A DNA stretch of 64,000 bases, from positions 62,001 to 126,000 of the forward strand of contig NZ_PDWO01000008.1 of assembly GCF_010211765.1 (NCBI RefSeq), read 5' to 3'. The notes beneath the pieces are model-generated. The model was not told the DNA's origin and ran no database searches. It saw nothing but the letters and a program-made list of their open reading frames with translations. The translations under genes were made by a program, and so were the position numbers. Every line of letters begins with the position of its first letter. The stretch's first letter is position 1. This stretch comes from Pseudoxanthomonas kaohsiungensis (GTDB lineage Bacteria; Pseudomonadota; Gammaproteobacteria; Xanthomonadales; Xanthomonadaceae). Shown here piece after piece: positions 1-64,000 of the stretch.

Positions 1-750
1 GGTCCGCGAACACGGGGTCGGTGGCGCGGTACTGCGCCGCCCACACTGCGCTCCAGCGATCGCCGGTCCTGCCGCCGAGCAGTTCGAAGCCGCCCGTGTC
101 GCCGCCGCCATTGGCGGTGGTGCCGGCGGTCAGCCGGAGCTGGTTGCCATCGAAGTTCTCGCGCAGGACGATGTTCACCACGCCGGCGACGGCATCGGAG
201 CCGTAGATCGCCGATGCGCCGCCGCTGAGCACTTCGATGCGCTCGACCGCCGAGCTCGGGATCGCGCGGACGTTGACCACGTTGTTGTCGCGGTTGTAGG
301 GCTGCGGATACTGCGCCGGGCGACGGCCGTTGATCAGGACCAGCGTGTAGCCGGGTCCCAGGTTGCGCAGGTTCACGACCTGGGCATTGGGCGAGAATCC
401 GGTGACGCCGAGGTCGCCGGTATAGGATGTGGTCGCGTTCTGGCTCAGGCTCTGGAGCATGTCCGCGACGCTCTGGAAACCTTCGCGGTCAATGTCTTCG
501 CGGGTGACGACCGTCACCGCGGTCGGGCCCTCGATCTCGGCGCGCTTGATGCGCGAGCCGACCACCGTCACCTTGTCCAGGGTGGCGGTGCCGCCGGAGG
601 CCGTGGCCTGCCCGGAGACGGTCTCCTCGGACGCTGCGCTCACGGTGTCGGCCTGCTGGGCGAAGGCGTGCCCGGCCAGCGGCAGGACCAGGGCGGAGAG
701 AGGGCAGCGCTCAAGCGGTTCCGGGCAGCTCCGGAGACGTTTCTGGCCAT
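1..750 (-). pseudogene. TonB-dependent receptor, N-terminal part, apparent frameshift
   Basis: Outer-membrane TonB-dependent receptor of the large Xanthomonadaceae type; substrate unknown. The gene continues past the left edge, so only signal peptide and plug are present. The plug reads clearly: a TonB-box-like segment LDKVTVVGSRIKR, then PTAVTVVTREDID, YTLVLINGRRPAQY and IPSSAVERIEVLSGGASAIY. The ATG at 748-750 has AGGGGA upstream, but its frame leaves the plug frame at a (GA)3 run at 696-702 and stops after about 35 codons. Removing one dinucleotide restores a standard signal peptide (LSALVLPLAGHAFAQ). I see no alternative start in the plug frame. It may be a real inactivation, a slippage switch or an assembly error. 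Confidence 0.75.
696..702 (-). repeat. CT/GA dinucleotide run at receptor frameshift
   Basis: A short (GA)3G run, CTCTCTC in the coding sense, lies in the signal-peptide region of the receptor and coincides exactly with the point where the reading frame is lost. One unit fewer rejoins the ATG to the plug domain. Confidence 0.6.
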
Positions 751-912
751 CTAGTTTTCCCCTAAGATATTGATTTGAATCGGCTTTTCTTCCCCAGAGC
801 CGAAACCTGAACGAGGCCGTAATGCTCGACCTGGATCGACGTTAACACGCTTTTAATTCCGTTTGCATCCATTTGTCACAATGACGTTCGTCACAGTGAG
901 TTCGATAATTTC

Positions 913-1986
913 ATGAGCAACCACCAAGTCCTGACCGCCTCGCTTGAACGGCTGGTCGAGCCGTCTTCACAGCTGCCGCTGGCGGCGCCGCTCGCCCGCT
1001 GGAGCGTCCGCGAGCAGGCGCCGGGGCTGGGGGTCGAATTGCTGATTGGATTCCCCGTGACGGCCGATGGCGTCGCAGGCCTGGAGCGGCAGGCGCGGAC
1101 GCGACTGGAGGCGGCCGGCGCCTCGCTCGCCGTCTTCGACGTCCGCACCCGCATCGCCGCCCACGCGGTCCAGCCCGGCCTGTCGCCCGCGCCGCGCGTG
1201 CGCAACGTAATCGCGGTCGGCTCGGGCAAGGGCGGCGTTGGCAAGTCGACCACCGCGGTCAACCTGGCGCTGGCGCTGCAGCGCCTGGGTGCCCGGGTCG
1301 GCGTGCTGGACGCGGACGTCTACGGCCCCAGCGTGCCGGCGATGCTCGGCCTGTCCGGCCGGCCGGAGAGCCCGGATGACAAGTCGATCGAGCCGATGCG
1401 CGCGTTCGGCGTGGAGGCGATGTCGATCGGCCTGCTGGTCGACACCGACACGCCGATGATCTGGCGTGGACCGATGGCCACTTCGGCGCTGACCCAGCTG
1501 TTCACCGACACCCGCTGGGGCGACCTGGACTACCTGGTCGTCGACCTGCCGCCGGGCACCGGCGACATCCAGCTCACCCTGGCGCAGAAGATCCCGGTGG
1601 CCGGCGCGGTGATCGTGACCACGCCGCAGGAGATCGCCACGCTCGATGCGCGCAAGGCGCTGAAGATGTTCGAGAAGGTCAACGTGCCGGTGCTGGGCAT
1701 CGTCGAGAACATGGCCGTGCACGTGTGCTCGAACTGCGGCCATGCCGAGCACCTGTTCGGCCAGGGCGGCGGGCAGGCGATGGCCGCGCAGTACGGCGTG
1801 CCGCTGCTGGGGTCGCTGCCGCTGGACCTGCGCATCCGCGAGCAGGGCGACGCCGGCACGCCGGTGGTCGCCGCCGCGCCGGACTCGGCGCCCGCGCAGG
1901 CCTACCTGGCCGCCGCGCAGGCGCTGGCCGCGCACCTGGCGGGGCGGCCGCGGGCCTCCATCCCGATCGCCTCGAGCCTGGCCTGA
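913..1986 (+). CDS. apbC: Mrp/ApbC-family iron-sulfur cluster carrier ATPase
   Basis: Cytosolic P-loop ATPase of the Mrp/NBP35 family, which carries Fe-S clusters to apoproteins. The 357 aa include a MIP18-like N-terminal domain (about 1-90), a deviant Walker A motif GSGKGGVGKS at residues 103-112, the switch-like segment VVDLPPGTGD, and the C-terminal pair CSNC that binds the shared cluster at the dimer interface. Length and motif order are normal. It is oriented like dcd but separated from it by about 135 nt carrying a REP element, so the two are probably not cotranscribed. Family assignment is firm; the physiological target is unknown. Confidence 0.93.
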   Translation: MSNHQVLTASLERLVEPSSQLPLAAPLARWSVREQAPGLGVELLIGFPVTADGVAGLERQARTRLEAAGASLAVFDVRTRIAAHAVQPGLSPAPRVRNVIAVGSGKGGVGKSTTAVNLALALQRLGARVGVLDADVYGPSVPAMLGLSGRPESPDDKSIEPMRAFGVEAMSIGLLVDTDTPMIWRGPMATSALTQLFTDTRWGDLDYLVVDLPPGTGDIQLTLAQKIPVAGAVIVTTPQEIATLDARKALKMFEKVNVPVLGIVENMAVHVCSNCGHAEHLFGQGGGQAMAAQYGVPLLGSLPLDLRIREQGDAGTPVVAAAPDSAPAQAYLAAAQALAAHLAGRPRASIPIASSLA

Positions 1987-2059
1987 TATCCGGCCCAGGG
2001 GGGCCGTGGCAGCGACGCTCGCGCCGCGACGGCGCATGCCAGGGCTGCGGCGGGTGGGC

Positions 2060-2081
2060 AGCGGGGCGAGCCCCGCTCTAC
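2060..2081 (-). repeat. Single GTAG-type REP element
   Basis: Read on the minus strand it starts GTAGAGCGGGG, turns over and closes CCCCGCT, matching the elements at 6048, 17188 and 51758. Its CTAC end abuts AAT, forming TACAAT ahead of dcd. Confidence 0.75.
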
Positions 2082-2084
2082 AAT
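2079..2084 (+). promoter_or_regulatory. Candidate -10 box of dcd
   Basis: TACAAT lies 38 nt upstream of the dcd ATG. Its first three bases belong to the REP element, so the repeat may contribute to the promoter. No convincing -35 is visible. Confidence 0.35.
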
Positions 2085-2122
2085 CCCGCGGTCACGGGCC
2101 GCTGCGGCCCAGGGAATAGCGC

Positions 2123-2698
2123 ATGAGCATCAAGAGCGACCGCTGGATCCGCCGCATGGCCGAGCAGCACGGGATGATCGAGCCGTTCGAACCGGGCCAG
2201 GTCAAGCATGCGGCCGACGGCAACCGCATCGTCAGCTACGGCACCTCCAGCTACGGCTACGACGTGCGCTGCTCGCGCGAGTTCAAGGTGTTCACCAACA
2301 TCAACTCGACGATCGTCGATCCCAAGCACTTCGACCCCAAGAGCTTCGTGGATATCGAGGCCGACGAGTGCATCATCCCGCCTAACTCCTTCGCCCTGGC
2401 GCGCACGGTCGAGTTCTTCCGCATCCCGCGCGATACGCTGGTGGTATGCCTTGGCAAGAGCACGTACGCGCGCTGCGGGATCATCGTCAACGTGACCCCG
2501 CTGGAGCCGGAGTGGGAAGGCCACGTGACCCTGGAATTCAGCAACACCACGCCGCTGCCGGCGCGCATCTACGCCAACGAGGGCGTGGCGCAGATGCTGT
2601 TCTTCCAGTCCGACGCGGACGATGTCTGCGAGACCTCGTACAAGGACCGCGGCGGCAAGTACCAGGGACAGACCGGAGTCACGCTGCCGCGCACCTGA
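2123..2698 (+). CDS. dcd: dCTP deaminase
   Basis: Converts dCTP to dUTP, feeding dUMP and dTMP synthesis in the cytosol. The 191 aa match the usual length of the bifunctional-fold trimeric enzyme. The catalytic glutamate is at residue 138 (HVTLEFS), numbered as in the E. coli enzyme, and the conserved block [10 protein letters not shown] spans 111-120. The start is the ATG following the REP/-10 region. A strong inverted repeat with a short T run just downstream probably terminates it, so it looks monocistronic. Confidence 0.97.
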
Positions 2699-2732
2699 GG
2701 CGGAGCGGCCCGCCGCGGCGGGCAACGAAGGA

Positions 2733-2756
2733 GGGCGCGGATATCCGCGCCCTTTG
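2733..2756 (+). terminator. Rho-independent terminator after dcd
   Basis: Perfect palindrome GGGCGCGGAT/ATCCGCGCCC followed by TTT, 34 nt after the dcd stop. Confidence 0.7.
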
Positions 2757-2839
2757 CATGCCAGGCCGGCGAAGGCGGCCGGGTCGTCGCCGGCGCGGCG
2801 GCCAATGGCCGCGCGTCGGGCGCTCCGGCGACGAACGGG

Positions 2840-3019
2840 TCAACCGGTCCGGGCCGCGTGCCCGGCCGGCAACAGCTTGCCGACGCCCGCGGCGATCAGC
2901 AGCGCCGGCCACCAGGTCGCCAGCAGCCGGCCGGCATCGATGTCCAGGCCGAGGTTGTCCAGCAGGAACAGGCTGCCCAGCGCGATCAGGACCAGGGCGG
3001 GGATCAGGCGGCGATGCAT
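2840..3019 (-). CDS. Small two-helix membrane protein, LiaF-TM/DUF5668 type
   Basis: A 59-aa protein starting MHRRLIPALV. It has a hydrophobic helix (about 5-20), a short D/N turn (DNLGLDIDAG), and a second helix containing ATWWPALLIAAG. This is the transmembrane unit seen in LiaI/LiaF-like and DUF5668 proteins of envelope-stress systems; function here is unknown. A longer frame runs upstream, but its extension is arginine-rich and overlaps the neighbouring small gene, so the internal ATG is preferred. It is a close relative of the protein at 3157-3321, an apparent tandem duplication. Confidence 0.7.
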   Translation of the reverse strand: MHRRLIPALVLIALGSLFLLDNLGLDIDAGRLLATWWPALLIAAGVGKLLPAGHAARTG

Positions 3020-3156
3020 CGTGGCGACCTCGGCAGGGTGTGGTGCCATCGTCGATGCCTGCGGTCTCCGGAACAGGTGCCGGAAGTCAGCTTTTCGACC
3101 TGCCGGACGGCACCGTGGCCGCGTGGAGGCCGGCCCTCGTGCCGCGGTTTTCCCGG

Positions 3157-3321
3157 CTACTTGCGCCGCAGCAGCATGCCGACGCCGACGGCGACCAGCA
3201 CCGCCGGCCACCAGGTCGCCAGCAGGCTGCCGAGGCCGCTGTCGATCCATCCCAGGTTGCGGGCCAGGAAGAACAGGCCCAGGACGATCAGGACGAGCGC
3301 GGCGAAGACGTTGGAGCCCAT
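3157..3321 (-). CDS. Small two-helix membrane protein, paralogue of preceding
   Basis: A 54-aa protein reading MGSNVFAALVLIVLG then FLARNLGWIDSG then ATWWPAVLVAVGVG, ending LRRK. It aligns along its length with the protein at 2840-3019: same helix-turn-helix arrangement, shared LLATWWPA core, and a basic or polar C-terminus. The pair probably arose by local duplication. The conserved WWP motif between helices is typical of LiaF-TM/DUF5668 segments. No regulator or signalling gene lies beside them, so a role in envelope sensing is only a guess from the family. Confidence 0.7.
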   Translation of the reverse strand: MGSNVFAALVLIVLGLFFLARNLGWIDSGLGSLLATWWPAVLVAVGVGMLLRRK

Positions 3322-3355
3322 GGCGTGGTGTGGTCGGCGGTCGGGGTCGGGGCGC

Positions 3356-3766
3356 CTATCCTAGCCGTGAACGCCACATCGCCGCACGCTGCGCCAGCGC
3401 GTCGGCCGCGTGCCGCACCGCCGTGCCGCTGCCCCACACCGGGCCTGGCCAGGCGGCGTCGCCCGCATGGCGGCCGACGATGTGCACGTGCAGCTGGCGG
3501 ACGATGTTCCCCAGCGCGCCGATGTTGACCTTCTCCACTCCCGGCTCGGCGCGCAGCAGCTGGCTGGCCCGGTTGAGCTCGGCCAGCAGCAGGCGCTGCT
3601 GGCCGCCGTCCAGGTCGATCCATTCGGCCGCGCCGTCCACGCGCGGCACCAGCAGCAGCCACGGAAACCGCGTGTCGTCCATCAGCCGGACCTGCGACAG
3701 CGGGCCATCGGCGATGAACACGCTGTCGGCGGCCAGGCGTGGATCGAGGACGAACCCGGCGCTCAT
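3356..3766 (-). CDS. HIT family protein
   Basis: Histidine-triad superfamily protein (136 aa), probably a nucleotide hydrolase or transferase acting on AMP-type conjugates; substrate unknown. The motif QLHVHIVGRH ends the triad region (residues 91-100): His93 and His95 are present, but the first histidine of the classical HxHxHxx motif is Gln91, as in a known bacterial subgroup. PWLLLVPRV (36-43) is the usual substrate-pocket strand. Its ATG overlaps the stop of the upstream dienelactone hydrolase by four bases (ATGA), so the two are translationally coupled. Confidence 0.9.
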   Translation of the reverse strand: MSAGFVLDPRLAADSVFIADGPLSQVRLMDDTRFPWLLLVPRVDGAAEWIDLDGGQQRLLLAELNRASQLLRAEPGVEKVNIGALGNIVRQLHVHIVGRHAGDAAWPGPVWGSGTAVRHAADALAQRAAMWRSRLG

Positions 3767-4461
3767 CGCAGGTGCTCGGCGAAGAAGGCCAGGCTCCGGG
3801 CCCGCGCCAGGGTGGCGCTGCCCTTGCCGTAGGCGTCCGGATCCACGTCGCGGTTGAACGCATGCCCGGCCGGGTAGGTATGCACCGCCATGGCCGGCAG
3901 GGCGCGCCGGTGCGCCTCGACCGCCGATGGCGGGATCGAGGCGTCGTGTTCGCCGAAGTGGAACATCACCGGCGCCCTGGGCGCCGTGGTCAGCGCCTGA
4001 TCCTCCAGGAACGGCAGGTCGCGCGCGCCGTAGTAGCTGACCGAGGGCAGCCCGAGCCTGAGTGCCGACAGCATCGCCACGGTGCCGCCCCAGCAGTAGC
4101 CGACCGTGCCGACCGCCTCGGGCTGGTGCAAGGCGGCCAGGCGCGAGCGCAGGTGCGCGGCGGCGCTGGCGACGATGTCCAGTGCCGCATCCAGGCCGAG
4201 CCGGCCTACCAGCTCGCGGCCGCGCAGCGAACTGGCGGAGTCATAGGCCAGCTCCACGCCGCGCTCGACCGGATCGAAGAAGGCCGGCGCCAGCACGGCG
4301 TAGCCCTCGGCGGCGTAACCGTCGGCGACATCGCGGATGTGCGCATTGACGCCGAAGATCTCCTGGACGACGACCAGGCCGGCCTTCGGCGACGAGGGCG
4401 GTTCGGCCTGCCAGGCGGCGACCGCGCCTTGCGGGGTGTCTAGCTCGATCCACTGGCCCAT
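3763..4461 (-). CDS. Dienelactone hydrolase family protein
   Basis: Cytosolic alpha/beta hydrolase of the dienelactone hydrolase family, 232 aa. Visible catalytic parts are the nucleophile Cys123 in GYCWGG, Asp173 in EHD, His200 in PAGHAFN, and Glu34 in VVQEIFG, which in this family gates the cysteine. The frame extends further upstream, but the MGQWIELDTP start gives the normal N-terminus. It overlaps the downstream HIT gene by four bases and is divergent from rimO. No chlorocatechol pathway genes lie nearby, so it is probably a general carboxylesterase rather than a true dienelactone hydrolase. Confidence 0.92.
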   Translation of the reverse strand: MGQWIELDTPQGAVAAWQAEPPSSPKAGLVVVQEIFGVNAHIRDVADGYAAEGYAVLAPAFFDPVERGVELAYDSASSLRGRELVGRLGLDAALDIVASAAAHLRSRLAALHQPEAVGTVGYCWGGTVAMLSALRLGLPSVSYYGARDLPFLEDQALTTAPRAPVMFHFGEHDASIPPSAVEAHRRALPAMAVHTYPAGHAFNRDVDPDAYGKGSATLARARSLAFFAEHLR

Positions 4462-4587
4462 GCCTGCGCTCCGGTCGGGTGGAGCGCCAGTGTAGGCGCT
4501 CGCGGTGCGGCGCCGGTGGAGGCGCCGGGCGGCAGGCCCATCCTGAACGCCGCGCCCGGCGCCCGCCGGGGGCCGCGGGGCGGCGCG

Positions 4588-4593
4588 TATAAT
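4588..4593 (+). promoter_or_regulatory. Candidate -10 box of rimO
   Basis: A perfect TATAAT 62 nt before the rimO ATG, in the divergent region with the dienelactone hydrolase gene. No clear -35. Confidence 0.45.
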
Positions 4594-4654
4594 TCCGCGC
4601 CCGGCCACGCCGGGCCGCCCATGCGCGGCAGCCCGTTCCTCCCGAGTTCTTCCC

Positions 4655-6022
4655 ATGTCCCTGCAGAACCCCAAAGTCGGCTTCGTCAGCCTCGGCTGCC
4701 CGAAGGCGCTGGTCGATTCCGAACGCATCCTCACCCAGCTGCGGGTGGAGGGCTACGACATCGTCCCCAGCTACGACGCCGCCGACGTGGTGGTGGTCAA
4801 CACCTGCGGCTTCATCGACTCGGCCGTGGCCGAGTCGCTGGATGCCATCGGCGAGGCGATGAACGAGAACGGCAAGGTCATCGTCACCGGTTGCCTGGGC
4901 AAGCGCTCGGAGCTGATCCGCGAGCAGTATCCGGACGTGCTGTCGGTCTCCGGCCCACAGGACTACGGCAGCGTGATGGAAGCCGTGCACAAGGCGTTGC
5001 CGCCGAAGCACGACCCGTTCCTGGACCTGGTGCCGGACTACGGACTCAAGCTGACGCCGCACCACTACGCTTACCTGAAGATTTCCGAGGGCTGCAACCA
5101 CCGCTGCAGCTTCTGCATCATCCCCTCGATGCGCGGCGACCTGGTCTCGCGCCCGGTCGATGAGGTGCTGCGCGAGGCCGAGCGCCTGGTCAAGGGCGGC
5201 GTGCGCGAGCTGCTGGTCGTCTCGCAGGACACCTCGGCCTACGGCGTGGACCTGAAGTACGCCTCGCGCACCTGGCGCGGCCGCGAGTACCAGACGCGGA
5301 TGAAGGCGTTGTGCGAAGGCCTGTCCGAGCTCGACGCCTGGACCCGCCTGCACTACGTCTACCCGTACCCGCACGTGGACGATGTCATTCCGCTGATGGC
5401 CGAAGGCAAGGTGCTTCCGTACCTGGACATCCCGTTCCAGCACGCCAGCCCGCGCGTGCTCAGGCTGATGAAGCGGCCCGGCGCGGTCGACAAGACCCTG
5501 GAGCGCGTGCAGCGCTGGCGCGCGATGTGCCCGGAGCTGACCCTGCGTTCGACCTTCATCGTCGGCTTCCCCGGCGAGACCGAGGCCGAGTTCGAGGAGC
5601 TGCTCGATTTCCTCGATGAAGCACAGCTGGACCGGGTCGGTGCGTTCGCCTATTCGCCGGTCGACGGCGCGGCGGCCAACGCGCTGCCCGACCCGGTGCC
5701 CGAAGAGCTCAAGCAGGAACGCCTGGCCCGTTTCATGGAACGCCAGGGCGAGATTTCCGCCGCGCGCCTGGAGGCCAAGGTCGGCACCGTGCAGCGCTGC
5801 CTGGTCGACCTGCTCGACGGCGAGCTGGCGATCGCCCGCTCGATGGCCGACGCGCCGGAGATCGACGGCGTGGTCCAGATCCAGGATGGCCGCGACGCCG
5901 GCCTGCAGGTCGGCGAGTTCGTCGACGTGCGGATCATGGGCAGCGACGAGCACGACCTGTACGGCGAGGTCGAGTACGCCGAAGCCGGCGACACCTCGCC
6001 GCTGGGCCTGCGCCTGGTCTGA
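4655..6022 (+). CDS. rimO: Ribosomal protein S12 methylthiotransferase
   Basis: Radical-SAM enzyme that methylthiolates an aspartate of ribosomal protein S12. The 455 aa show the order of the MiaB/RimO family: N-terminal UPF0004 domain with cluster cysteines Cys15, Cys51 and Cys80; radical-SAM motif CNHRCSFC (Cys147, Cys151, Cys154); C-terminal TRAM domain ending in GLRLV. The segments [12 protein letters not shown] and NTCGFIDSA distinguish RimO from MiaB. The gene stands alone; the following intergenic space carries a REP pair. Confidence 0.97.
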
Positions 6023-6047
6023 GCTTCGCGCCACGCCTGCGGCTTCG

Positions 6048-6113
6048 GTAGAGCGGGGCTTGCCCCGCTGCCGCCTTTCCGGCGCACGCGCAGCGGGGCA
6101 AGCCCCGCTCTAC
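6048..6113. repeat. Inverted REP pair (REPIN-like) after rimO
   Basis: Two GTAG-headed units in opposite orientation (6048-6069 and 6092-6113), each a near-perfect hairpin of the GTAGAGCGGGGCTTGCC type, separated by 22 nt. The convergent rimO and greB genes flank it, so it may also help end transcription. Confidence 0.8.
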
Positions 6114-6155
6114 GCGGGCCCGGCCCCGCGCGCCCAACGATCGGCGGCCTATCCA

Positions 6156-6178
6156 TTGCCATCGCCATCGCCATCGCC
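6156..6178. repeat. Hexamer run (GCCATC)n
   Basis: About three and a half copies of the hexanucleotide GCCATC just beyond the REP pair, before the greB stop. Similar hexamer runs occur in the repeat block at 23.7-24.4 kb. Confidence 0.6.
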
Positions 6179-6198
6179 TCTCCGGCGCACCAGCCCGT

Positions 6199-6702
6199 TC
6201 AATCGCCGTACTCGACCGCCACCACCGCGAAGCGCGCCGGGCCACCGGGCAGCTGCGCTTCCACTTCGTCGTCCACGCGCTTCTTCAGCAGCGCGCGCGC
6301 CAGCGGCGAATCGATGCTGATCCAGCCGGTCGACGCATCGGTCTCGTCCGGGCCGACGATGCGGTAGCGGCTCGACTCGCCGCTGTCGATCCGCTCCAGC
6401 TCGACCCAGGCGCCGAAGAACACCGCATCGCGGTCCGCGGGCGCCTCGTCGACCACGCGCAGCGCCGGCACGCGCTTGCTCAGGTAGCGCACGCGCCGGT
6501 CGATCTCGCCGAGCTGCTTCTTGCGGTAGGTGTATTCGGCGTTCTCCGAACGGTCGCCCTCGGCCGCGGCCGCGGCCAGCGCCTTGACCACTTCCGGGCG
6601 CCGGACCCGCCACAGGTCATCCAGCTCGGCCTTGAGCCGGTCGTGGCCGCCGCGGGTGATCAGGGCGGTGCTTTTCTCGGGGGGCGGGCGCCAGCGGCTC
6701 AT
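6199..6702 (-). CDS. greB: Transcription elongation factor GreB
   Basis: Binds the RNA polymerase secondary channel and stimulates cleavage of backtracked RNA. The 167 aa comprise an N-terminal antiparallel coiled coil (about 10-85, with [17 protein letters not shown] at its tip and second helix) and a C-terminal FKBP-like globular domain ([21 protein letters not shown]). The acidic tip residues Asp and Glu of [10 protein letters not shown] are present. The basic [18 protein letters not shown] patch supports GreB over GreA. Start is the [10 protein letters not shown] methionine. Confidence 0.94.
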
Positions 6703-6784
6703 GCGTTATGGAGTGGATCAGCGGAAGGGGCGTGATCCTAGCGCCAGCCGCTGGCACGGTCAGCACGCACGCGACGCGCCACGT

Positions 6785-7219
6785 TCATTCGACCTCGTGC
6801 GCGCGGTGGAGGCTGCGCCCGCGCGGATCGTCGACCGGTTCGATGCAGCTGCCCTCGGTGAGCACCATCAGGTCGTCCAGGGCGAGCGCGAACTCGCGCG
6901 GCCGCGGGCCCGCGCCAGGCAAGGCGCCTTCGGGAACAAGCCGTACGCACGTGCCGTTCCATTCCAGCGACCACTGGCCGCGCTCGACCGGCAAATCCAC
7001 GAGGGTGGCGCGGCAATGCGCCTGCAAGGCATAGCGATGATCGCCGCCGAGCTCCAGCAGGACGTCGGCCCCGGCGCAGCCGGCCAGGGGCAGGGTGCCG
7101 AAGAACAGGCCTGGGATCGAGGCCGCCGGGGGACCAGGGGCGTCGCTGGCCGGCGCCGCGACCGGAACGGTGGCGGCCAATGCGAGCGCGAACGCGAGGC
7201 GGCGCGGGGAGGTCGTCAT
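6785..7219 (-). CDS. Secreted NlpE-like protein
   Basis: A 144-aa exported protein with a signal peptide (about 1-24, basic MTTSPRR then an alanine-rich core). The mature part opens GLFFGTLPLAGCAGADVLL and continues with a GQWSLEW strand. This resembles the N-terminal domain of NlpE, a copper-stress and adhesion sensor lipoprotein, where the equivalent is GxYxGxLPCADC. Here only one cysteine of that motif is kept and there is no lipobox, so metal binding is doubtful. It lies 21 nt downstream of the HerA-like ATPase gene on the same strand. Similarity is by eye only. Confidence 0.55.
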   Translation of the reverse strand: MTTSPRRLAFALALAATVPVAAPASDAPGPPAASIPGLFFGTLPLAGCAGADVLLELGGDHRYALQAHCRATLVDLPVERGQWSLEWNGTCVRLVPEGALPGAGPRPREFALALDDLMVLTEGSCIEPVDDPRGRSLHRAHEVE

Positions 7220-7240
7220 GGCCGGGCGGTCTGGCGCGGT

Positions 7241-8746
7241 TCAGCGCTTCCTGCCGCCGAACAGCCCGCCGAGGATGCCGCGCACGATCTGGTTGGTGAT
7301 GGTGCGCGCGGCCTGCTTGCTCGAGGCCTCGATCACGCCCTGGCGGCGGCCGGTGCCGAACAGCACGTCGTTCACCGCCTTGCCGAAGCCGCCTTCCTCC
7401 CGTGCCGGTTCCTGCTTGCCGCCGCCGCGCCGCGCCGGCGGCGCCTGCGCGCCGTCGGCGGCGGCCTGCGCGCGTGCGGCGAGCATCTCGGTGGCCGATT
7501 CGCGGTTGACCGCCTGGTCGTAGCGGGGACCGAGCGGGCTGGCGGCGCGGACCTGGTTGCGTTCGGCCTCGCTGATCGCACCCATCCGGCAGCGCGGCGG
7601 CGCGACCATGGTCTGCTGGACGGGGGAGGGCACGCCCTTGTCCTGCAGCGTGGACACCAGCGCCTCGCCGGTGCCCAGCTGCGACAGCGTCGCGGCCACG
7701 TCCAGCTTCGGGTTCGGGACGAAGGTCTCGGCCGCCGTCTTCACCGCTTTCTGGTCGCGCGGCGTGTAGGCGCGCAGCGCGTGCTGCACGCGGTTGCCGA
7801 GCTGGCCGAGGATGTTGTCGGGGACGTCGTCGGGAAACTGCGAGCAGAAGTACACGCCCACGCCCTTGGAGCGGATCAGGCGCACGACCTGCTCGATCCG
7901 CTGCTGCAGCGCCGGCGGCGCGTCGTCGAACAGCAGGTGCGCCTCGTCGAAGATGAAGGCCAGCCTGGGCTTGTCCAGGTCGCCGACCTCCGGCAGGTTC
8001 TCGAACAGCTCCGACAGCAGCCACAGCAGGAAGGTCGCGTACAGGCGCGGCTTGAGGATCAGCTGGTCGGCGGCGAGGATGCCGATCACGCCGCGGCCGT
8101 CGTGGTTCACGCGCATGACGTCGGCCAGTTCCAGGGCCGGCTCGCCGAAGAAGCCCTCGCCGCCGTCCTGCGCCAGGCGCAGCAGCGCGCGCTGGATCGC
8201 CGCGACCGACTGCGCGCTGACCAGGCCGTACTCGGCCGACACCGCCTTGCGCTCTTCCGCGACGAGGGCGAGCAGGGCGCGGAGGTCGTCCAGGTCCAGC
8301 AGCAGCAGGCCGCGGTCGTCGGCCAGCTTGAACACGATGTCGAGCACGCCGGACTGGGTGTCGTTCAGTTCCAGGATGCGGCCGATGAGGGTGGGCCCCA
8401 TTTCGCTGACGGTGGTGCGGACCGGGTGGCCGAGCTTGCCGTACAGGTCCCAGAACACCACCGGGCTGGCGCCGGGCGCGTAGTCGGCCACGCCGATCTG
8501 CGCGGCGCGCTGGAGGAGCTTCTCATTGCCGTCGCCGGCCACCGCCAGCCCGGCCACGTCGCCCTTCACGTCGGCCATGAAAACCGGCACGCCCAGCCGC
8601 GAGAAGCCTTCGGCCAGGGTCATCAGGGTCACGGTCTTGCCCGTGCCGGTGGCGCCGGCGACCAGGCCGTGGCGGTTGCCGTACTTCGGCAGCAGGGTGA
8701 CCGGAATGTCGTCGGTGAGGCCCTTGCCGAGCAGGATCGGGTCCAT
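7241..8746 (-). CDS. DUF853/HerA-like ATPase (YjgR family)
   Basis: Cytosolic P-loop ATPase of the HerA/FtsK superfamily, 501 aa, matching E. coli YjgR. Walker A is GATGTGKT at residues 31-38; Walker B is in RLAFIFDEAHLLF; the segment KGVGVYFCSQFPDD follows as the sensor region. The N-terminus MDPILLGKGL is typical. The C-terminal 100 residues are low-complexity (Ala, Gly, Arg, Gln) and end in GGLFGGRKR. The biological role of the family is unsettled; a nucleic-acid translocase is the usual inference. The gene precedes the NlpE-like gene in the same direction. Confidence 0.9.
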   Translation of the reverse strand: MDPILLGKGLTDDIPVTLLPKYGNRHGLVAGATGTGKTVTLMTLAEGFSRLGVPVFMADVKGDVAGLAVAGDGNEKLLQRAAQIGVADYAPGASPVVFWDLYGKLGHPVRTTVSEMGPTLIGRILELNDTQSGVLDIVFKLADDRGLLLLDLDDLRALLALVAEERKAVSAEYGLVSAQSVAAIQRALLRLAQDGGEGFFGEPALELADVMRVNHDGRGVIGILAADQLILKPRLYATFLLWLLSELFENLPEVGDLDKPRLAFIFDEAHLLFDDAPPALQQRIEQVVRLIRSKGVGVYFCSQFPDDVPDNILGQLGNRVQHALRAYTPRDQKAVKTAAETFVPNPKLDVAATLSQLGTGEALVSTLQDKGVPSPVQQTMVAPPRCRMGAISEAERNQVRAASPLGPRYDQAVNRESATEMLAARAQAAADGAQAPPARRGGGKQEPAREEGGFGKAVNDVLFGTGRRQGVIEASSKQAARTITNQIVRGILGGLFGGRKR

Positions 8747-8898
8747 GCGTATGTCCTGGTGAGGAAGGTCTGGCTCGCCGCCGATCCTAGCGGCACGGCC
8801 GGCGGCAGGGCTAGCCGGAGGCGCGCGCCCGCGTCGCGGGTTGCCGCATGAGGTCCCCCGCGGCTACCCTGCCGGTCGCTTCGTCCGTTGCAACCACG

Positions 8899-10440
8899 AT
8901 GTCCCCCCGCCTTCCGAAATACTGGCCGCTTGCCGCCGCCGCATTGCTGTGCATCGTTCCCGCCGCCCACGCGCAGCGGGTCTCGGCCAAGGACAGGGCC
9001 GCCTCCGACGCGCTGGTCCAGCGCATGTCCGCCGCCGAGCAGCGCTACCGGGACGCCCTGGTGCTGGCCGCCAATGGCGATCCCAAGGGCACCACCGAGA
9101 GCAACGCGGCGCTGGAGGACATGGAGGACGTGGTCGACGCCTGCGTGAAGCAGAAGGGCTGCCCGCTGTCGGACGTGCTGGCGACCTGGAAGCGCCTGCT
9201 CAAGGCCGAGGTCGACGCCGCCGGCGAGGAGCTGGACGAGGATCCCGGCGAGGAAGGCCTGCTGGAGGCCGATACCGCGCTGGCCGCCGACATCCCCGAG
9301 GCCGCGCGCGCGGCGCGACTGCTCGGCGACGACCATCGCCACACCTTCGACCGCATGGTCGAGTTCAATCCGGCGATCCAGGCCGGCATCCGCCGCTGGC
9401 TGACCGACATGCGCCCGCAGCTGATGACCAGCTACGAAAACTACCGGACCATGCGCCACCTGATGTGGCCGGAGTTCGAACGCCGCGGCCTGCCGGAGGC
9501 GCTGCTGTTCGGGATCATGGCCAAGGAATCCAACGGCCGCGTGCATGCGGTCTCGCGCGCCGGCGCCGCCGGGCCGATGCAGTTCATGCCGGCCACCGGG
9601 CGCCGCTTCGGGCTCGGCCCGGACGACAGCGGTTTCGACAGCCGCTACGACCCGCGCAGCGCGGCCATGGCCAGCGCCGCCTACCTCAACGAGCGGCTGC
9701 GCCAGCTCAACAACGACCTGGAGCTGTCGCTGGCCGGCTACAACGGCGGCGAAGGCCGGGCCCTGCGCGTGCACCGGCAGAGCGGCGGCACCGGCTTCTG
9801 GAACGCCTCGGTCTACGACCAGTTCCCGGCCGAGACCCGCGATTACGTGCCGATGGTGATCGCCGCGGCGTGGATCTACCTGCACCCGCGCCAGTACGGC
9901 GTGGTCTTCCCGAAGGTCGATGCGCAGCCGGCGCAGCTCAGGCTCACGCGCCCGGCCAGCATCTACGAGCTGACCGTGTGCCTGGGCAACAGCGGCAACC
10001 GCGACGGCTACATGCGCGCGCTGCGCAACCTCAATCCGCGCTATGAAGCGGAGGCGTGGATCCCGGCCGGTACCGTGCTCAGCGCGACCACGCGCATCGT
10101 CGGCCTGTACCACCGCCATTGCGAGCACGGCCCGCGTGCCGACCTGGCCCGCGCGCTGGTGACGGCCAACGTCAATGCGGCCATCGTCAGCGACACCCCG
10201 GCTGGCAATGTCGCGGTGGGCGACCTGGTGAGCCTGCCGGGCGAGGTCGCCGCGCCGGCCCCGGCCCCGGCCAAGGCGAGGGCGCGTACCCATCGCGTGG
10301 CCAAGGGCGACACCCTCGGTCGCATCGCCCAGCGTTACGACTGCGAGGTCAAGGCGCTGGCCCGGGCGAACGGGCTCAAGGCGCCCGCCTACAGCGTGCG
10401 CCAGGGCCAGCAACTGAAGCTGGAAGGCTGCGGATCGTAG
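8899..10440 (+). CDS. mltD: Membrane-bound lytic murein transglycosylase D-like
   Basis: Periplasmic enzyme that cleaves peptidoglycan glycan strands. From the ATG giving MSPRLPKYWPLAAAALLC the protein is 513 aa with a signal peptide ending near AHA; an ATG 17 codons earlier is in frame but places extra residues before the signal. The SLT domain is clear: catalytic Glu in IMAKESNGR, then AAGPMQFMPATGRRFGL and NGGEGRALR. A single C-terminal LysM domain (HRVAKGDTLGRIAQRY to GQQLKLEG) should bind peptidoglycan. There is no lipobox cysteine, so it may be soluble or loosely attached. Confidence 0.93.
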   Translation: MSPRLPKYWPLAAAALLCIVPAAHAQRVSAKDRAASDALVQRMSAAEQRYRDALVLAANGDPKGTTESNAALEDMEDVVDACVKQKGCPLSDVLATWKRLLKAEVDAAGEELDEDPGEEGLLEADTALAADIPEAARAARLLGDDHRHTFDRMVEFNPAIQAGIRRWLTDMRPQLMTSYENYRTMRHLMWPEFERRGLPEALLFGIMAKESNGRVHAVSRAGAAGPMQFMPATGRRFGLGPDDSGFDSRYDPRSAAMASAAYLNERLRQLNNDLELSLAGYNGGEGRALRVHRQSGGTGFWNASVYDQFPAETRDYVPMVIAAAWIYLHPRQYGVVFPKVDAQPAQLRLTRPASIYELTVCLGNSGNRDGYMRALRNLNPRYEAEAWIPAGTVLSATTRIVGLYHRHCEHGPRADLARALVTANVNAAIVSDTPAGNVAVGDLVSLPGEVAAPAPAPAKARARTHRVAKGDTLGRIAQRYDCEVKALARANGLKAPAYSVRQGQQLKLEGCGS

Positions 10441-10488
10441 GCCGTTCTCGATGGGCGGCACGAGGTCGCCTGTGTCCGGGGCGTCGTG

Positions 10489-10799
10489 TCGCCGATGAAT
10501 CGGCTCCTACATGGCCACAAGCCGCCGCGCTCCCTGTAGGAGCCCATCCTCATGGGCGACCGCGGGCATCCGACCAACAGGGCGTCGTCCGTGCCGACGC
10601 CGTCGGGTCGCCGATGAATCGGCTCCTACATGGCCAGAAGCCGCCGCGCTTCCTGCAGGAGCCCATCCTCATGGGCGACCGGGGCATCCGGCCAACGAGG
10701 CGTCGTCCGTGCCGACGCCGTCGGGTCGCCGATGAATCGGCTCCTACATGGCGAGAAGCCGCCGCGCTCCCTGTAGGAGCCCATCCTCATGGGCGACCG
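10489..10799. repeat. Three tandem inverted REP pairs
   Basis: The 415-nt space between mltD and psd holds three copies of a 118-119-nt unit starting at 10489, 10608 and 10726. Each unit has a GTAG-headed hairpin on the minus strand (TCGCCGATGAATCGGCTCC) and another on the plus strand (GTAGGAGCCCATCCTCATGG), about 30 nt apart, then a spacer containing GCGTCGTCCGTGCCGACGCC. Copies differ by only a few bases, so the amplification looks recent. No gene is seen here. Confidence 0.9.
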
Positions 10800-10855
10800 G
10801 ACATCGGCCCCGCGAGGGCGTCGCCAGTGCACCCGCGCCGCCGACGGACCGGCGC

Positions 10856-11701
10856 CTAGGGTCGATACGCCAGGGCCTGCCCCAGCCGCACCGGCGACTC
10901 GGCCGCCAGGCCGGGCGCCAGCGTCGCCGCGCCCGGCGGCAACAGTACTACTACCGTGGAGCCGTAATTGAACCGCGCCATCTCGGCGAAGCGCTCCAGC
11001 ACGATGCCCTTGCCGCGCCAGTCCTTGCGGGTGACGTCGTCGCCGTAGGCGGGGATCTCCTCGCCGCTCCACACCGTTTCCACGCCCGAGACCAGCAGGG
11101 CGCCGACCATCACCGAGGCCATCGGCCCGAAGTCGGTGTCGAAATGGCAAACCAGCCGCTCGTTGCGCGCGAACAGCCGCGGCACCCCGCGCACGGCGGC
11201 CGGGCCGACGCTGAAAAGGCGGCCGGGCACGTGCACCGTTTCGCGCAGGACCCCGGTCCAGGGCATGTGCACGCGGTGGTAGTCACGTGGCGACAGGTAC
11301 ACGGTGGCGAAGCTGCCGCCGGCGAACACGCGCGCGGCCTCGGCATCGCCAAGCAGCTCGCTGGCGGTGAACGACTGGCCCTTGGCCTGGAAGATACGGC
11401 CGTCGGCCTCGATCGCACCGAGCTGGCTGATCCGGCCGTCGGCCGGCATCAGCAGCGCGCGCGGATCCGGATCCGGGGTGCGCGCGCCCGGCTTGAGCGC
11501 GCGGGTGAAGAACGCATTGAAGCTGGGATAGGCGCTCGGATCCGGCTGCGCCGCCTCGGCCAGGTCGACGTCGAAGCGGCGCACCACCGTGTCGATGAAG
11601 CGCTGCTTGAGCCAGGGATTCTCCGAATACGCGGCGCTGCGCGCGATCGAGCACAGCAGCCGGTGTGGCAGGGCCCAGCTCAGCGTGGTCAGCAGGCTCA
11701 T
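10856..11701 (-). CDS. psd: Phosphatidylserine decarboxylase proenzyme
   Basis: Makes phosphatidylethanolamine from phosphatidylserine at the inner membrane. The 281-aa proenzyme has the autocleavage motif as YGST with Ser248, where the serine becomes the pyruvoyl group of the alpha chain; LGST is the common form, so tyrosine replaces leucine. [11 protein letters not shown] and [14 protein letters not shown] are the conserved catalytic segments, the latter with the base histidine. Its ATG overlaps the stop of the upstream SCO1 gene by four bases (ATGA), an unusual functional pairing. Confidence 0.95.
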
Positions 11702-12351
11702 GGCGCGCGGTCCGCGGAGGTCAGGCGGGCCAGGTCGTCGGCGATGGCCGCCGGCTTGAACGGCGGGCGGATCAGCCCGGCCAGGCGGCCCTGCGGATCG
11801 AGCACGGCGATATTGGCCGAGTGGTCGACGCTGTAGTCCTGCGGGTTCTGGTCGAAGCCCTTGCCGGGCACCTTCATGAAGACGAAGCCGATCGAGGTGG
11901 CGAACTTCTCCAGCGCCGGCACGTCGGCGGTCGCGGCCAGCGTGTCCGGATGGAAGGCGTGGGCGTATTCGCCGGCCTTGCCGGGGGTGTCGCGATCCGG
12001 GTCCACCGACACGAACAGCACGCGCGGGCGGGTCGATTCGGGCAGCGCTTCCCACTGCTTCTGCGCCTGCGCCAGTTCGGCCAGGGTGGTGGGGCACACG
12101 TCCGGGCAGAAGGTGAAGCCCAGGAACACCAGGGTCCAGTGCCCGGCGAGCTCGCCAGGCACCAGCGGCGTGCCGTCGGACTGGCGCAGGTTGAAGGCCG
12201 GCAGATCGCGCGGCTGCGGCAACAGCGTCACCGCCTGCAGCGGCGGGGCGGCCGGCGCATCGTCGCGGCCCAGGAAGTGGAAGGCGGCCAGCAGGCCCAG
12301 GCCGGCGGCCAGTGCGGCGACGAGGATGTAGCCGAAGGTGCGGTTGAACAT
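11698..12351 (-). CDS. SCO1/SenC/PrrC family copper chaperone
   Basis: Membrane-anchored, periplasm-facing thioredoxin-fold protein that helps build the CuA site of cytochrome oxidase. The 217 aa comprise one N-terminal transmembrane helix (about 8-26), the copper-binding pair Cys82 and Cys86 in [10 protein letters not shown], and the third ligand histidine in [21 protein letters not shown] is the conserved strand between them. It is translationally coupled to psd (four-base overlap) and divergent from prmB. No oxidase gene is in this window. Confidence 0.94.
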
Positions 12352-12425
12352 GCGGTCCAGCGTCCGGGAAGGGTTTTCGTGCCGGCCATGATAGCGGCAG
12401 GGGCGGGTACGGACCGTCGATGGCC

Positions 12426-12431
12426 TATAAT
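12426..12431 (+). promoter_or_regulatory. Candidate -10 box of prmB
   Basis: TATAAT 43 nt upstream of the prmB ATG in the divergent region with the SCO1 gene. The -35 region is not recognisable. Confidence 0.4.
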
Positions 12432-12474
12432 CGCGGGCCGTTTCCGACCCGGCCGCCACGCGCGGCGCCGCGCC

Positions 12475-13404
12475 ATGACCGCAGATCCGGCCGCCGAGCT
12501 GCACACGATCATCGACCTGATCCGCTACGGCGGCAGTCGCTTCAACGAGGCCGGGCTCACCTTCGGCCACAGCTACGACAACGCGATGGACGAGGCCACG
12601 CAGCTGGTCCTGCACGCGCTGCACCTGCCGCACGACCTGAGCCCGGTCTACGGCCAGTCGCGGCTGACCACGCGCGAGAAGCACCGGATCCTGGCCCTGT
12701 TCCAGCGCCGCATCGACGAGCGCGTGCCGGCGGCCTACCTCACCGGCGAGGCGTGGTTCGCGGGCTTGAGCTTCAAGAGCGATGCGCGCGCGCTGGTGCC
12801 GCGCTCGCCCATCGCCGAGCTGATCGAGTCGGGCTTCGAGCCGTGGCTGGGCGGGCGCGAAGTGCGCCACGCGCTGGACCTGTGCACCGGCTCGGGCTGC
12901 ATCGCCATTGCGATGGGCCACCACAACCCGGACTGGCAGGTCGACGGCGTGGACATCAGCGACGACGCGCTGGCCCTGGCCGCCGAGAACAAGGCGCGCC
13001 TGCACGCCGACAACGTGACCCTGCTCAAGTCCGACCTGTTCGCCGGGCTGACCGGGCGCCACTACGAGCTGATCGTCACCAATCCGCCGTACGTGACCGA
13101 CGACGAGACGGACGCGCTGCCCCGCGAATACTCGTACGAGCCGGAACTGGGCTTGCGTGCCGGCCCGGACGGGCTGGACCTGGTGCTGAAGATCCTGCGC
13201 GACGCGCCGCTGCACTTGTCGCAGGACGGCCTGCTGATCTGCGAGGTCGGCGAATCCGAGCGCCACCTCGTCAGGCTGTTGCCGGAGCTGGACCTGGCCT
13301 GGATCGAGTTCAAGGTCGGGCAGATGGGCATCTTCGCGGTCGAATGCCGCGAGCTGATCGCGCACAACGCGCGCATCGCCGAGCTGGCTGCGGCGCGGGG
13401 TTGA
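12475..13404 (+). CDS. prmB: 50S ribosomal protein L3 glutamine methyltransferase
   Basis: SAM-dependent methyltransferase of the HemK family that modifies a glutamine of ribosomal protein L3. The 309 aa have an N-terminal helical domain (HTIIDLIRYGGSRFNEAGL is characteristic of PrmB), the SAM loop DLCTGSGCIAIA, and the glutamine-binding catalytic motif NPPYV. FEPWLGGREVRH and GPDGLDLVLKIL are also family segments. A longer reading frame runs upstream across the divergent promoter, but the MTADPAAELH start gives the usual length. Confidence 0.95.
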   Translation: MTADPAAELHTIIDLIRYGGSRFNEAGLTFGHSYDNAMDEATQLVLHALHLPHDLSPVYGQSRLTTREKHRILALFQRRIDERVPAAYLTGEAWFAGLSFKSDARALVPRSPIAELIESGFEPWLGGREVRHALDLCTGSGCIAIAMGHHNPDWQVDGVDISDDALALAAENKARLHADNVTLLKSDLFAGLTGRHYELIVTNPPYVTDDETDALPREYSYEPELGLRAGPDGLDLVLKILRDAPLHLSQDGLLICEVGESERHLVRLLPELDLAWIEFKVGQMGIFAVECRELIAHNARIAELAAARG

Positions 13405-13475
13405 GGCGGGCAGGGCGTGCGTCGGCTGCGGCCGTACGCCTGCTTCCCATGGTCTAGAAGCAGGAGCGCGGGCGC

Positions 13476-13601
13476 CGGAAGGAGTCCGCCAGCGCACGGG
13501 GTGTGGTCCATCCCTCGGGCAGGCGTCCTGCCTTTACTCGGGTCGTGGCACATCCATGTGCCACTTGGACCATCCCCCGTGCGGCGGCGGACGCCCTTCC
13601 G
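13476..13601 (+). repeat. Cruciform dispersed repeat, copy A
   Basis: A 126-nt element in the 340-nt gap before aroC. Its ends are imperfect inverted repeats (CGGAAGGAGTCCGCC ... GGCGGACGCCCTTCCG), extended inward by GCACGGGG on both arms. Inside are two smaller hairpins: GGCAGGCGTCCTGCC at 13518-13532 and GTGGCACATCCATGTGCCAC at 13545-13564. Related copies lie at 23833 and 24183. No reading frame is conserved between them. The rest of this gap holds no gene I can support. Confidence 0.8.
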
Positions 13602-13745
13602 AAGCGAGCGCTCTTGGCGCTTCTCACAGAAGGTGGAAACCGTTGCCAAGGCAACATTTCCCCCAGCCTGCCGCACTGCAGCAGTGGCGCCCGATATGCG
13701 ATCCTAGCCCGTCTTCCCACCGGTTCCCCTCCGCGGAGCGGCGTC

Positions 13746-14867
13746 TTGAGCAGCAACACCTTCGGCAAGCTGTTGTCGGTCACCACCTTCGGCGAATCGC
13801 ATGGCCCGGCCATCGGCTGCGTCGTCGATGGTTGCCCGCCCGGGCTGGAGATCGCAGCGGAGGAGTTCGCCCCCGACCTGGAGCGGCGCGCCACCGGCAA
13901 GAGCCGCCATACCTCCGCGCGGCGCGAGGCCGACGAGGTCGAGATCCTGTCCGGGGTTTACGAAGGCCGCACCACCGGCACGCCGATCGCGCTGCTGATC
14001 CGCAACACCGACGCGCGCAGCAAGGACTACGCGAACATCGCCGCGCAGTTCCGCCCCGGCCATGCCGACTACACCTACTGGCAGAAGTACGGCATCCGCG
14101 ACCCTCGCGGCGGTGGCCGCAGTTCGGCGCGCGAAACCACCATGCGCGTGGCCGCGGCGGTGATCGCCAAGAAGTGGCTGCGCCAGCGCTACGGCGTCAC
14201 CGTGCGCGGCTTCCTGTCCCAGCTCGGTGAGGTCAGGCCCGCGGGCTTCGAATGGAGCGCGGTGGAGGGCAACCCGTTCTTCTGGCCGCATGCGGCACAG
14301 GTGCCGGAACTCGAGGCGTACATGGACGCGCTGCGCAAGTCCGGCGATTCGGTCGGCGCGCGCGTCACCGTGGTGGCCGACGGCGTGCCGCCGGGCTGGG
14401 GCGAACCGATCTACGGCAAGCTAGACGGCGACCTGGCCGCCGCGCTGATGAGCATCAACGCGGTCAAGGGCGTGGAGATCGGCGACGGCTTCGACGTCGT
14501 CGCGCAGAAGGGCACCGTGCACCGCGACCTGATCGCGCCGGAGGGCTTCGCCAGCAACCATGCCGGCGGCATCCTCGGCGGCATCTCCACCGGCCAGCAG
14601 GTGGTGGCTTCGATCGCGCTCAAGCCGACGTCGAGCCTGCGCCTGCCCGGGCCGACGGTCGACCTGCACGGCGATCCGGTCGAAGTGGTCACCACCGGCC
14701 GCCATGATCCCTGCGTCGGCATCCGCGCCACCCCCATCGCCGAGGCGATGGTCGCGCTGGTGCTGATGGACCAGGCCCTGCGCCACCGCGCCCAGTGCGG
14801 GGATGTCGGCGAGGTCTCCCCGCGGATTCCGGCCGGTCCCGGCCTGGGCGAAGGCGGGCAGGACTAG
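13746..14867 (+). CDS. aroC: Chorismate synthase
   Basis: Last step of the shikimate pathway: 5-enolpyruvylshikimate-3-phosphate to chorismate, needing reduced FMN. The 373 aa start at a TTG with GGAG seven nt upstream, giving [20 protein letters not shown]; the frame extends further upstream, but only through the cruciform repeat. Family signatures [15 protein letters not shown]-like ([16 protein letters not shown]), [16 protein letters not shown] and [17 protein letters not shown] are all present. The 2-hydroxyacid dehydrogenase begins three nt after its stop, so the two are likely cotranscribed. Confidence 0.96.
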
Positions 14868-14870
14868 GCC

Positions 14871-15962
14871 ATGGCCGTCGCGCGTCCCCGCGTCTGGGTG
14901 TCGCAGCCGCTGTTCGACGACATCGTCGACCAGCTGGCGGCGCATTGCGACGTGGACGCCGTGGCGACGGTCACCGAACACGCGCCGGCCGACGTGGCCG
15001 CGGCGCTGCGCGACGCCGACGGCGCGCTGGTCACCCTCAACGAACGCATCGGCGCGGCCGAGCTGGCCACCGCGCCGCGACTGCGCGCGATCGCCAATGT
15101 CGGCGTCGGTTACAACAACCTGGACATCGATGCGCTCGATGCGCGCGGCATCATCGCGACCAACACGCCCGACGTGCTGACCGAGACCACGGCCGACCTG
15201 GGTTTCGCCCTGCTGATGGCGGCCGCGCGCCGGATCACCGAATCAGAGCGCTGGCTGCGCGAGGGGCAATGGAAGCAGTGGTCGTTCTCGACCATGCTCG
15301 GCGCCGACATCCATGGCAGCACGCTGGGCATCCTGGGCATGGGCCGGATCGGGCAGGCCATCGCCCGCCGCGGCCACCACGGCTTCGGCATGAAGGTGCT
15401 GTACCACAACCGGTCGCGCCTGCCCGAAACGGTGGAGCGCCAGGTCGGCGCGCGCCACGTGGGATTCGAAGAACTGCTGGCGCAGGCCGACCACCTGGTG
15501 CTGGTGCTGCCGTACTCGGCGGCCAGCCACCACATCATCGATGCCGCCGCACTGGCGCGGATGAAGCCGACCGCCACGCTGGTGAACGTCGCCCGCGGTG
15601 GCCTGGTCGACGAGCTGGCGCTGGCCGATGCGCTGGCCAACGGCCGCCTCGCGGCGGCTGGCCTGGACGTCTACGAAGGCGAGCCGGAGGTGCGGACGGA
15701 GCTTCTGGCGCTGCGCAACGTGGTGCTGACCCCGCACGTCGGCAGCGCCAGCCTGGCCACGCGCCGGGCGATGGTGCAGTTGGCGGTGGACAACCTGGCT
15801 GCCGCGCTGGGGTTCGGCCCGAACGCGGGCAATCCGCCCACGCCGGTCACCGCCAAGAAATCGACCATCGCCACTGCCGGCATTACCGGCGCGGGCAAAA
15901 CCGCCGCCGGCTCGATTACCGATATTGCCGGCGCGGGCAAAACCGCGGCCGGCAAACGGTAG
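14871..15962 (+). CDS. D-2-hydroxyacid dehydrogenase (glyoxylate/hydroxypyruvate reductase type)
   Basis: NAD(P)H-dependent reductase of the D-isomer 2-hydroxyacid dehydrogenase family; 363 aa. Cofactor loop GILGMGRIGQAIARR and the catalytic set Arg in VNVARGG, Glu in YEGEPE and His in LTPHVGSAS are present. NVGVGYNNLDIDALDARGI and the overall layout fit the GhrB subgroup. After the expected end (NPPTPV) there is an extra tail of about 36 residues in which GAGKTAAG occurs twice 14 residues apart. The neighbours aroC and asd suggest general metabolism; the substrate is not determined. Confidence 0.9.
   Translation: MAVARPRVWVSQPLFDDIVDQLAAHCDVDAVATVTEHAPADVAAALRDADGALVTLNERIGAAELATAPRLRAIANVGVGYNNLDIDALDARGIIATNTPDVLTETTADLGFALLMAAARRITESERWLREGQWKQWSFSTMLGADIHGSTLGILGMGRIGQAIARRGHHGFGMKVLYHNRSRLPETVERQVGARHVGFEELLAQADHLVLVLPYSAASHHIIDAAALARMKPTATLVNVARGGLVDELALADALANGRLAAAGLDVYEGEPEVRTELLALRNVVLTPHVGSASLATRRAMVQLAVDNLAAALGFGPNAGNPPTPVTAKKSTIATAGITGAGKTAAGSITDIAGAGKTAAGKR
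15888..15946 (+). repeat. In-gene direct repeat in dehydrogenase tail
   Basis: The 17-mer GGCGCGGGCAAAACCGC occurs at 15888-15904 and 15930-15946, exactly 42 nt apart, inside the coding sequence. It encodes the duplicated GAGKTAAG segment. Confidence 0.75.
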
Positions 15963-16095
15963 GGAACCTCCCAGGCGCTCGACGACACAGCCGAGCCGCA
16001 CCCCCGGAAGAGGTTCCCCGAACCCGGCCCGCACGCGCGCACCGCGCGACACCGCATCCAACTATCCCGATTACAGAACGGAACCGAGAACACCC

Positions 16096-17121
<1,026 letters not shown>

Positions 17122-17133
17122 GCCAGGCACGGT

Positions 17134-17163
17134 GACCGGCCGCGCGGAATCGCGCGGCCGGTC
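17134..17163 (+). terminator. Hairpin after asd
   Basis: A 13-bp perfect stem GACCGGCCGCGCG with a GAAT loop, 12 nt past the asd stop. It has no T tract, so termination strength is uncertain. Confidence 0.5.
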
Positions 17164-17187
17164 CACGGCCCCGATCGGTGCCGATGC

Positions 17188-17259
17188 GTAGAGCGGGGCT
17201 TGCCCCGCTGCGCTCGACGGGCCACGCGGGCGAAGGCAGCGGGGCAAGCCCCGCTCTAC
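17188..17259. repeat. Inverted REP pair between asd and fimV
   Basis: Two GTAG-type hairpins in opposite orientation at 17188-17209 and 17238-17259, with sequences identical to those of the pair at 6048-6113 but a different spacer. Confidence 0.85.
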
Positions 17260-17317
17260 GCGCGCGACCCGGGGGGGCGACCCCGCAGGTCGGCTGCTAA
17301 CAGGGCGGGGTGTCCGC

Positions 17318-17323
17318 TATAGT
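17318..17323 (+). promoter_or_regulatory. Candidate -10 box of fimV
   Basis: TATAGT ends seven nt before the ATG at 17331. If used, transcription would start at or next to the start codon, giving a leaderless mRNA. Confidence 0.4.
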
Positions 17324-17330
17324 GCGCCGC

Positions 17331-19061
17331 ATGAGAATCAGGGGACGGGGCGCCACGCGCCCATGGCACTGGCTGCTGGCCATCGGCCTGTCGCTGCTCA
17401 GCGGCGGCGCGATGGCGCTCGGACTGGGCCAGATCCGGGTGCTGTCGGCGCCCGGCCAGCCGCTGCTGGCCGAGATCCCGATCATCTCCAACGAGCCGGG
17501 CGAGCTGGAGAACGCGCGCGCGCGGCTGGCTTCGCCGGAAACCTTCGCCCGGGTCGGCCTGCAGCCGCCTTCGGGCCTGGTCAGCGACCTGCAGTTCGAG
17601 ATCGTGGCCGACGCGCAGGGCCGCGCGGTGGTCCGCGTCACCAGCAGCGCACCGGTCGACGTGCCGTCGCTGGGCTTCCTGGTCGAGGTCGATTGGGGCC
17701 AGGGCCGGCTGGTCCGCGAATACTCAGCCCTGGTGGCCGCACCGCAGACCGCCGCGGCGATCGAGGCGCCGGTGATCGAGGCACCGCGCGCGATGCCGTC
17801 CGACGCGATCGTCCGCGAGCCACAACCGGCGGCCGCCGCCGCCGAGACTGCGCCCGAGGCCGAGGCCGAACCCGTCGCCCCCGCGCCGGCGGCGCCCACC
17901 GCGCCCCGCGCCATGGCAAGCCCCGTCGCGCCTGCCGCCCCCGGGGAGCTCCTGATGCGGGTCGAGCGTGGCCAGACCCTGTCCCAGGTCGCCGCCGGCA
18001 TGGACCGCGGCGGACGCACCATCAACGAAGCGATGGTGGCCCTGCTGCGCGCCAATCCCGAGGCGTTCATCGGCGGCAACATCCATCGCGTCCGCGCAGG
18101 GGCCGAATTGCGCATGCCCGGCGACGCCGATTTCGGCCAGGCCGATGCGGCCGGCGCCGCGGCCCTGGTCCGCGAACAGACCGCGCAGTGGCGCCAGGCT
18201 GCGCGGCCGGTCCTGCAACCGGCCGAGGCAGGCGCGGCGACGGCGACCGCGTCGGTTGCCGACAGCCCGGCGGCGCCGTCGGCCAACGCGCCTTCCGGTG
18301 CGCGGCTCGAAATCGCACCGGCGGTCGCGGCGTCGGGTACCCAGGCAACAGAATCCGGACTCGGTACCGGTGGCGAGGGCGACATGCTGGCAAACGAACA
18401 ACTGCGCCAGGCCCAGGAAGACCTGGCCACGCGCGACTCGGAACTGGCGGAGCTGCGCAGCCGGGTCGAGGAACTGGAGAAGATGCAGCAGCAGCAGCTC
18501 AAGCTGATCGAGCTCAAGGACAGCGAGCTGGCGGCCGCGCAGCAGACCCTGGCGCGGACCAACGCCGCCGGCGCCGCCCAGGGTGGCGATTCCGCCGCCC
18601 CTGCCTGGCTTTGGGCCGGTGCCGGCCTGCTGGTGCTCGCCGCACTGGCCTGGTGGTTCGCGCGCCGGCCCAAGCCGAGTCCGATTCCGTCTTCACGTGG
18701 CCGCGGTTTCGATGCCGCGGCGCTGGCCGCGGCGCTGCCGCAGCCGGCGTCCGACCCGACGCTGGCGGTCGACGCCCCGGAGGAGGCACACCACGCACCG
18801 GAAGACGTCCCTTACCCGGCCCAGGCACATCCCGACGACGGCGCCGTGCCGGCATGGCACACCGGTGCCGCCGCGGGCGCGGGGATCGGCCTGGCTTCGT
18901 TGAATCCGTCCCCGGCTGGCCGCGAGCGCCTGGAACTGGCGATCGCCTACCTGGACCTGGGCGACGTGGAGACTGCGCGCTCGCTGCTGCACGAAGTGGC
19001 CGCCGGACACGACCCGTCCGCGCGCGACGAAGCGGCGCAGCTGCTGCGCGAGATCGGCTGA
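17331..19061 (+). CDS. fimV: FimV/HubP-family polar landmark protein
   Basis: Inner-membrane, peptidoglycan-interacting protein needed for type IV pilus function and polar organisation in relatives. The order is: signal peptide ending GGAMALGLG; the FimV N-terminal domain ([26 protein letters not shown]); a proline/alanine-rich linker; a LysM-like segment ([13 protein letters not shown]); a coiled coil ([20 protein letters not shown]); a transmembrane helix ([17 protein letters not shown]); and the C-terminal FimV motif [20 protein letters not shown]. At 576 aa it is short for the family. A GTG 21 nt earlier is in frame; ATG is chosen because the -10 box lies between them. Confidence 0.92.
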
Positions 19062-19077
19062 GCGGGAAGCGTCAGCC

Positions 19078-19851
19078 ATGCGTTATGCGCTGGGCGTCGA
19101 GTACGACGGCAGCGGCTTCCAGGGATGGCAGGGACTGGGGCCGTCCGGGCCGCCGACCGTGCAGGCCGCGCTCGAGGCCGCGCTGTCCTCGGTGGCCGAC
19201 CAGGCCATCACCGTGACCTGTGCGGGTCGCACCGACGCCGGCGTCCATGCCGAATGCCAGGTGGTGCACTTCGACAGCACCGCGCAGCGCGATCCGCGCG
19301 CGTGGACCCTGGGCGTCACCGGCCGGCTGCCGCCGGCCGTGTGCGTGCGCTGGTGCGTGCCGGTGCCGCTGGAATTCAACGCGCGTTTCTCGGCGCGGGC
19401 GCGCCGCTACCGCTACCGGCTGGTCAACCGCCAGGTCCGGCCGGCGCTCTATCGGCACATGATGGCGTGGGAGCGGCGGCGGCTGGATGCGGAGGCCATG
19501 CACCGCGCCGCCCAGGCGCTGCTGGGCGAGAACGACTTCAGCGCCTTCCGCACCGTGCACTGCCAGGCGCCGCACGCCCGCCGCGACCTGCAGGAGGTGC
19601 GGGTGCGCCGGGTCGGCGAGGTGGTGGAGATCGAAGTCCAGGCCAACGCATTCCTCCATCACATGGTCCGGAATATCGTGGGCTCGCTGCTGGAAGTGGG
19701 CGCGGGCGTGCGTGACGAGGGCTGGATCGCCCGCCTGCTGGCCGGGCGCGACCGCACCCTGGCCGGCCCGACCGCGCCGCCGCAGGGACTGGTGTTCCTG
19801 CACCCCCTGTATCCACGAGAATGGGGCCTGCCCGAGGAGGTGAGCCTGTGA
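19078..19851 (+). CDS. truA: tRNA pseudouridine(38-40) synthase
   Basis: Isomerises uridines 38-40 of the tRNA anticodon arm. The 257 aa carry the catalytic Asp53 in [11 protein letters not shown], the start motif [17 protein letters not shown], and the C-terminal block [19 protein letters not shown]. It begins 16 nt after fimV and overlaps trpF by four bases (GTGA), so fimV-truA-trpF probably form one transcript. Confidence 0.97.
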
Positions 19852-20504
19852 ACCGCACGCTGTACAGAACCCGGATCAAGTTCTGCGGCCTGACCCGCCC
19901 CGGCGACGTGCGCCTGGCCGGCGAACTCGGCGTGGACGCGGTCGGCTTCGTCTTAGCCCCCGACAGCCCGCGCCGGTTGACCGCCGTCGAGGCGCGCCAG
20001 TTGCGGCTGGCGCTGGCGCCGATGGTCAGCGTGGTCGCGCTGTTCCGCGACAACACCGCCACCGAGGTACGCGAGGTGGTGCGCCAGTTGCGTCCGTCGG
20101 TGCTGCAGTTCCACGGCGACGAGGACGACGCCTTCTGCCGTGCATTCCGGGTGCCCTGGATGAAGGCGATCCCGATGGCCAACGGCGAGGCCTGGGACGC
20201 GCGCACCTTGCAGCAGCGCTGGCCCCATGCCGACGGCTTCCTGTTCGACAGCCACGGCGCGGGCAAGGGGGGCGGCACCGGCAAGGCCTTCGACTGGAGC
20301 CGCATTCCGACCGGCCTGCACCGGCCGTTCGTGCTGGCCGGCGGCATCACGCCGGACAACGTGTTCGACGCGATCCACGCCACCCTGCCGTGGGCGGTCG
20401 ACGTAGCCAGCGGCATCGAGGTGTCGCCGGGCATCAAGGACGGCGAGAAGATGCGCCGGTTCGTCGCCGAAGTGCGCCGCGCCGACTGCGCCGAGCTCGA
20501 TTGA
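19848..20504 (+). CDS. trpF: Phosphoribosylanthranilate isomerase
   Basis: Third step of tryptophan synthesis from anthranilate. The 218 aa begin at a GTG that overlaps the truA stop and follows a GAGGAGG ribosome site. The general base Cys is in KFCGLTRP (residue 13), the acid Asp in VDVASGIE, and the phosphate-binding segment is [11 protein letters not shown]. The separation of trpF from other trp genes next to truA is the usual gammaproteobacterial arrangement; here trpBA follow after the divergent regulator. Confidence 0.97.
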
Positions 20505-20544
20505 GCCGGGCAGGTCACCAGTCCCCACGCACCGGTCGGACACC

Positions 20545-21438
20545 TCACCGGCCCGGCTGCAGCTCCGTGCGCAGCCACGTCGCCAGCGCCGGGATCCGCG
20601 CGTCGTCGCTGCCGCGCGTCGTGCACAGGGCCCATTGCCCGCCTGTTTCGACGAAGCCCCAGGGCGCGGCCAGGCGACCCTGGTCGAGGTCGGCCTGGAC
20701 CAGCTCCAGCGGCGCGATCGCCACCCCCAGCCCGGCCACGGCAGCCTCCAGCAGGTAGGTCAGGTGCTCGAACCCGGTGCCGGCGTTGGCATCGGCAGTT
20801 TCCAGGCCGTGCGCGGCGAACCAGCGCGGCCATGCCTGCGGCCGCGACCGTGTGTGCAGCCGCGGCGCGCCCCGCAATGCCGAAGGCGGCGCGTCCTGCA
20901 ACGCCGCCAGCTGCGCATGGCGCGGGCTCAGGACCGGACCGATGCGCTCCGGCGCCAGCGCATGCACCTGCCAGGACGAGGGCCACGGCGCTTCCCCGAG
21001 CAGCAGCGCCGCATCCAGTCCGGACAGCGCCGGATCGAAGCCTTCGCGCGCGGAGAAGTGCAGGGTGAGCGTCGGCAGCTCGGCCGACAGCCGCTCCAGG
21101 CGGGGGATCGCCCAGCGCGCCAACAGGCTGCCCGGGCAGCCCAGCACGAGCGCGGCCGCCGGTTCGCGCGCACGCTGCAGCGCCCCCCAGGTCGCCTGCA
21201 GGGTGGCGAACGCATCGCCGGCGGCATCACGCAGGCGCAGGCCGCGCGCGGTCAGGGCCAGGCCGCGCCCCTCCCGCTCGAACAGTGGCGCGCCGAGCGC
21301 CTCTTCCAGGCTGCGGACATGGCGGCTGATCGCGCCGTGGGTGACGTGCAGTTCGGCCGCCGCCCGGCTCAGGCTGCCCAGTCGGGCCGCCGCCTCGAAG
21401 GCGCGCAGGGCGTTGAGCGGGGGCAGGGTCCGCGACAT
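20545..21438 (-). CDS. trpI: LysR-type regulator, TrpI-like
   Basis: DNA-binding regulator of 297 aa: N-terminal winged helix (LNALRAFEAAARLGSLSRAA then VTHGAISRHVRSLEE) and an effector domain with periplasmic-binding fold. It is transcribed divergently from trpB with 95 nt between, exactly the trpI/trpBA layout of Pseudomonas, where indoleglycerol phosphate is the inducer. That position, plus the GcvA/TrpI-type start LPPLNALRAFEAAAR, supports TrpI. The effector is inferred, not visible. It converges on trpF. Confidence 0.82.
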   Translation of the reverse strand: MSRTLPPLNALRAFEAAARLGSLSRAAAELHVTHGAISRHVRSLEEALGAPLFEREGRGLALTARGLRLRDAAGDAFATLQATWGALQRAREPAAALVLGCPGSLLARWAIPRLERLSAELPTLTLHFSAREGFDPALSGLDAALLLGEAPWPSSWQVHALAPERIGPVLSPRHAQLAALQDAPPSALRGAPRLHTRSRPQAWPRWFAAHGLETADANAGTGFEHLTYLLEAAVAGLGVAIAPLELVQADLDQGRLAAPWGFVETGGQWALCTTRGSDDARIPALATWLRTELQPGR

Positions 21439-21533
21439 GTGACTTTTCCTGAAGAGTCGTGACAATAGTATCGGTTTCCAGGCAATGAATCGTGCGCTAG
21501 GCTGACATCCCGTAGCGCCCCTCCGGACTCTCC
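21439..21533. promoter_or_regulatory. Divergent trpI-trpB control region
   Basis: The only AT-richer stretch between the divergent genes includes GTCGTGACAATAGTATCGG near 21458, with a possible -10 for trpI on the minus strand. A LysR-type operator is expected here by analogy with Pseudomonas; I cannot pick the T-N11-A box with confidence. Confidence 0.4.
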
Positions 21534-22741
<1,208 letters not shown>

Positions 22742-22745
<4 letters not shown>

Positions 22746-22764
22746 GAGCCGATTCATCGGCGAC
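22742..22764 (+). repeat. Single REP element overlapping trpB stop
   Basis: Begins GTAGGAGCCGATTC and closes ATCGGCGAC. The same sequence, inverted, is the minus-strand unit of the tandem pairs at 10489-10799. Its GTAG supplies the last base of the final trpB sense codon and the stop. Confidence 0.85.
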
Positions 22765-22860
22765 CCGATCCCCCTCCAACGCCGCCACCCAACGCGACGC
22801 CTGGCGAACAGGCGTCCACCCGTGCCCCGACAGGCGCGACCCCGGACCCACAGGCCACCC

Positions 22861-23664
22861 ATGAGCCGCTTCGAGAACAAGTTCGCGCAACTGCGTGCCG
22901 CCGGCCGCAAGGCCCTGATCCCCTTTTTTACCGCCGGCGACCCGTCGCTGGAAGCGACCGTGCCGGTGATGCACGCGCTGGTGGAGGCCGGCGCCGATGT
23001 CATCGAGCTGGGCGTGGCGTTTTCCGATCCGATGGCCGACGGCCCGGTGATCCAGCGCAGCTCCGAGCGCGCGCTGGCGCGTGGTGCGGGTACCGGCTAC
23101 GTGTTCGAATGCGTGCGCCGCTTCCGCCAGCGCGATGCCGATACGCCGGTGGTGCTGATGGGGTACCTCAATCCGGTGGAGATCCGCGGCGCGGCGCGCT
23201 TCGCCCGCGAGGCGGTCGCCGCCGGCGTCGATGGCGTGCTGCTGGTCGACCTGCCGCCGGAAGAGGCGGGCGAATTCCAGCAGGCCTTCGATGCCGCCGG
23301 CCTGGCCCTGGTGATGCTGGCCTCGCCGACGACCTCGCCGGCGCGCGCGGCGATGCTGAGCGCGAACGCGCAAGGCTATCTCTACTACGTCAGCTACGCC
23401 GGCGTGACCGGAGCGGATCGCCTGGACACGCAGGTCGCCGGTCGCCGGCTGCAGGAGCTGCGCGCCGCGGCGAAGGTGCCGGTGGTGGCCGGGTTCGGCA
23501 TCAAGGATGCCGCCAGCGCCGCGGCGATGGCGGTCGACGCCGATGGCGTGGTGGTCGGCAGCGCGCTGGTGTCGATGCTGGCCGATGCGGCGGATCCGGA
23601 GGCGGCCGCGGGGCGGGCGCGCGAGTTCCTGGCGCCATTGCGGCAGGCCGTGGACGCGGGCTGA
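22861..23664 (+). CDS. trpA: Tryptophan synthase alpha chain
   Basis: Cleaves indoleglycerol phosphate and channels indole to TrpB. The 267 aa have catalytic Glu49 (VIELGVAFSDP) and Asp60 (MADGP), plus the loop YVSYAGVTGAD and the phosphate-binding GFGIKDAA. The frame is open upstream as far as trpB but MSRFENKFAQL is the standard start. It is followed by the long repeat block. Confidence 0.97.
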   Translation: MSRFENKFAQLRAAGRKALIPFFTAGDPSLEATVPVMHALVEAGADVIELGVAFSDPMADGPVIQRSSERALARGAGTGYVFECVRRFRQRDADTPVVLMGYLNPVEIRGAARFAREAVAAGVDGVLLVDLPPEEAGEFQQAFDAAGLALVMLASPTTSPARAAMLSANAQGYLYYVSYAGVTGADRLDTQVAGRRLQELRAAAKVPVVAGFGIKDAASAAAMAVDADGVVVGSALVSMLADAADPEAAAGRAREFLAPLRQAVDAG

Positions 23665-23685
23665 GCCTGAGGGAGCGGATGCAGT

Positions 23686-23817
23686 AGCAACTGCAGGAGC
23701 AACTGCAGGAGCAACTGCAGGAGCAACTGCAGGAGCAACTGCAGGAGCAACTGCAGGAGCAACTGCAGGAGCAACTGCAGGAGCAACTGCAGGAGCAACT
23801 GCAGGAGCAACTGCAGT
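23686..23817. repeat. 12-bp tandem repeat, 11 units
   Basis: Eleven head-to-tail copies of AGCAACTGCAGG, perfect except that the last ends in T. Each holds a CTGCAG palindrome. It starts 21 nt after the trpA stop. The unit length keeps all frames open, but no start, ribosome site or partner frame suggests a protein. Confidence 0.95.
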
Positions 23818-23832
23818 GGGGCACGCGGGCTT

Positions 23833-23956
23833 CGGAGGGAGTCCGCCGTCGCCTGGGGGAATGGCCCATCCCTCGGGACGACATCCTGTCTTTACTCGGG
23901 TCGTGGCACATCCATGTGCCACTTGGTCCATTCCCCCAGGCAACGACGGACTTCCG
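23833..23956 (+). repeat. Cruciform dispersed repeat, copy B
   Basis: A 124-nt relative of copy A in the same orientation. The arms here read CCGTCGCCTGGGGGAATGG on the left and, as complement, CGTTGCCTGGGGGAATGG on the right. The inner palindrome GTGGCACATCCATGTGCCAC at 23903-23922 is identical to copy A. The outer arms differ from copy A yet still pair with each other. Confidence 0.85.
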
Positions 23957-24002
23957 TGCGGTTCCGGCTCGTCACTTCGTCCTGGACGAAGAATCCTCGG
24001 TA

Positions 24003-24050
24003 GCCGCAGCCGCAGCCGCAGCCGCAGCCACCGACACCGACACCGACACT
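24003..24050. repeat. Hexamer runs (GCCGCA)n and (ACCGAC)n
   Basis: About four and a half copies of GCCGCA followed directly by about three and a half copies of ACCGAC, between cruciform copies B and C. No gene is recognised. Confidence 0.8.
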
Positions 24051-24182
24051 GTGACCGTCACCGTCCTGCTCGTTGGGAGGGTGCGCTGGCGTCATGGGCA
24101 ACAAGCACTGATCGCGGTCCCGCCGCGGCCATGGCCTTGCTGCTTTGAAGGACGTCACCGAAGGCAATCCCCCCAACGTCGC

Positions 24183-24307
24183 CGAAGGCCGTCGTTGCCG
24201 TAGGGGATGGCCCAAGTGGCACATGGATGTGCCACGGCCCTTCGTAAAGACAGGACGTCGTCCCGAAGGGTGGGCCATCCCCTGCGGCAACGGCGGACTC
24301 CTTCCGA
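24183..24307 (-). repeat. Cruciform dispersed repeat, copy C
   Basis: Third copy, inverted relative to A and B. The arms read CGTTGCCGTAGGGGATGGCCCA and, as complement of the other side, CGTTGCCGCAGGGGATGGC. The palindrome occurs as its complement at 24216-24235. Inner flanks CCCTTCGGG and CGAAGGG also pair here, unlike the sequence in copies A and B. Confidence 0.85.
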
Positions 24308-24332
24308 AGCCAACGCCGCAGGATGCTTTTTC

Positions 24333-24371
24333 GCAGTTGCAGTTGCAGTTGAAGCCGCAACCGCAACCGCG
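24333..24371. repeat. Hexamer runs (GCAGTT)3 and (CCGCAA)3
   Basis: Three copies of GCAGTT followed by three of CCGCAA, ending six nt before the ogt stop codon. Confidence 0.8.
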
Positions 24372-24376
24372 CAATC

Positions 24377-24892
24377 TCAGGAAAACAGGTCGGCCGCCGG
24401 CGTTTCCCTCGGCAACGCGCCCTCCAGCTCCAGCAGGAAGCGCTTGGTCGGCAGGCCGCCACCGAAACCGGTGAGCGAGCCGTCCGCACCGATCACCCGG
24501 TGGCAGGGCAGCACGATCGGCAGCGGATTGCGGCCGTTGGCCGCGCCGACCGCGCGCGTGGCCGCCGGACGGTCCACGCGCAGGGCCAGTTGCGCGTAGC
24601 TGGCGGTCTGGCCGTAGGGAATCGACGCCAGCGCGAACCACACCTCGCGCTGGAACGGCGTGCCCTGCGGCGCCAGCGGCATGTCGAACGTTTCGCGCTT
24701 GCCGGCGAAGTATTCGCCCAGCTGCGCCTGCGCCTGGTCCAGCAGCGGGTGGTCGCCTTCGCGCCAGCCTTCGCGGTGTTGCGGGTGGCGGTTGCTCGGG
24801 AATTCGATCGCATGCAGCCCCGCATCGGATGCGGCGATGGTGAGCGCGCCCACCGGGCTGGCGATGCGGCGATAGTGGATGGTGCCCATCAT
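24377..24892 (-). CDS. ogt: Methylated-DNA--[protein]-cysteine S-methyltransferase
   Basis: Suicide repair protein that moves methyl groups from O6-methylguanine to its own cysteine. The 171 aa have the acceptor Cys130 in LPCHRVIGADGSLTGFGGG and the DNA-binding helix TASYAQLALRV. There is no Ada-type N-terminal domain. The ATG at 24890-24892 overlaps the TGA of the upstream Ada-AlkA gene (ATGA); a second ATG follows immediately. The overlap marks a two-gene alkylation repair operon. Confidence 0.96.
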   Translation of the reverse strand: MMGTIHYRRIASPVGALTIAASDAGLHAIEFPSNRHPQHREGWREGDHPLLDQAQAQLGEYFAGKRETFDMPLAPQGTPFQREVWFALASIPYGQTASYAQLALRVDRPAATRAVGAANGRNPLPIVLPCHRVIGADGSLTGFGGGLPTKRFLLELEGALPRETPAADLFS

Positions 24893-26427
24893 GGTTTCTC
24901 CGCGGGTGTGGGCGATGCCATCGCATCGCGCCAGAGGTGGATCACGGCGTAGGCGCGCCAGGGGCGCCAGGCCTCGGCGCGTTCGCGCAGGCCGCGCGCG
25001 GTCAGCCGGCTGCCGTCGCCGGGCACGGCCTTCTGCAACACCAGGTCTTCGGCCGGAAACGCATCCGGATGGCCGAGCGCGCGCATCGCCAGGTACTGCG
25101 CCGTCCACGGGCCGATTCCGGGCAGCGCGCTCCAGGCGGCGGCGAAATCGTCCAGCGTCTGTTCGGCCTCGAAGCCCACGCGTCCGTCGAGCAGCGCGGC
25201 CGCCAGCGTGCGCACCGTGGCCACGCGCGCGCCGGTGAGGCCCAGGCCGTCGAGGTCGCCGTCGGCCAGCGCGGCGGGGGTGGGGAACAGGTGCGTCAGG
25301 CCGTCCAGCAGCGGTGCGTCCAGCACATGGCCATGGCGCTGCGCCAGCCGCGCGGTCAACGTACGCGCGGCGGCAACGCTCACCTGCTGGCCGATCACCG
25401 CGCGCACCGCGATCTCGAAGCCGTCCCAGCCGCTGGGCAGGCGCAGCCCGGGTCGCTTGCGCAGCAGCGGGCGCAGGCGCGGGTCGGTCGACAGCGCAGC
25501 GGCGATGGCGTTCGGATCGGCATCGAGGTCGAACATGCGGCGCACCCGCTGGACGATGTCGGCCAGTTGCGCGGGCGCGGCGCCGCGCAGTTCGAGCTTG
25601 AGCGCATGGCTGCGCTCGGCACGCCCGGCGGGCCAGGCGCTGATCCGCAGCCAGCCGGGCGCGGCCGCCGACCCGATCACGCGCGCATAGCTGCGCGCAT
25701 CCACCCGCTCCACGCCGGGCAAGGCGCGGCCGCGCAGGAAATCGAGCATGGCGGTGAAGTCGTACGGCGGCCGGTAGCCCAGGCGCAGCACCAGCGGCTG
25801 GGTGGCGTCGCCGACCGGCTGTTCTTCCGGCGCGCGCCGGCGCAGGTCGCGCGGTGCCATGCCGTAGGCGTCGAGGAAGGCGGCATTGAAGCGGCGCAGG
25901 CTCGCGAAGCCCGCCGCCAGCGCGACTTCCGTGACCGGCAACGGGGTTTCGGTCAGCAGCTGCTTGGCGAACAGCAGGCGCCGCGTGCCATGTACGCCGA
26001 TCGGCGCGGCGCCCAGGCGTTCGACGAACAGCCGCCGCAGCTGGCGCTCGCCCAGGTGCACGCGTTCGGCCAGCTCCGCCAGCGACCGCTCGGCGAGGAA
26101 GCCCTGGTCGATCAGCTTGAGCGCGCGCGCCACCGTTTCGTCGCCGCGACGCCAGGCGCCGTCGCCCGGCGCCAGTTCCGGCCGGCAGCGCAGGCACGGA
26201 CGGAAGCCGGCCGACTCGGCCGCCGCCGCGCTCGGGTAGTAGTCCACGTTCTGCGGCTTCGGGGCCGGCGCCGGACACACCGGACGGCAGTAGATACCGG
26301 TACTGCGCACGGCGGTGAAGAACAGTCCGTCGAAACGCGCATCCCGGCTCAGCCGCGCGCGTTCGCAGATGCGCAGCGGGGGCAGGGCTGCGCTGGAGGA
26401 GGCAAGCGGGGCGGGCCGGTTCGACAT
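24889..26427 (-). CDS. alkA: Ada-type sensor/AraC HTH fused to AlkA 3-methyladenine glycosylase
   Basis: A 512-aa fusion. Residues about 20-90 are an Ada zinc domain with Cys47, Cys51, Cys78 and Cys81 (YCRPVC ... FRPCLRC); the first cysteine of this set is the methyl acceptor from phosphotriesters in Ada. Residues about 95-190 are an AraC HTH (LAERVHLGERQLRRLF, EVALAAGFASLRRFNAAF). The remainder is AlkA: N-terminal domain, HhH motif LPGIGPWTAQYLAMRALG, then PDAFPAED with the catalytic Asp. It may both sense alkylation and excise damaged bases, and probably activates its own operon with ogt. Confidence 0.95.
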   Translation of the reverse strand: MSNRPAPLASSSAALPPLRICERARLSRDARFDGLFFTAVRSTGIYCRPVCPAPAPKPQNVDYYPSAAAAESAGFRPCLRCRPELAPGDGAWRRGDETVARALKLIDQGFLAERSLAELAERVHLGERQLRRLFVERLGAAPIGVHGTRRLLFAKQLLTETPLPVTEVALAAGFASLRRFNAAFLDAYGMAPRDLRRRAPEEQPVGDATQPLVLRLGYRPPYDFTAMLDFLRGRALPGVERVDARSYARVIGSAAAPGWLRISAWPAGRAERSHALKLELRGAAPAQLADIVQRVRRMFDLDADPNAIAAALSTDPRLRPLLRKRPGLRLPSGWDGFEIAVRAVIGQQVSVAAARTLTARLAQRHGHVLDAPLLDGLTHLFPTPAALADGDLDGLGLTGARVATVRTLAAALLDGRVGFEAEQTLDDFAAAWSALPGIGPWTAQYLAMRALGHPDAFPAEDLVLQKAVPGDGSRLTARGLRERAEAWRPWRAYAVIHLWRDAMASPTPAEKP

Positions 26428-26527
26428 GCGAGCAGGCTAGCACCACCGGCGGCAGCGGACTGGCCGTTTTCGGACATCGCTGGCGGGGCACTGCACGCCG
26501 CCGCCGGTGCCGCCCGCACCGGTGCCG

Positions 26528-27793
26528 TCATGGCTGCCGCAGCGCCGGCAGCAGCGTCCGCGGGTCGCCGTCGTTAGGCTGCGGGGCGATGCCCAGCAGG
26601 CGCGCCAGCAGCGGATAGACATCGACATTGTCGAACGGCGGCAGCACCACGCCGTCGCCGAACGCCGGGCCGTCGGCGATGAACACCGCGCGCATCGCCG
26701 GCGAGTCCGGGTCGTACCCGTGCGCGCCGCGGTCATGCGTGCCGCTGGCATTGCGCCTGTCGACGGTCGCGCGCGGCAGTGCGTTCCAGCCTTCGTCCAT
26801 CTGGCAGACGATGGGGGGGACGCGGGGATGGCTGCCGTACTGCAGGCGCGCCGGGATCGCGGCCTTGTTCCAGCACTGGTAGTGCGCGTGGCGGCCAACC
26901 AGGCGCGCGGTGACCTGCGCTTCGTGGCCGCTCCGCGGGACCAGGCCGACCACCTGGCCGATGCTCACCACTTCGGCTTCCTCCATCGACGCCATGTCCT
27001 CGACGGCCAGGTAGTGGCCCTCCGGCACCTCGGCCATGCCGTGGTCCGACACCACCAGCACGTTGGTCCGCTCCGCCAGGCCGGCCGCCTCCAGCCGCGC
27101 AAGCAGCGCGCCCACCATCGCGTCGGCCGCGCGGATCGCGGCACGGGTTTCAGGCGCGTCGGGACCATGATCGTGGCCGGCACCGTCGACGTTCTCCAGG
27201 TACACGGCGAGCAGGCCCGGCGGCGGGCGTCCGCTCGTGCCAAGCCAGCCGGCGATGCGCTCCACCCGCGCCTCCAGCGGCACTCCGGCATCGAACCGGT
27301 GCCAGTCCCGCGGCATTACGCCGTCGCGCGGCGCCGTCACCCCCGGCCAGGCCCACACCCCGGTGGCGATGCCGGCCCGTTCGGCGCTGGTCCACAACGG
27401 CACGCCCTGCCACCAGCCGGGCACGCGCCCTGCGTCGCTGTCGGCGACGACGAAGCGGCCGAGGGCGGCATCGTTCATCGAGTTGTGGACGATGCCGTGG
27501 TGGTCCGGGCGCAGGCCGGTCACCAGGGTGTAGTGGTTCGGGAACGTGAGCACCGGATACGACGGCCGCATCCACTGCGCGCGCACGCCGCCGGCCGCCA
27601 GCCGGTCGAGGTGCGGAGTGTCGCCACGGCCCAGCGCGTCGGCACGCAGGCCATCGATCGACACCAGCAACAGGGTGGAAGGCGCAGGGGCGGCAGAAGG
27701 CGGCGGCGGGGCATGGTGCCGGGGCGGCGCGGCGCAGGCGGACAGCGACAGCAGCAGGACGAGGCTGGCAAGGCGGAGCGGGAGATCGGACAT
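26528..27793 (-). CDS. Lipoprotein nucleotide pyrophosphatase/phosphodiesterase
   Basis: Type I phosphodiesterase/nucleotide pyrophosphatase of the alkaline-phosphatase superfamily, 421 aa. A lipoprotein signal (LLLSLSACAAPP) puts it on the periplasmic face of a membrane. Metal ligands and nucleophile: Asp in VSIDGLRADAL, Thr in YPVLTFPNHYTL, Asp and His in VSDHGMAEVP, and His in GAHGYDPDSPAMRAVF. These are the ENPP/AP-superfamily signatures. The natural substrate is unknown; alkyl or sugar-nucleotide phosphodiesters are typical. Confidence 0.92.
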   Translation of the reverse strand: MSDLPLRLASLVLLLSLSACAAPPRHHAPPPPSAAPAPSTLLLVSIDGLRADALGRGDTPHLDRLAAGGVRAQWMRPSYPVLTFPNHYTLVTGLRPDHHGIVHNSMNDAALGRFVVADSDAGRVPGWWQGVPLWTSAERAGIATGVWAWPGVTAPRDGVMPRDWHRFDAGVPLEARVERIAGWLGTSGRPPPGLLAVYLENVDGAGHDHGPDAPETRAAIRAADAMVGALLARLEAAGLAERTNVLVVSDHGMAEVPEGHYLAVEDMASMEEAEVVSIGQVVGLVPRSGHEAQVTARLVGRHAHYQCWNKAAIPARLQYGSHPRVPPIVCQMDEGWNALPRATVDRRNASGTHDRGAHGYDPDSPAMRAVFIADGPAFGDGVVLPPFDNVDVYPLLARLLGIAPQPNDGDPRTLLPALRQP

Positions 27794-27925
27794 GGGGCAA
27801 CGCTTGGCGACGACCGACACAGCTTGGCAGACCCGCGCGCAATGCACATGACACCGGATGCGAAGGGACTTGACCTGTCCAGCCCGGGCGCGGATGCTCG
27901 GGCCAGGAACCCAGGAGATGCCGCC

Positions 27926-28288
27926 TTGAAGCCCATGCCCGTTCTGGTTGCCGTGCTCGCCCTTGTGCCGCTCTCCGAGGTCCAGGCTTCGCTGGGCAGT
28001 CCCGCGCGACAGGAGGCTGCGCCGCTGCGGGTCGACGGGCCGGCGGCGCCTGCGCAAGGCGCTGCGACGGAGAACGCCGGCCAGCGCACGGAGCGCCGCA
28101 GCCGCATGGTCGAAGCGACATTGGACGACCGGCCGGTGATGCGCTTCTCGGCCATGTACCGGGAGGTCGGACCCAAGCCCGCCACCAAGGACAACTGCCT
28201 GCAGGGCACCGGCAGCCGCCTCAAGCGCGAAAGCCAGGCCTCCTCGTGCCAGGGCCACGGCCAGATCTTCGTCCCGCCGGATCGCTGA
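27926..28288 (+). CDS. Small secreted protein of unknown function
   Basis: I do not recognise a named family. From a TTG eight nt after AGGAG the protein is 120 aa with a signal peptide (MKPMPVLVAVLALVPLSEVQA); an ATG three codons later is the alternative. The middle is low-complexity and charged; the end carries DNCLQGTGSRLKR and SSCQGHG with two cysteines. Small exported Xanthomonadaceae proteins with a C-terminal Cys...TGSR(L/I)KR...C pattern are familiar to me without a function. It is divergent from the phosphodiesterase and close to the SnoaL-like gene. Confidence 0.6.
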   Translation: MKPMPVLVAVLALVPLSEVQASLGSPARQEAAPLRVDGPAAPAQGAATENAGQRTERRSRMVEATLDDRPVMRFSAMYREVGPKPATKDNCLQGTGSRLKRESQASSCQGHGQIFVPPDR

Positions 28289-28291
28289 TCC

Positions 28292-28825
28292 ATGTCGGTC
28301 GGCGGCGCAGCGCTCCGGTGGACCGGCCTGGCGCTGCTCGTGCTGGCGCCCACGGCGCAGGCGGTCGCGCCGCCAACCCCGGCCGATGTCGCCCGCTGCG
28401 AAGTCTGGGCGCGTGAGCTGTCCTTCGCGCAGTCGGTGGCCGACCACGACGCCGCCGCATTCGCGGCGCACCTGCACCCGCTCGCCGTATTCGGCGTGAC
28501 CCGCCCCAATCCGCAGCGCGGCGAGCGCGAAATCCTCGACGCGTGGGCCGGGCTCATCGCCGGGCGCGAAACCCGGCTGTGGTGGTATCCGGAACACGTC
28601 CATGCCGGTGGCGACGCCAGCATCGTGTCTTCCAGCGGCCCGGCGCTCTACCAGGACGTGGCCAGCGGCCAGTACCGCCTCGGGCGCTTCAGCTCGGTCT
28701 GGCAGCGCGGCGAAGACGGAACCTGGCGCGTCGTGTTCGACGACGGCCTGGCTCCCCGGCCGGTGGAGGCGGCGCAGGTCGAGGCGTTCCACGCCGGGCG
28801 CGTCAACGCCTGTCCACCGGCATGA
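28292..28825 (+). CDS. Secreted NTF2/SnoaL-like (DUF4440) protein
   Basis: A 177-aa exported protein: signal peptide (GLALLVLAPTAQA) then a cone-shaped NTF2-like fold, recognised by WARELSFAQSVADHDAAAFAAHLHP, the GEREILDAWAGLI helix and the closing strand GTWRVVFDDG. Family members are enzymes or ligand binders with no general substrate. The gene starts four nt after the upstream small secreted protein, so the two are probably cotranscribed. Catalytic function cannot be inferred. Confidence 0.75.
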   Translation: MSVGGAALRWTGLALLVLAPTAQAVAPPTPADVARCEVWARELSFAQSVADHDAAAFAAHLHPLAVFGVTRPNPQRGEREILDAWAGLIAGRETRLWWYPEHVHAGGDASIVSSSGPALYQDVASGQYRLGRFSSVWQRGEDGTWRVVFDDGLAPRPVEAAQVEAFHAGRVNACPPA

Positions 28826-28890
28826 GCATCGGCTGAAGCGGCACGCGTGTCTTCATCGCGGCCTAAGCGGGTGGCGCGTATGAATGCCGT

Positions 28891-29358
28891 ATGGACACGA
28901 AGCACGATTCATCACGCCGGGCCCCGTCGGGCAGTCGCCATGCAGGCACCGCGACCCGGGCGCTGCTCGTTGCCGTGCTGGGGGGATCCGCATTCCTGAC
29001 CCACGCGCAGTCGGTGGCGCCCAATCGCTACGGCACGCCCGCGGTACCACCGATCGCCAACGACAGCGCGCTGGAGCGGCAGCAGAAAGCCGCCGCTGAA
29101 GCCCAGCGCAACCAGGATGCCGCCTCGCGCCGGGCCGAGCAGGACCGGATCGGCATGGCCGTGGACGCCAACCGCCAGCGGCTCGAGGCCGATCGCGCAA
29201 GGACCGAGCGGCAGCGAGCGACGGCAGCGAACCCGGCGGAGTCCGAACGCATGCGCCTGGACTTCGAGCAGCGGCGCCAGGCCGCCGAGCGCGAGCGCGA
29301 GGAGCTGGAGCGCCAGCGGGCCGCCTCGGAGGCGCGCCCGGCACCGCCGGAACCCTGA
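28891..29358 (+). CDS. Secreted coiled-coil protein of unknown function
   Basis: No family recognised. The 155 aa start [12 protein letters not shown] with a likely signal peptide ([19 protein letters not shown]). The mature protein is almost entirely a charged, glutamine/arginine/glutamate-rich helix (about 60-145: [29 protein letters not shown]), probably a periplasmic coiled coil. It lies between the SnoaL-like gene and hutU in the same direction. The codon pattern matches its neighbours, so it is likely real. Confidence 0.6.
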
Positions 29359-29465
29359 GGCCACATCGACGCGGATTCGGCCGCCGCCGCACCGCGCGGA
29401 CAGGCCCCCACGCCCGCGCGCTGCGCCCTGCGATAATGCCGGCCTGTCCTTGGAGGTTCCCCGGC

Positions 29466-31145
<1,680 letters not shown>

Positions 31146-31311
31146 CCGGGCCGGCACCGGTCCCACGCGGGGCGGGGGAGGTTGCCGCCCGTCGCGGAAG
31201 GATGCCCGCCGACGGCCCCGGTTCGCCGGCCGCCGCATAGGTCCAAAGTCCCCTTCGCCATCCGCGGGGGCATGCCTATGCTGCCGGCGAACCGTCACTG
31301 GAGCGCCTTCC

Positions 31312-31731
31312 ATGAGCCTCGCCCGCCGCACCGTCCTCCTGCTGGTCCTCGCACCGGCCTTGCCGTTGGCGGCGCAGGAAGCATCGCCGCCGCCCGTGAC
31401 CCCGGCGGCCGGGTTCAAGGCGCTGGATGCGAACGGCGACGGCGTCGTCAGCCGCTACGAATACGACGGCGACGTCTTCTCCGTGCTGGACGCCGACGGC
31501 GACCAGCGCCTCTCCGCCGCGGAGCTCGATGCGGTGTTGGGCCGCCTGGCCAAGGACGGGCCGTCGGCATCGGAGCGGATCGTGGTCGCCGACCTGGATC
31601 GCGACGGCAAGCTGGACGAGAACGAACTGCGCGACGCCGCCGAGATGCGCTTCACCTCGATGGACCGCGATGGCGACGGCAACCTCGACGAGGCCGAGTT
31701 CGCCAACGGCTTCGGGGTGCGCGTCCGCTAG
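31312..31731 (+). CDS. Secreted EF-hand calcium-binding protein
   Basis: A 139-aa exported protein with signal peptide (RRTVLLLVLAPALPLAAQ) and four EF-hand loops: DANGDGVVSRYE, DADGDQRLSAAE, DLDRDGKLDENE and DRDGDGNLDEAE. All four have Asp at positions 1, 3 and 5 (one with Asn at 3) and Glu at 12, so calcium binding is likely. Such calmodulin-like periplasmic proteins are common in Xanthomonadaceae; roles are mostly unknown. Flanking genes give no clue. Confidence 0.9.
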   Translation: MSLARRTVLLLVLAPALPLAAQEASPPPVTPAAGFKALDANGDGVVSRYEYDGDVFSVLDADGDQRLSAAELDAVLGRLAKDGPSASERIVVADLDRDGKLDENELRDAAEMRFTSMDRDGDGNLDEAEFANGFGVRVR

Positions 31732-31764
31732 CCCGCGGCATGAGCGCCGCCGGTGCCGGCAGGG

Positions 31765-32169
31765 TCAGCCCGGTTGCCCCGGGAAGGCCTGCAACGTGGG
31801 ATCGATGTGCGCCCAGGCCGGTGCCGACGCGGTCCAGATCACCACGGTCGGGGCGATGCCGCCGGCGTCGTCGAGGGTGCCGACCCGCACGACCATGTTC
31901 AGCAGGTTGCCGCTGGATTCGCTGAACAGGTGCGTCCCGCAATCACCGCAGAACGAGCGGCGCATCGCGTTGCCGCTGTCGGCAACACTGTCGTAATGGC
32001 GTGGAGTGCCCGCCACGGCCACCGTCGCACGCGGCACCATGATGTTCACCGCCGCATTGCCCAGCGCCCAGTACTGGCAATCGCGGCACCAGCACAGGCG
32101 CGTGGCCAGCGGCTCGGCCGAAAGGGTGTAGCGGATCGCACCGCAGCGGCAGCCGCCGGTCCGGGTCAT
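31765..32169 (-). CDS. GFA/CENP-V domain protein
   Basis: A 134-aa zinc protein of the glutathione-dependent formaldehyde-activating (GFA) family. The cysteine pattern is clear: GCRCGAIRY, LCWCRDCQYW and SFCGDCGTHLF, giving the two zinc sites. AAVNIMVPR lies in the substrate pocket. The true reaction for most members is unknown. A longer frame upstream is a shadow; MTRTGGCRCG is the standard start. A second, shorter GFA protein is encoded at 46357-46713. Confidence 0.9.
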   Translation of the reverse strand: MTRTGGCRCGAIRYTLSAEPLATRLCWCRDCQYWALGNAAVNIMVPRATVAVAGTPRHYDSVADSGNAMRRSFCGDCGTHLFSESSGNLLNMVVRVGTLDDAGGIAPTVVIWTASAPAWAHIDPTLQAFPGQPG

Positions 32170-32258
32170 CGCAGGCTCCGTGTCGTGTCGGACAGGAGCC
32201 ACTCTAGCCGCATCGGGGCGCGCGGTGCAGCCATGGCGCCCCGGCGCGCGTGCGGTGG

Positions 32259-32618
32259 TCAGCCGGTCAGTTCCAGGGAAAGGTCGAATCCGCCGAAGAT
32301 CATGCGCTTGCCGTCGAACGGCATCGGCGTGGCGTTCGGGTCCATGCGCGGATCTTCCATCATCTTCTTCACGCCGGCGTCCCGGGTGGCCTTGTCCGGC
32401 CACTCCACCCACGAGAACACCACCGTCTCGTCGTCCTTTGCAGCCACCGCACGGAAAAAGTCGGTGACCTTGCCGTGCGGGACGTCGTCGCCCCAGCCTT
32501 CGACCACGCGCGTGGCGCCGAATTCCAGGAACATCGGATCGAACTGGCGCGCGTGCGCCAGGAACTCCTCCTTGTTGGCGGTGGGAACGGCGATCACGAA
32601 GCCATCGATGTAAGGCAT
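32259..32618 (-). CDS. DUF1428 family protein
   Basis: A 119-aa dimeric alpha-beta barrel-type protein matching DUF1428: MPYIDGFVIAVPT, FLEFGATRVVEGWGDDVPHGK, VFSWVEWPDKATRDAG and MPFDGKRMIFGGF are all family segments. Function is unknown; the ferredoxin-like fold suggests a small-molecule enzyme or binder. It lies upstream of the GFA gene on the same strand with an 89-nt gap. Confidence 0.92.
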   Translation of the reverse strand: MPYIDGFVIAVPTANKEEFLAHARQFDPMFLEFGATRVVEGWGDDVPHGKVTDFFRAVAAKDDETVVFSWVEWPDKATRDAGVKKMMEDPRMDPNATPMPFDGKRMIFGGFDLSLELTG

Positions 32619-32800
32619 GCTGCAGCTCCTCTGCTGGCGGACCGTTATTGGCCCTTGCCGATACGACGGATGGGACCGCCGCGTATCGACGGGCGCCGGA
32701 CACGTTGCATCCGCGCATGTTCAGGGCATGGCAAGGAACGCGGCGCGACCGCCCGGCCGCCATGCCGTACGCTGGGCGGGCCCTGGCCCGGAGCCTGACC

Positions 32801-33199
32801 ATGTTCGAGATCCTGCCATCGCCGCCGCACCTGGGCGGCTACCGCTTCACCGGCACCCTGACCGCGGCGGACTACGAGCGCTGCATCGCTGACATCGAGG
32901 CGCGCCTGGCGCGGTTCGCCCGCATCGGCCTGTATTGCGACCTGCGCGGCTTCACCGGCGTCACTCCGGCGGCGATCGCCCATGACCTGCGCTACACGCT
33001 GGGCAAGATCGGGCAGTTCGACCGCTTCGCGCGCGGCGCGATCGTGACCGACCGGCACTGGCTGGCGACGGTGACCGGTTTCGCGGCGAAGCTCTTCCCG
33101 GAGACCGAGATCCGCAGCTTCGGTGAGGATGAGGTCGAAGCGGCGCTGGCGTGGGCCGGCGCGGTGGATCCGCAACCGCCGCCGGACGCGGCCGCCTGA
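32801..33199 (+). CDS. SpoIIAA-like (STAS/SEC14-type) protein
   Basis: A 132-aa cytosolic protein with the SpoIIAA-like fold: GGYRFTGTLTAADYERCIADIEARL, then the buried strand IGLYCDLRGFTGVTP and a helix FDRFARGAIVTDRHWLATV. Family members bind lipophilic ligands or act as anti-sigma antagonist-like modules; function here is unknown. GGAG sits eight nt before the ATG. An ATG 13 codons upstream (MPYAGRAL) is possible. Confidence 0.75.
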   Translation: MFEILPSPPHLGGYRFTGTLTAADYERCIADIEARLARFARIGLYCDLRGFTGVTPAAIAHDLRYTLGKIGQFDRFARGAIVTDRHWLATVTGFAAKLFPETEIRSFGEDEVEAALAWAGAVDPQPPPDAAA

Positions 33200-33382
33200 G
33201 CCGCTGCAAGCGCGAAGAGCGGTGGGGCACCGGATCGTTGCGTCGACCCGGCTTGGGGATACCCGGCCTGGTCCCCTGCAGTTGCGGCCATTCGCCGCGG
33301 CCGAACCGCGCCCGCAGGGCTGCGACGGCTGGCGCGGCCTGCGGACCTGCTACGCTGCGGCCGAATCCGGTGGAGGCCGCTA

Positions 33383-33772
33383 ATGGGCATCGAGTTGAAG
33401 TTCCTGGTGTGGGCCATCGTGCTGGGACTGGTCCAGCTGCTGCTGGCCGACGCCCTGGTCACCCGCCAGCGCGGGCTGGCGTGGAACACCGGACCGCGCG
33501 ATTCGTCACCGCCGCTGACCGGCGTGGCCGGGCGCAGCGAACGCGCCTACCGCAATTTCCTCGAGACCTTCCCGTTCTTCGCCGCCGCGGTGCTGGCCGT
33601 GACCGTGGCCGGCCGCGCCGACGAGAACAGTGCGCTGGGCGTGCAGCTGTACTTCTGGGCGAGGGTGGCTTATGTGCCGCTGTACCTGGGGGCGATCCGT
33701 TACGTGCGCTCGCTGGCCTGGGTCGTATCGATGGCCGGGCTGGCGCTGGTGCTGTCGCCGCTGCTGCACTGA
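33383..33772 (+). CDS. MAPEG family membrane protein
   Basis: A 129-aa integral membrane protein with four predicted helices. NTGPRDSSPPLTGVAGRSERAYRNFLETFPFF is the signature cytoplasmic loop and second helix of bacterial MAPEG proteins (relatives of microsomal glutathione transferase and FLAP); the later helix YFWARVAYVPLYLGAI fits too. Glutathione-dependent activity is possible but unproven. It is monocistronic between unrelated genes. Confidence 0.9.
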   Translation: MGIELKFLVWAIVLGLVQLLLADALVTRQRGLAWNTGPRDSSPPLTGVAGRSERAYRNFLETFPFFAAAVLAVTVAGRADENSALGVQLYFWARVAYVPLYLGAIRYVRSLAWVVSMAGLALVLSPLLH

Positions 33773-33853
33773 ATCGCGCCGCGTTCATCGCAGGTTGTCC
33801 GCACGGGCGGGGCTGCGCCTAGACTGGGCCGTCGCCCGTCTTGATGGTCCGTG

Positions 33854-35053
33854 ATGCCCCTCCTGCGTTCCTGCCTGTTCTTCGCCTGCGTCGGCCTGCT
33901 GGCCGGTTGCAGACGCGAACCGCCACCGGCGCCGACCGACGCGGTCAAGACGCAGACCGTCGCCTCGCCGGAAGAGGGGGGGGCGGTCAGCCGCGCGCCG
34001 ATGGCCACGCCGCCGGCGCCGCCTCCGGCCGCCCCGGTGCCCGCCGCAGCCGTACCGCCGGTGGGCAAGGCGCCCGACTGGTCGCCGCTCGAGCTGTCGT
34101 CCGGCCAGGCGTGGATCGATTGCGGGCTCGACTACCGGCACGGCGACGGCGAAACGCTCACGGTGCCGAGCCGCGCCAATCTGCGCCACCTGCTCGAACC
34201 GTGCCTGGCCGGCGACGCGCTGCGCCTGCGCTACCGCGGCAAGGTCGCCAGCGACTTCACGGCGCTGGTCGAACGGGTGACCCGGGTCGCCGACAGCCTG
34301 GGCATCGGCAGCCGCGTGCTGGACCTGGATTCCACCGGTGGCCAGGTCGAGGACGCGATCCGCGTGGGCGACTGGATCGGCGCCAACCGCTGGACGATCT
34401 GGGTACGCGAGGATTCGGTCTGCCACAGTGCCTGCGTGTTCGTACTGGCCGGCGGCGACAGCCGCCGCCTGGCCGGCCAGGTCGGCATCCACCGGATCAT
34501 CCGGCTCAGTTCCACCGCCACCAGCCGGACCGAACTCAACACCGAGCTGCAGGCCGTGTACGCCACCGTGCGCGAGTACCTTGAGCGCAACGGCGCTTCG
34601 CCGCTGCTGGCCGACGTGATGAAGACCGTGCCCAACCGCAGCCTGCGCCTGCTGACCGGCGACGAACTGCGCCTGTACGGGCTCGACGGCAACAATGCCG
34701 CCCAGGACGACCTGGACCGTGTGCGCCTGCTGGACAAGTGCGGCGACGACTTCATGCGCCGTCGCGATGCGTGGGTGCGTGCGTTCGACGAGCAATGCCG
34801 CGAACAGGCGCAGGTCCACGCGCTCAACACCTGCGGTTTGCGGTTGCGGCGGGACTTCGGCTTTCCCGACGACGACTGCCCGGCCGAAAGCCCGCTGGCC
34901 GAGTTCAACGAACTGCCCGAGGGGCCGCCCGCCGACGCGCCCGTCGCCGCGCCGGTCGGCGTCTCGGCCACCGGCGCCGTCGAGGCGCCGGTAGTGGCCG
35001 CCGAACCGGTGCCGACCGATGCGGCACGCGTGGACGAGGGCCAAGGCGGCTGA
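33854..35053 (+). CDS. Lipoprotein with ClpP-like protease fold
   Basis: A 399-aa lipoprotein (lipobox LLAGC at about 15-19) with a proline/alanine linker (about 25-75) and a ClpP/crotonase-like domain. The domain shows DLDSTGGQVEDAIRVGDWI (oxyanion glycine pair and helix), the nucleophile region CHSACVFVLAGG, and GIHR with a candidate histidine. This resembles the predicted periplasmic ClpP-like proteins (COG3904). After it come a cysteine-rich segment (LDKCGDDF, EQCREQ, NTCGLRL, DDCPAE) and a second acidic, proline-rich tail. Peptidase activity is inferred; the target is unknown. Confidence 0.8.
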   Translation: MPLLRSCLFFACVGLLAGCRREPPPAPTDAVKTQTVASPEEGGAVSRAPMATPPAPPPAAPVPAAAVPPVGKAPDWSPLELSSGQAWIDCGLDYRHGDGETLTVPSRANLRHLLEPCLAGDALRLRYRGKVASDFTALVERVTRVADSLGIGSRVLDLDSTGGQVEDAIRVGDWIGANRWTIWVREDSVCHSACVFVLAGGDSRRLAGQVGIHRIIRLSSTATSRTELNTELQAVYATVREYLERNGASPLLADVMKTVPNRSLRLLTGDELRLYGLDGNNAAQDDLDRVRLLDKCGDDFMRRRDAWVRAFDEQCREQAQVHALNTCGLRLRRDFGFPDDDCPAESPLAEFNELPEGPPADAPVAAPVGVSATGAVEAPVVAAEPVPTDAARVDEGQGG

Positions 35054-35172
35054 ACGGCGCCGGGGGGCGTATTCATCTCCGGCGCGACAAGGCCCGGCCA
35101 TGGGCGCACAATAGCCGGCCCCTTTTTCCGCACGTTCGCCGCGCCGCCCTGGCGCGCCGCCGGAGCCTTCGG

Positions 35173-37077
35173 ATGTCAGCCCCCGACCAAGAATCCCCCG
35201 CCGCGCCGCGTTTCGGCGACCTCGGCCTGCCCGAGCCGTTGCTGGCCGCGCTGTCCGACGTCGGCTACGAATCGCCCTCGCCGATCCAGGCCGCGACCAT
35301 CCCGGCGCTGCTCGCCGGGCGCGACGTGCTCGGCACCGCCCAGACCGGTACCGGCAAGACCGCCGCGTTCGCGCTGCCGGTGCTGGCCAAGCTGGACATG
35401 TCCCGCCCCCGGCCGCAGGCGCTGGTGCTGGCGCCCACGCGCGAGCTGGCCATCCAGGTCGCCGAGGCGTTCCAGCGCTACGCGACCCGGATCCCGGGCT
35501 TCCACGTGCTGCCGATCTACGGCGGCCAGGGCTACGGCCCGCAGCTGCAGGCCCTGCGCCGCGGCGTGCAGGTCGTGGTCGGCACCCCGGGCCGGGTGAT
35601 CGACCACCTCAACCGCGGCACCCTGGACCTGTCCGAGCTCCAGTGCCTGGTCCTGGACGAAGCCGACGAAATGCTGCGGATGGGCTTCATCGACGACGTC
35701 GAGGCGGTGCTGCAGAAAACCCCGCCGAACCGCCAGGTCGCGCTGTTCTCGGCGACCATGCCGCCGCCGATCCGGCGCATCGCCCAGACTTACCTCAAGG
35801 ATCCGGCCGAAGTCACCATCGCGGCCAAGACCACCACCTCGGCCAACATCAGGCAGCGCTACTGGTTCGTCACCGGCATGCACAAGCTCGATGCGCTGAC
35901 CCGCATCCTGGAAGCCGAGCCGTTCGACGCGATGATCGTGTTCGCCCGGACCAAGGCGGCCACCGAGGAGCTGGCCGAGAAGCTGCAGGCGCGCGGCGTG
36001 GCCGCCGGCGCGATCAACGGCGACATCCAGCAGCAGCAGCGCGAGCGCACCATCCAGCAGCTCAAGGACGGCAAGCTCGACGTGCTGGTGGCCACCGACG
36101 TGGCCGCGCGCGGCCTGGACGTGGAGCGCATCAGCCACGTGCTCAACTACGACATCCCGTACGACACCGAGAGCTACGTGCACCGGATCGGCCGCACCGG
36201 CCGTGCCGGACGCAGCGGCGAGGCGATCCTGTTCGTCACCCCGCGCGAGAAGGGCATGCTGCGCGCGATCGAGCGCGCCACCCGGCAGCCGATCGAGGAG
36301 ATGCGGCTGCCGTCGGTGGCGGCGGTGAACGACCGTCGCGTGGCGCGCTTCTTCGAGAAGATCTCCGGCGTGCTGGAAAGCGGCGGGCTGGAGGACTACC
36401 GCGAGCTGGTGGACCGCTACGCCGGCGAGCACGACGTGGCCGCGAGCGAGATCGCCGCCGCGCTGGCCAAGCTGCTGCAGGGCGGCACGCCGCTGCTGCT
36501 GGAGGCGCGCGACGAGCCGCCGCCGCGCCCGGCCCGCGCCGAGCGCGAGCCGCGCCCGTTCCAGGGCGAGCGCGAGCGTCGCGCGTATCCGCCGCGGGAC
36601 GAGGGCGACACTCCCGCCGCGCGCCCGCCGCGCGCGCATGATGCCGAGTTCGGTGCCCGCCCGCCGCGCACGCCCAAGCCGCCGCGCTCGGCGCCCGATG
36701 CCGGCATGGAGACCTACCGGGTCGAGGTGGGCCACATGCACGGGGTCAAGCCTGGGAATATCGTGGGCGCGATCGCCAACGAGGCCGGGCTGGAGAGCCG
36801 TTTCATCGGCCGCATCGACATCCACGACGACCACTCGATCCTGGACCTGCCCGAAGGCATGCCGCAGGAGGTCATGTCGCACCTGCAGAAGACCTGGGTG
36901 GTGGGCCAGCAGCTGCGGATCAGCCGCTGGGACGGCAGCCATGCGCCGTCGGCGGATGCGCCGAAGGGGCGCTTCCGCCCGCCTGGCGCGCGCCCGCACG
37001 CCGCCCGCCCGGGACGGCCGGGTGGCGGACCGCCGAAGCCGCACCGCAAGGGGCCGCCGAAGCCGCACGGCGGCTGA
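35173..37077 (+). CDS. deaD: DEAD-box ATP-dependent RNA helicase DeaD/CsdA
   Basis: RNA helicase for ribosome assembly and cold growth. The 634 aa contain the Q motif (YESPSPIQAATIP), motif I AQTGTGKT at 56-63, DEAD at 162-165, SAT, and the C-terminal motif HRIGRTGRAGR. After the RecA lobes come a dimerisation region, an Arg/Pro/Glu-rich linker, a DbpA-type RNA-binding domain (TYRVEVGHMHGVKPGNIVGAI) and a basic Gly/Pro/His tail. This order is that of CsdA. A terminator follows 35 nt after the stop. Confidence 0.95.
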   Translation: MSAPDQESPAAPRFGDLGLPEPLLAALSDVGYESPSPIQAATIPALLAGRDVLGTAQTGTGKTAAFALPVLAKLDMSRPRPQALVLAPTRELAIQVAEAFQRYATRIPGFHVLPIYGGQGYGPQLQALRRGVQVVVGTPGRVIDHLNRGTLDLSELQCLVLDEADEMLRMGFIDDVEAVLQKTPPNRQVALFSATMPPPIRRIAQTYLKDPAEVTIAAKTTTSANIRQRYWFVTGMHKLDALTRILEAEPFDAMIVFARTKAATEELAEKLQARGVAAGAINGDIQQQQRERTIQQLKDGKLDVLVATDVAARGLDVERISHVLNYDIPYDTESYVHRIGRTGRAGRSGEAILFVTPREKGMLRAIERATRQPIEEMRLPSVAAVNDRRVARFFEKISGVLESGGLEDYRELVDRYAGEHDVAASEIAAALAKLLQGGTPLLLEARDEPPPRPARAEREPRPFQGERERRAYPPRDEGDTPAARPPRAHDAEFGARPPRTPKPPRSAPDAGMETYRVEVGHMHGVKPGNIVGAIANEAGLESRFIGRIDIHDDHSILDLPEGMPQEVMSHLQKTWVVGQQLRISRWDGSHAPSADAPKGRFRPPGARPHAARPGRPGGGPPKPHRKGPPKPHGG

Positions 37078-37112
37078 GCGTTGCCGGGCCGGGCAACCGG
37101 CGACGGACTTCG

Positions 37113-37138
37113 AAGGCCGGCCAGCGATGGCCGGCCTT
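37113..37138 (+). terminator. Rho-independent terminator after deaD
   Basis: Stem AAGGCCGGCCA / TGGCCGGCCTT with a GCGA loop, followed by GCTGTTT. It lies in the 232-nt gap before rluF, which holds nothing else recognisable. Confidence 0.75.
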
Positions 37139-37297
37139 GCTGTTTGCGGCGGCCTGGTCGACACCGCGGGCCGCGTGGCGTTCGGGATCCGCCCGGTCGG
37201 CGGACCGCTCAAGCGCGAAGCGCGGCGGGCGAAGGCCGCCAGCGGGACCCGTGCGCGCTGGCCCGCGTCGCCGTGCCTGTTCCGGCGCCGCATCGCC

Positions 37298-37303
37298 GAT
37301 AAT
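37298..37303 (+). promoter_or_regulatory. Candidate -10 box of rluF
   Basis: GATAAT ends six nt before the rluF ATG. If functional, the transcript would be leaderless or nearly so. Confidence 0.4.
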
Positions 37304-37309
37304 GGCGCC

Positions 37310-38029
37310 ATGACCGTCCGCCTCAACAAGCACATCGCCGAAACCGGCTTCTGTTCCCGCCGCGAGGCCGACCGCCTGATCTTCGAGCGCCGCGTCACCG
37401 TCAACGGCCAGCCGGCCGGGGTCGGTGCGGTGGTGGGCGAGGGCGACACCGTGCTGGTCGACGGCCAGCCGCTGAAGGCGCGCACGGCCAAGGCCGGCAA
37501 GCGCCGCCACGTCTACATCGCCCTGAACAAGCCGGTCGGCGTCACCTGCACGACCGAGTCGTCGGTGAAGGGCAACATCGTGGACTTCGTCGGCCACGAG
37601 CAACGGATCTTCCCGGTCGGCCGCCTGGACAAGGATTCGGAAGGCCTGATCCTGCTGACCAGCAACGGCGACATCGTCAACGAGATCCTGCGCGCGGAGA
37701 ACCGCCACCAGAAGGAGTACCTGGTCGCGGTCAACAAGCCGGTGACCGACGAATTCCTGCGCGGCATGGCGCGCGGGGTGCGCATCCACGGCCAGATGAC
37801 CCTGCCGTGCCGCACCACGCGGATCGCCAAGTTCGGTTTCAGGATCGTGCTCGAGCAGGGCCTGAACCGGCAGATCCGGCTGATGGCCGCCGCGTTCGAC
37901 TACCGGGTCACCCAGCTGCGACGGGTGCGGATCGACAACGTCAAGCTGGGCGCGCTCAAGCCCGGCCAGTGGCGCAACCTGACGGAGGCCGAGCTGCAGG
38001 GCCTGCTGCCGGGCCGGCAGGACTGGTAG
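37310..38029 (+). CDS. rluF: 23S rRNA pseudouridine(2604) synthase, RluF-like
   Basis: Pseudouridine synthase of the RsuA/RluF group, 239 aa. The S4 RNA-binding domain (about 3-60, RLNKHIAETGFCSRREADRLI) precedes the catalytic domain, with catalytic Asp107 in GRLDKDSEGL. IALNKPVGVTCTTE, NIVDFVGHEQRIFPVG and ILRAENRHQKEYLV align by eye with E. coli RluF better than RluB, RluE or RsuA. The long basic C-terminal tail of the E. coli protein is absent. Confidence 0.9.
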   Translation: MTVRLNKHIAETGFCSRREADRLIFERRVTVNGQPAGVGAVVGEGDTVLVDGQPLKARTAKAGKRRHVYIALNKPVGVTCTTESSVKGNIVDFVGHEQRIFPVGRLDKDSEGLILLTSNGDIVNEILRAENRHQKEYLVAVNKPVTDEFLRGMARGVRIHGQMTLPCRTTRIAKFGFRIVLEQGLNRQIRLMAAAFDYRVTQLRRVRIDNVKLGALKPGQWRNLTEAELQGLLPGRQDW

Positions 38030-38126
38030 GGGTGCCGGGCCGCGGCCCGGGGCTTGATGCGGATCAAGGCGGCGGGCGCAGTCCGCATTACCATCCTTCC
38101 GACGGTCCCGACGGAGGTAGCAGGCC

Positions 38127-38549
38127 ATGAAGATCCTGTTGGCGGTGGACGAGAGTGCGATCGGCGCGGCGGCGGTGCGCCACGTGGCCAGGCTGGCCAA
38201 GAGCCTGAAGGCGACCCCGCAACTGCACGTGCTCAACGTCGTGCCGCGGCTGTCGAAGGCCGCCGAAAAGGAGTTCGGCAAGGCCGGGCCGGACCGCTAC
38301 TACCAGGCGCAGTTCGAGGCCGCGCTGGCGCCGCTGCGGCCGCTGCTCAAGCGCACGCGGCTGCCGTTCCAGGAGCGCACCGCGACCGGCGACATCGTGC
38401 CCACCCTGCTGGCCGAAGCCAAGGCGGTCAAGGCCGACATGATCGTCATCGGCAGCCATGGCAAGGGCGCGCTGAAGAGCCTGCTGGTCGGCTCGGTGAC
38501 GCAGAAGGTGATCGCGCTCAGCCCGGTGCCGGTGCTGGTCGTGCACTGA
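38127..38549 (+). CDS. Universal stress protein A family
   Basis: A 140-aa single-domain UspA protein. The start MKILLAVDESAIGAAAV provides the first strand with the Asp that contacts nucleotide. The ATP-binding loop IGSHGKGALKSLLVGSVTQKVI (G-2x-G-9x-G-(S/T) type) indicates an ATP-binding member. It precedes the GAF-GGDEF gene by 77 nt. Stress-related regulation is likely from the family but not visible. Confidence 0.94.
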   Translation: MKILLAVDESAIGAAAVRHVARLAKSLKATPQLHVLNVVPRLSKAAEKEFGKAGPDRYYQAQFEAALAPLRPLLKRTRLPFQERTATGDIVPTLLAEAKAVKADMIVIGSHGKGALKSLLVGSVTQKVIALSPVPVLVVH

Positions 38550-38626
38550 GCCCAGCGCGTGCGCGCCGTTGACGCCGGCGCCCGCCGCGCTTGGCATACT
38601 TGCGCCCACCAATCCCCGGGGGACGC

Positions 38627-39703
38627 ATGCTCAGACCCGCCAAGCCGGACAACGAAGCCGAACGCCTGGCCGCGCTGCGCGCCACGCGCCTGCTGGACTC
38701 GCCGCCCGACCAGGCCTTCGACGACCTGGTGAGGCTGGCCACCACCCTCGCCGGGACGGGCAGGGGCGCGGTGACCCTGGTCGACGCGGACCGGCAGTGG
38801 TTCAAGGCGCGCTACGGGTTCGACACCGAGCAGACCCCGCGCGACGAATCGTTCTGTGCCCACGCCATCCTCGAGCCACGACGCCTGATGCTGGTGGAGG
38901 ACACACTGCGCGATGCCCGTTTCGTAGACCATCCGGCGGTCACCGGCGAGCTGGGCGTGCGCTTCTATGCGGGCGTGCCGCTGCTGGACGGCGAGGGCCT
39001 GCCGCTGGGCAGCCTGTGCGTGTTCGACGACCGCCCGGGCACGTTGAGCGGGAGCCAGGCCGAAGCCTTGCGCGCGCTGGCGCGCCAGGCCGCGCACCTG
39101 ATCGAACTGCGCCGGGCCGCGCGCGAACTCGACCGCCACATGCGCGACCGCGACTGGTACGAGCAGCAGCTGACCCAGTATTCGGACCTGCTGGAACAGC
39201 AGAACGCCGACTTGGCCGAGCAGACCCGCACCGATCCGCTGACCGGCCTGCCCAACCGGCGTGCATACGCGGTGGCGTTGGCCGCCGCGATCGAGCGGGC
39301 CGAACGCGAGGGCCTGCCGCTGTCGGTGGCGCTGCTGGACCTGGACCATTTCAAGACCATCAACGACGTCAACGGCCACGCCGAGGGCGATCGCGTGCTC
39401 GCCGAGGTGGCCGCGCTGCTGAAGTCGCACTTTGCCGGCGCGGGCATGGCGGCACGCTACGGCGGCGAGGAATTCGCCGTGCTCGTTCCCGACGCCACGC
39501 TCGAGCAGGCGCGGCTGCAGTGCGAGTTCCTGCGCCAGGGCATCGCGGTGCTGCCGATCGGGATCGTGGTCAGCGGCAGCATCGGCGTAGCCCAGTACCG
39601 GCACGGCGAAACGCCCGGCGAGCTGATCGCCCGCGCCGACCACGCGCTGTACCGGGCCAAGAATGCCGGCCGCGACCGGGTCGAAGTCGACGAAGGCCAC
39701 TGA
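38627..39703 (+). CDS. GAF-GGDEF diguanylate cyclase
   Basis: Makes cyclic di-GMP. The 358 aa contain an N-terminal GAF domain (about 25-165; DESFCAHAIL and FYAGVPLLDGEGLPLGSLCVFD are typical), a short helical linker, and a GGDEF domain with the signature GGEEF at 279-283 and the metal/substrate segment LLDLDHFKTINDVNGHAEGD. The usual inhibitory RxxD motif is absent: the corresponding residues 270-273 are AGAG. There is no transmembrane segment, so it is cytosolic; the GAF ligand is unknown. Confidence 0.93.
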   Translation: MLRPAKPDNEAERLAALRATRLLDSPPDQAFDDLVRLATTLAGTGRGAVTLVDADRQWFKARYGFDTEQTPRDESFCAHAILEPRRLMLVEDTLRDARFVDHPAVTGELGVRFYAGVPLLDGEGLPLGSLCVFDDRPGTLSGSQAEALRALARQAAHLIELRRAARELDRHMRDRDWYEQQLTQYSDLLEQQNADLAEQTRTDPLTGLPNRRAYAVALAAAIERAEREGLPLSVALLDLDHFKTINDVNGHAEGDRVLAEVAALLKSHFAGAGMAARYGGEEFAVLVPDATLEQARLQCEFLRQGIAVLPIGIVVSGSIGVAQYRHGETPGELIARADHALYRAKNAGRDRVEVDEGH

Positions 39704-39727
39704 AGACCCGCGCCGGGCCTGGTGTTC

Positions 39728-39749
39728 GTAGAGCCGGGCTTGCCCGGCT
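39728..39749 (+). repeat. Single GTAG-type REP element
   Basis: Starts GTAGAGCCGGGCTTGCC and closes CGGCTA, a hairpin between the cyclase gene and the convergent EamA gene. Confidence 0.75.
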
Positions 39750-39837
39750 AGTCCCGCCACCATCCCCGGTCCCCGATTGCCCGGCTGGAGGGCCACTTCG
39801 TCGACCAGGACCGGATCCGGCCCGTCGTGCCGCGTCT

Positions 39838-40803
39838 TCAGTCCACCAGCTGCTTGGCCTCGGAGATGCCGAGCACTTCCGGGTGCTGCACCTCGGCCGG
39901 CGCGGGCTTGCGGCCGCGGCGCGAGAGCAGCGGGTCGAGGAACACCGCGCCGAGGATGATCGCCACGCCCAGGTAGAACAGCGGGGTCAACTCGCGCTGT
40001 TCGCCCAGCAGCAGCGCCGCCAGCACGATCGCGTAGACCGGTTCCAGGTTGGTCGCCAGCTGCACCGTGTAGGCGCTGAGGTGGCGCAGCGCGACCAGCG
40101 ACAGCGCGAACGGCAGCAGGGTACAGCCCAGCGACAGCACCAGCAGCAGCGCGCCGTCGCGCAGCCCAGGCAGGACCAGGAGGTCGCCGGCGAAGGCCGG
40201 CAACAGCAGCGGCATCAGCGGCGCGAGCAGGGTCAGCGCCAGGGTGCCGGCCCCGAGCTCGATGCCGGTAACCGTCAACGGGTCGGCGTGTTCGACCAGG
40301 CGCTTGTTGAACGAACCGAAGGCGGCCACCAGCAGGGCCGACAGCGCCCCCACGGCGACGCCCAGGCGCATGCCATCGGGCACGCCGCCGACCACCAGCG
40401 CCACGCCCGGCAGCACCGCCACGCCCAGCGCCAGTTCGCGCGGGCGGAAGGGGCGTCGCGCGACCCACGGCTCGATCACCGCCGTGAACACCGGGGCCAG
40501 CGCGATGCAGGTGGCCGCCACCGAGGCATTGGCAAGCTTGATCGCGCCGTAGAAGGTCAGCCAGTGCAGGGCTACCAGCACGCCGATGCCGGCATAGGCC
40601 AGCACCAGCCGCGGCGGCAACGCGCGCAGCCCGCGCCACACGCGCGGGATCAGGGCCAGCGCCGCCACGACCAGCAGCATCCGCCACCACACCAGCGGCA
40701 ACGCGGGCAGGCTGATCAGCTTGCCCAGGATCGCGGTGAAGCCCCACAACAGGACGCAGAAATGGATTTGCAGTTGGGCGCGGGTGCGATCGGAGGTCGG
40801 CAT
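39838..40803 (-). CDS. EamA-family DMT transporter
   Basis: Inner-membrane exporter of the drug/metabolite transporter superfamily, 321 aa, ten predicted helices in two EamA repeats (1-150 and 165-300). VALHWLTFYGAIKLANASVAAT and the second-repeat ending YLGVAIILGAVFLDPLL are characteristic. The C-terminus is a short charged tail with no known role. The substrate cannot be told from sequence. A distinct EamA protein is encoded at 48333-49244. Confidence 0.9.
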   Translation of the reverse strand: MPTSDRTRAQLQIHFCVLLWGFTAILGKLISLPALPLVWWRMLLVVAALALIPRVWRGLRALPPRLVLAYAGIGVLVALHWLTFYGAIKLANASVAATCIALAPVFTAVIEPWVARRPFRPRELALGVAVLPGVALVVGGVPDGMRLGVAVGALSALLVAAFGSFNKRLVEHADPLTVTGIELGAGTLALTLLAPLMPLLLPAFAGDLLVLPGLRDGALLLVLSLGCTLLPFALSLVALRHLSAYTVQLATNLEPVYAIVLAALLLGEQRELTPLFYLGVAIILGAVFLDPLLSRRGRKPAPAEVQHPEVLGISEAKQLVD

Positions 40804-40860
40804 CGGCGCATTATCGCCCGCCGCCGGTGCCCGCGACGATGCTCTCGATGCGGTCGCGCC

Positions 40861-41511
40861 TCAGTGGCGCGGCGCCAGCCAGCCGCGCAGGCCCAGCGCC
40901 GTCACGGCGGCTACCGCCCCGGCCGTGGCCATCAGCATGTCCTTCTGCGCATCCCATACGTCGCCCTGGGTGCCCAGGTAGGCCTGGCCAAGGTCGCCGC
41001 CGAACACGCTGGCGGCCAGCCACTCGAACATCTCGAACAGCAGCGAATGGGACATGACGAAGCTCACCGGCAGCAGGTAGCGCCAGATGCCCCGCGGCGG
41101 CGCCACGTGGTCGAGCAGTTCCACGCAGGCGGGCGTCACCAGCAGGCCGTAGAGCAGGTGCACCCAGCGGTCGAAGCTGTTGCGCTCCAGGCCCAGGGCG
41201 GCATCCAGCGAGACGCCGGCGACGCGTTCGAAGTAGGCGTCGTAGGGCACCTCGGCGTAGGTGTAGTGCGCGCCAATCTCGTGCAGCACGCCGAACACGA
41301 ACAGGCAGGCGTAACTGAGCCGGGTCAGCGGCATGGCCCGCCAGCCCCAGGCCAGGACCGGCACCGCCACCACGACCAGGACGTTTTCCAGGGCCCAGTC
41401 CTGCCGGTACCACGGCGAGACGGCCAGGGAGGTCCACACCACGGCGAACAGGCCGAGCAGGCACAGCGCGTAGCGCGACGAGGCGGGCGTTCGCTGGAAT
41501 CCGGCGGCCAT
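40861..41511 (-). CDS. DUF2238 membrane protein (YjdF-like)
   Basis: A 216-aa integral membrane protein with about six helices. The family signature is clear: HEIGAHYTYAEVPYD, NSFDRWVHLLYGLLVTPA and SLLFEMFEWLAASVFGGDLGQAYLGTQGDVWDAQKDM. Conserved acidic and histidine residues lie in these loops, but the function is unknown. A start five codons upstream (MRGCAMAAG) is also in frame. The DUF72 gene lies 50 nt upstream on the same strand. Confidence 0.92.
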   Translation of the reverse strand: MAAGFQRTPASSRYALCLLGLFAVVWTSLAVSPWYRQDWALENVLVVVAVPVLAWGWRAMPLTRLSYACLFVFGVLHEIGAHYTYAEVPYDAYFERVAGVSLDAALGLERNSFDRWVHLLYGLLVTPACVELLDHVAPPRGIWRYLLPVSFVMSHSLLFEMFEWLAASVFGGDLGQAYLGTQGDVWDAQKDMLMATAGAVAAVTALGLRGWLAPRH

Positions 41512-41561
41512 GGCGCATCCTCGCATGGAAGCGCGCCGGCCCGCGTGCGCCGGGCCCGCGC

Positions 41562-42392
41562 TCAGGCCAGCCGTTCGAGCAGTGCCCGGGCCGCGGCCGG
41601 GTTGCGTTCCTTGGCACTGGCGATGAAGAACACGAACACCTCGCGTGGCGCCTGTGCCGGACGAGGCGGCTCCACGTGCGGCAGTTCGGCCGGGTCGCCG
41701 CCGGCGGCCCATTCGCCGGCGCGACGGGCCCAGGCATCGAGTTCGGCCTCGGCATAACCCAGCGGAAGCCCCGCGCGGGCCTGCATCAGCCGGGCGTAGA
41801 CGAAATCGGCGGTGAGGTCGGCGAAGGAGGGATGTTCGTCGGAGCCGGCGAACACCAGCGCCACGTTGCGCTGGCGCATCAGCGCCAGCACCTGCGGGGA
41901 GAACAGCGCCGCTTCGCGCAACTCCAGCGCGTGCCGCAGGGGCCGGCCGCCGGCACGCGCCGGCAGCAGCGCCAGGAAGGCCTCCAGCTCCGTGGGCGTG
42001 GGCGCGCGTCCGCGCTCGAACTGCCAGGACAGCGCGCCGAGGCGATCGCCCAGCTCGCAGATGCCGCCGACGAAGTCCTCGATCTGCGCACCGGTACCGG
42101 CCAGGCGCCGGCTGGCCATGATCCGCTTCGGCGCCTTGGCGGTGAACACGAAGCCCGGTGGCGTCTCGTCGCGCCACTTGGCATAGGTGGCGGGCTTCTG
42201 CGCGCCGTAGTAGGTGCCGTTGATCTCGATGGCGGTGAGTTGCCGGCTGGCGTACTCGAGCTCCCGGCGCTGGACCAGGCCTTCGGGGTAGAACGCCCCG
42301 CCGCGCCAGGGCGCGTAGGTCCAGCCGCCGATGCCGACGTGGACGCGGGCATTGCGGGCAGCGGGCGCAGCGGGAGCGAACAGGTCGTGCAT
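41562..42392 (-). CDS. DUF72 family protein (YecE-like)
   Basis: A 276-aa TIM-barrel protein of the DUF72/YecE family. Signatures: HVGIGGWTYAPWRGGAFYPEG, YASRQLTAIEINGTYYGAQKPATYAKW and FVFTAKAPKRI, plus FVYARLMQ near the end. Biochemical function is unknown. It is probably transcribed with the downstream DUF2238 gene. Upstream is a REP pair. Confidence 0.93.
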   Translation of the reverse strand: MHDLFAPAAPAARNARVHVGIGGWTYAPWRGGAFYPEGLVQRRELEYASRQLTAIEINGTYYGAQKPATYAKWRDETPPGFVFTAKAPKRIMASRRLAGTGAQIEDFVGGICELGDRLGALSWQFERGRAPTPTELEAFLALLPARAGGRPLRHALELREAALFSPQVLALMRQRNVALVFAGSDEHPSFADLTADFVYARLMQARAGLPLGYAEAELDAWARRAGEWAAGGDPAELPHVEPPRPAQAPREVFVFFIASAKERNPAAARALLERLA

Positions 42393-42482
42393 CGATGGAC
42401 GGGCATGAGGGTTCCGATGCGGATATTAGCTGCCGGGACCGCCACGCTGCAGGCTTGCCAGCGCCCGCCGGCCCTGCCGCCG

Positions 42483-42575
42483 GTAGGAGCCGGGCTTGCC
42501 CGCGACGCGACGACGCCGGCGCAGGCGACGGTCCGACGGTCCCCACGTCGTGTCGCCATCAAGCTGGGCTCCTAC
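42483..42575. repeat. Inverted REP pair upstream of serine hydrolase
   Basis: Plus-strand unit GTAGGAGCCGGGCTTGCCC... (42483-42506) and a minus-strand unit (42552-42575, GTCGCCATCAAGCTGGGCTC), with a 45-nt spacer containing ACGACGCCGGCG and CGACGGTCCGACGG. It belongs to the GTAGGAGC subfamily. Confidence 0.8.
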
Positions 42576-42593
42576 AAGAAGCCGCCGCGCCCC

Positions 42594-42599
42594 TAGAAT
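42594..42599 (+). promoter_or_regulatory. Candidate -10 box of serine hydrolase
   Basis: TAGAAT nine nt before the ATG at 42609; no clear -35. Confidence 0.3.
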
Positions 42600-42608
42600 C
42601 GGGATTCC

Positions 42609-44255
42609 ATGCCTTCCGGGTTCCGCCACATGCGCCTGCTTCCGCCGCCGTCCCGCTGCCTGTTGGCGCTCGGCCTGTTCCTGCTGATGCCTTGGTCCGC
42701 CACCGCCGCCGACGCGCCCATGGCCGCCGAGGCGCGGGACTCGGCCTTCGATCCGGCCGAGCTGGACGCCTGGGTCGCACAGGTGCGCGAGCGCTTCGAA
42801 GTGCCCGGAATCGCGGTGGCGGTGGTGAAGGACGGGCAGGTCGTGCTGGAACGCGGCTGGGGCGTGCGCGAGATCGGCGAGCCGGCGCCGGTCGACGAAC
42901 ACACCCTGTTCGCCATCGCTTCCAACACCAAGGCCTTCACCGCCGCCTCGCTGTCGATGCTGGCCGACGAAGGCAAGCTGTCGCTGGACGACCGGGTGGT
43001 CGACCACCTGCCCGGGTTCCGCATGTCCGATCCGTACGTGACCGGCCAGATGCGGATCCGCGACCTGCTCACGCACCGCAGCGGCCTGGGCCTGGGCGCC
43101 GGCGACCTGCTGTTCTGGCCCGGAAGCGACTACCGCAACGAGGAGGTCGTGCGGCGGTTGAAGGACGTGCCGCTGAAGACCGGTTTCCGCGAGCGTTATG
43201 CGTACGACAACATCCTCTATGCGGTCGCGACGCGTGTGATCGAGGAGGTCTCCGGCCAGTCGTACGCGCAGTTCCTGCAGCAGCGCTTCTTCGATCCACT
43301 GGGCATGGGCGGCACCCGCTTCAACGCCGATGCGCTGCGGCCGGGCGACAACGTCGCCACCGGGCATGCCAAGGCCGATTTCACCACGCTGCGGCCGACC
43401 TTTCCCCTGACCTGGCACAACGCCGCCGGCGCCGGTGGCATCTACTCCAGCGTGCACGACATGGGCCGCTGGATGCGCGCGCAGCTGGCGGGAGGCACGT
43501 TCACCGATGCGCAGGGCAACGAGCAGCGCCTGTTCTCGCGGGAACGGCAGAAGGAAATGTGGTCGCTGCTCTCCCCGATGCCCATCGCCGAACCCTCGGT
43601 GCCGCAACTGGCCGCGGCCCGGCCGGATTTCCTCGGCTACGGCGAGGGCTGGATCACCTCGTCCTATCGCGGCGAGAAGCTGGTGTGGCACACCGGTGGC
43701 TGGCCGGGCATGGTGTCGCGGGTGACGCTGGTGCCGGGTCGCAACCTCGGCGTCGTGGTGCTGACCAACCAGGAGGCCGGGGGCGCCTTCAACGCGCTGA
43801 CGATGCAGGTCCTGGACGCGTTCATGCAGCCGGCGCAGCGCACCGACTGGATCGATGCCTATGCGGCGGCGGCCGACAAGGGCAGGACGAAGGCCGACAA
43901 GGCTTGGCGCGAGCGGCTCGCTGCCCGCCAGGCGCGCTCGACGCCCTCGCTGCCGCTGGCCGGCTACGCCGGCACCTACCGCGATGCCTGGTACGGCGAC
44001 GTGGACGTGGTGCACGACGGCGGCCGGCTGCGGATGCGCTTCCAGCCCAGCCCGCTGCTCACCGGCACCCTGCAGCACTGGCAGCACGACACCTTCCTGG
44101 TGAAGTGGGACGACCGCACGCTCAATGGCGATGCCTTCGTGACCTTCAGCCTCGATGCCGATGGCCGGGTGCGCGAAGCGAGGATGGAAGCGGCGTCGGA
44201 ACTGACCGATTTCAGCTTCGACTTCCACGACCTCAGGCTGGAGCCGGTGCGGTGA
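42609..44255 (+). CDS. Serine hydrolase, beta-lactamase/class C type with DUF3471 tail
   Basis: Exported hydrolase, 548 aa. A signal peptide (CLLALGLFLLMPWSATAA) precedes a penicillin-binding/AmpC-like domain with the active Ser105-x-x-Lys108 (SNTK), the Tyr-Asn pair YDN at 199-201, and HTGGWPGMVSR as the KTG-box counterpart. A C-terminal DUF3471-type beta domain (about 445-548, GTYRDAWYGDVDVVHDGG) follows. Members include esterases, D-aminopeptidases and peptidoglycan enzymes; there is no specific evidence for beta-lactam resistance. A start at residue 8 (MRLLPPPSRC) is possible. Confidence 0.92.
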   Translation: MPSGFRHMRLLPPPSRCLLALGLFLLMPWSATAADAPMAAEARDSAFDPAELDAWVAQVRERFEVPGIAVAVVKDGQVVLERGWGVREIGEPAPVDEHTLFAIASNTKAFTAASLSMLADEGKLSLDDRVVDHLPGFRMSDPYVTGQMRIRDLLTHRSGLGLGAGDLLFWPGSDYRNEEVVRRLKDVPLKTGFRERYAYDNILYAVATRVIEEVSGQSYAQFLQQRFFDPLGMGGTRFNADALRPGDNVATGHAKADFTTLRPTFPLTWHNAAGAGGIYSSVHDMGRWMRAQLAGGTFTDAQGNEQRLFSRERQKEMWSLLSPMPIAEPSVPQLAAARPDFLGYGEGWITSSYRGEKLVWHTGGWPGMVSRVTLVPGRNLGVVVLTNQEAGGAFNALTMQVLDAFMQPAQRTDWIDAYAAAADKGRTKADKAWRERLAARQARSTPSLPLAGYAGTYRDAWYGDVDVVHDGGRLRMRFQPSPLLTGTLQHWQHDTFLVKWDDRTLNGDAFVTFSLDADGRVREARMEAASELTDFSFDFHDLRLEPVR

Positions 44256-44262
44256 CTTCCCC

Positions 44263-44355
44263 GTAGGAGCCCAGCTTGCTGGCGATACGGGCCATTGGAA
44301 CGATGAGGCATCCTCGTTCCAACGGCCCCGCGTCGCGGGCAAGCCCGGCTCCTAC
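44263..44355. repeat. REP pair with a paired spacer (long hairpin)
   Basis: GTAGGAGC-type units at 44263-44286 (plus) and 44332-44355 (minus). The spacer itself is an inverted repeat: GGCCATTGGAACGATGAGG faces TCCTCGTTCCAACGGCC. The whole 93 nt can therefore fold as one long hairpin between the convergent serine hydrolase and DUF885 genes. Confidence 0.85.
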
Positions 44356-44407
44356 AACATCGTCTGGCCGGTTGCCCGGGCGGACCATGGTTGGCGCCGT
44401 CGCGGCC

Positions 44408-46225
44408 TCACTCGATCGGCTGGTCCAGCATCAACTGGCGCACGAAACGCACCGGCGGCGCGCCGTAGGACAGCACCTGGTCGTGGTACGCCTTCAGGTC
44501 GAAGTCCGTGCCCAGCTTCTGTTCCACCGCCTTGCGCGTGTCGAAGTGCTCCTGCACGCCGACGAAGTAGGTGGGCAGCTGCGCGGACGTCAGCTGCGCG
44601 CGCGTCCACTTGCCGGCGGCCTCGCGCTCCTGCTGGAAGGTCTGGTTGACCATCAGGTCCATCGCCTGCTCGCGGGTCCAGTTGTCCACGTGCACGCCCT
44701 GGTCCAGGATCGCATTGGCAATCGTGCGCAGGTAGAACTTCAGCTGCACCAGCCGGAACAGCGGATCGTTGTCGAGGTAGCCGGCATCGGCCATCATCTT
44801 CTCGGTGTAGACGGCCCAGCCCTCGGCGAACATGCCCGAGCGCAGCACCGCGCGCAGGGTCGAGGGGAACTTGGCCGAGTGCCAGCCTTCCAGGTAGTGC
44901 CCCGGCGTGCCTTCGTGGATGCTCAGCAGTTCGATCATGCGCGAGTTGTATTCGCGCAGGAACGAATCGACCTGCGCCTGGGTCCAGTCCTCCGGGATCG
45001 GCGAGACCGCGTAGAAGGTCTTGAGGTTCTTGTCGAGCGGGCCGGGCGAATCGGCATAGGCCACCGCCACGCCGCGCTGGAACTCCGGCATCTCGATGAT
45101 CTCGACCGGCGCGTCCGGCAGGGTGACCAGGTCCTTCTGGCGGACGAACTCGGTCGCGCGTGCCAGCGCGGCTTCGGCATCGGCGACCACCTTGTCGCGC
45201 GCCGGGCGCTCGGCGTAGGCCAGCTCCAGCGCCGCCTCGATCGCCTTCTGCTGCTGTTCGGGCGTGGGGCTGTCGGGCAGTTCGGGCGCGCCCGGCTTCC
45301 CGGCCAGCACCTGGCGGGCGATGCCGTACATCTCGCCGCGCACGCGCACCAGTTCGGCCTCGGCGCGCTGCTTGATCTCCGCGCGCGACAGCGAGGACAG
45401 CAGCGCGAACTGCAGCTTCTGGTCGTACTTCTCCGCGCCGATGCGGAATTCGCCCTGGGCATTCGGAACGAGCGTCTTGTCCAGCCAGTCCTGGTGCTCG
45501 GCCACGGCCTTCTTCAGGCCGTCGATGGCCTTCTCCGCGCGCTCGCGCTCGGGATTGGCCAGCTGGCCCAGGTTCGGGGTGATGAAGGTCTCGACGATGC
45601 TGAGGATGCCGGCGTTCTGCCGGGCGACCGTCTCGGCATGGACCTTCGGCACGCGTGCCGGGTCGAGGTTGGCGCGGGCCTGGGCGAGCAGCGCGGGGAT
45701 CTTCTCCATGCGCGCGGTCGCCGATTGCAGGCGGTCGGGCATCGGCGCGAACTCGCGCGCCATCAGGCCGTAGATCGCGCTGCCGGCCAGGCCGCTGTAG
45801 GCCTGCGGATCCCATGCCCAGGACTGCAACGTTTCGGCGTTCCAGATGTCGTAGCGGAGCTGGTTGCGCAGGATCACCGCATCGACCTGGTTCTCGCGCG
45901 AGAGCTGGGAGACGTCCATCGCTTCCAGTTCGGCGAGGATCTTCTTGCTGAAATCGAGCGCCTTCTGCCGGCCTTCGGCGCTGAGGTCGTCCAGTTCGCC
46001 GTCGTAGCGGTGCTCGCCGGTCTGGGTCGCGCTGACCGGCGACAGCTGGAACCAGCCCTCCAGCGCGCGCTGCGACAGGTCGGCAAATGCCGTATCGGCC
46101 TGGCTGGCGCCGGTGGCCGTGGCGGTGGAGCCGTCGGCCGGTGCGGCGGGCGCGGTGGGGGTCTCGGCCTTGTGGCAGGCCGCCAGGCTGGCGAGGAGGG
46201 CAAGGGCGAGGAGGGAGCGGCGCAT
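44408..46225 (-). CDS. DUF885 lipoprotein, putative metallopeptidase
   Basis: A 605-aa lipoprotein (signal MRRSLLALALLASLAAC). DUF885 proteins are M32/neurolysin-like in fold. The metal motif HEGTPGH is at 437-443 (His437, Glu438, His443), the HExxPGH form typical of the family, followed by the helical SAKFPSTLRAVLRSGMFAEGWAVYTEKMM that provides the third ligand. RNQLRYDIWNAETLQSWAWDP is an N-terminal family segment. A periplasmic peptidase role is likely; substrates are unknown. Confidence 0.9.
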   Translation of the reverse strand: MRRSLLALALLASLAACHKAETPTAPAAPADGSTATATGASQADTAFADLSQRALEGWFQLSPVSATQTGEHRYDGELDDLSAEGRQKALDFSKKILAELEAMDVSQLSRENQVDAVILRNQLRYDIWNAETLQSWAWDPQAYSGLAGSAIYGLMAREFAPMPDRLQSATARMEKIPALLAQARANLDPARVPKVHAETVARQNAGILSIVETFITPNLGQLANPERERAEKAIDGLKKAVAEHQDWLDKTLVPNAQGEFRIGAEKYDQKLQFALLSSLSRAEIKQRAEAELVRVRGEMYGIARQVLAGKPGAPELPDSPTPEQQQKAIEAALELAYAERPARDKVVADAEAALARATEFVRQKDLVTLPDAPVEIIEMPEFQRGVAVAYADSPGPLDKNLKTFYAVSPIPEDWTQAQVDSFLREYNSRMIELLSIHEGTPGHYLEGWHSAKFPSTLRAVLRSGMFAEGWAVYTEKMMADAGYLDNDPLFRLVQLKFYLRTIANAILDQGVHVDNWTREQAMDLMVNQTFQQEREAAGKWTRAQLTSAQLPTYFVGVQEHFDTRKAVEQKLGTDFDLKAYHDQVLSYGAPPVRFVRQLMLDQPIE

Positions 46226-46356
46226 GGGGTTTCCGGGGCGTAGCGGGAAAGTCCCAAGGATAGGCGCCCGGAGGCCGGCCGTGCACCTGCCGCGGACCGT
46301 GCACGGCAGGGGGCGCCGACGCTACCCTATGGCCAGGCCTACAACGAGGACACCCG

Positions 46357-46713
46357 ATGAGACTTGCCGGAAGCTGCCACTGTGGCCGCATCGCCTATGA
46401 GGTCGAGGTCGGCGACGGCATCACCGAGGTCTACGACTGCAACTGTTCGATGTGCCGCCGCCGCGGCGGCCTGCTCTGGTTCGCGCCGCGCAGCGCCCTG
46501 GTGCTGAAGACGGCCGAAGCGGACCTGGCGACCTACCGCTTCAACCGGGAACACCTGGCCCATCACCACTGCACGGTGTGCGGCATCGCGCCGTTCAGCG
46601 AAGGCACCAATCCGAAGACCGGCGAAGCCACGGTGGCGGTCAACGTGCGCTGCCTGCCGGAGGTGGACCTGGCGGGGCTGAGGATCGTGCCGGTCGACGG
46701 CGCCAGCTTCTAG
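46357..46713 (+). CDS. GFA/CENP-V domain protein
   Basis: A 118-aa zinc protein of the GFA family, with cysteines in CHCGRIAY, DCNCSMCRRRGG and HHCTVCGIAPF. The last motif lacks the final (F)xxCG loop of the protein at 31765-32169 and belongs to a different subgroup, with NVRCLPEVDL as its C-terminal signature. The reaction is unknown. It is divergent from the DUF885 gene with a 131-nt gap. Confidence 0.9.
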   Translation: MRLAGSCHCGRIAYEVEVGDGITEVYDCNCSMCRRRGGLLWFAPRSALVLKTAEADLATYRFNREHLAHHHCTVCGIAPFSEGTNPKTGEATVAVNVRCLPEVDLAGLRIVPVDGASF

Positions 46714-46738
46714 GCGGACGGGCACGCCACGACGCCGG

Positions 46739-47032
46739 TCAGTCCTCTTCCTCGACGAACTCGACCACCAGGCCGAGCCGGTAGGCCAGCTCTTCCACCA
46801 GTTCGCGGACGCGGCCGGCGGTATAGGCGTTCGGTGCGTCCACTTCCAGTTCGTGCGTGCCCGGGCCGAGATCGTCGGACAGGCCCGCCGAACTGGAATC
46901 CTCGTCGTCCATCTGTGGCATCAGGTCGGCCACTTCCTCCACGTGCTCGATGCCTTCCAGGCTCTGCAGCAGGTCGGCCACCGCGCGCAGGTCGTCGTCG
47001 CTGCCGGTGATGCGGATGCGGAGCTGGGGCAT
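46739..47032 (-). CDS. Small acidic protein of unknown function
   Basis: No family recognised. The 97 aa start MPQLRIRITGSDDDL. Sequence suggests a strand-helix-strand unit (RIRITG, DLRAVADLLQSLEGIEHVEEV), a short acidic disordered loop (PQMDDEDSSSAG), then a helix (AGRVRELVEELAYRLGLVVEF). The pattern could be a small ferredoxin-like or ACT-like fold, but this is a guess. No signal peptide. Codon use matches its neighbours. Confidence 0.6.
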   Translation of the reverse strand: MPQLRIRITGSDDDLRAVADLLQSLEGIEHVEEVADLMPQMDDEDSSSAGLSDDLGPGTHELEVDAPNAYTAGRVRELVEELAYRLGLVVEFVEEED

Positions 47033-47108
47033 GGCAAGGATTCCAGAAGGGGGCTGCTCCAGCCTGCCGCCGGCCCCATCAAAAGCAGGTGATGGATGCG
47101 ATGCACAT

Positions 47109-48041
47109 TCAGCGAAGGCGGCCGCGCGCCCCCGGTGCGCGTGCGCGTGTCGACGGCTGCTGGCCGTGCGCCTGCTGTTTGAGCCAGGCCAGGAACAGCG
47201 ACGCGGCGGGAGCGGGCGGCCGGTGCGCCGGATGCACTGCGTAGTAGGCGAAGCGCGCCTCCAGCGCCGGGCCCGGCAGGCGGACCAGCTCGCCGCGCTC
47301 GAGGTAGGGCTGGGCGATGTAGGTGCGGGCCAGCGCCGCGCCGATTCCGTGCGCCGCCGCGCGCATGGCATCGGTGCTGTCGCAGAAGGTGTGCATGGCC
47401 GGCAGCGCCACGCCGCGGATGCCGGCGGCCTGGAAACAGTCGCGCCAGCCTTGCAGGCCCATGTCCGCCACCAGCGGCAGGCGCGCGACCTGGGCTGCGT
47501 CTCGCACGTCCTCGATCCCGGGCAGCGCGGGGGAGGCGACCGGGAACAGCGCGTCGTCCATCAGGTGGTGGGCGGTCAGCCCGGGCCAATGTCCCGGTCC
47601 GTAGCGGATCGCCAGGTCCGGTCCACCTTCGTCGAAGCGCGCCAGCGCGGTGCTCGCGTCCACCTCCAGCCGGACGTGCGGGTAGGCGTCGCAGAACCCC
47701 TTCAGCCGCGGCAGCAGCCAGCAGTACACCAGCGAATGCAGGGTGCTGATCCGCAGGATCGAGATCCCTGCCGCCGGCTGCAGGTTGCCGGCCACCGCCG
47801 CCACGTCGGCCAGCGCCGCCGACGCGGCGTCCGCCAGCTGCCGGCCTTCGGGCGTGAGCGACACGCCGCGCGCATGGCGCAGGAACAGGCGCGCGCCGAG
47901 GATGGTTTCGAGCTTGCGCACGTGGTGGCTGACCGCACTGGCGGTCAGGTGCAGTTCTTCCGCCGCATGGGCGAAATTCTGGTGGCGCGCGGCGGCGGCG
48001 AACACGCCCAGCGCGGGCAGCAGGGTGGGGCGCAGGTTCAT
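47109..48041 (-). CDS. LysR-type regulator, GcvA-like
   Basis: A 310-aa LysR regulator: winged helix (LPALGVFAAAARHQNFAHAAEELHLTASAVSHHVRKLE) and a substrate-binding domain (EVDASTALARFDEGGPDLAIRYG is the GcvA-group signature). A basic, arginine-rich C-terminal tail (TRARAPGARGRLR) is unusual in length. It is divergent from the EamA exporter at 48333 with a 291-nt gap and probably regulates it, as LysR regulators often control adjacent divergent genes. Confidence 0.9.
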   Translation of the reverse strand: MNLRPTLLPALGVFAAAARHQNFAHAAEELHLTASAVSHHVRKLETILGARLFLRHARGVSLTPEGRQLADAASAALADVAAVAGNLQPAAGISILRISTLHSLVYCWLLPRLKGFCDAYPHVRLEVDASTALARFDEGGPDLAIRYGPGHWPGLTAHHLMDDALFPVASPALPGIEDVRDAAQVARLPLVADMGLQGWRDCFQAAGIRGVALPAMHTFCDSTDAMRAAAHGIGAALARTYIAQPYLERGELVRLPGPALEARFAYYAVHPAHRPPAPAASLFLAWLKQQAHGQQPSTRARAPGARGRLR

Positions 48042-48332
48042 CGGCAAGCCATGAGCAGGATTTGTGGCTCGCGTGGATACTACGCGCTTGTCGACCCACC
48101 GCACTGGCGCGATGCTGCGCCTCCGGTCTGCGCCGGATGCGATGTCCGGAAACGGCCGGTACGGCGTCGGTCCCCGCGGCATGCTGGCTTGCCCGGTCCG
48201 TCCCTCGCACGCTGGAGCGGCGGGAGCACGATGCCCTTCGCCGGTCCCCGTGCGACCGGATCCAGGCACCGCTGTCGCGGCACTGGCCGGCCGCGGGCAG
48301 GCCCATCACGGCAGAACAGGAGAACACGACAG

Positions 48333-49244
48333 ATGGACGGATCGAAGCGGAACTCGCAGGAAGCGGATCACACGCCGGCAGCGGCAACGACCGCGCGCGA
48401 CTGGCGCACCCCATTCGAACTGCTCGCGCTGGGCGCGGTCTGGGGCGGCTCGTTCCTGTTCATGCGCGTGGCGGCACCCGCGTTCGGGCCGTACGCGCTG
48501 GTCGAGCTGCGGCTGGCCTTGGGCGCGCTGGTGCTCCTGCCGTTCCTGTGGCTGGCGCGGGCCCAGTTTCCCTTGCGCCTGTGGCCGCGGCTGGCGGCGA
48601 TCGGGATCATCAACTCGGCGCTGCCGTTCCTGCTGTTCGCCTGGGCCGCGCAGCGCGCGCCTGCGGCGATCGGTGCGATCTGCAACGCGATGACCGTGCT
48701 GTTCGCCGCGCTGGTGGCGTTCGTCGTGTTCGGCGAGAAGATCGGCATGCGCCGCGCGATCGCCCTGGTCACGGGCTTCGTGGGCGTGGTGGTACTGGCC
48801 ACCGCCAAGGTGTCCGGGTTGAGCGTCGGGCCGGCGGTGCTCGCCGGCGCGACGGCCGCCCTGCTGTACGGCGTCGGCCTGAACCTGGTCAAGCGCTACA
48901 TGGTCGGGCTGCCGCCCGCCGCCTCGGCGGCCGTGACCCTGGGCTGTTCGGCGGTGCTGCTGCTGCCGCTCGCGCTCACGCACTGGCCGGCCGGCCCCGT
49001 GCCGGCACTGGCCTGGGCCGCGGCGGTCGGCCTGGGCGTGCTGTGCACCGGCCTGGCCTTCATCTACTTCTACCGCCTGATCCACCGGATCGGCGCGGCC
49101 CGCACCTCGACCGTCACCTACCTGATCCCGCTGTTCGGCGCGCTGTTCGCCTGGTGGCTGCTGGATGAGCCGGTGACGGCGACGATGCTGCTGGCGGGCG
49201 GCCTGATCCTCGGCAGCGTGGCGATCAGCCAGCGCGCGAACTGA
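48333..49244 (+). CDS. EamA-family DMT transporter
   Basis: Inner-membrane exporter, 303 aa, ten predicted helices in two EamA halves. LGAVWGGSFLFMRVAAPAFGPYALVELRL is the canonical first helix pair; TSTVTYLIPLFGALFAWWLLDEPV is the signature near the end. AGGAG lies before the ATG. Its substrate may be set by the divergent LysR regulator's inducer, which is unknown. It is of a different subgroup from the EamA protein at 39838. Confidence 0.92.
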   Translation: MDGSKRNSQEADHTPAAATTARDWRTPFELLALGAVWGGSFLFMRVAAPAFGPYALVELRLALGALVLLPFLWLARAQFPLRLWPRLAAIGIINSALPFLLFAWAAQRAPAAIGAICNAMTVLFAALVAFVVFGEKIGMRRAIALVTGFVGVVVLATAKVSGLSVGPAVLAGATAALLYGVGLNLVKRYMVGLPPAASAAVTLGCSAVLLLPLALTHWPAGPVPALAWAAAVGLGVLCTGLAFIYFYRLIHRIGAARTSTVTYLIPLFGALFAWWLLDEPVTATMLLAGGLILGSVAISQRAN

Positions 49245-49291
49245 TCCCGGCCGTCGATCGCGTTCGCGTGGCCGCCGGTCGGCCCCGCGGG

Positions 49292-50197
49292 TCAGCTGCC
49301 GGCCACCCGCACCGGCAGCGGCACGTTGCACAGGTCGATGTGCCCGGCCGGGCGCTTGTAGAAGTCGTCGCGGCGGTTGCGGCGCGCTTCGACCATGTCG
49401 CGGAAGGTCTGCGTATCGGTGCGCAGCAGCTGCAGGCGAGTGCGTTCCTGCGGGGGGACTTCGCTGGCCAGGCGGACCGCGCGGATCGGCGTGCGTTGCG
49501 CCGGATCGGCGTAGAAGCCCATCGGTTCGGGGCCGCGGCGCAGAGCGCTGAGCAGTTCGATGCCCTGGATCACGCGCCCGACCTGGGTGATGTTGCGGTC
49601 CAGCTGGCGCGGCGACTGGCCGATGACCACGTACAACTCGGCGCCGATGCTGCTGTCAGCGTCCAGGTTGCGGCCGGCGCCGACCACGCCGTAGCAGTGC
49701 GCCATCCAGGCCTTGCCCGCGGCGGCGTCGCGTCCGGCGGCGAAACCGTCGGCGAACCCGACCTGCGGTGCCCAACCGTCGGCGTCGGGCAGCACGTCGA
49801 AGGCCAGGCCCTGGATGCCTCGTTCGAACTCGGCCGGCAGCTTGCGTTCCGCCGCGCCCAGGTCCTTCGCCTTGGCTGCATCCTCGGCGTCGGCGTCGCC
49901 GAACTGGGCGACGAAGTTGTCCTGCACCCGGTAGATGCTGGTGCCGTCCCAGAAACCGGCCCGGGCCAGTGTGCGGATGTTGGCCACATGTTGCGGGGCG
50001 AAGCCCGGCGCCAGTTCGATGACGACCCGGCCGGCATCGAGTTCCAGGTAGAGGACGTTTTCCGGTGCCGGCTCGCGCCAGTCCGAGGCGGGGGAGGCGT
50101 CCAGGATCTGCTGCATGCTTCGGTAGGGGGCGGCGGCCGCCGCGGGCGGCGCGAGGACGGCCAGGGCGCAGGCGAACAGCATCGGGCGCAAGGTCAT
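49292..50197 (-). CDS. Secreted cyclophilin-type peptidyl-prolyl isomerase
   Basis: A 301-aa exported proline isomerase: signal peptide ([16 protein letters not shown]), then a cyclophilin domain. [56 protein letters not shown] gives the start and core. [32 protein letters not shown] is the last conserved strand-helix. The usual core arginine and aromatic residues of the active site are partly replaced ([13 protein letters not shown]), so the rate may differ from PpiA. It acts in the periplasm on unknown clients. Confidence 0.88.
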
Positions 50198-50397
50198 GTC
50201 GGGTCTGCTGGCAGGAGATGGCTTGGATTCTCGCCGTGGCGGCCTGGCGCGCCAAGCGCGGCGGCGACTGGCCGGCCCGCATGGCGGTCCGTTCGGGCAT
50301 GCCCCCGGTTGGGTGACTACCGGCACATACGCTATACCGAAGTTGAGAATAGAGTGGCCTCCAACGTAGCGACCCACGCACCGATGGAGCCGCCGCC

Positions 50398-50763
50398 ATG
50401 GGCGAGATCGAAGCGCAACTGAAGAAGTTCCAGAAGGAGCTCAGCGCCGGCACGGTGTCGCTGGCGTTGCTGGCGGTGCTGGCGCGGGCCGCCGAGCCGC
50501 TGTACGGCTACCTGATCGCCAAGCGCCTGGAACAGGTCGGGGAGGGCGTGCTGAGCGGCAAGCAGAGCGCGCTGTACCCGGTGCTCCGCAACCTGGAAGG
50601 AGCCGGCTTGCTGGAAAGCCACGTCGAGCCGTCCGTGGCTGGCCCGCCGCGGCGCTACTACCGCATCACCGGCGAGGGTCGGCAGGTCCTTGGCCAATGG
50701 ACCGCCGCCTGGCGCGCCACCCGCGATTCCGTCGATTCCGTGCTGGAGGGAGTATCCGAATGA
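50398..50763 (+). CDS. PadR-family transcriptional regulator
   Basis: A 121-aa winged-helix regulator: [45 protein letters not shown] is the PadR start, and [19 protein letters not shown] and [13 protein letters not shown] are the wing region. The gene overlaps the next by four bases (ATGA), so it is coupled to the HAAS/sensor protein. Such PadR-plus-HAAS pairs are a common small module; PadR usually represses its own operon. The upstream 200 nt contain no recognisable gene; GGTGACTACCGGC and ATACGCTATACCG lie there. Confidence 0.93.
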
Positions 50764-51692
50764 ACACCACCGCATCCCCGCAGCCGGCCACGGCGCGGCC
50801 CCTGCCCACCACCATCCCCGAATACCTGGAGCAGCTGCGCGAGGCGCTCAGGGGCGCCGATCCGGCGATGGTCCAGGACGCGCTGTACGACGCCGAGGAA
50901 TACCTGCGCTCGGAACTGTCCGAACAGGCGGGCCGCACCGAGTCCGAGGTGATCGCCTCGGTCGCCGGCAGCTATGGCGCGCCTGAAGAGGTCGCCGACA
51001 TCTACCGCGAGACCGAGGTGACGGTGAACCGCGCGCTGCGGCCGCCGCGCCCGCCGAAGCGGCGCTCGCTGGCCGGCCGCTTCTTCGGCGTGGTCGCCGA
51101 TCCGTACACCTACGGCTCGCTGTTCTACATGCTGCTGGCGATGGCCACCGGCACGTTCTACTTCAGCTGGGTGGTCACCGGCGCCAGCCTCTCGCTGGGG
51201 CTGATGATCCTGATCGTCGGCATCCCGTTGCTGCTGCTGTTCCTGATGTCGGTGCGGCTGCTGTCGCTGGTGGAAGGCCGCATCGTCGAGGTGCTGCTGG
51301 GCGTGCGCATGCCGCGGCGGCCGCTGTACACCCAGCGCGACAAGCCGTGGCTGATCCGCTTGAAGGAACTGTTCACCGACTGGCGCACCTGGACGGCGAT
51401 GGGTTACCTGCTGTTGATGCTGCCGCTGGGCACGGCGTATTTCAGCGCCGCGGTCACCCTGCTGGCGCTGTCGGCCGGCCTGATCGCCGCGCCGGTGGCG
51501 CTGGCACTGGGCCACGCCGGCGTGTTCTCGCTGGACAGTGTCGTCATCACGCCGGATTCGCCGTGGCTGTGGCCGCTGTGCTTCGTGGCCGGCGTGCTGA
51601 TGCTGTTCGCGACCTTGCACCTGGCGCGCCTGGTCGGCCGCTTCCATGGCTGGCTGGCCAAGCAGCTGCTGGTGCGCGACCCGGTGGTCTGA
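50760..51692 (+). CDS. HAAS and sensor-domain membrane protein
   Basis: A 310-aa membrane protein coupled to padR. Residues about 18-85 are a HAAS/DUF1700-type helical domain (EYLEQLREALRGADPAMVQDALYDAEEYL). Then come a proline/arginine linker and a four-helix 'putative sensor' domain (FFGVVADPYTYGSLFYMLLAMATGTFYFSWVVTG...). The C-terminal third has further helices with APVALALGHAGVF. Function is unknown; the PadR linkage suggests a membrane-stress or transporter-like readout. A bidirectional terminator follows. Confidence 0.85.
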   Translation: MNTTASPQPATARPLPTTIPEYLEQLREALRGADPAMVQDALYDAEEYLRSELSEQAGRTESEVIASVAGSYGAPEEVADIYRETEVTVNRALRPPRPPKRRSLAGRFFGVVADPYTYGSLFYMLLAMATGTFYFSWVVTGASLSLGLMILIVGIPLLLLFLMSVRLLSLVEGRIVEVLLGVRMPRRPLYTQRDKPWLIRLKELFTDWRTWTAMGYLLLMLPLGTAYFSAAVTLLALSAGLIAAPVALALGHAGVFSLDSVVITPDSPWLWPLCFVAGVLMLFATLHLARLVGRFHGWLAKQLLVRDPVV

Positions 51693-51701
51693 GCACCCCG
51701 C

Positions 51702-51779
51702 GTAGAGCCGGGCCCGCCCGGCTGTTCACGCCTGGCGAAGCGATGAGAGGCAAGGGCAGCGGGGCAAGCCCCGCTCTAC
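51702..51779. repeat. Inverted REP pair before terminator
   Basis: Units at 51702-51723 (plus, GTAGAGCCGGGCCCGCC) and 51758-51779 (minus, AGCGGGGCAAGCCCCGC), with a 34-nt spacer. The two halves are of slightly different subtypes. Confidence 0.8.
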
Positions 51780-51790
51780 GATGCAAAGGA

Positions 51791-51820
51791 AAAGCCCCGC
51801 CGAAGCGGGGCTTTCTTTGT
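51791..51820. terminator. Bidirectional terminator
   Basis: Stem AAAGCCCCGC / GCGGGGCTTT with a CGAA loop, followed by CTTTG on the plus side and preceded by an A run. It serves the convergent sensor and phaZ genes. Confidence 0.85.
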
Positions 51821-51836
51821 TCCGGCAAGCGATCGG

Positions 51837-53081
51837 TCAGTCCGCGTATTTGGCGATGAATTCGCGTACCTGCGGATAGACGTTCTCGCGCCAGCGACGG
51901 CCGCTGAAGATGCCGTAGTGGCCGGCGCCGTCGACGGTGAGGTGCTTCTGCCTGGTCTTCGGAATACCCGTGCACAGGTCATGCGCAGCCTGGGTCTGGC
52001 CCAGGCCGGAGATGTCGTCCAGCTCGCCCTCGATGGTCATAAGCGCCGTACCCCTGATCGCCGAGGGCTTCACCAGTTCGCCATTGACCTTCCACTTGCC
52101 GCGCGGCAACAGGAACTCCTGGAACACCGTGCGGATGGTGTCCAGGTAATACTCGGCCGGCATGTCCAGCACCGCGTTGTACTCGTCGTAGAAGCGGCGG
52201 TGCGAATCGGCGTCCTGCAGGTCGCCCTTGACCAGGTCCGAATAGAAATCCCAGTGCGACATGAAGTGGCGGCTGGGGTTCATGGCCAGGAAGCCGGCGT
52301 GCTGCAGGAAACCCGGATACACCTCGCGGCCTTCGCCCGGGTAGGGCTGCGGCACGCTGTGGATGACGTTGTTCTCGAACCACGACAACGGATTGCGCGT
52401 GGCCAGGTTGTTGACCGCCGTCGGGCTGCGGCGCGCGTCGATCGGCCCGCCCATCATCACCAGCGAGCGCGGCACCGCCTCGCCGCGGGCGGCCATCAGC
52501 GACACGGCGGCCAGCACCGGCACGGTCGGCTGGCAGACGCTGATCACGTTGAGGTTGGCTGCGCCGATGAGGCGGATGAAGTCCTCGACGTAGGCGACGT
52601 AGTCGTCCAGGCCGAAAGCGCCCTCGGTGGTGGGCACCATGCGCGCGTCGATCCAGTCGGTCACGTAGACCTTGTGGTCGCGCAACAGGGTGCGGACGGT
52701 GTCGCGCAGCAGCGTGGCGTGGTGTCCCGAGAGGGGGGCCACGACCAGCACCACTGGGTCGTCCTTCAGCGCCGCGATGGTCTGCGCGTCGTCGCTGTAG
52801 CGCTTGAAGCGCACCAGGCGGCAGAACGGCTTGCGCAGGATCTCCTGCTCCAGCACCGGTACCTTGTGGCCTTCGACCTCCACCTCGTGGATGTTCCACG
52901 GCGGCTTCTCGTAGTCCTTGCCCAGGCGGTGCACCAGCTCGTTGCCGGCGGCGATGCGCTCGGCGCCGGGCAGCGACGAAGCCCAGCTGGAGGGGTTGGA
53001 GAAGATCCGCGAATTGGCCTCGGCCAGATGGACCCAGGGGGCCATCATCGCGCGGTTGAGTTCATGGAGTTGGTAGAGCAT
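51837..53081 (-). CDS. phaZ: Intracellular polyhydroxyalkanoate depolymerase
   Basis: Degrades stored polyhydroxybutyrate. The 414 aa match the PhaZ (PHB_depo) family. The nucleophile is Cys183 in SVCQPT, the cysteine box (in place of the serine of other depolymerases) at the same position as in Ralstonia PhaZ1. The histidine is in DGAGHYGIFSG. MLYQLHELNRAMMAPW is the standard start; an upstream MQHPNRKRGHS would add 11 residues. No phaC, phaB or phasin gene is in this window, so its polymer source lies elsewhere. Confidence 0.94.
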   Translation of the reverse strand: MLYQLHELNRAMMAPWVHLAEANSRIFSNPSSWASSLPGAERIAAGNELVHRLGKDYEKPPWNIHEVEVEGHKVPVLEQEILRKPFCRLVRFKRYSDDAQTIAALKDDPVVLVVAPLSGHHATLLRDTVRTLLRDHKVYVTDWIDARMVPTTEGAFGLDDYVAYVEDFIRLIGAANLNVISVCQPTVPVLAAVSLMAARGEAVPRSLVMMGGPIDARRSPTAVNNLATRNPLSWFENNVIHSVPQPYPGEGREVYPGFLQHAGFLAMNPSRHFMSHWDFYSDLVKGDLQDADSHRRFYDEYNAVLDMPAEYYLDTIRTVFQEFLLPRGKWKVNGELVKPSAIRGTALMTIEGELDDISGLGQTQAAHDLCTGIPKTRQKHLTVDGAGHYGIFSGRRWRENVYPQVREFIAKYAD

Positions 53082-53190
53082 GGAATGGCCACGCTTCCGG
53101 TTGGGGTGCTGCATCGCACCATGCTAACCGGATTCGCGCCGCGGCGGCAGCCGGGCCGCCCGTGCCCGCGGGCAGTCCTTCATCAACGTG

Positions 53191-53218
53191 AGCCGGGCCG
53201 TCACCTGACGGCCCGGTT
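53191..53218. terminator. Hairpin between phaZ and aqpZ
   Basis: Stem AGCCGGGCCGTCA / TGACGGCCCGGTT with a two-base loop, 25 nt past the aqpZ stop on its strand. Run-off on that side is CACGTTG, so the T tract is poor. Confidence 0.45.
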
Positions 53219-53243
53219 CTTTCCAGAATCAACAACTTGCGTG

Positions 53244-53972
53244 CTATTCGTTGGCCGGTCTCAGCCACGCGTAGATGATCCCGCCCAGGGCGCCGCCGAC
53301 CAGCGGGGCGACCCAGAACAGCCACTGCTGGCCGATCGCGCCGGAACCGGCGAACAGGGCCACGCCGGTGGAACGGGCCGGATTCACCGAGGTGTTGGTG
53401 ACCGGAATGCTGATCAGGTGGATCAGGGTCAGGGCCAGGCCGATCGCGATCGGGGCGAACCCGGCGGCGGCCTTGCCGTGGGTCGCGCCCATGATCACGA
53501 CCAGGAAGAACGCGGTCAGCACCAGTTCGCACAGGAATGCCGCGGCCAGCGTGTAGCCGCCCGGCGACATCACGCCATAGCCGTTGCTGGCGAAGGCGCC
53601 CGCCGCGGTCGGGTCGATGCTGAAGCCGCCACCGCCCCTGGCGATCTGCAGCAGGATGAAGCCGGCCACGATCGCGCCGACCACCTGGGCCACGATGTAC
53701 GGCAGCAGGTCCTTCGCGGGGAAGCGCCCGCCCGCCCAAAGTCCCAGGCTCACCGCCGGGTTGAAGTGACCGCCTGAGATATGGCCGAACGCGAACGCGC
53801 CGGTCAGCACGGTCAGACCGAAGGCCAGCGCCACGCCGAGGAATCCGATGCCGAGCGGATTGCCGTCGCCGCCGAAATTCGCCGCCAGCACCGCGCTGCC
53901 GCAACCACCCAGCACCAGCCACAACGTGCCGAGGAACTCGGCCGCCAATCGCTTCGTCAGAGTCATGGTCAT
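53244..53972 (-). CDS. aqpZ: Aquaporin Z
   Basis: Inner-membrane water channel, 242 aa, six helices. Both Asn-Pro-Ala half-helices are present (NPA at 71-73 in HFNPAVSLG, and 197-199 in SVNPARSTG); Arg200 of the selectivity filter follows the second [25 protein letters not shown]-type start ([20 protein letters not shown]) is classic AqpZ. The short loop and narrow-filter residues indicate a strict water channel rather than a glycerol facilitator. Confidence 0.96.
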
Positions 53973-54084
53973 CCCCGATGGACAGCCCGGAACGGGCAGC
54001 GGCGAGGGTACGCTTGGCCGCGACGGGCAGCGTTAGGAAAAAGTCAAAGCCGGTGCGGCGCTGGAATCGCCCGCCGGATGGCGC

Positions 54085-54948
54085 TCAGCGCTGCGGCAGC
54101 GGTATGAACTCGTCGTCGCCCACGATCCGGCCGAAGCGGCCGTCCAGCCAGTCCTGCTTGGCCTGTTCGATCCGCTCCTTCGAACTGGAAACGAAGTTCC
54201 ACCACAGGTGGCGGTGGCCGTCCAGTGGCTCGCCCCCGAGCAGCATCGCCTTCAACGGGGTCTTGGCGCGCAGTTTGGGACGGGTGCCGCGGTCGGGAAT
54301 GACCAGGTGGCGGGCAGGGATGTCGACCCCGTCCAGCTGCGCCTCGCCTTCCAGGATGTACAGCGCGCGTTCGACATGGCCGTCGTCCAGGGCGACCTCC
54401 GCGTCCGGCGCCAGGTCCAGGGCCACGTTGAGGGTGTCGGCAAAAACCTTCACCGGCGACTCCTCGCCGTAGCTGCGGCCGGCGATCACCCGCAGCCACA
54501 CGCCGTCGCGCTGCTGCTGCGGCAGGGTCGCGGCCGGATGGTGGAAGAACGCGGGGTCGGTTTCCTCGTGCGCCTTGGGCAGCGCCACCCAGGTCTGCAT
54601 GCCGTGCGCCTGGCTACCCGCCGCGCGTTCGGGCGCCGGGGTGCGCTCGGAATGGGCGATGCCGCGGCCGGCGGTCATCCAGTTCACGTCGCCGGGCCGG
54701 ATCACCTGCTCGGAGCCGAGCGTGTCGCGATGATTGATCGCGCCCGACCACAGGAAGGTCACCGTGGCCAGGCCGATATGCGGATGCGGGCGCACGTCCA
54801 GGCCGCGACCGCCCTCGAACACCACCGGCCCCATGTGGTCGACGAACACGAACGGACCGACGCTGCGTGCCTGGATCGAAGGTACGGCGCGGCGCACCAG
54901 GAAGCCATCGCCCAGGTCGTGCACGCGCGGTTCGATGATGGTGGTCAC
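54085..54948 (-). CDS. Pirin family protein
   Basis: Bicupin of the pirin family, 287 aa. The metal-binding histidines of the N-terminal cupin are clear: RPHPHIGLATVTFLWSGAINHRDTLGSEQ (HPH and H) plus Glu in SERTPAPE. The second cupin (ALYILEGEAQLDGVDIPARHLVI) and FVSSSKERIEQAKQDW follow. Bacterial pirins may act as quercetin dioxygenases or bind regulators; the role here is unknown. A GTG start after GAGGA is chosen; an ATG 13 codons upstream is also in frame but lacks a ribosome site. Confidence 0.93.
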   Translation of the reverse strand: MTTIIEPRVHDLGDGFLVRRAVPSIQARSVGPFVFVDHMGPVVFEGGRGLDVRPHPHIGLATVTFLWSGAINHRDTLGSEQVIRPGDVNWMTAGRGIAHSERTPAPERAAGSQAHGMQTWVALPKAHEETDPAFFHHPAATLPQQQRDGVWLRVIAGRSYGEESPVKVFADTLNVALDLAPDAEVALDDGHVERALYILEGEAQLDGVDIPARHLVIPDRGTRPKLRAKTPLKAMLLGGEPLDGHRHLWWNFVSSSKERIEQAKQDWLDGRFGRIVGDDEFIPLPQR

Positions 54949-55042
54949 GGCACGATCCTCGGCTGGAAGTTCGGCGCAGGATCGCATGGATCCCGCGCCC
55001 CGGCCGGTACCTGCGTGCGACGATGCTTTCCGTCGACGGCCC

Positions 55043-55744
55043 TCAGGCCGGCGCGCGCGGCGCGTCGCGGCGCGAGGCCAGCCGGTCGGCGCGCCGCGTC
55101 GGTGCCGGCAGGCGGTAGCCGTCGAGGAAGTGCATCACCAGGACCACCGCCGAGTCCAGCGACACCCGGTGCCCGGGCGAGACGATCAGCGGGTTGCAGC
55201 GCGGCTTGCTGCGCAGCGCGTAGCCGACGGTGTCACCGCGATGGACCAGGCGGCTGCGGTCGCCCCGCTGCGGGCCCGGTTCTTCGTAGTGCCCCGCCAA
55301 CCGTTTCTTGGCCACGCCGATGGTGGGCAGGCCGGTGGCTACACCCAGGTGCGCGGCGATGCCGAGGCGTCGCGGGTGGGCGATGCCCTGGCCGTCGACC
55401 ATCGCCAGGTCCGGCGGCGCCGACAGCATCGACAGCACATCCAGCAACGCGGGCAGCTCGCGGAAGCTGAGCAGTCCCGGCACGTACGGCATCTGCGTCG
55501 GACGCCGCGCCACGTGCATTTCCAGGGTCTGCAGCGAAGTCGCATCCAGCAGCACCGCGGCCGCGCGCACGGTGTGGCCGCCGTCCTCGAAGCCGACGTC
55601 CAGGCCGACCACCGTGCGCGGCGGGTCATGGAAGTCGTCGTCGAGCCGCACCCGTGCGGCCAGCTGCGCCTGCAGGGCGCGGGCACCGGCGATGCTGCCG
55701 TCCCAGCCGGGGAAGGGATTGCTGGCGGTGGCGGCTTCGACCAT
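55043..55744 (-). CDS. nfi: Endonuclease V
   Basis: Repairs deaminated bases (hypoxanthine and others) by nicking the second phosphodiester bond 3' of the lesion. The 233 aa contain the family start ARVRLDDDF ... [12 protein letters not shown] with the catalytic Asp49, the wedge [19 protein letters not shown], and the second acidic site [33 protein letters not shown] is typical. The basic C-terminal tail is common. The gene is divergent from gpmA. Confidence 0.95.
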
Positions 55745-55855
55745 GGCGCCAGTATGCCGGTCGCAGCGGTGAAGCCGGGGCGATGGATGCGCGCCGTCCG
55801 CGCATGGTTGCAGCGAAAACCGTGGCCGCGTGCGGCCGCCGGCGGGAGTTGCCGC

Positions 55856-55861
55856 TAGAAT
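55856..55861 (+). promoter_or_regulatory. Candidate -10 box of gpmA
   Basis: TAGAAT 36 nt upstream of the GTG start in the divergent region with nfi. Confidence 0.35.
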
Positions 55862-55897
55862 CGGCGTCCCGCAATCGAAGCACCGGAGAAACGCCCA

Positions 55898-56647
55898 GTG
55901 ACCCGCAAGCTCGTCCTGCTGCGCCACGGCCAGAGCCAGTGGAACCTCGAGAACCGATTCACCGGCTGGGTCGACGTCGATCTCACCGAGCAGGGCCGCA
56001 GCGAGGCTGCCGCCGGCGGCAGGCTGATGCGCGAGGAGGGCCTGCGCTTCGACGTGGCCTACACCTCCACCCTCAAGCGCGCCATCCGCACCTTGAACCT
56101 GGCGCTGGCCGAACTGGACCAGGACTGGCTGCCGGTGCACAAGAGCTGGCGCCTCAACGAGCGGCACTACGGCGCGCTGCAGGGACTGGACAAGGCCGAG
56201 ACGGCGGCCAAGCACGGCGAGGAGCAGGTCAAGGTCTGGCGTCGCTCCTACGACATCCCGCCGCCGCCGATGCCGCTCGACGATCCGGGCCACCCGGCCA
56301 ACGACCCGCGCTATGCCGGCCTGGACCGCAATGCGCTGCCGTCGACCGAATCGCTGGCCACCACCCTGGACCGGGTACTGCCGTACTGGCACGACGCCAT
56401 CGCGCCGTCGCTGAAGGCCGGCAAGACCGTGCTGGTCGCCGCGCACGGCAATTCGCTGCGCGCGCTGTACAAGTACCTCAACCACGTTTCGAAGGAAGAG
56501 ATCCTCGAACTCAACATTCCGACCGGCATCCCGCTGCTGTTCGAGCTGGACGACGAACTGAGCGTCAAGTCGTACCGCTACCTCGGTGATCCGGAGGCGG
56601 CCAGGCGCGCTGCCGAGGCGGTGGCCAACCAGGGCAAGGCCAGGTAA
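55898..56647 (+). CDS. gpmA: 2,3-bisphosphoglycerate-dependent phosphoglycerate mutase
   Basis: Interconverts 3- and 2-phosphoglycerate in glycolysis. The 249 aa begin at GTG. The phospho-acceptor histidine is His10 in [41 protein letters not shown] and [15 protein letters not shown] (second active histidine) complete the site. A rho-independent terminator follows, separating it from the iron operon. Confidence 0.97.
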
Positions 56648-56675
56648 CGGCCGGGCCCATCCGGCGGCGATGGAC

Positions 56676-56705
56676 GACACCCGGCCCAGGCCGGGTGTCT
56701 TCGTT
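56676..56705 (+). terminator. Rho-independent terminator after gpmA
   Basis: Stem GACACCCGGC / GCCGGGTGTC with a CCAG loop, followed by TTCGTTT. Confidence 0.85.
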
Positions 56706-56734
56706 TCAGGCCGGTGGATAGCGCCCTGTTGCAG

Positions 56735-56753
56735 AATGAGATTGATTCGCATT
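56735..56753. promoter_or_regulatory. Fur box upstream of siderophore receptor operon
   Basis: AATGAGATTGATTCGCATT is a near-palindrome (seven of nine positions pair) that matches the Fur consensus as inverted AATGAGA-type hexamers. It lies ahead of the ferric siderophore receptor gene. Iron-dependent repression by Fur of the whole operon is expected. Confidence 0.85.
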
Positions 56754-56933
56754 TAATATGCGCCCAGCCAACGACCCCGCCAGGCCCCCAGGCCGAGCGG
56801 GATGGGCAAGGCGACCTCCTGCGGTGACCGGCCGCACAACGTCACCGGCTCGCGGCGGGCGCGGGCGACCGGAGCGATCCGGTCGCCTTTGCGCGAATCC
56901 CCCTCATTCCATCAAGACAAGGCAGTTTCCTCG

Positions 56934-59138
56934 ATGCGTCCGAACCGTTCCTCCCGCCCGTCCCGCAGCCGTCGCCCTGATCGCCGCGCGTTCGCCAATG
57001 GCCACCTGCCGCTCGCGATCGCGCTGGCCCTGGCCGGCCTGTCCGGCACGGCGCTGGCCGCACCGCAGGAGGCGGCCAGCGCACAGGAGGGCGACGCCTC
57101 CGCCACCGACCTGGACGCGATCATGGTCGTGGGCCAGCGTGCCAGCCGCGTCAGCAACGGCGCGACCAACCTGGACCTGGAGATCAAGGAAACCCCGCAG
57201 TCCATCAGCGTGGTGACCGGCGAGCAGATGCGCCTGTTCGGCGCGAACAGCGTCAACGATGCGCTGCGGCTGGCGACCGGCGTGCGCGTGGACGAATGGG
57301 AAACCAACCGCACCAGCTACAGCGCCCGCGGCTTCGACATCCTCAACACCCAGATCGACGGCGTCGGCCTGCCCAACAGCTGGGGCATCGCCACCGGCGC
57401 GCAGGACACCTTCGGCTACGAGAAGGTGGAAGTCATCCGTGGCGCCAACGGCCTGCTGACCGGCGTGGGCAACGCGTCCGGCACGATCAACTACGTGCGC
57501 AAGCGCCCGACCAACGAGGCGCAGGGGATGGTCGGCCTGAGCTACGGCTCGTGGGACACGGTGCGTGCCGAAGCCGATTACTCGACTCCGTTCACCGACG
57601 ACGGCCGCTGGGCCGGGCGCGTCGTGGCCGCGTACGAGGAGGGCGATTCCTGGCTGCGGGCCAACCAGAACGACCGCACCTTCCTCTACGGCGTGGTCGA
57701 TGGCCAGGTCGGCGACAACGGCACACTGACCGTCGGCTATTCGCACCAGCAGGCCAATTCGGACGGCATCATGTGGGGCGCGCTGCTGTTCATGAACAGC
57801 GACGGCACCCAGAACGAATGGCCGCGCGATGCCACCACCACCCAGGACTGGACCTACTGGGATACGACCAACGAAACCGCGTTCGCCGAATACGTCCACC
57901 AGCTCGGTGCCGACTGGCGGTTGAACGTGTCGTACAACTACCGGCGCGCCAGCGGCGACGAGGACATGTTCTACGCCTACCTGGCGGACACCGACCTCGA
58001 CGGCACGCCCGACGGACTGGATCCGGCCACCGGCCTGGGCCTGGTCGGCTATCCGTGGAGCGGCAAGGACGAGGTGACCAGCCACCTGGGCACCGCCAGC
58101 CTCAACGGCGTCTACACCATGTTCGGGCGCCAGCACGAGGCGGTGATCGGCGTCAGCGCCTCGCGCAGCACCACCGAGAACTGGGAGCGCAGCGCGGAGT
58201 TCCCGCATCCGGCCTGGGGCCTGCTGCCGCCGTTCCCGTACCCGACCGACGCCATTCCCGAGCCGTCCTGGAGCGAATTCTCGCAATCGGCGGAACTGGA
58301 CCAGGACCTCAAGCGCGTGTTCGGCGCCACCCGCATCGCCGTGACCGAACGCTTCAAGGCGATCATCGGCGCCAACTACGCCGAGTACCGCCGCGAGGGC
58401 GTCTCCTATGGCGTGGACTTCGACGAGACCACCAGCCATACCAGCCCCTACGCCGGCCTGACCTTCGATTTCACCGACCGCGTGCTGGGCTATGTCAGCT
58501 ATTCGGACATCTACCAGCCGCAGGACCAGAGCGACGCCGACAACCGCCTGCTGGACGCCAGCAAGGGCGTGAACTACGAGGCCGGCATCAAGGCCGAGTG
58601 GCTGGACGGACGCCTCCTGACCACGCTGGCGGTGTTCAAGGCCGACCAGCAGGGCCTGGCGACGCCGACGGGCGAGTACAACGAGTTCGGCCAGACCATC
58701 TACGCGCCGGTGGACGTGCAGTCCGAGGGCGTGGAGTTCGAGGCGGTCGGCAAGCTGGGCGACAACGTCGACCTGGTGTTCGGCTACACCGCGCTGGAGA
58801 TGGACGGCCTCAATGGCGAGGACACCTATCCGTGGGTGCCGCGCCGCAGCGCCAACCTGGTCCTGAGCGCGCGCGCGCCGGGCTACGCCCCGCTGTCGTA
58901 CGGCGTCGGCGGGCGCTGGCAGAGCGGGATATCCAATACCGAGAGCAGCGGCTTCACCGTGCGCCAGGACAGCTACGCGGTCCTCAACGCCTTCATGGGC
59001 TGGAATTTCGTCGAGAACGCGAGCGTGCGCCTGAACGTCAACAACGTGTTCAACGAGAAGTACATCAACACCCTGCGCTACAGCGGCTATTACGGCGCGC
59101 CCAGCAACTACACCCTCACCCTTGACTGGCGGTTCTGA
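56934..59138 (+). CDS. TonB-dependent ferric siderophore receptor
   Basis: Outer-membrane receptor, 734 aa from [10 protein letters not shown], with a long basic signal peptide ([18 protein letters not shown]). The TonB box region is [12 protein letters not shown]; the plug has [51 protein letters not shown] and is of the FhuE/FpvA/coprogen type. The barrel ends in the terminal Phe (LTLDWRF) needed for insertion. It probably imports a hydroxamate ferric siderophore; the ligand is inferred from the family. It heads a four-gene Fur-controlled operon. A start 44 codons upstream is unlikely. Confidence 0.93.
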   Translation: [734 protein letters not shown]

Positions 59139-59175
59139 GCGATCATCCGCCGCGAAGAGACAGTAGCCTGACGCC

Positions 59176-59505
59176 ATGTCCACGCCTTCCTCCACGATCG
59201 ATCCGCGCCCGGCCACGACCCGCGCGCCGCGCCTGCGCGTCGCCGCGCGGGTGGGCGCGGCGGTGCTGGGCGGGTATGCCTTCACCTGGGGCCTGATCGC
59301 CCTGGCCACCGCGCTGCTGTCCAAGGCCGGCATGGGCTTCCACGACGCCGAGTTCCTGTCCAGTGCGGTCGGGCTGCTCGTGTTCCTGGTCGCCTTGCTG
59401 TGGACGATGGCCTGTCGCCGGGTGGCGCTGGCCTGGGCGCTCCTGCTCGGCGGCGGCGCGGCGATGGCCGCGCTTGCCTCGCTCGTGCAGAAGAGCATCC
59501 TTTGA
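59176..59505 (+). CDS. DUF3649 small membrane protein
   Basis: A 109-aa membrane protein with about three helices: AARVGAAVLGGYAFTWGLIALATALLSKAGM, SSAVGLLVFLVALLWTMA and LLLGGGAAMAALASLV. The pattern and the place between a siderophore receptor and a PepSY protein match DUF3649 iron-uptake-associated proteins. Biochemical role is unknown; assembly with the PepSY protein is a likely inference. Confidence 0.85.
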   Translation: MSTPSSTIDPRPATTRAPRLRVAARVGAAVLGGYAFTWGLIALATALLSKAGMGFHDAEFLSSAVGLLVFLVALLWTMACRRVALAWALLLGGGAAMAALASLVQKSIL

Positions 59506-59509
59506 CGCC

Positions 59510-61204
59510 ATGGCCAGGACCAAGGAATCCGTCGTGACCCAGAGCTTCCGCCAGGCGATGGCCTGGCTGCACACCTGGTTCGGCCTGGTGCTCGGCTTCG
59601 TGCTGATGGCCGCGTTCTTCTTCGGCGCGCTGTCGGTGTTCGACCGCGAGATCGACCGCTGGTCGATCCCCGCCACGCGCTTCGAACCGCAGCCGATGCC
59701 GTCGTACGAGAAGATCCTGCGCCCGGCGTTCGAGCGCATGCAGCCGCTGCCGGCGGCGGTGGAGGCGATGGCGCCGCGGGTCGACGGTCCGATGCCGCAG
59801 CGCTTCGACACCGTCGGCAGCTGGAGCGCCTACACCACCCACCGCGACCCGGTGCTGGCGCTGTTCGCCGGCTACGTGGTGCCCAACGCGAAGGACCCGG
59901 ACGAGCAGGTCTGGGCCTACGCCACCATCGATCCGCGCGACGGCACTTCGCTGCCGGATGACCGCCTCAAGCTGGGCAGCGGATTTTTCTACCCGATGCA
60001 CTACAGCCTGACCCTGGACTGGAAGAACCTCGGCTTCTGGATCGTCGGCCTGGCGGCGCTGGCCATGCTGGCCGCGCTGGTGAGCGGGGTGGTCATGCAC
60101 CGCAAGCTGTTCCGCGAGCTGTTCACCTTCCGCCCGGGCAAGGCGCGCCTGCGCAGCGTGCTCGATCTGCACAACCTGACCGGCGTGGTCGCGCTGCCGT
60201 TCCACTTCTTCTTCGCCTTCACCGGCCTGCTGATCTTCGCCGCGACCTATTACTTCCCGGTCGGCCATACCCAGCTGCACGACCTGCACGACCGCTATGC
60301 GGAGATCGAGGCCAGCCAGACCGGCCTGCCGCACGAGCGCGCCGGCGTAGCCGCGGGCCTGGCCAACGTCGATGTGATGGTGGCCGAGGCGCAGCGGCGC
60401 TGGGAGGCGGCTGGCAAGGCCGGCGACGTCGGCTTCCTGGTGCTGATGCACGTGGGCGACGCCAATGGCTATGTCAGCGTGTACCGCGCCGGCACCGACC
60501 GCATCGCCCTGGTCGGCGACGGCATCCACTTCAAGGCCAGCACCGGCGAGCTGATCCGCGAGGATCCGGCGGCCACGCCGGTCGCCAAGGCCGCCGAGTT
60601 CCTGACCGGCCTGCACCTGCAGCATTTCCGCCACTGGCTGCTGCGCTGGCTGTACGTGCTTGGCGGACTGGCCGGGGCGGTCTGCATCGCCACCGGCTTC
60701 GTGTTCTTCGTCGAGAAGCGCAAGCGCCAGCACGCGCTGGCCGGCAGCCAGGGCGCGCGGATCGTCGATGCGCTGGCGGTCGCCAGCGTCGCCGGGATGG
60801 TCATCGCCACGCTGTCGATCCTGGTTGCCAACCGCCTGCTGCCCGATGACCTGACTGGCCGCGGTGACTGGGAGCGCTACGCCTTCTGGGGCAGCTGGGT
60901 GCTGGCGCTGCTGCACGCCGCCTGGCGCAGCGCGCCAGTGGCCCGCGGCCTGCCCAATCCGGCCTGGCGCGAGCAGTGCTGGGTGATCGCAGCCCTGGCC
61001 GTGGCCGCGATGCTGCTGAACTGGCTCACCACCGGCGACCACCTGCTGCGCACGCTCGCCGCCGGCTACTGGCCGGTCGCCGGCGTCGACCTGGCGTTGC
61101 TGGCCACCGCGGCGATCGCCGCCGCCGCCGGCCGCATGTTCGGCCGTCGCACCACTGCGCGCGCCGATGCGCGCATGCGCGAGCAGGAGGCCGCGCATGC
61201 CTGA
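59510..61204 (+). CDS. PepSY-associated transmembrane protein, iron-uptake type
   Basis: A 564-aa inner-membrane protein of the PepSY_TM family found in siderophore operons (PiuB/FsrB-like). Helix 1 is WLHTWFGLVLGFVLMAAFFFGALSVFDREIDRW; a further helix pair includes VLDLHNLTGVVALPFHFFFAFTGLLIFAATYYF with conserved histidines (HNLTG, PFHFFF) that probably bind heme for cytoplasmic-side electron transfer or ferric reduction. A large periplasmic PepSY domain separates the helices. MARTKESVVTQSFRQ is the chosen start. The stop overlaps the next gene. Confidence 0.9.
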   Translation: MARTKESVVTQSFRQAMAWLHTWFGLVLGFVLMAAFFFGALSVFDREIDRWSIPATRFEPQPMPSYEKILRPAFERMQPLPAAVEAMAPRVDGPMPQRFDTVGSWSAYTTHRDPVLALFAGYVVPNAKDPDEQVWAYATIDPRDGTSLPDDRLKLGSGFFYPMHYSLTLDWKNLGFWIVGLAALAMLAALVSGVVMHRKLFRELFTFRPGKARLRSVLDLHNLTGVVALPFHFFFAFTGLLIFAATYYFPVGHTQLHDLHDRYAEIEASQTGLPHERAGVAAGLANVDVMVAEAQRRWEAAGKAGDVGFLVLMHVGDANGYVSVYRAGTDRIALVGDGIHFKASTGELIREDPAATPVAKAAEFLTGLHLQHFRHWLLRWLYVLGGLAGAVCIATGFVFFVEKRKRQHALAGSQGARIVDALAVASVAGMVIATLSILVANRLLPDDLTGRGDWERYAFWGSWVLALLHAAWRSAPVARGLPNPAWREQCWVIAALAVAAMLLNWLTTGDHLLRTLAAGYWPVAGVDLALLATAAIAAAAGRMFGRRTTARADARMREQEAAHA

Positions 61205-61523
61205 GCCGAGCCACGCGGGCTGGTTGCTGGCCGCGGCCCTGGCGGCATGCCTGGCAGGCATGGGTTGGCTGGCGCTGGCGATGGAGGTCCATGCCCGCCA
61301 GGTCTGGGGCAGGGCGCTGGCACGCGGGAGCGCGAAGCTGCTGCGCCTGCTCGGCGCGACGGCACTGGCCGCCAGCCTGTGGCTGTGCCTGGCGGCCGAC
61401 CACGCCACGATGGCGGTGCTGGTCTGGACCATGGCCGTGGCGGGTGCGGCGCTGGCCATCGCCTTGACCCTGGCCTGGCGCGCGCGCTGGCTGGCGCTGC
61501 TGGCGCCGTGGGTGCGACGCTGA
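61197..61523 (+). CDS. DUF3325 small membrane protein
   Basis: A 108-aa membrane protein with about three helices (LAAALAACLAGMGWLALAM, LGATALAASLWLCLAAD, VLVWTMAVAGAALAIALTLAW). DUF3325 proteins follow PepSY genes in the same operons. Its ATG lies eight nt before the end of the PepSY gene, so they are translationally coupled. Function unknown; likely an accessory of the inner-membrane reductase. Confidence 0.85.
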   Translation: MPEPSHAGWLLAAALAACLAGMGWLALAMEVHARQVWGRALARGSAKLLRLLGATALAASLWLCLAADHATMAVLVWTMAVAGAALAIALTLAWRARWLALLAPWVRR

Positions 61524-61628
61524 TCCTGGCGCGGCGCCCGTGGCGCATGCGCCGGGCAGGGCGCGTCCGGCCTGCCCGGGGCGCACTGCGGCCAGCATCG
61601 TCCAGAGACCAGGCAGCGGGGGCAATCC

Positions 61629-62306
61629 ATGTCGTTCGATGATCCGCAGGCCGTGGCCAGCTACGCGCAGGGACCGCTTCGGCTGGTGCCGGGCTTCGAG
61701 GCCCTGCAGCGGATGGCGGCGTTGCTGCTGGAGGAATCGGTGCCCGTCGACGGACGGGTGCTGGTGGTGGGGGCCGGCGGTGGCCTGGAGCTGAAGGTGT
61801 TCGCCGACCGGCAACCGGGCTGGCGGTTCGCCGGCGTCGATCCGTCGCGCGAGATGCTCTCGCTGGCGCGGTCCACGCTGGGCGTGCAGGCCGGGCGCGT
61901 GGATTTCCACGAAGGCTACGTCGACACCGCGCCGGCGGGACCTTATGACGCGGCGACGTGCCTGCTGACCCTGCACTTCGTCGAGCCCGGAGAGCGGCTG
62001 GCCACGCTGGGCCAGATCCGGCGACGGCTGTGGCCCGGTGCGCCGCTGGTCGTGGCGCACCACAGCTTCCCGCAGTCCGGGCCGGACAAGGCGCGCTGGC
62101 TGGAGCGCTACGCGGCGTTCGCCATCGGTTCGGGCGTGCCCGCCGCCAATGCCCGCAAGGCCATCGAGGCGATCGCCCGGCAGCTTCCGGTGCTGCCGCC
62201 GGACGAGGACGAGGCATTGCTGCGACGGGCCGGTTTCGAGCGGGTGGAGCAGTTCTATGCAGGCTTCACGTTCCGCGGCTGGGTGGGCCTGAACGCCGGT
62301 CCCTGA
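61629..62306 (+). CDS. Class I SAM-dependent methyltransferase
   Basis: A 225-aa methyltransferase with a Rossmann core: motif I VLVVGAGGGLELKVFADR, the following acidic strand FAGVDPSREMLSLARSTL, and motif IV PYDAATCLLTLHFVEPGERLATLGQIRRRLWPGAPLVVAHHSFP. The substrate domain gives no identifier. It is downstream of the iron operon but separated by 105 nt, so membership is uncertain. Confidence 0.9.
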   Translation: MSFDDPQAVASYAQGPLRLVPGFEALQRMAALLLEESVPVDGRVLVVGAGGGLELKVFADRQPGWRFAGVDPSREMLSLARSTLGVQAGRVDFHEGYVDTAPAGPYDAATCLLTLHFVEPGERLATLGQIRRRLWPGAPLVVAHHSFPQSGPDKARWLERYAAFAIGSGVPAANARKAIEAIARQLPVLPPDEDEALLRRAGFERVEQFYAGFTFRGWVGLNAGP

Positions 62307-62350
62307 GTCCTCCAGGCCGCGGTACACACGCCGCCGTCGCGCCGCGCCCC

Positions 62351-62356
62351 TACAAT
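62351..62356 (+). promoter_or_regulatory. Candidate -10 box of clsC
   Basis: TACAAT 25 nt before the clsC ATG; no clear -35. Confidence 0.35.
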
Positions 62357-62381
62357 CGCCGCATCCCACGCGACCACGCAC

Positions 62382-63938
62382 ATGAAGAAGAAGCTCAAGT
62401 GGATCGGCATCGCGCTGGCGGCGTTCGTGGCCGCCTCGCTGCTGTCGCTGTACGCGTACGGCCGCTTTGCCGAGCGCGCGCGCGGGCCGGCGGCGTACGC
62501 GATGGACGTGCAGCCGGCCGGCACGCCGCTGGACCGGGCGATCTCGCCGCTGACCTCGGCCCGGCCCGAGGACGCGGGCATCGTCATCCTGTCCGACAAC
62601 CTCGATGCGTTCGCTGTGCGCGCCGCCACCGCGCGCGCGGCCGGGCGCAGCCTGGACCTGCAGTACTACATCTGGCACGCCGACTTCACCGGCAACATGA
62701 TCCACCACGAACTGCTGCAGGCCGCCGACCGCGGCGTGCGCGTGCGGCTGCTGCTGGACGACATGAACGTGCACGGCAGCAAATCGGTGCTGGCGGCGCT
62801 CGACAGCCATCCGCTGGTCGAGGTGCGCCTGTTCAACCCGACCCGCGCGCGCGAGGGCACGATCGCCCGCGGCGTGGAGCTGCTGCTGCGCTTCTTCAGC
62901 CTCAACCGGCGGATGCACAACAAGACCTGGATCGCGGACGGGCGGGTGGCGATCGTCGGCGGCCGCAACATCGGCGACGAATACTTCGACGCGGCCGCCG
63001 ACATCAACTTCATGGACACCGACGCGGCGGTGATCGGGCCGCCGGTGAAACAGGCCGAGGCGATCTTCGATGCCTACTGGAACAGCGCGTCGGCCATCCC
63101 GCTGTCGGCGCTCGTCGAGCCCGGCACCGGCGCGCTGGAGCGGGTCCGTGCCAGCATCGACGCCGGCCTCGCCTCGCCGCGCGCCGCGCCCTACCTGCAG
63201 CGCCTGAAGGACTCGCCCGGGGTCAACGACCTGATGGGCGGCAAGGTCCGCATCCACTGGACCGCCGACGCGGCGATCGTCTCCGACCCGCCGGAGAAGG
63301 CCGAGGGCGCCACGCCGCAGCCGGACTGGATGACGCCGGTGCTGGTCGAGCACGTCTCGGTGGTGGAGCGAGACCTGCGACTGATCTCGCCGTACTTCGT
63401 GCCCGGCACCGAAGGCGTGAACTGGTTCGACAGCGTCCGCCGCCGTGGGGTCGAGGTAGGCATCCTGACCAACTCGCTGGCGGCCAACGACGTGATGGCC
63501 GTGCACGGCGGGTATGCCGGCTACCGGATCCCGCTGCTCGAGCGGGGCGTCTCGCTGTACGAGCTCAAGCCGCACGGCAGCACCAGCGCCAGCCTGTTCG
63601 GTTCCAGCGGCGCCAGCCTGCATACGAAGGCCTACGTGCTGGACGGGCGGCGCGGCTTCATCGGCTCGTTCAACCTGGACCCACGCTCGATGAACCTCAA
63701 CACCGAGATGGGGCTGCTGTTCGAGAGCACCGACGCGGCCGCCGAGCTCGAGGCGCTGTACCGGCGGAAGACCGATCCGCGCACCAGCTACCGGCTCGAA
63801 CTGGTCGACGGCGCGCTGCGCTGGCAGGACGACGCCGCGCAGCCGCCCCGGACCTGGGACCGCGAGCCCGAAGCCAGCCTCTGGCGCCGTGGCGCCGCCC
63901 GCGTGATCGGCTGGCTGCCGGTGGAATCCCAGCTGTAG
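62382..63938 (+). CDS. clsC: Phospholipase D-family cardiolipin synthase, ClsC-like
   Basis: Makes cardiolipin at the inner membrane, in the ClsC type from phosphatidylglycerol and phosphatidylethanolamine. The 518 aa start with a short N-terminal membrane anchor (KWIGIALAAFVAASLLSLYAYG). Two HKD motifs are intact: His179-Lys181-Asp186 in MHNKTWIADG and His414-Lys416-Asp421 in LHTKAYVLDG. SLDLQYYIWHADFTGNMI and GGRNIGDEYFDAAADINFMDTD are ClsC-type segments. Its partner YmdB is not seen here. It is the last gene; the remaining 62 nt hold nothing recognisable. Confidence 0.92.
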   Translation: MKKKLKWIGIALAAFVAASLLSLYAYGRFAERARGPAAYAMDVQPAGTPLDRAISPLTSARPEDAGIVILSDNLDAFAVRAATARAAGRSLDLQYYIWHADFTGNMIHHELLQAADRGVRVRLLLDDMNVHGSKSVLAALDSHPLVEVRLFNPTRAREGTIARGVELLLRFFSLNRRMHNKTWIADGRVAIVGGRNIGDEYFDAAADINFMDTDAAVIGPPVKQAEAIFDAYWNSASAIPLSALVEPGTGALERVRASIDAGLASPRAAPYLQRLKDSPGVNDLMGGKVRIHWTADAAIVSDPPEKAEGATPQPDWMTPVLVEHVSVVERDLRLISPYFVPGTEGVNWFDSVRRRGVEVGILTNSLAANDVMAVHGGYAGYRIPLLERGVSLYELKPHGSTSASLFGSSGASLHTKAYVLDGRRGFIGSFNLDPRSMNLNTEMGLLFESTDAAAELEALYRRKTDPRTSYRLELVDGALRWQDDAAQPPRTWDREPEASLWRRGAARVIGWLPVESQL

Positions 63939-64000
63939 CGGGTGCGTCGCACCGGCGCGTGGCACGCCGGCCTTGAACTTTGACCCGGCCGCGGACGAGG

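What the first reader, a model, noticed from the sequence alone, without database searches (positions are those of the whole stretch)
13476..24307. Dispersed cruciform element with compensating arms
Three copies (13476-13601, 23833-23956, 24183-24307) of a ~125-nt element carry outer inverted arms that pair within each copy but change between copies: GCACGGGG in A, GCCTGGGGGAATGG in B, TTGCCG(T/C)AGGGGATGG in C. Both arms change together, so structure rather than sequence looks selected or corrected. Inside, the palindrome GTGGCACATCCATGTGCCAC is invariant, and a second small hairpin (GGCAGGCGTCCTGCC or GGACGACGTCC) is retained. No coding frame is shared. It could be a non-autonomous mobile element, a structured RNA, or a protein-binding site. 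Copies B and C face each other inside a block of tandem repeats.
Basis: seen in the sequence. Interest (0 to 1): 0.72.

Follow-up and report, generated by a model that had tools for sequence, protein, structure and literature searches.

The report
Dispersed paired GGA-hairpin RNA elements
The three copies belong to a family of scattered DNA repeats, found in one bacterial family, whose reverse strand encodes a Y-shaped fold with two loops that match the known docking motif of the RNA-binding regulator RsmA/CsrA.

Summary
Copies A, B and C belong to a family with at least 79 modules in this Pseudoxanthomonas-type genome. It was found in 15 of 17 genus genomes and 97 of 297 family genomes. The arms covary genome-wide. 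Modules form inward-facing pairs: 30 of 41 loci hold two or more modules, and all 30 face inward.

New here: both inner hairpins obey one tip rule in 71 of 73 own modules. On the reverse strand it reads CA(N)GGA(N)G, the loop bound by CsrA/RsmA (PMC7652899). One-sided wobble changes in the core of the long stem sit almost only on that strand (109 v 1 cells). Four helix-end pairs, excluded after seeing the data, go the other way. Selection therefore seems to act on the reverse-strand single-stranded fold, which argues against a pure double-stranded cruciform or symmetric template-switch repair.

Best reading: a REPIN-like dispersed element whose outward-read RNA presents two RsmA-type sites. 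Transcription and RsmA binding are inferred, not shown. Y1 (RAYT-type) transposases are not associated: 0 of 50 loci.

The parts
13472..13605 (+). Module A (stands alone here); folded strand is -
   Evidence: Model hit 99.7 bits; fold z -7.6
13545..13564 (-). P3 hairpin of A; reverse-strand tip CAUGGAUG
   Evidence: Sequence; tip rule
13518..13532 (-). P2b hairpin of A; reverse-strand tip CAGGACG
   Evidence: Sequence; tip rule
23830..23963 (+). Module B, left half of the composite; folded strand is -
   Evidence: Model hit 122.9 bits; fold z -6.6
23903..23922 (-). P3 hairpin of B; reverse-strand tip CAUGGAUG
   Evidence: Sequence
23880..23890 (-). P2b tip hairpin of B; reverse-strand GACAGGAUGUC
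   Evidence: Sequence
23964..24174 (.). Spacer between B and C (211 nt, variable, with short simple repeats)
   Evidence: Gap 211; sequence
24175..24309 (-). Module C, right half of the composite; folded strand is +
   Evidence: Model hit 137.4 bits; + strand folds better, -93.2 v -84.5 kcal/mol
24216..24235 (+). P3 hairpin of C; + strand tip CAUGGAUG
   Evidence: Sequence
24249..24259 (+). P2b tip hairpin of C; + strand GACAGGACGUC
   Evidence: Sequence

Best explanation
The copies are modules of a dispersed, REPIN-like intergenic element: two inward-facing modules, about 340-750 nt overall, with a variable spacer. Each module is selected for a single-stranded fold on the strand that reads outward from the spacer. 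The fold is a long variable stem (P1) opening into two hairpins (P2/P2b and P3), each showing a CA(N)GGA(N)G tip. Shown by computation: the covarying fold, the strand bias in the P1 core, the tip rule, the pairing, the preference for gene 3' ends, presence and absence between species, and related pairs sharing both modules. Inferred: the fold works as RNA in 3'-UTR or read-through transcripts, and one RsmA/CsrA dimer grips both loops of a module. A genome with tens of modules would then carry a distributed set of RsmA docking sites that titrate RsmA or mark transcript ends for RsmA-dependent stability. How the element moves is not known.
For: Covariation, 0 of 500 shuffles as high on three of five measures that matter most and 27 of 500 on one. 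Tip rule in both hairpins: 71 of 73 own modules and 61 of 65 genus/other-genera modules; GGA itself in 73 of 73 and 65 of 65 P2b tips, 72 of 73 and 64 of 65 P3 tips. In 18 modules of other genera the P2b tip is ACAGGAUGU in 12 and the P3 tip A(U/C/G)GGAUG in 18. 23-27 nt between the two GGA motifs in 136 of 138 modules; in the other two the script saw only one. This is within the 10-63 nt that one CsrA dimer bridges (PMC7652899 passages). P1-core wobble cells, GGA strand v other: 84 v 7, 109 v 1, 89 v 8 in three alignments. GGA strand folds more stably in 67 of 73 and 55 of 65 modules. Orthologous module pairs: 17 GGA-strand wobbles, 4 on the other strand, 13 compensatory doubles, 11 mismatches. 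CsrA in 17 of 17 genus genomes. 39 of 41 loci lie at one or two gene 3' ends.
Against: No transcript or binding data. The four helix-end pairs show the opposite wobble bias (0 v 96 in A5) and were excluded after seeing the data; with all pairs the totals are 93 v 102, 113 v 118 and 102 v 80. P2, P2b and P3 alone give 8 v 21, 4 v 21 and 12 v 7. P3 stems have about 8 pairs, while most SELEX ligands of CsrA had four or fewer contiguous pairs (PMC7652899). Two of 17 genus genomes with CsrA have no module. No sigma-70-like promoter was found around B/C. Some copies decay (G006 at site A, 43 bits; left module of L118). First collection was by the P3 palindrome, so P3 conservation is partly ascertained.
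Confidence: 0.55

Rival explanations
1. Pure mobile DNA: a REPIN/TIR-type non-autonomous element whose single-stranded DNA hairpins are recognised by an unidentified transposase; the tips are its recognition sites and no RNA function exists.
For: Pair architecture, variable spacers, presence and absence at orthologous sites, related pairs with modules 90-99% and spacers 53-93% identical. REPINs also show compensatory changes and inverted doublets (PMC3116915 passages).
Against: No module in any of 50 Y1_Tnp loci; G001 has modules and no Y1, and 6 of 19 other module-bearing genomes have none. The tips match the CsrA consensus including its free positions. Modules that stand alone keep high scores (e.g. 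L012 142 and L019 144 bits), unlike decayed REP singlets.
Confidence: 0.22
2. Transcript-end element: a folded 3'-UTR structure that blocks exonucleases or ends transcription, as proposed for REPs; the tips bind another protein or none.
For: 20 convergent, 19 tandem and 2 divergent loci; very stable folds; only 7 of 59 gene 3' ends facing an element have a terminator-like site before it.
Against: Does not require the same GGA tip on two hairpins nor two modules in fixed orientation.
Confidence: 0.13
3. Template-switch or quasi-palindrome correction during replication keeps the arms complementary without selection for function.
For: Arms use all Watson-Crick pair types with few intermediates; such correction is described for RNA hairpins (PMC8794818, search listing only).
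Against: Predicts no strand bias, while the P1 core shows 109 v 1; mismatches at fixed places persist (e.g. C.T and C.A pairs low in P1); loops are conserved.
Confidence: 0.06

Closest known systems
CsrB/RsmZ-type CsrA-sequestering RNAs
   Same: GGA in hairpin loops, CAGGA(U/A/C)G and ANGGAN tips, two or more sites spaced for one dimer (PMC7652899 passages)
   Different: Here two sites in a three-way junction, many dispersed facing copies, no known promoter; no Rfam family reached its gathering score in the window
TwoAYGGAY and Bacillaceae-1 RNA motifs (RF01731, RF01690)
   Same: Two hairpins with CsrA-like loops, proposed as CsrA binders (PMC4333381 passages)
   Different: No Rfam hit to either at E up to 10 on B/C; described for other bacterial groups
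REPINs / GTAG REPs
   Same: Inverted doublets in extragenic space, variable spacer, compensatory stem changes (PMC3116915, PMC3733652 passages)
   Different: Modules are about 135 nt three-way junctions, not 20-40 bp palindromes; no RAYT linkage; lone modules not decayed
TIRtron/TIRYT terminal repeats (e.g. Stenotrophomonas maltophilia ORF 1152 TIR family)
   Same: Self-complementary long repeats, many as close dimers (PMC3733652 section 16); as recalled, in the same bacterial family
   Different: No module beside any Y1 gene tested. The 1152 repeat itself could not be compared here
RsmU (Xanthomonas campestris)
   Same: GGA-bearing RsmA-binding RNA processed from a 3'-UTR (PMC7694677 passages)
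   Different: No module at 15 comEA loci of the large-genome genus g7 nor at G004's; one weak 17-bit hit at G000's own comEA

Membership tests
CsrA/RsmA-binding RNA | GGA in hairpin loop, A(N)GGA(N) closed by C-G | tested here: met
   71 of 73 and 61 of 65 modules in both hairpins
CsrA/RsmA-binding RNA | Is transcribed | not testable with these tools
   No reads; strand bias is indirect
CsrA/RsmA-binding RNA | Binds CsrA/RsmA | not testable with these tools
   Needs gel shift or CLIP
CsrA/RsmA-binding RNA | Host encodes CsrA | tested here: met
   17 of 17 genus genomes, 3 in G000
REPIN | Inverted pair of palindromic units | tested here: met
   30 of 30 multi-module loci inward-facing
REPIN | RAYT (Y1) gene flanked by the repeat | tested here: not met
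   0 of 50 Y1 loci with about 1.5 kb flanks
REPIN | GTAG tetranucleotide next to the palindrome | not tested
   Not seen in the consensus; no dedicated test
TIRYT terminal repeat | Repeat flanks a tyrosine transposase gene | tested here: not met
   Same 50 loci
Insertion-type mobile element | Presence/absence at orthologous sites | tested here: met
   Site A: own and 4 of 16 relatives; site B/C: own only, 0 of 16 relatives
Insertion-type mobile element | Target-site duplication | tested here: inconclusive
   None seen by eye at 4 related composites; empty sites too diverged for exact junctions
TwoAYGGAY RNA | Rfam model match | tested here: not met
   Not among matches at E up to 10 for 23780-24360

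The most novel reading that the evidence does not exclude
A mobile intergenic repeat has spread a global regulator's docking site through whole genomes: tens of modules, each with two RsmA loops, form a distributed, tunable RsmA sponge or 3'-UTR regulon that differs between species and is kept by selection on individual copies.
Probability: 0.33. Interest if true: 0.9.

Novelty: new variant of a known kind. Interest (0 to 1): 0.72.

Why it matters
It would link two fields usually kept apart: dispersed extragenic palindromes, whose function is debated, and the Csr/Rsm system. It offers a directly testable account of why the stems of a bacterial repeat family covary while its loops stay fixed, and suggests that the load of RsmA sites can change between species by repeat turnover.

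Tried and rejected
Simple segmental duplication: rejected, because arms differ and covary genome-wide. Double-stranded cruciform or symmetric correction: disfavoured by the strand bias in the P1 core. RAYT/TIRYT mobilisation: no flanking modules. RsmU identity: no module at comEA loci except a weak 17-bit hit in G000. Rfam: no hit at gathering score in the window. At loose thresholds the hits were mostly microRNA-type long hairpins below gathering score, plus a few weak sRNA hits (e.g. a 16-nt RsmV fragment, 10.8 bits, gathering 100). Distribution outside the family: with model R2, 15 of 369 class genomes match at E<=0.001; the 3 above 50 bits are all in the family and the other 12 score 30-40 bits, which I take as generic hairpins but did not inspect.

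A hand-made two-hairpin descriptor (both stems at least 5 pairs; 254,435 bases) found 30 instances inside modules and 0 outside; with stems of at least 4 pairs it saw both tips in only 32 of 73 modules, one tip in 40, because P2b stems are interrupted. Tip counts therefore come from model alignments. The module-versus-spacer identity test on orthologues was too gap-rich for a clean rate: modules had 0-12 gap columns, spacers 8-155, outer flanks 26-210. A first version of the related-pair identity count used a wrong anchor, an extra copy of the outer end in L031; one search replaces it.

Rows dropped: from 109 complete copies (45 own, 64 other; 10 of 74 other matches ran off their stretch), near-duplicates over 93% identical and four loci with one side replaced (L073, L083, L087, L093) were removed (67 left), and three more by hand (one copy each at L036, L039, L058), giving 64 in A4. 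The 33 opposite-strand shadow hits (under 50 bits) were not counted. Only the best 150 of 3167 first-look candidates were scored, so 79 modules (72 there plus 7 found only) is a lower bound. Structure prediction and fold search were not used.

Full report
What is there. The window is G000:C82:62001-126000 of a 3.76 Mb genome. Public contigs found by the core pattern are all titled Pseudoxanthomonas: 65 stretches with 74 matches. Copies A, B and C are confirmed. The core palindrome with small changes occurs at 45 places in the own genome. A covariance model (R1, from 64 modules) finds 72 modules of 63 bits or more, plus 33 opposite-strand shadows under 50 bits. A search of the fetched own loci (73 modules) adds 7 more, so at least 79. 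Modules occur in 15 of 17 genus genomes and 97 of 297 family genomes, in 19 of 54 genera. In 369 class genomes all hits above 50 bits lie in the family (3 genomes); 12 other genomes have 30-40 bit hits.

Neighbours. B/C lies between convergent genes for tryptophan synthase alpha chain (PF00290) and an O6-methylguanine DNA methyltransferase (PF01035). A lies between a methyltransferase-domain gene (PF05175) and chorismate synthase (PF01264), both on the + strand.

Anatomy. The arms use all Watson-Crick pair types. Covariation is far above 500 shuffles on most measures and above slid registers; the count of further pair types is less striking (27 of 500).

Pairing. Of 41 loci with 73 modules, 29 hold one +/- pair, one holds +++-, and 11 hold one module; all 30 multi-module loci face inward, with pair gaps of 76-479 nt. 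Partners are of different types that recur together (judged by eye). Four related composites (L009, L025, L031, L033) share both modules at 90-99% identity, while spacers are 53-93% identical and outer flanks 36-51%. I read this as copying of the whole pair, followed by constraint on, or conversion of, the modules.

Presence and absence. One locus per genome was searched at site A: the own copy (99.7 bits), G015 (107.9), G006 (43.2, decayed), G014 (a facing pair, 122.0 and 116.6) and G003 (123.2, opposite orientation). The other 12 relatives gave no hit at E<=0.01. At site B/C, 30 loci from 17 genomes were searched and only the own genome has modules. In G007 the two flanking genes are not neighbours, and for G016 only the trpA side was matched. 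So the element comes and goes, and site A was hit more than once.

Tip rule. In the model alignments the rule C(N)TCC(N)TG on the + strand holds for P2b in 72 of 73 own modules and 62 of 65 others. For P3, C(N)TCCNTG holds in 72 of 73 and 64 of 65. Both hold in 71 of 73 and 61 of 65. The exceptions are single changes next to an intact GGA in four P2b tips, and one changed GGA letter in two P3 tips. Reverse-complemented the rule is CANGGANG or CAGGANG. The CsrA review passages I read give CAGGA(U/A/C)G in CsrB, an ANGGAN hexaloop in RsmE complexes, SELEX RUACARGGAUGU, and two-site bridging over 10-63 nt (PMC7652899). The two GGA motifs here are 23-27 nt apart in 136 of 138 modules. In 18 modules of other genera, where most stem letters have changed, the tips are still ACAGGAUGU (12 of 18) and A(U/C/G)GGAUG (18 of 18). 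Caution: copies were first collected by the P3 palindrome and R1 is built from them, so P3 conservation is partly ascertained. The P2b tip was not selected for in the first collection and obeys the same rule.

Strand test. If one strand is the working fold, G.U wobbles should be tolerated on it and not on the other. In 26 P1 core pairs the counts (GGA strand v other) are 84 v 7 in the MAFFT alignment A4, 109 v 1 in A5 and 89 v 8 in A6; by columns 14 v 3, 21 v 0 and 15 v 4 (sign tests 0.013, 9.5e-7, 0.019). Columns and copies are related, so these are not clean probabilities. The two basal and two junction pairs go the other way (1 v 74, 0 v 96, 1 v 65). I excluded them after seeing the data, taking them as helix ends unpaired in the RNA. 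With all 50 pairs the totals are 93 v 102, 113 v 118 and 102 v 80. P2, P2b and P3 give 8 v 21, 4 v 21 and 12 v 7, partly in loop columns where the motif leaves the base free (all). Support from elsewhere: the GGA strand has the lower folding energy in 67 of 73 and 55 of 65 modules. In 8 orthologous module pairs (helix-end pairs left out) there are 17 GGA-strand wobble changes, 4 on the other strand, 13 compensatory doubles and 11 mismatches. Strand-biased deamination could imitate such a bias.

Context. All 41 loci are intergenic by a simple codon-usage gene caller: 20 convergent, 19 tandem, 2 divergent. Of 59 gene 3' ends that face an element, 7 have a terminator-like site before it. A transcript that reads on from either side would contain the far module in its GGA sense.

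RsmA and transposases. CsrA (PF02599) is present in 17 of 17 genus genomes, with three matches in G000. Y1 transposases (PF01797) are in 15 of 17 genus genomes, but G001 has modules and no Y1, while G007 has Y1 and no module. Of 19 other module-bearing genomes, 6 have no Y1. No module lies in any of 50 Y1 loci with about 1.5 kb of flank where the contig allows. A RAYT/TIRYT link is therefore not supported. The S. maltophilia TIR families of PMC3733652 (abstract, passages, section 16 and part of section 17 read) remain the closest published repeats, and I could not compare them.

Literature. Searches of the open library for CsrA with mobile element, repetitive, hairpin and sponge and for CsrA with extragenic palindromic and GGA returned no paper. 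CsrA with miniature inverted and Pseudoxanthomonas with palindromic and intergenic returned two and one, which by their listings are general papers. Most subscription papers are not held, so this is weak evidence of novelty.

Verdict. The compensating arms are real and are one feature of a family-wide, paired, REPIN-like repeat whose outward strand shows two RsmA-type loops. That it binds RsmA and acts through it is my best explanation (0.55), not a result.

Noticed in passing
L155 and L170 (trpA-downstream site in G014 and G012): The intergenic site that holds B/C in the own genome holds arrays of unrelated repeats in relatives, with units such as GTAGGAGCTGGCTTCAGCC and GTAGCCCGGATAAGGCCGCAGGCCGCATCCGGG, which look like GTAG-type REPs.
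   Followed up: no
17186-17261: A 31-nt inverted repeat (94% complementary, 14-nt gap) starting GCGTAGAGCGGGGCTTGCCCCGC, looks like a GTAG-type REP pair.
   Followed up: no
23679-23822: About eleven copies of a 12-bp unit (CTGCAGGAGCAA) directly left of module B; several other modules are also bordered by short simple repeats.
   Followed up: no
G000:C77:5027-5185 and 40009-40161: Two divergent extra CsrA-family genes besides the canonical one; the other 16 genus genomes have one gene each (G011 in two pieces).
   Followed up: no
L031, and upstream of the modules in L009, L012 and L030: Extra partial copies of the element's outer end (AGCGTCGGCTTCGG and neighbours) stand just outside some modules, in tandem with the end.
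   Followed up: partly
L280 (comEA locus of G000), 1917-1937 and 1984-1998: Two CAGGACG hairpins in gene sense about 230-310 nt beyond the start of the matched domain; the X. campestris comEA 3'-UTR gives the RsmA-binding RsmU.
   Followed up: partly
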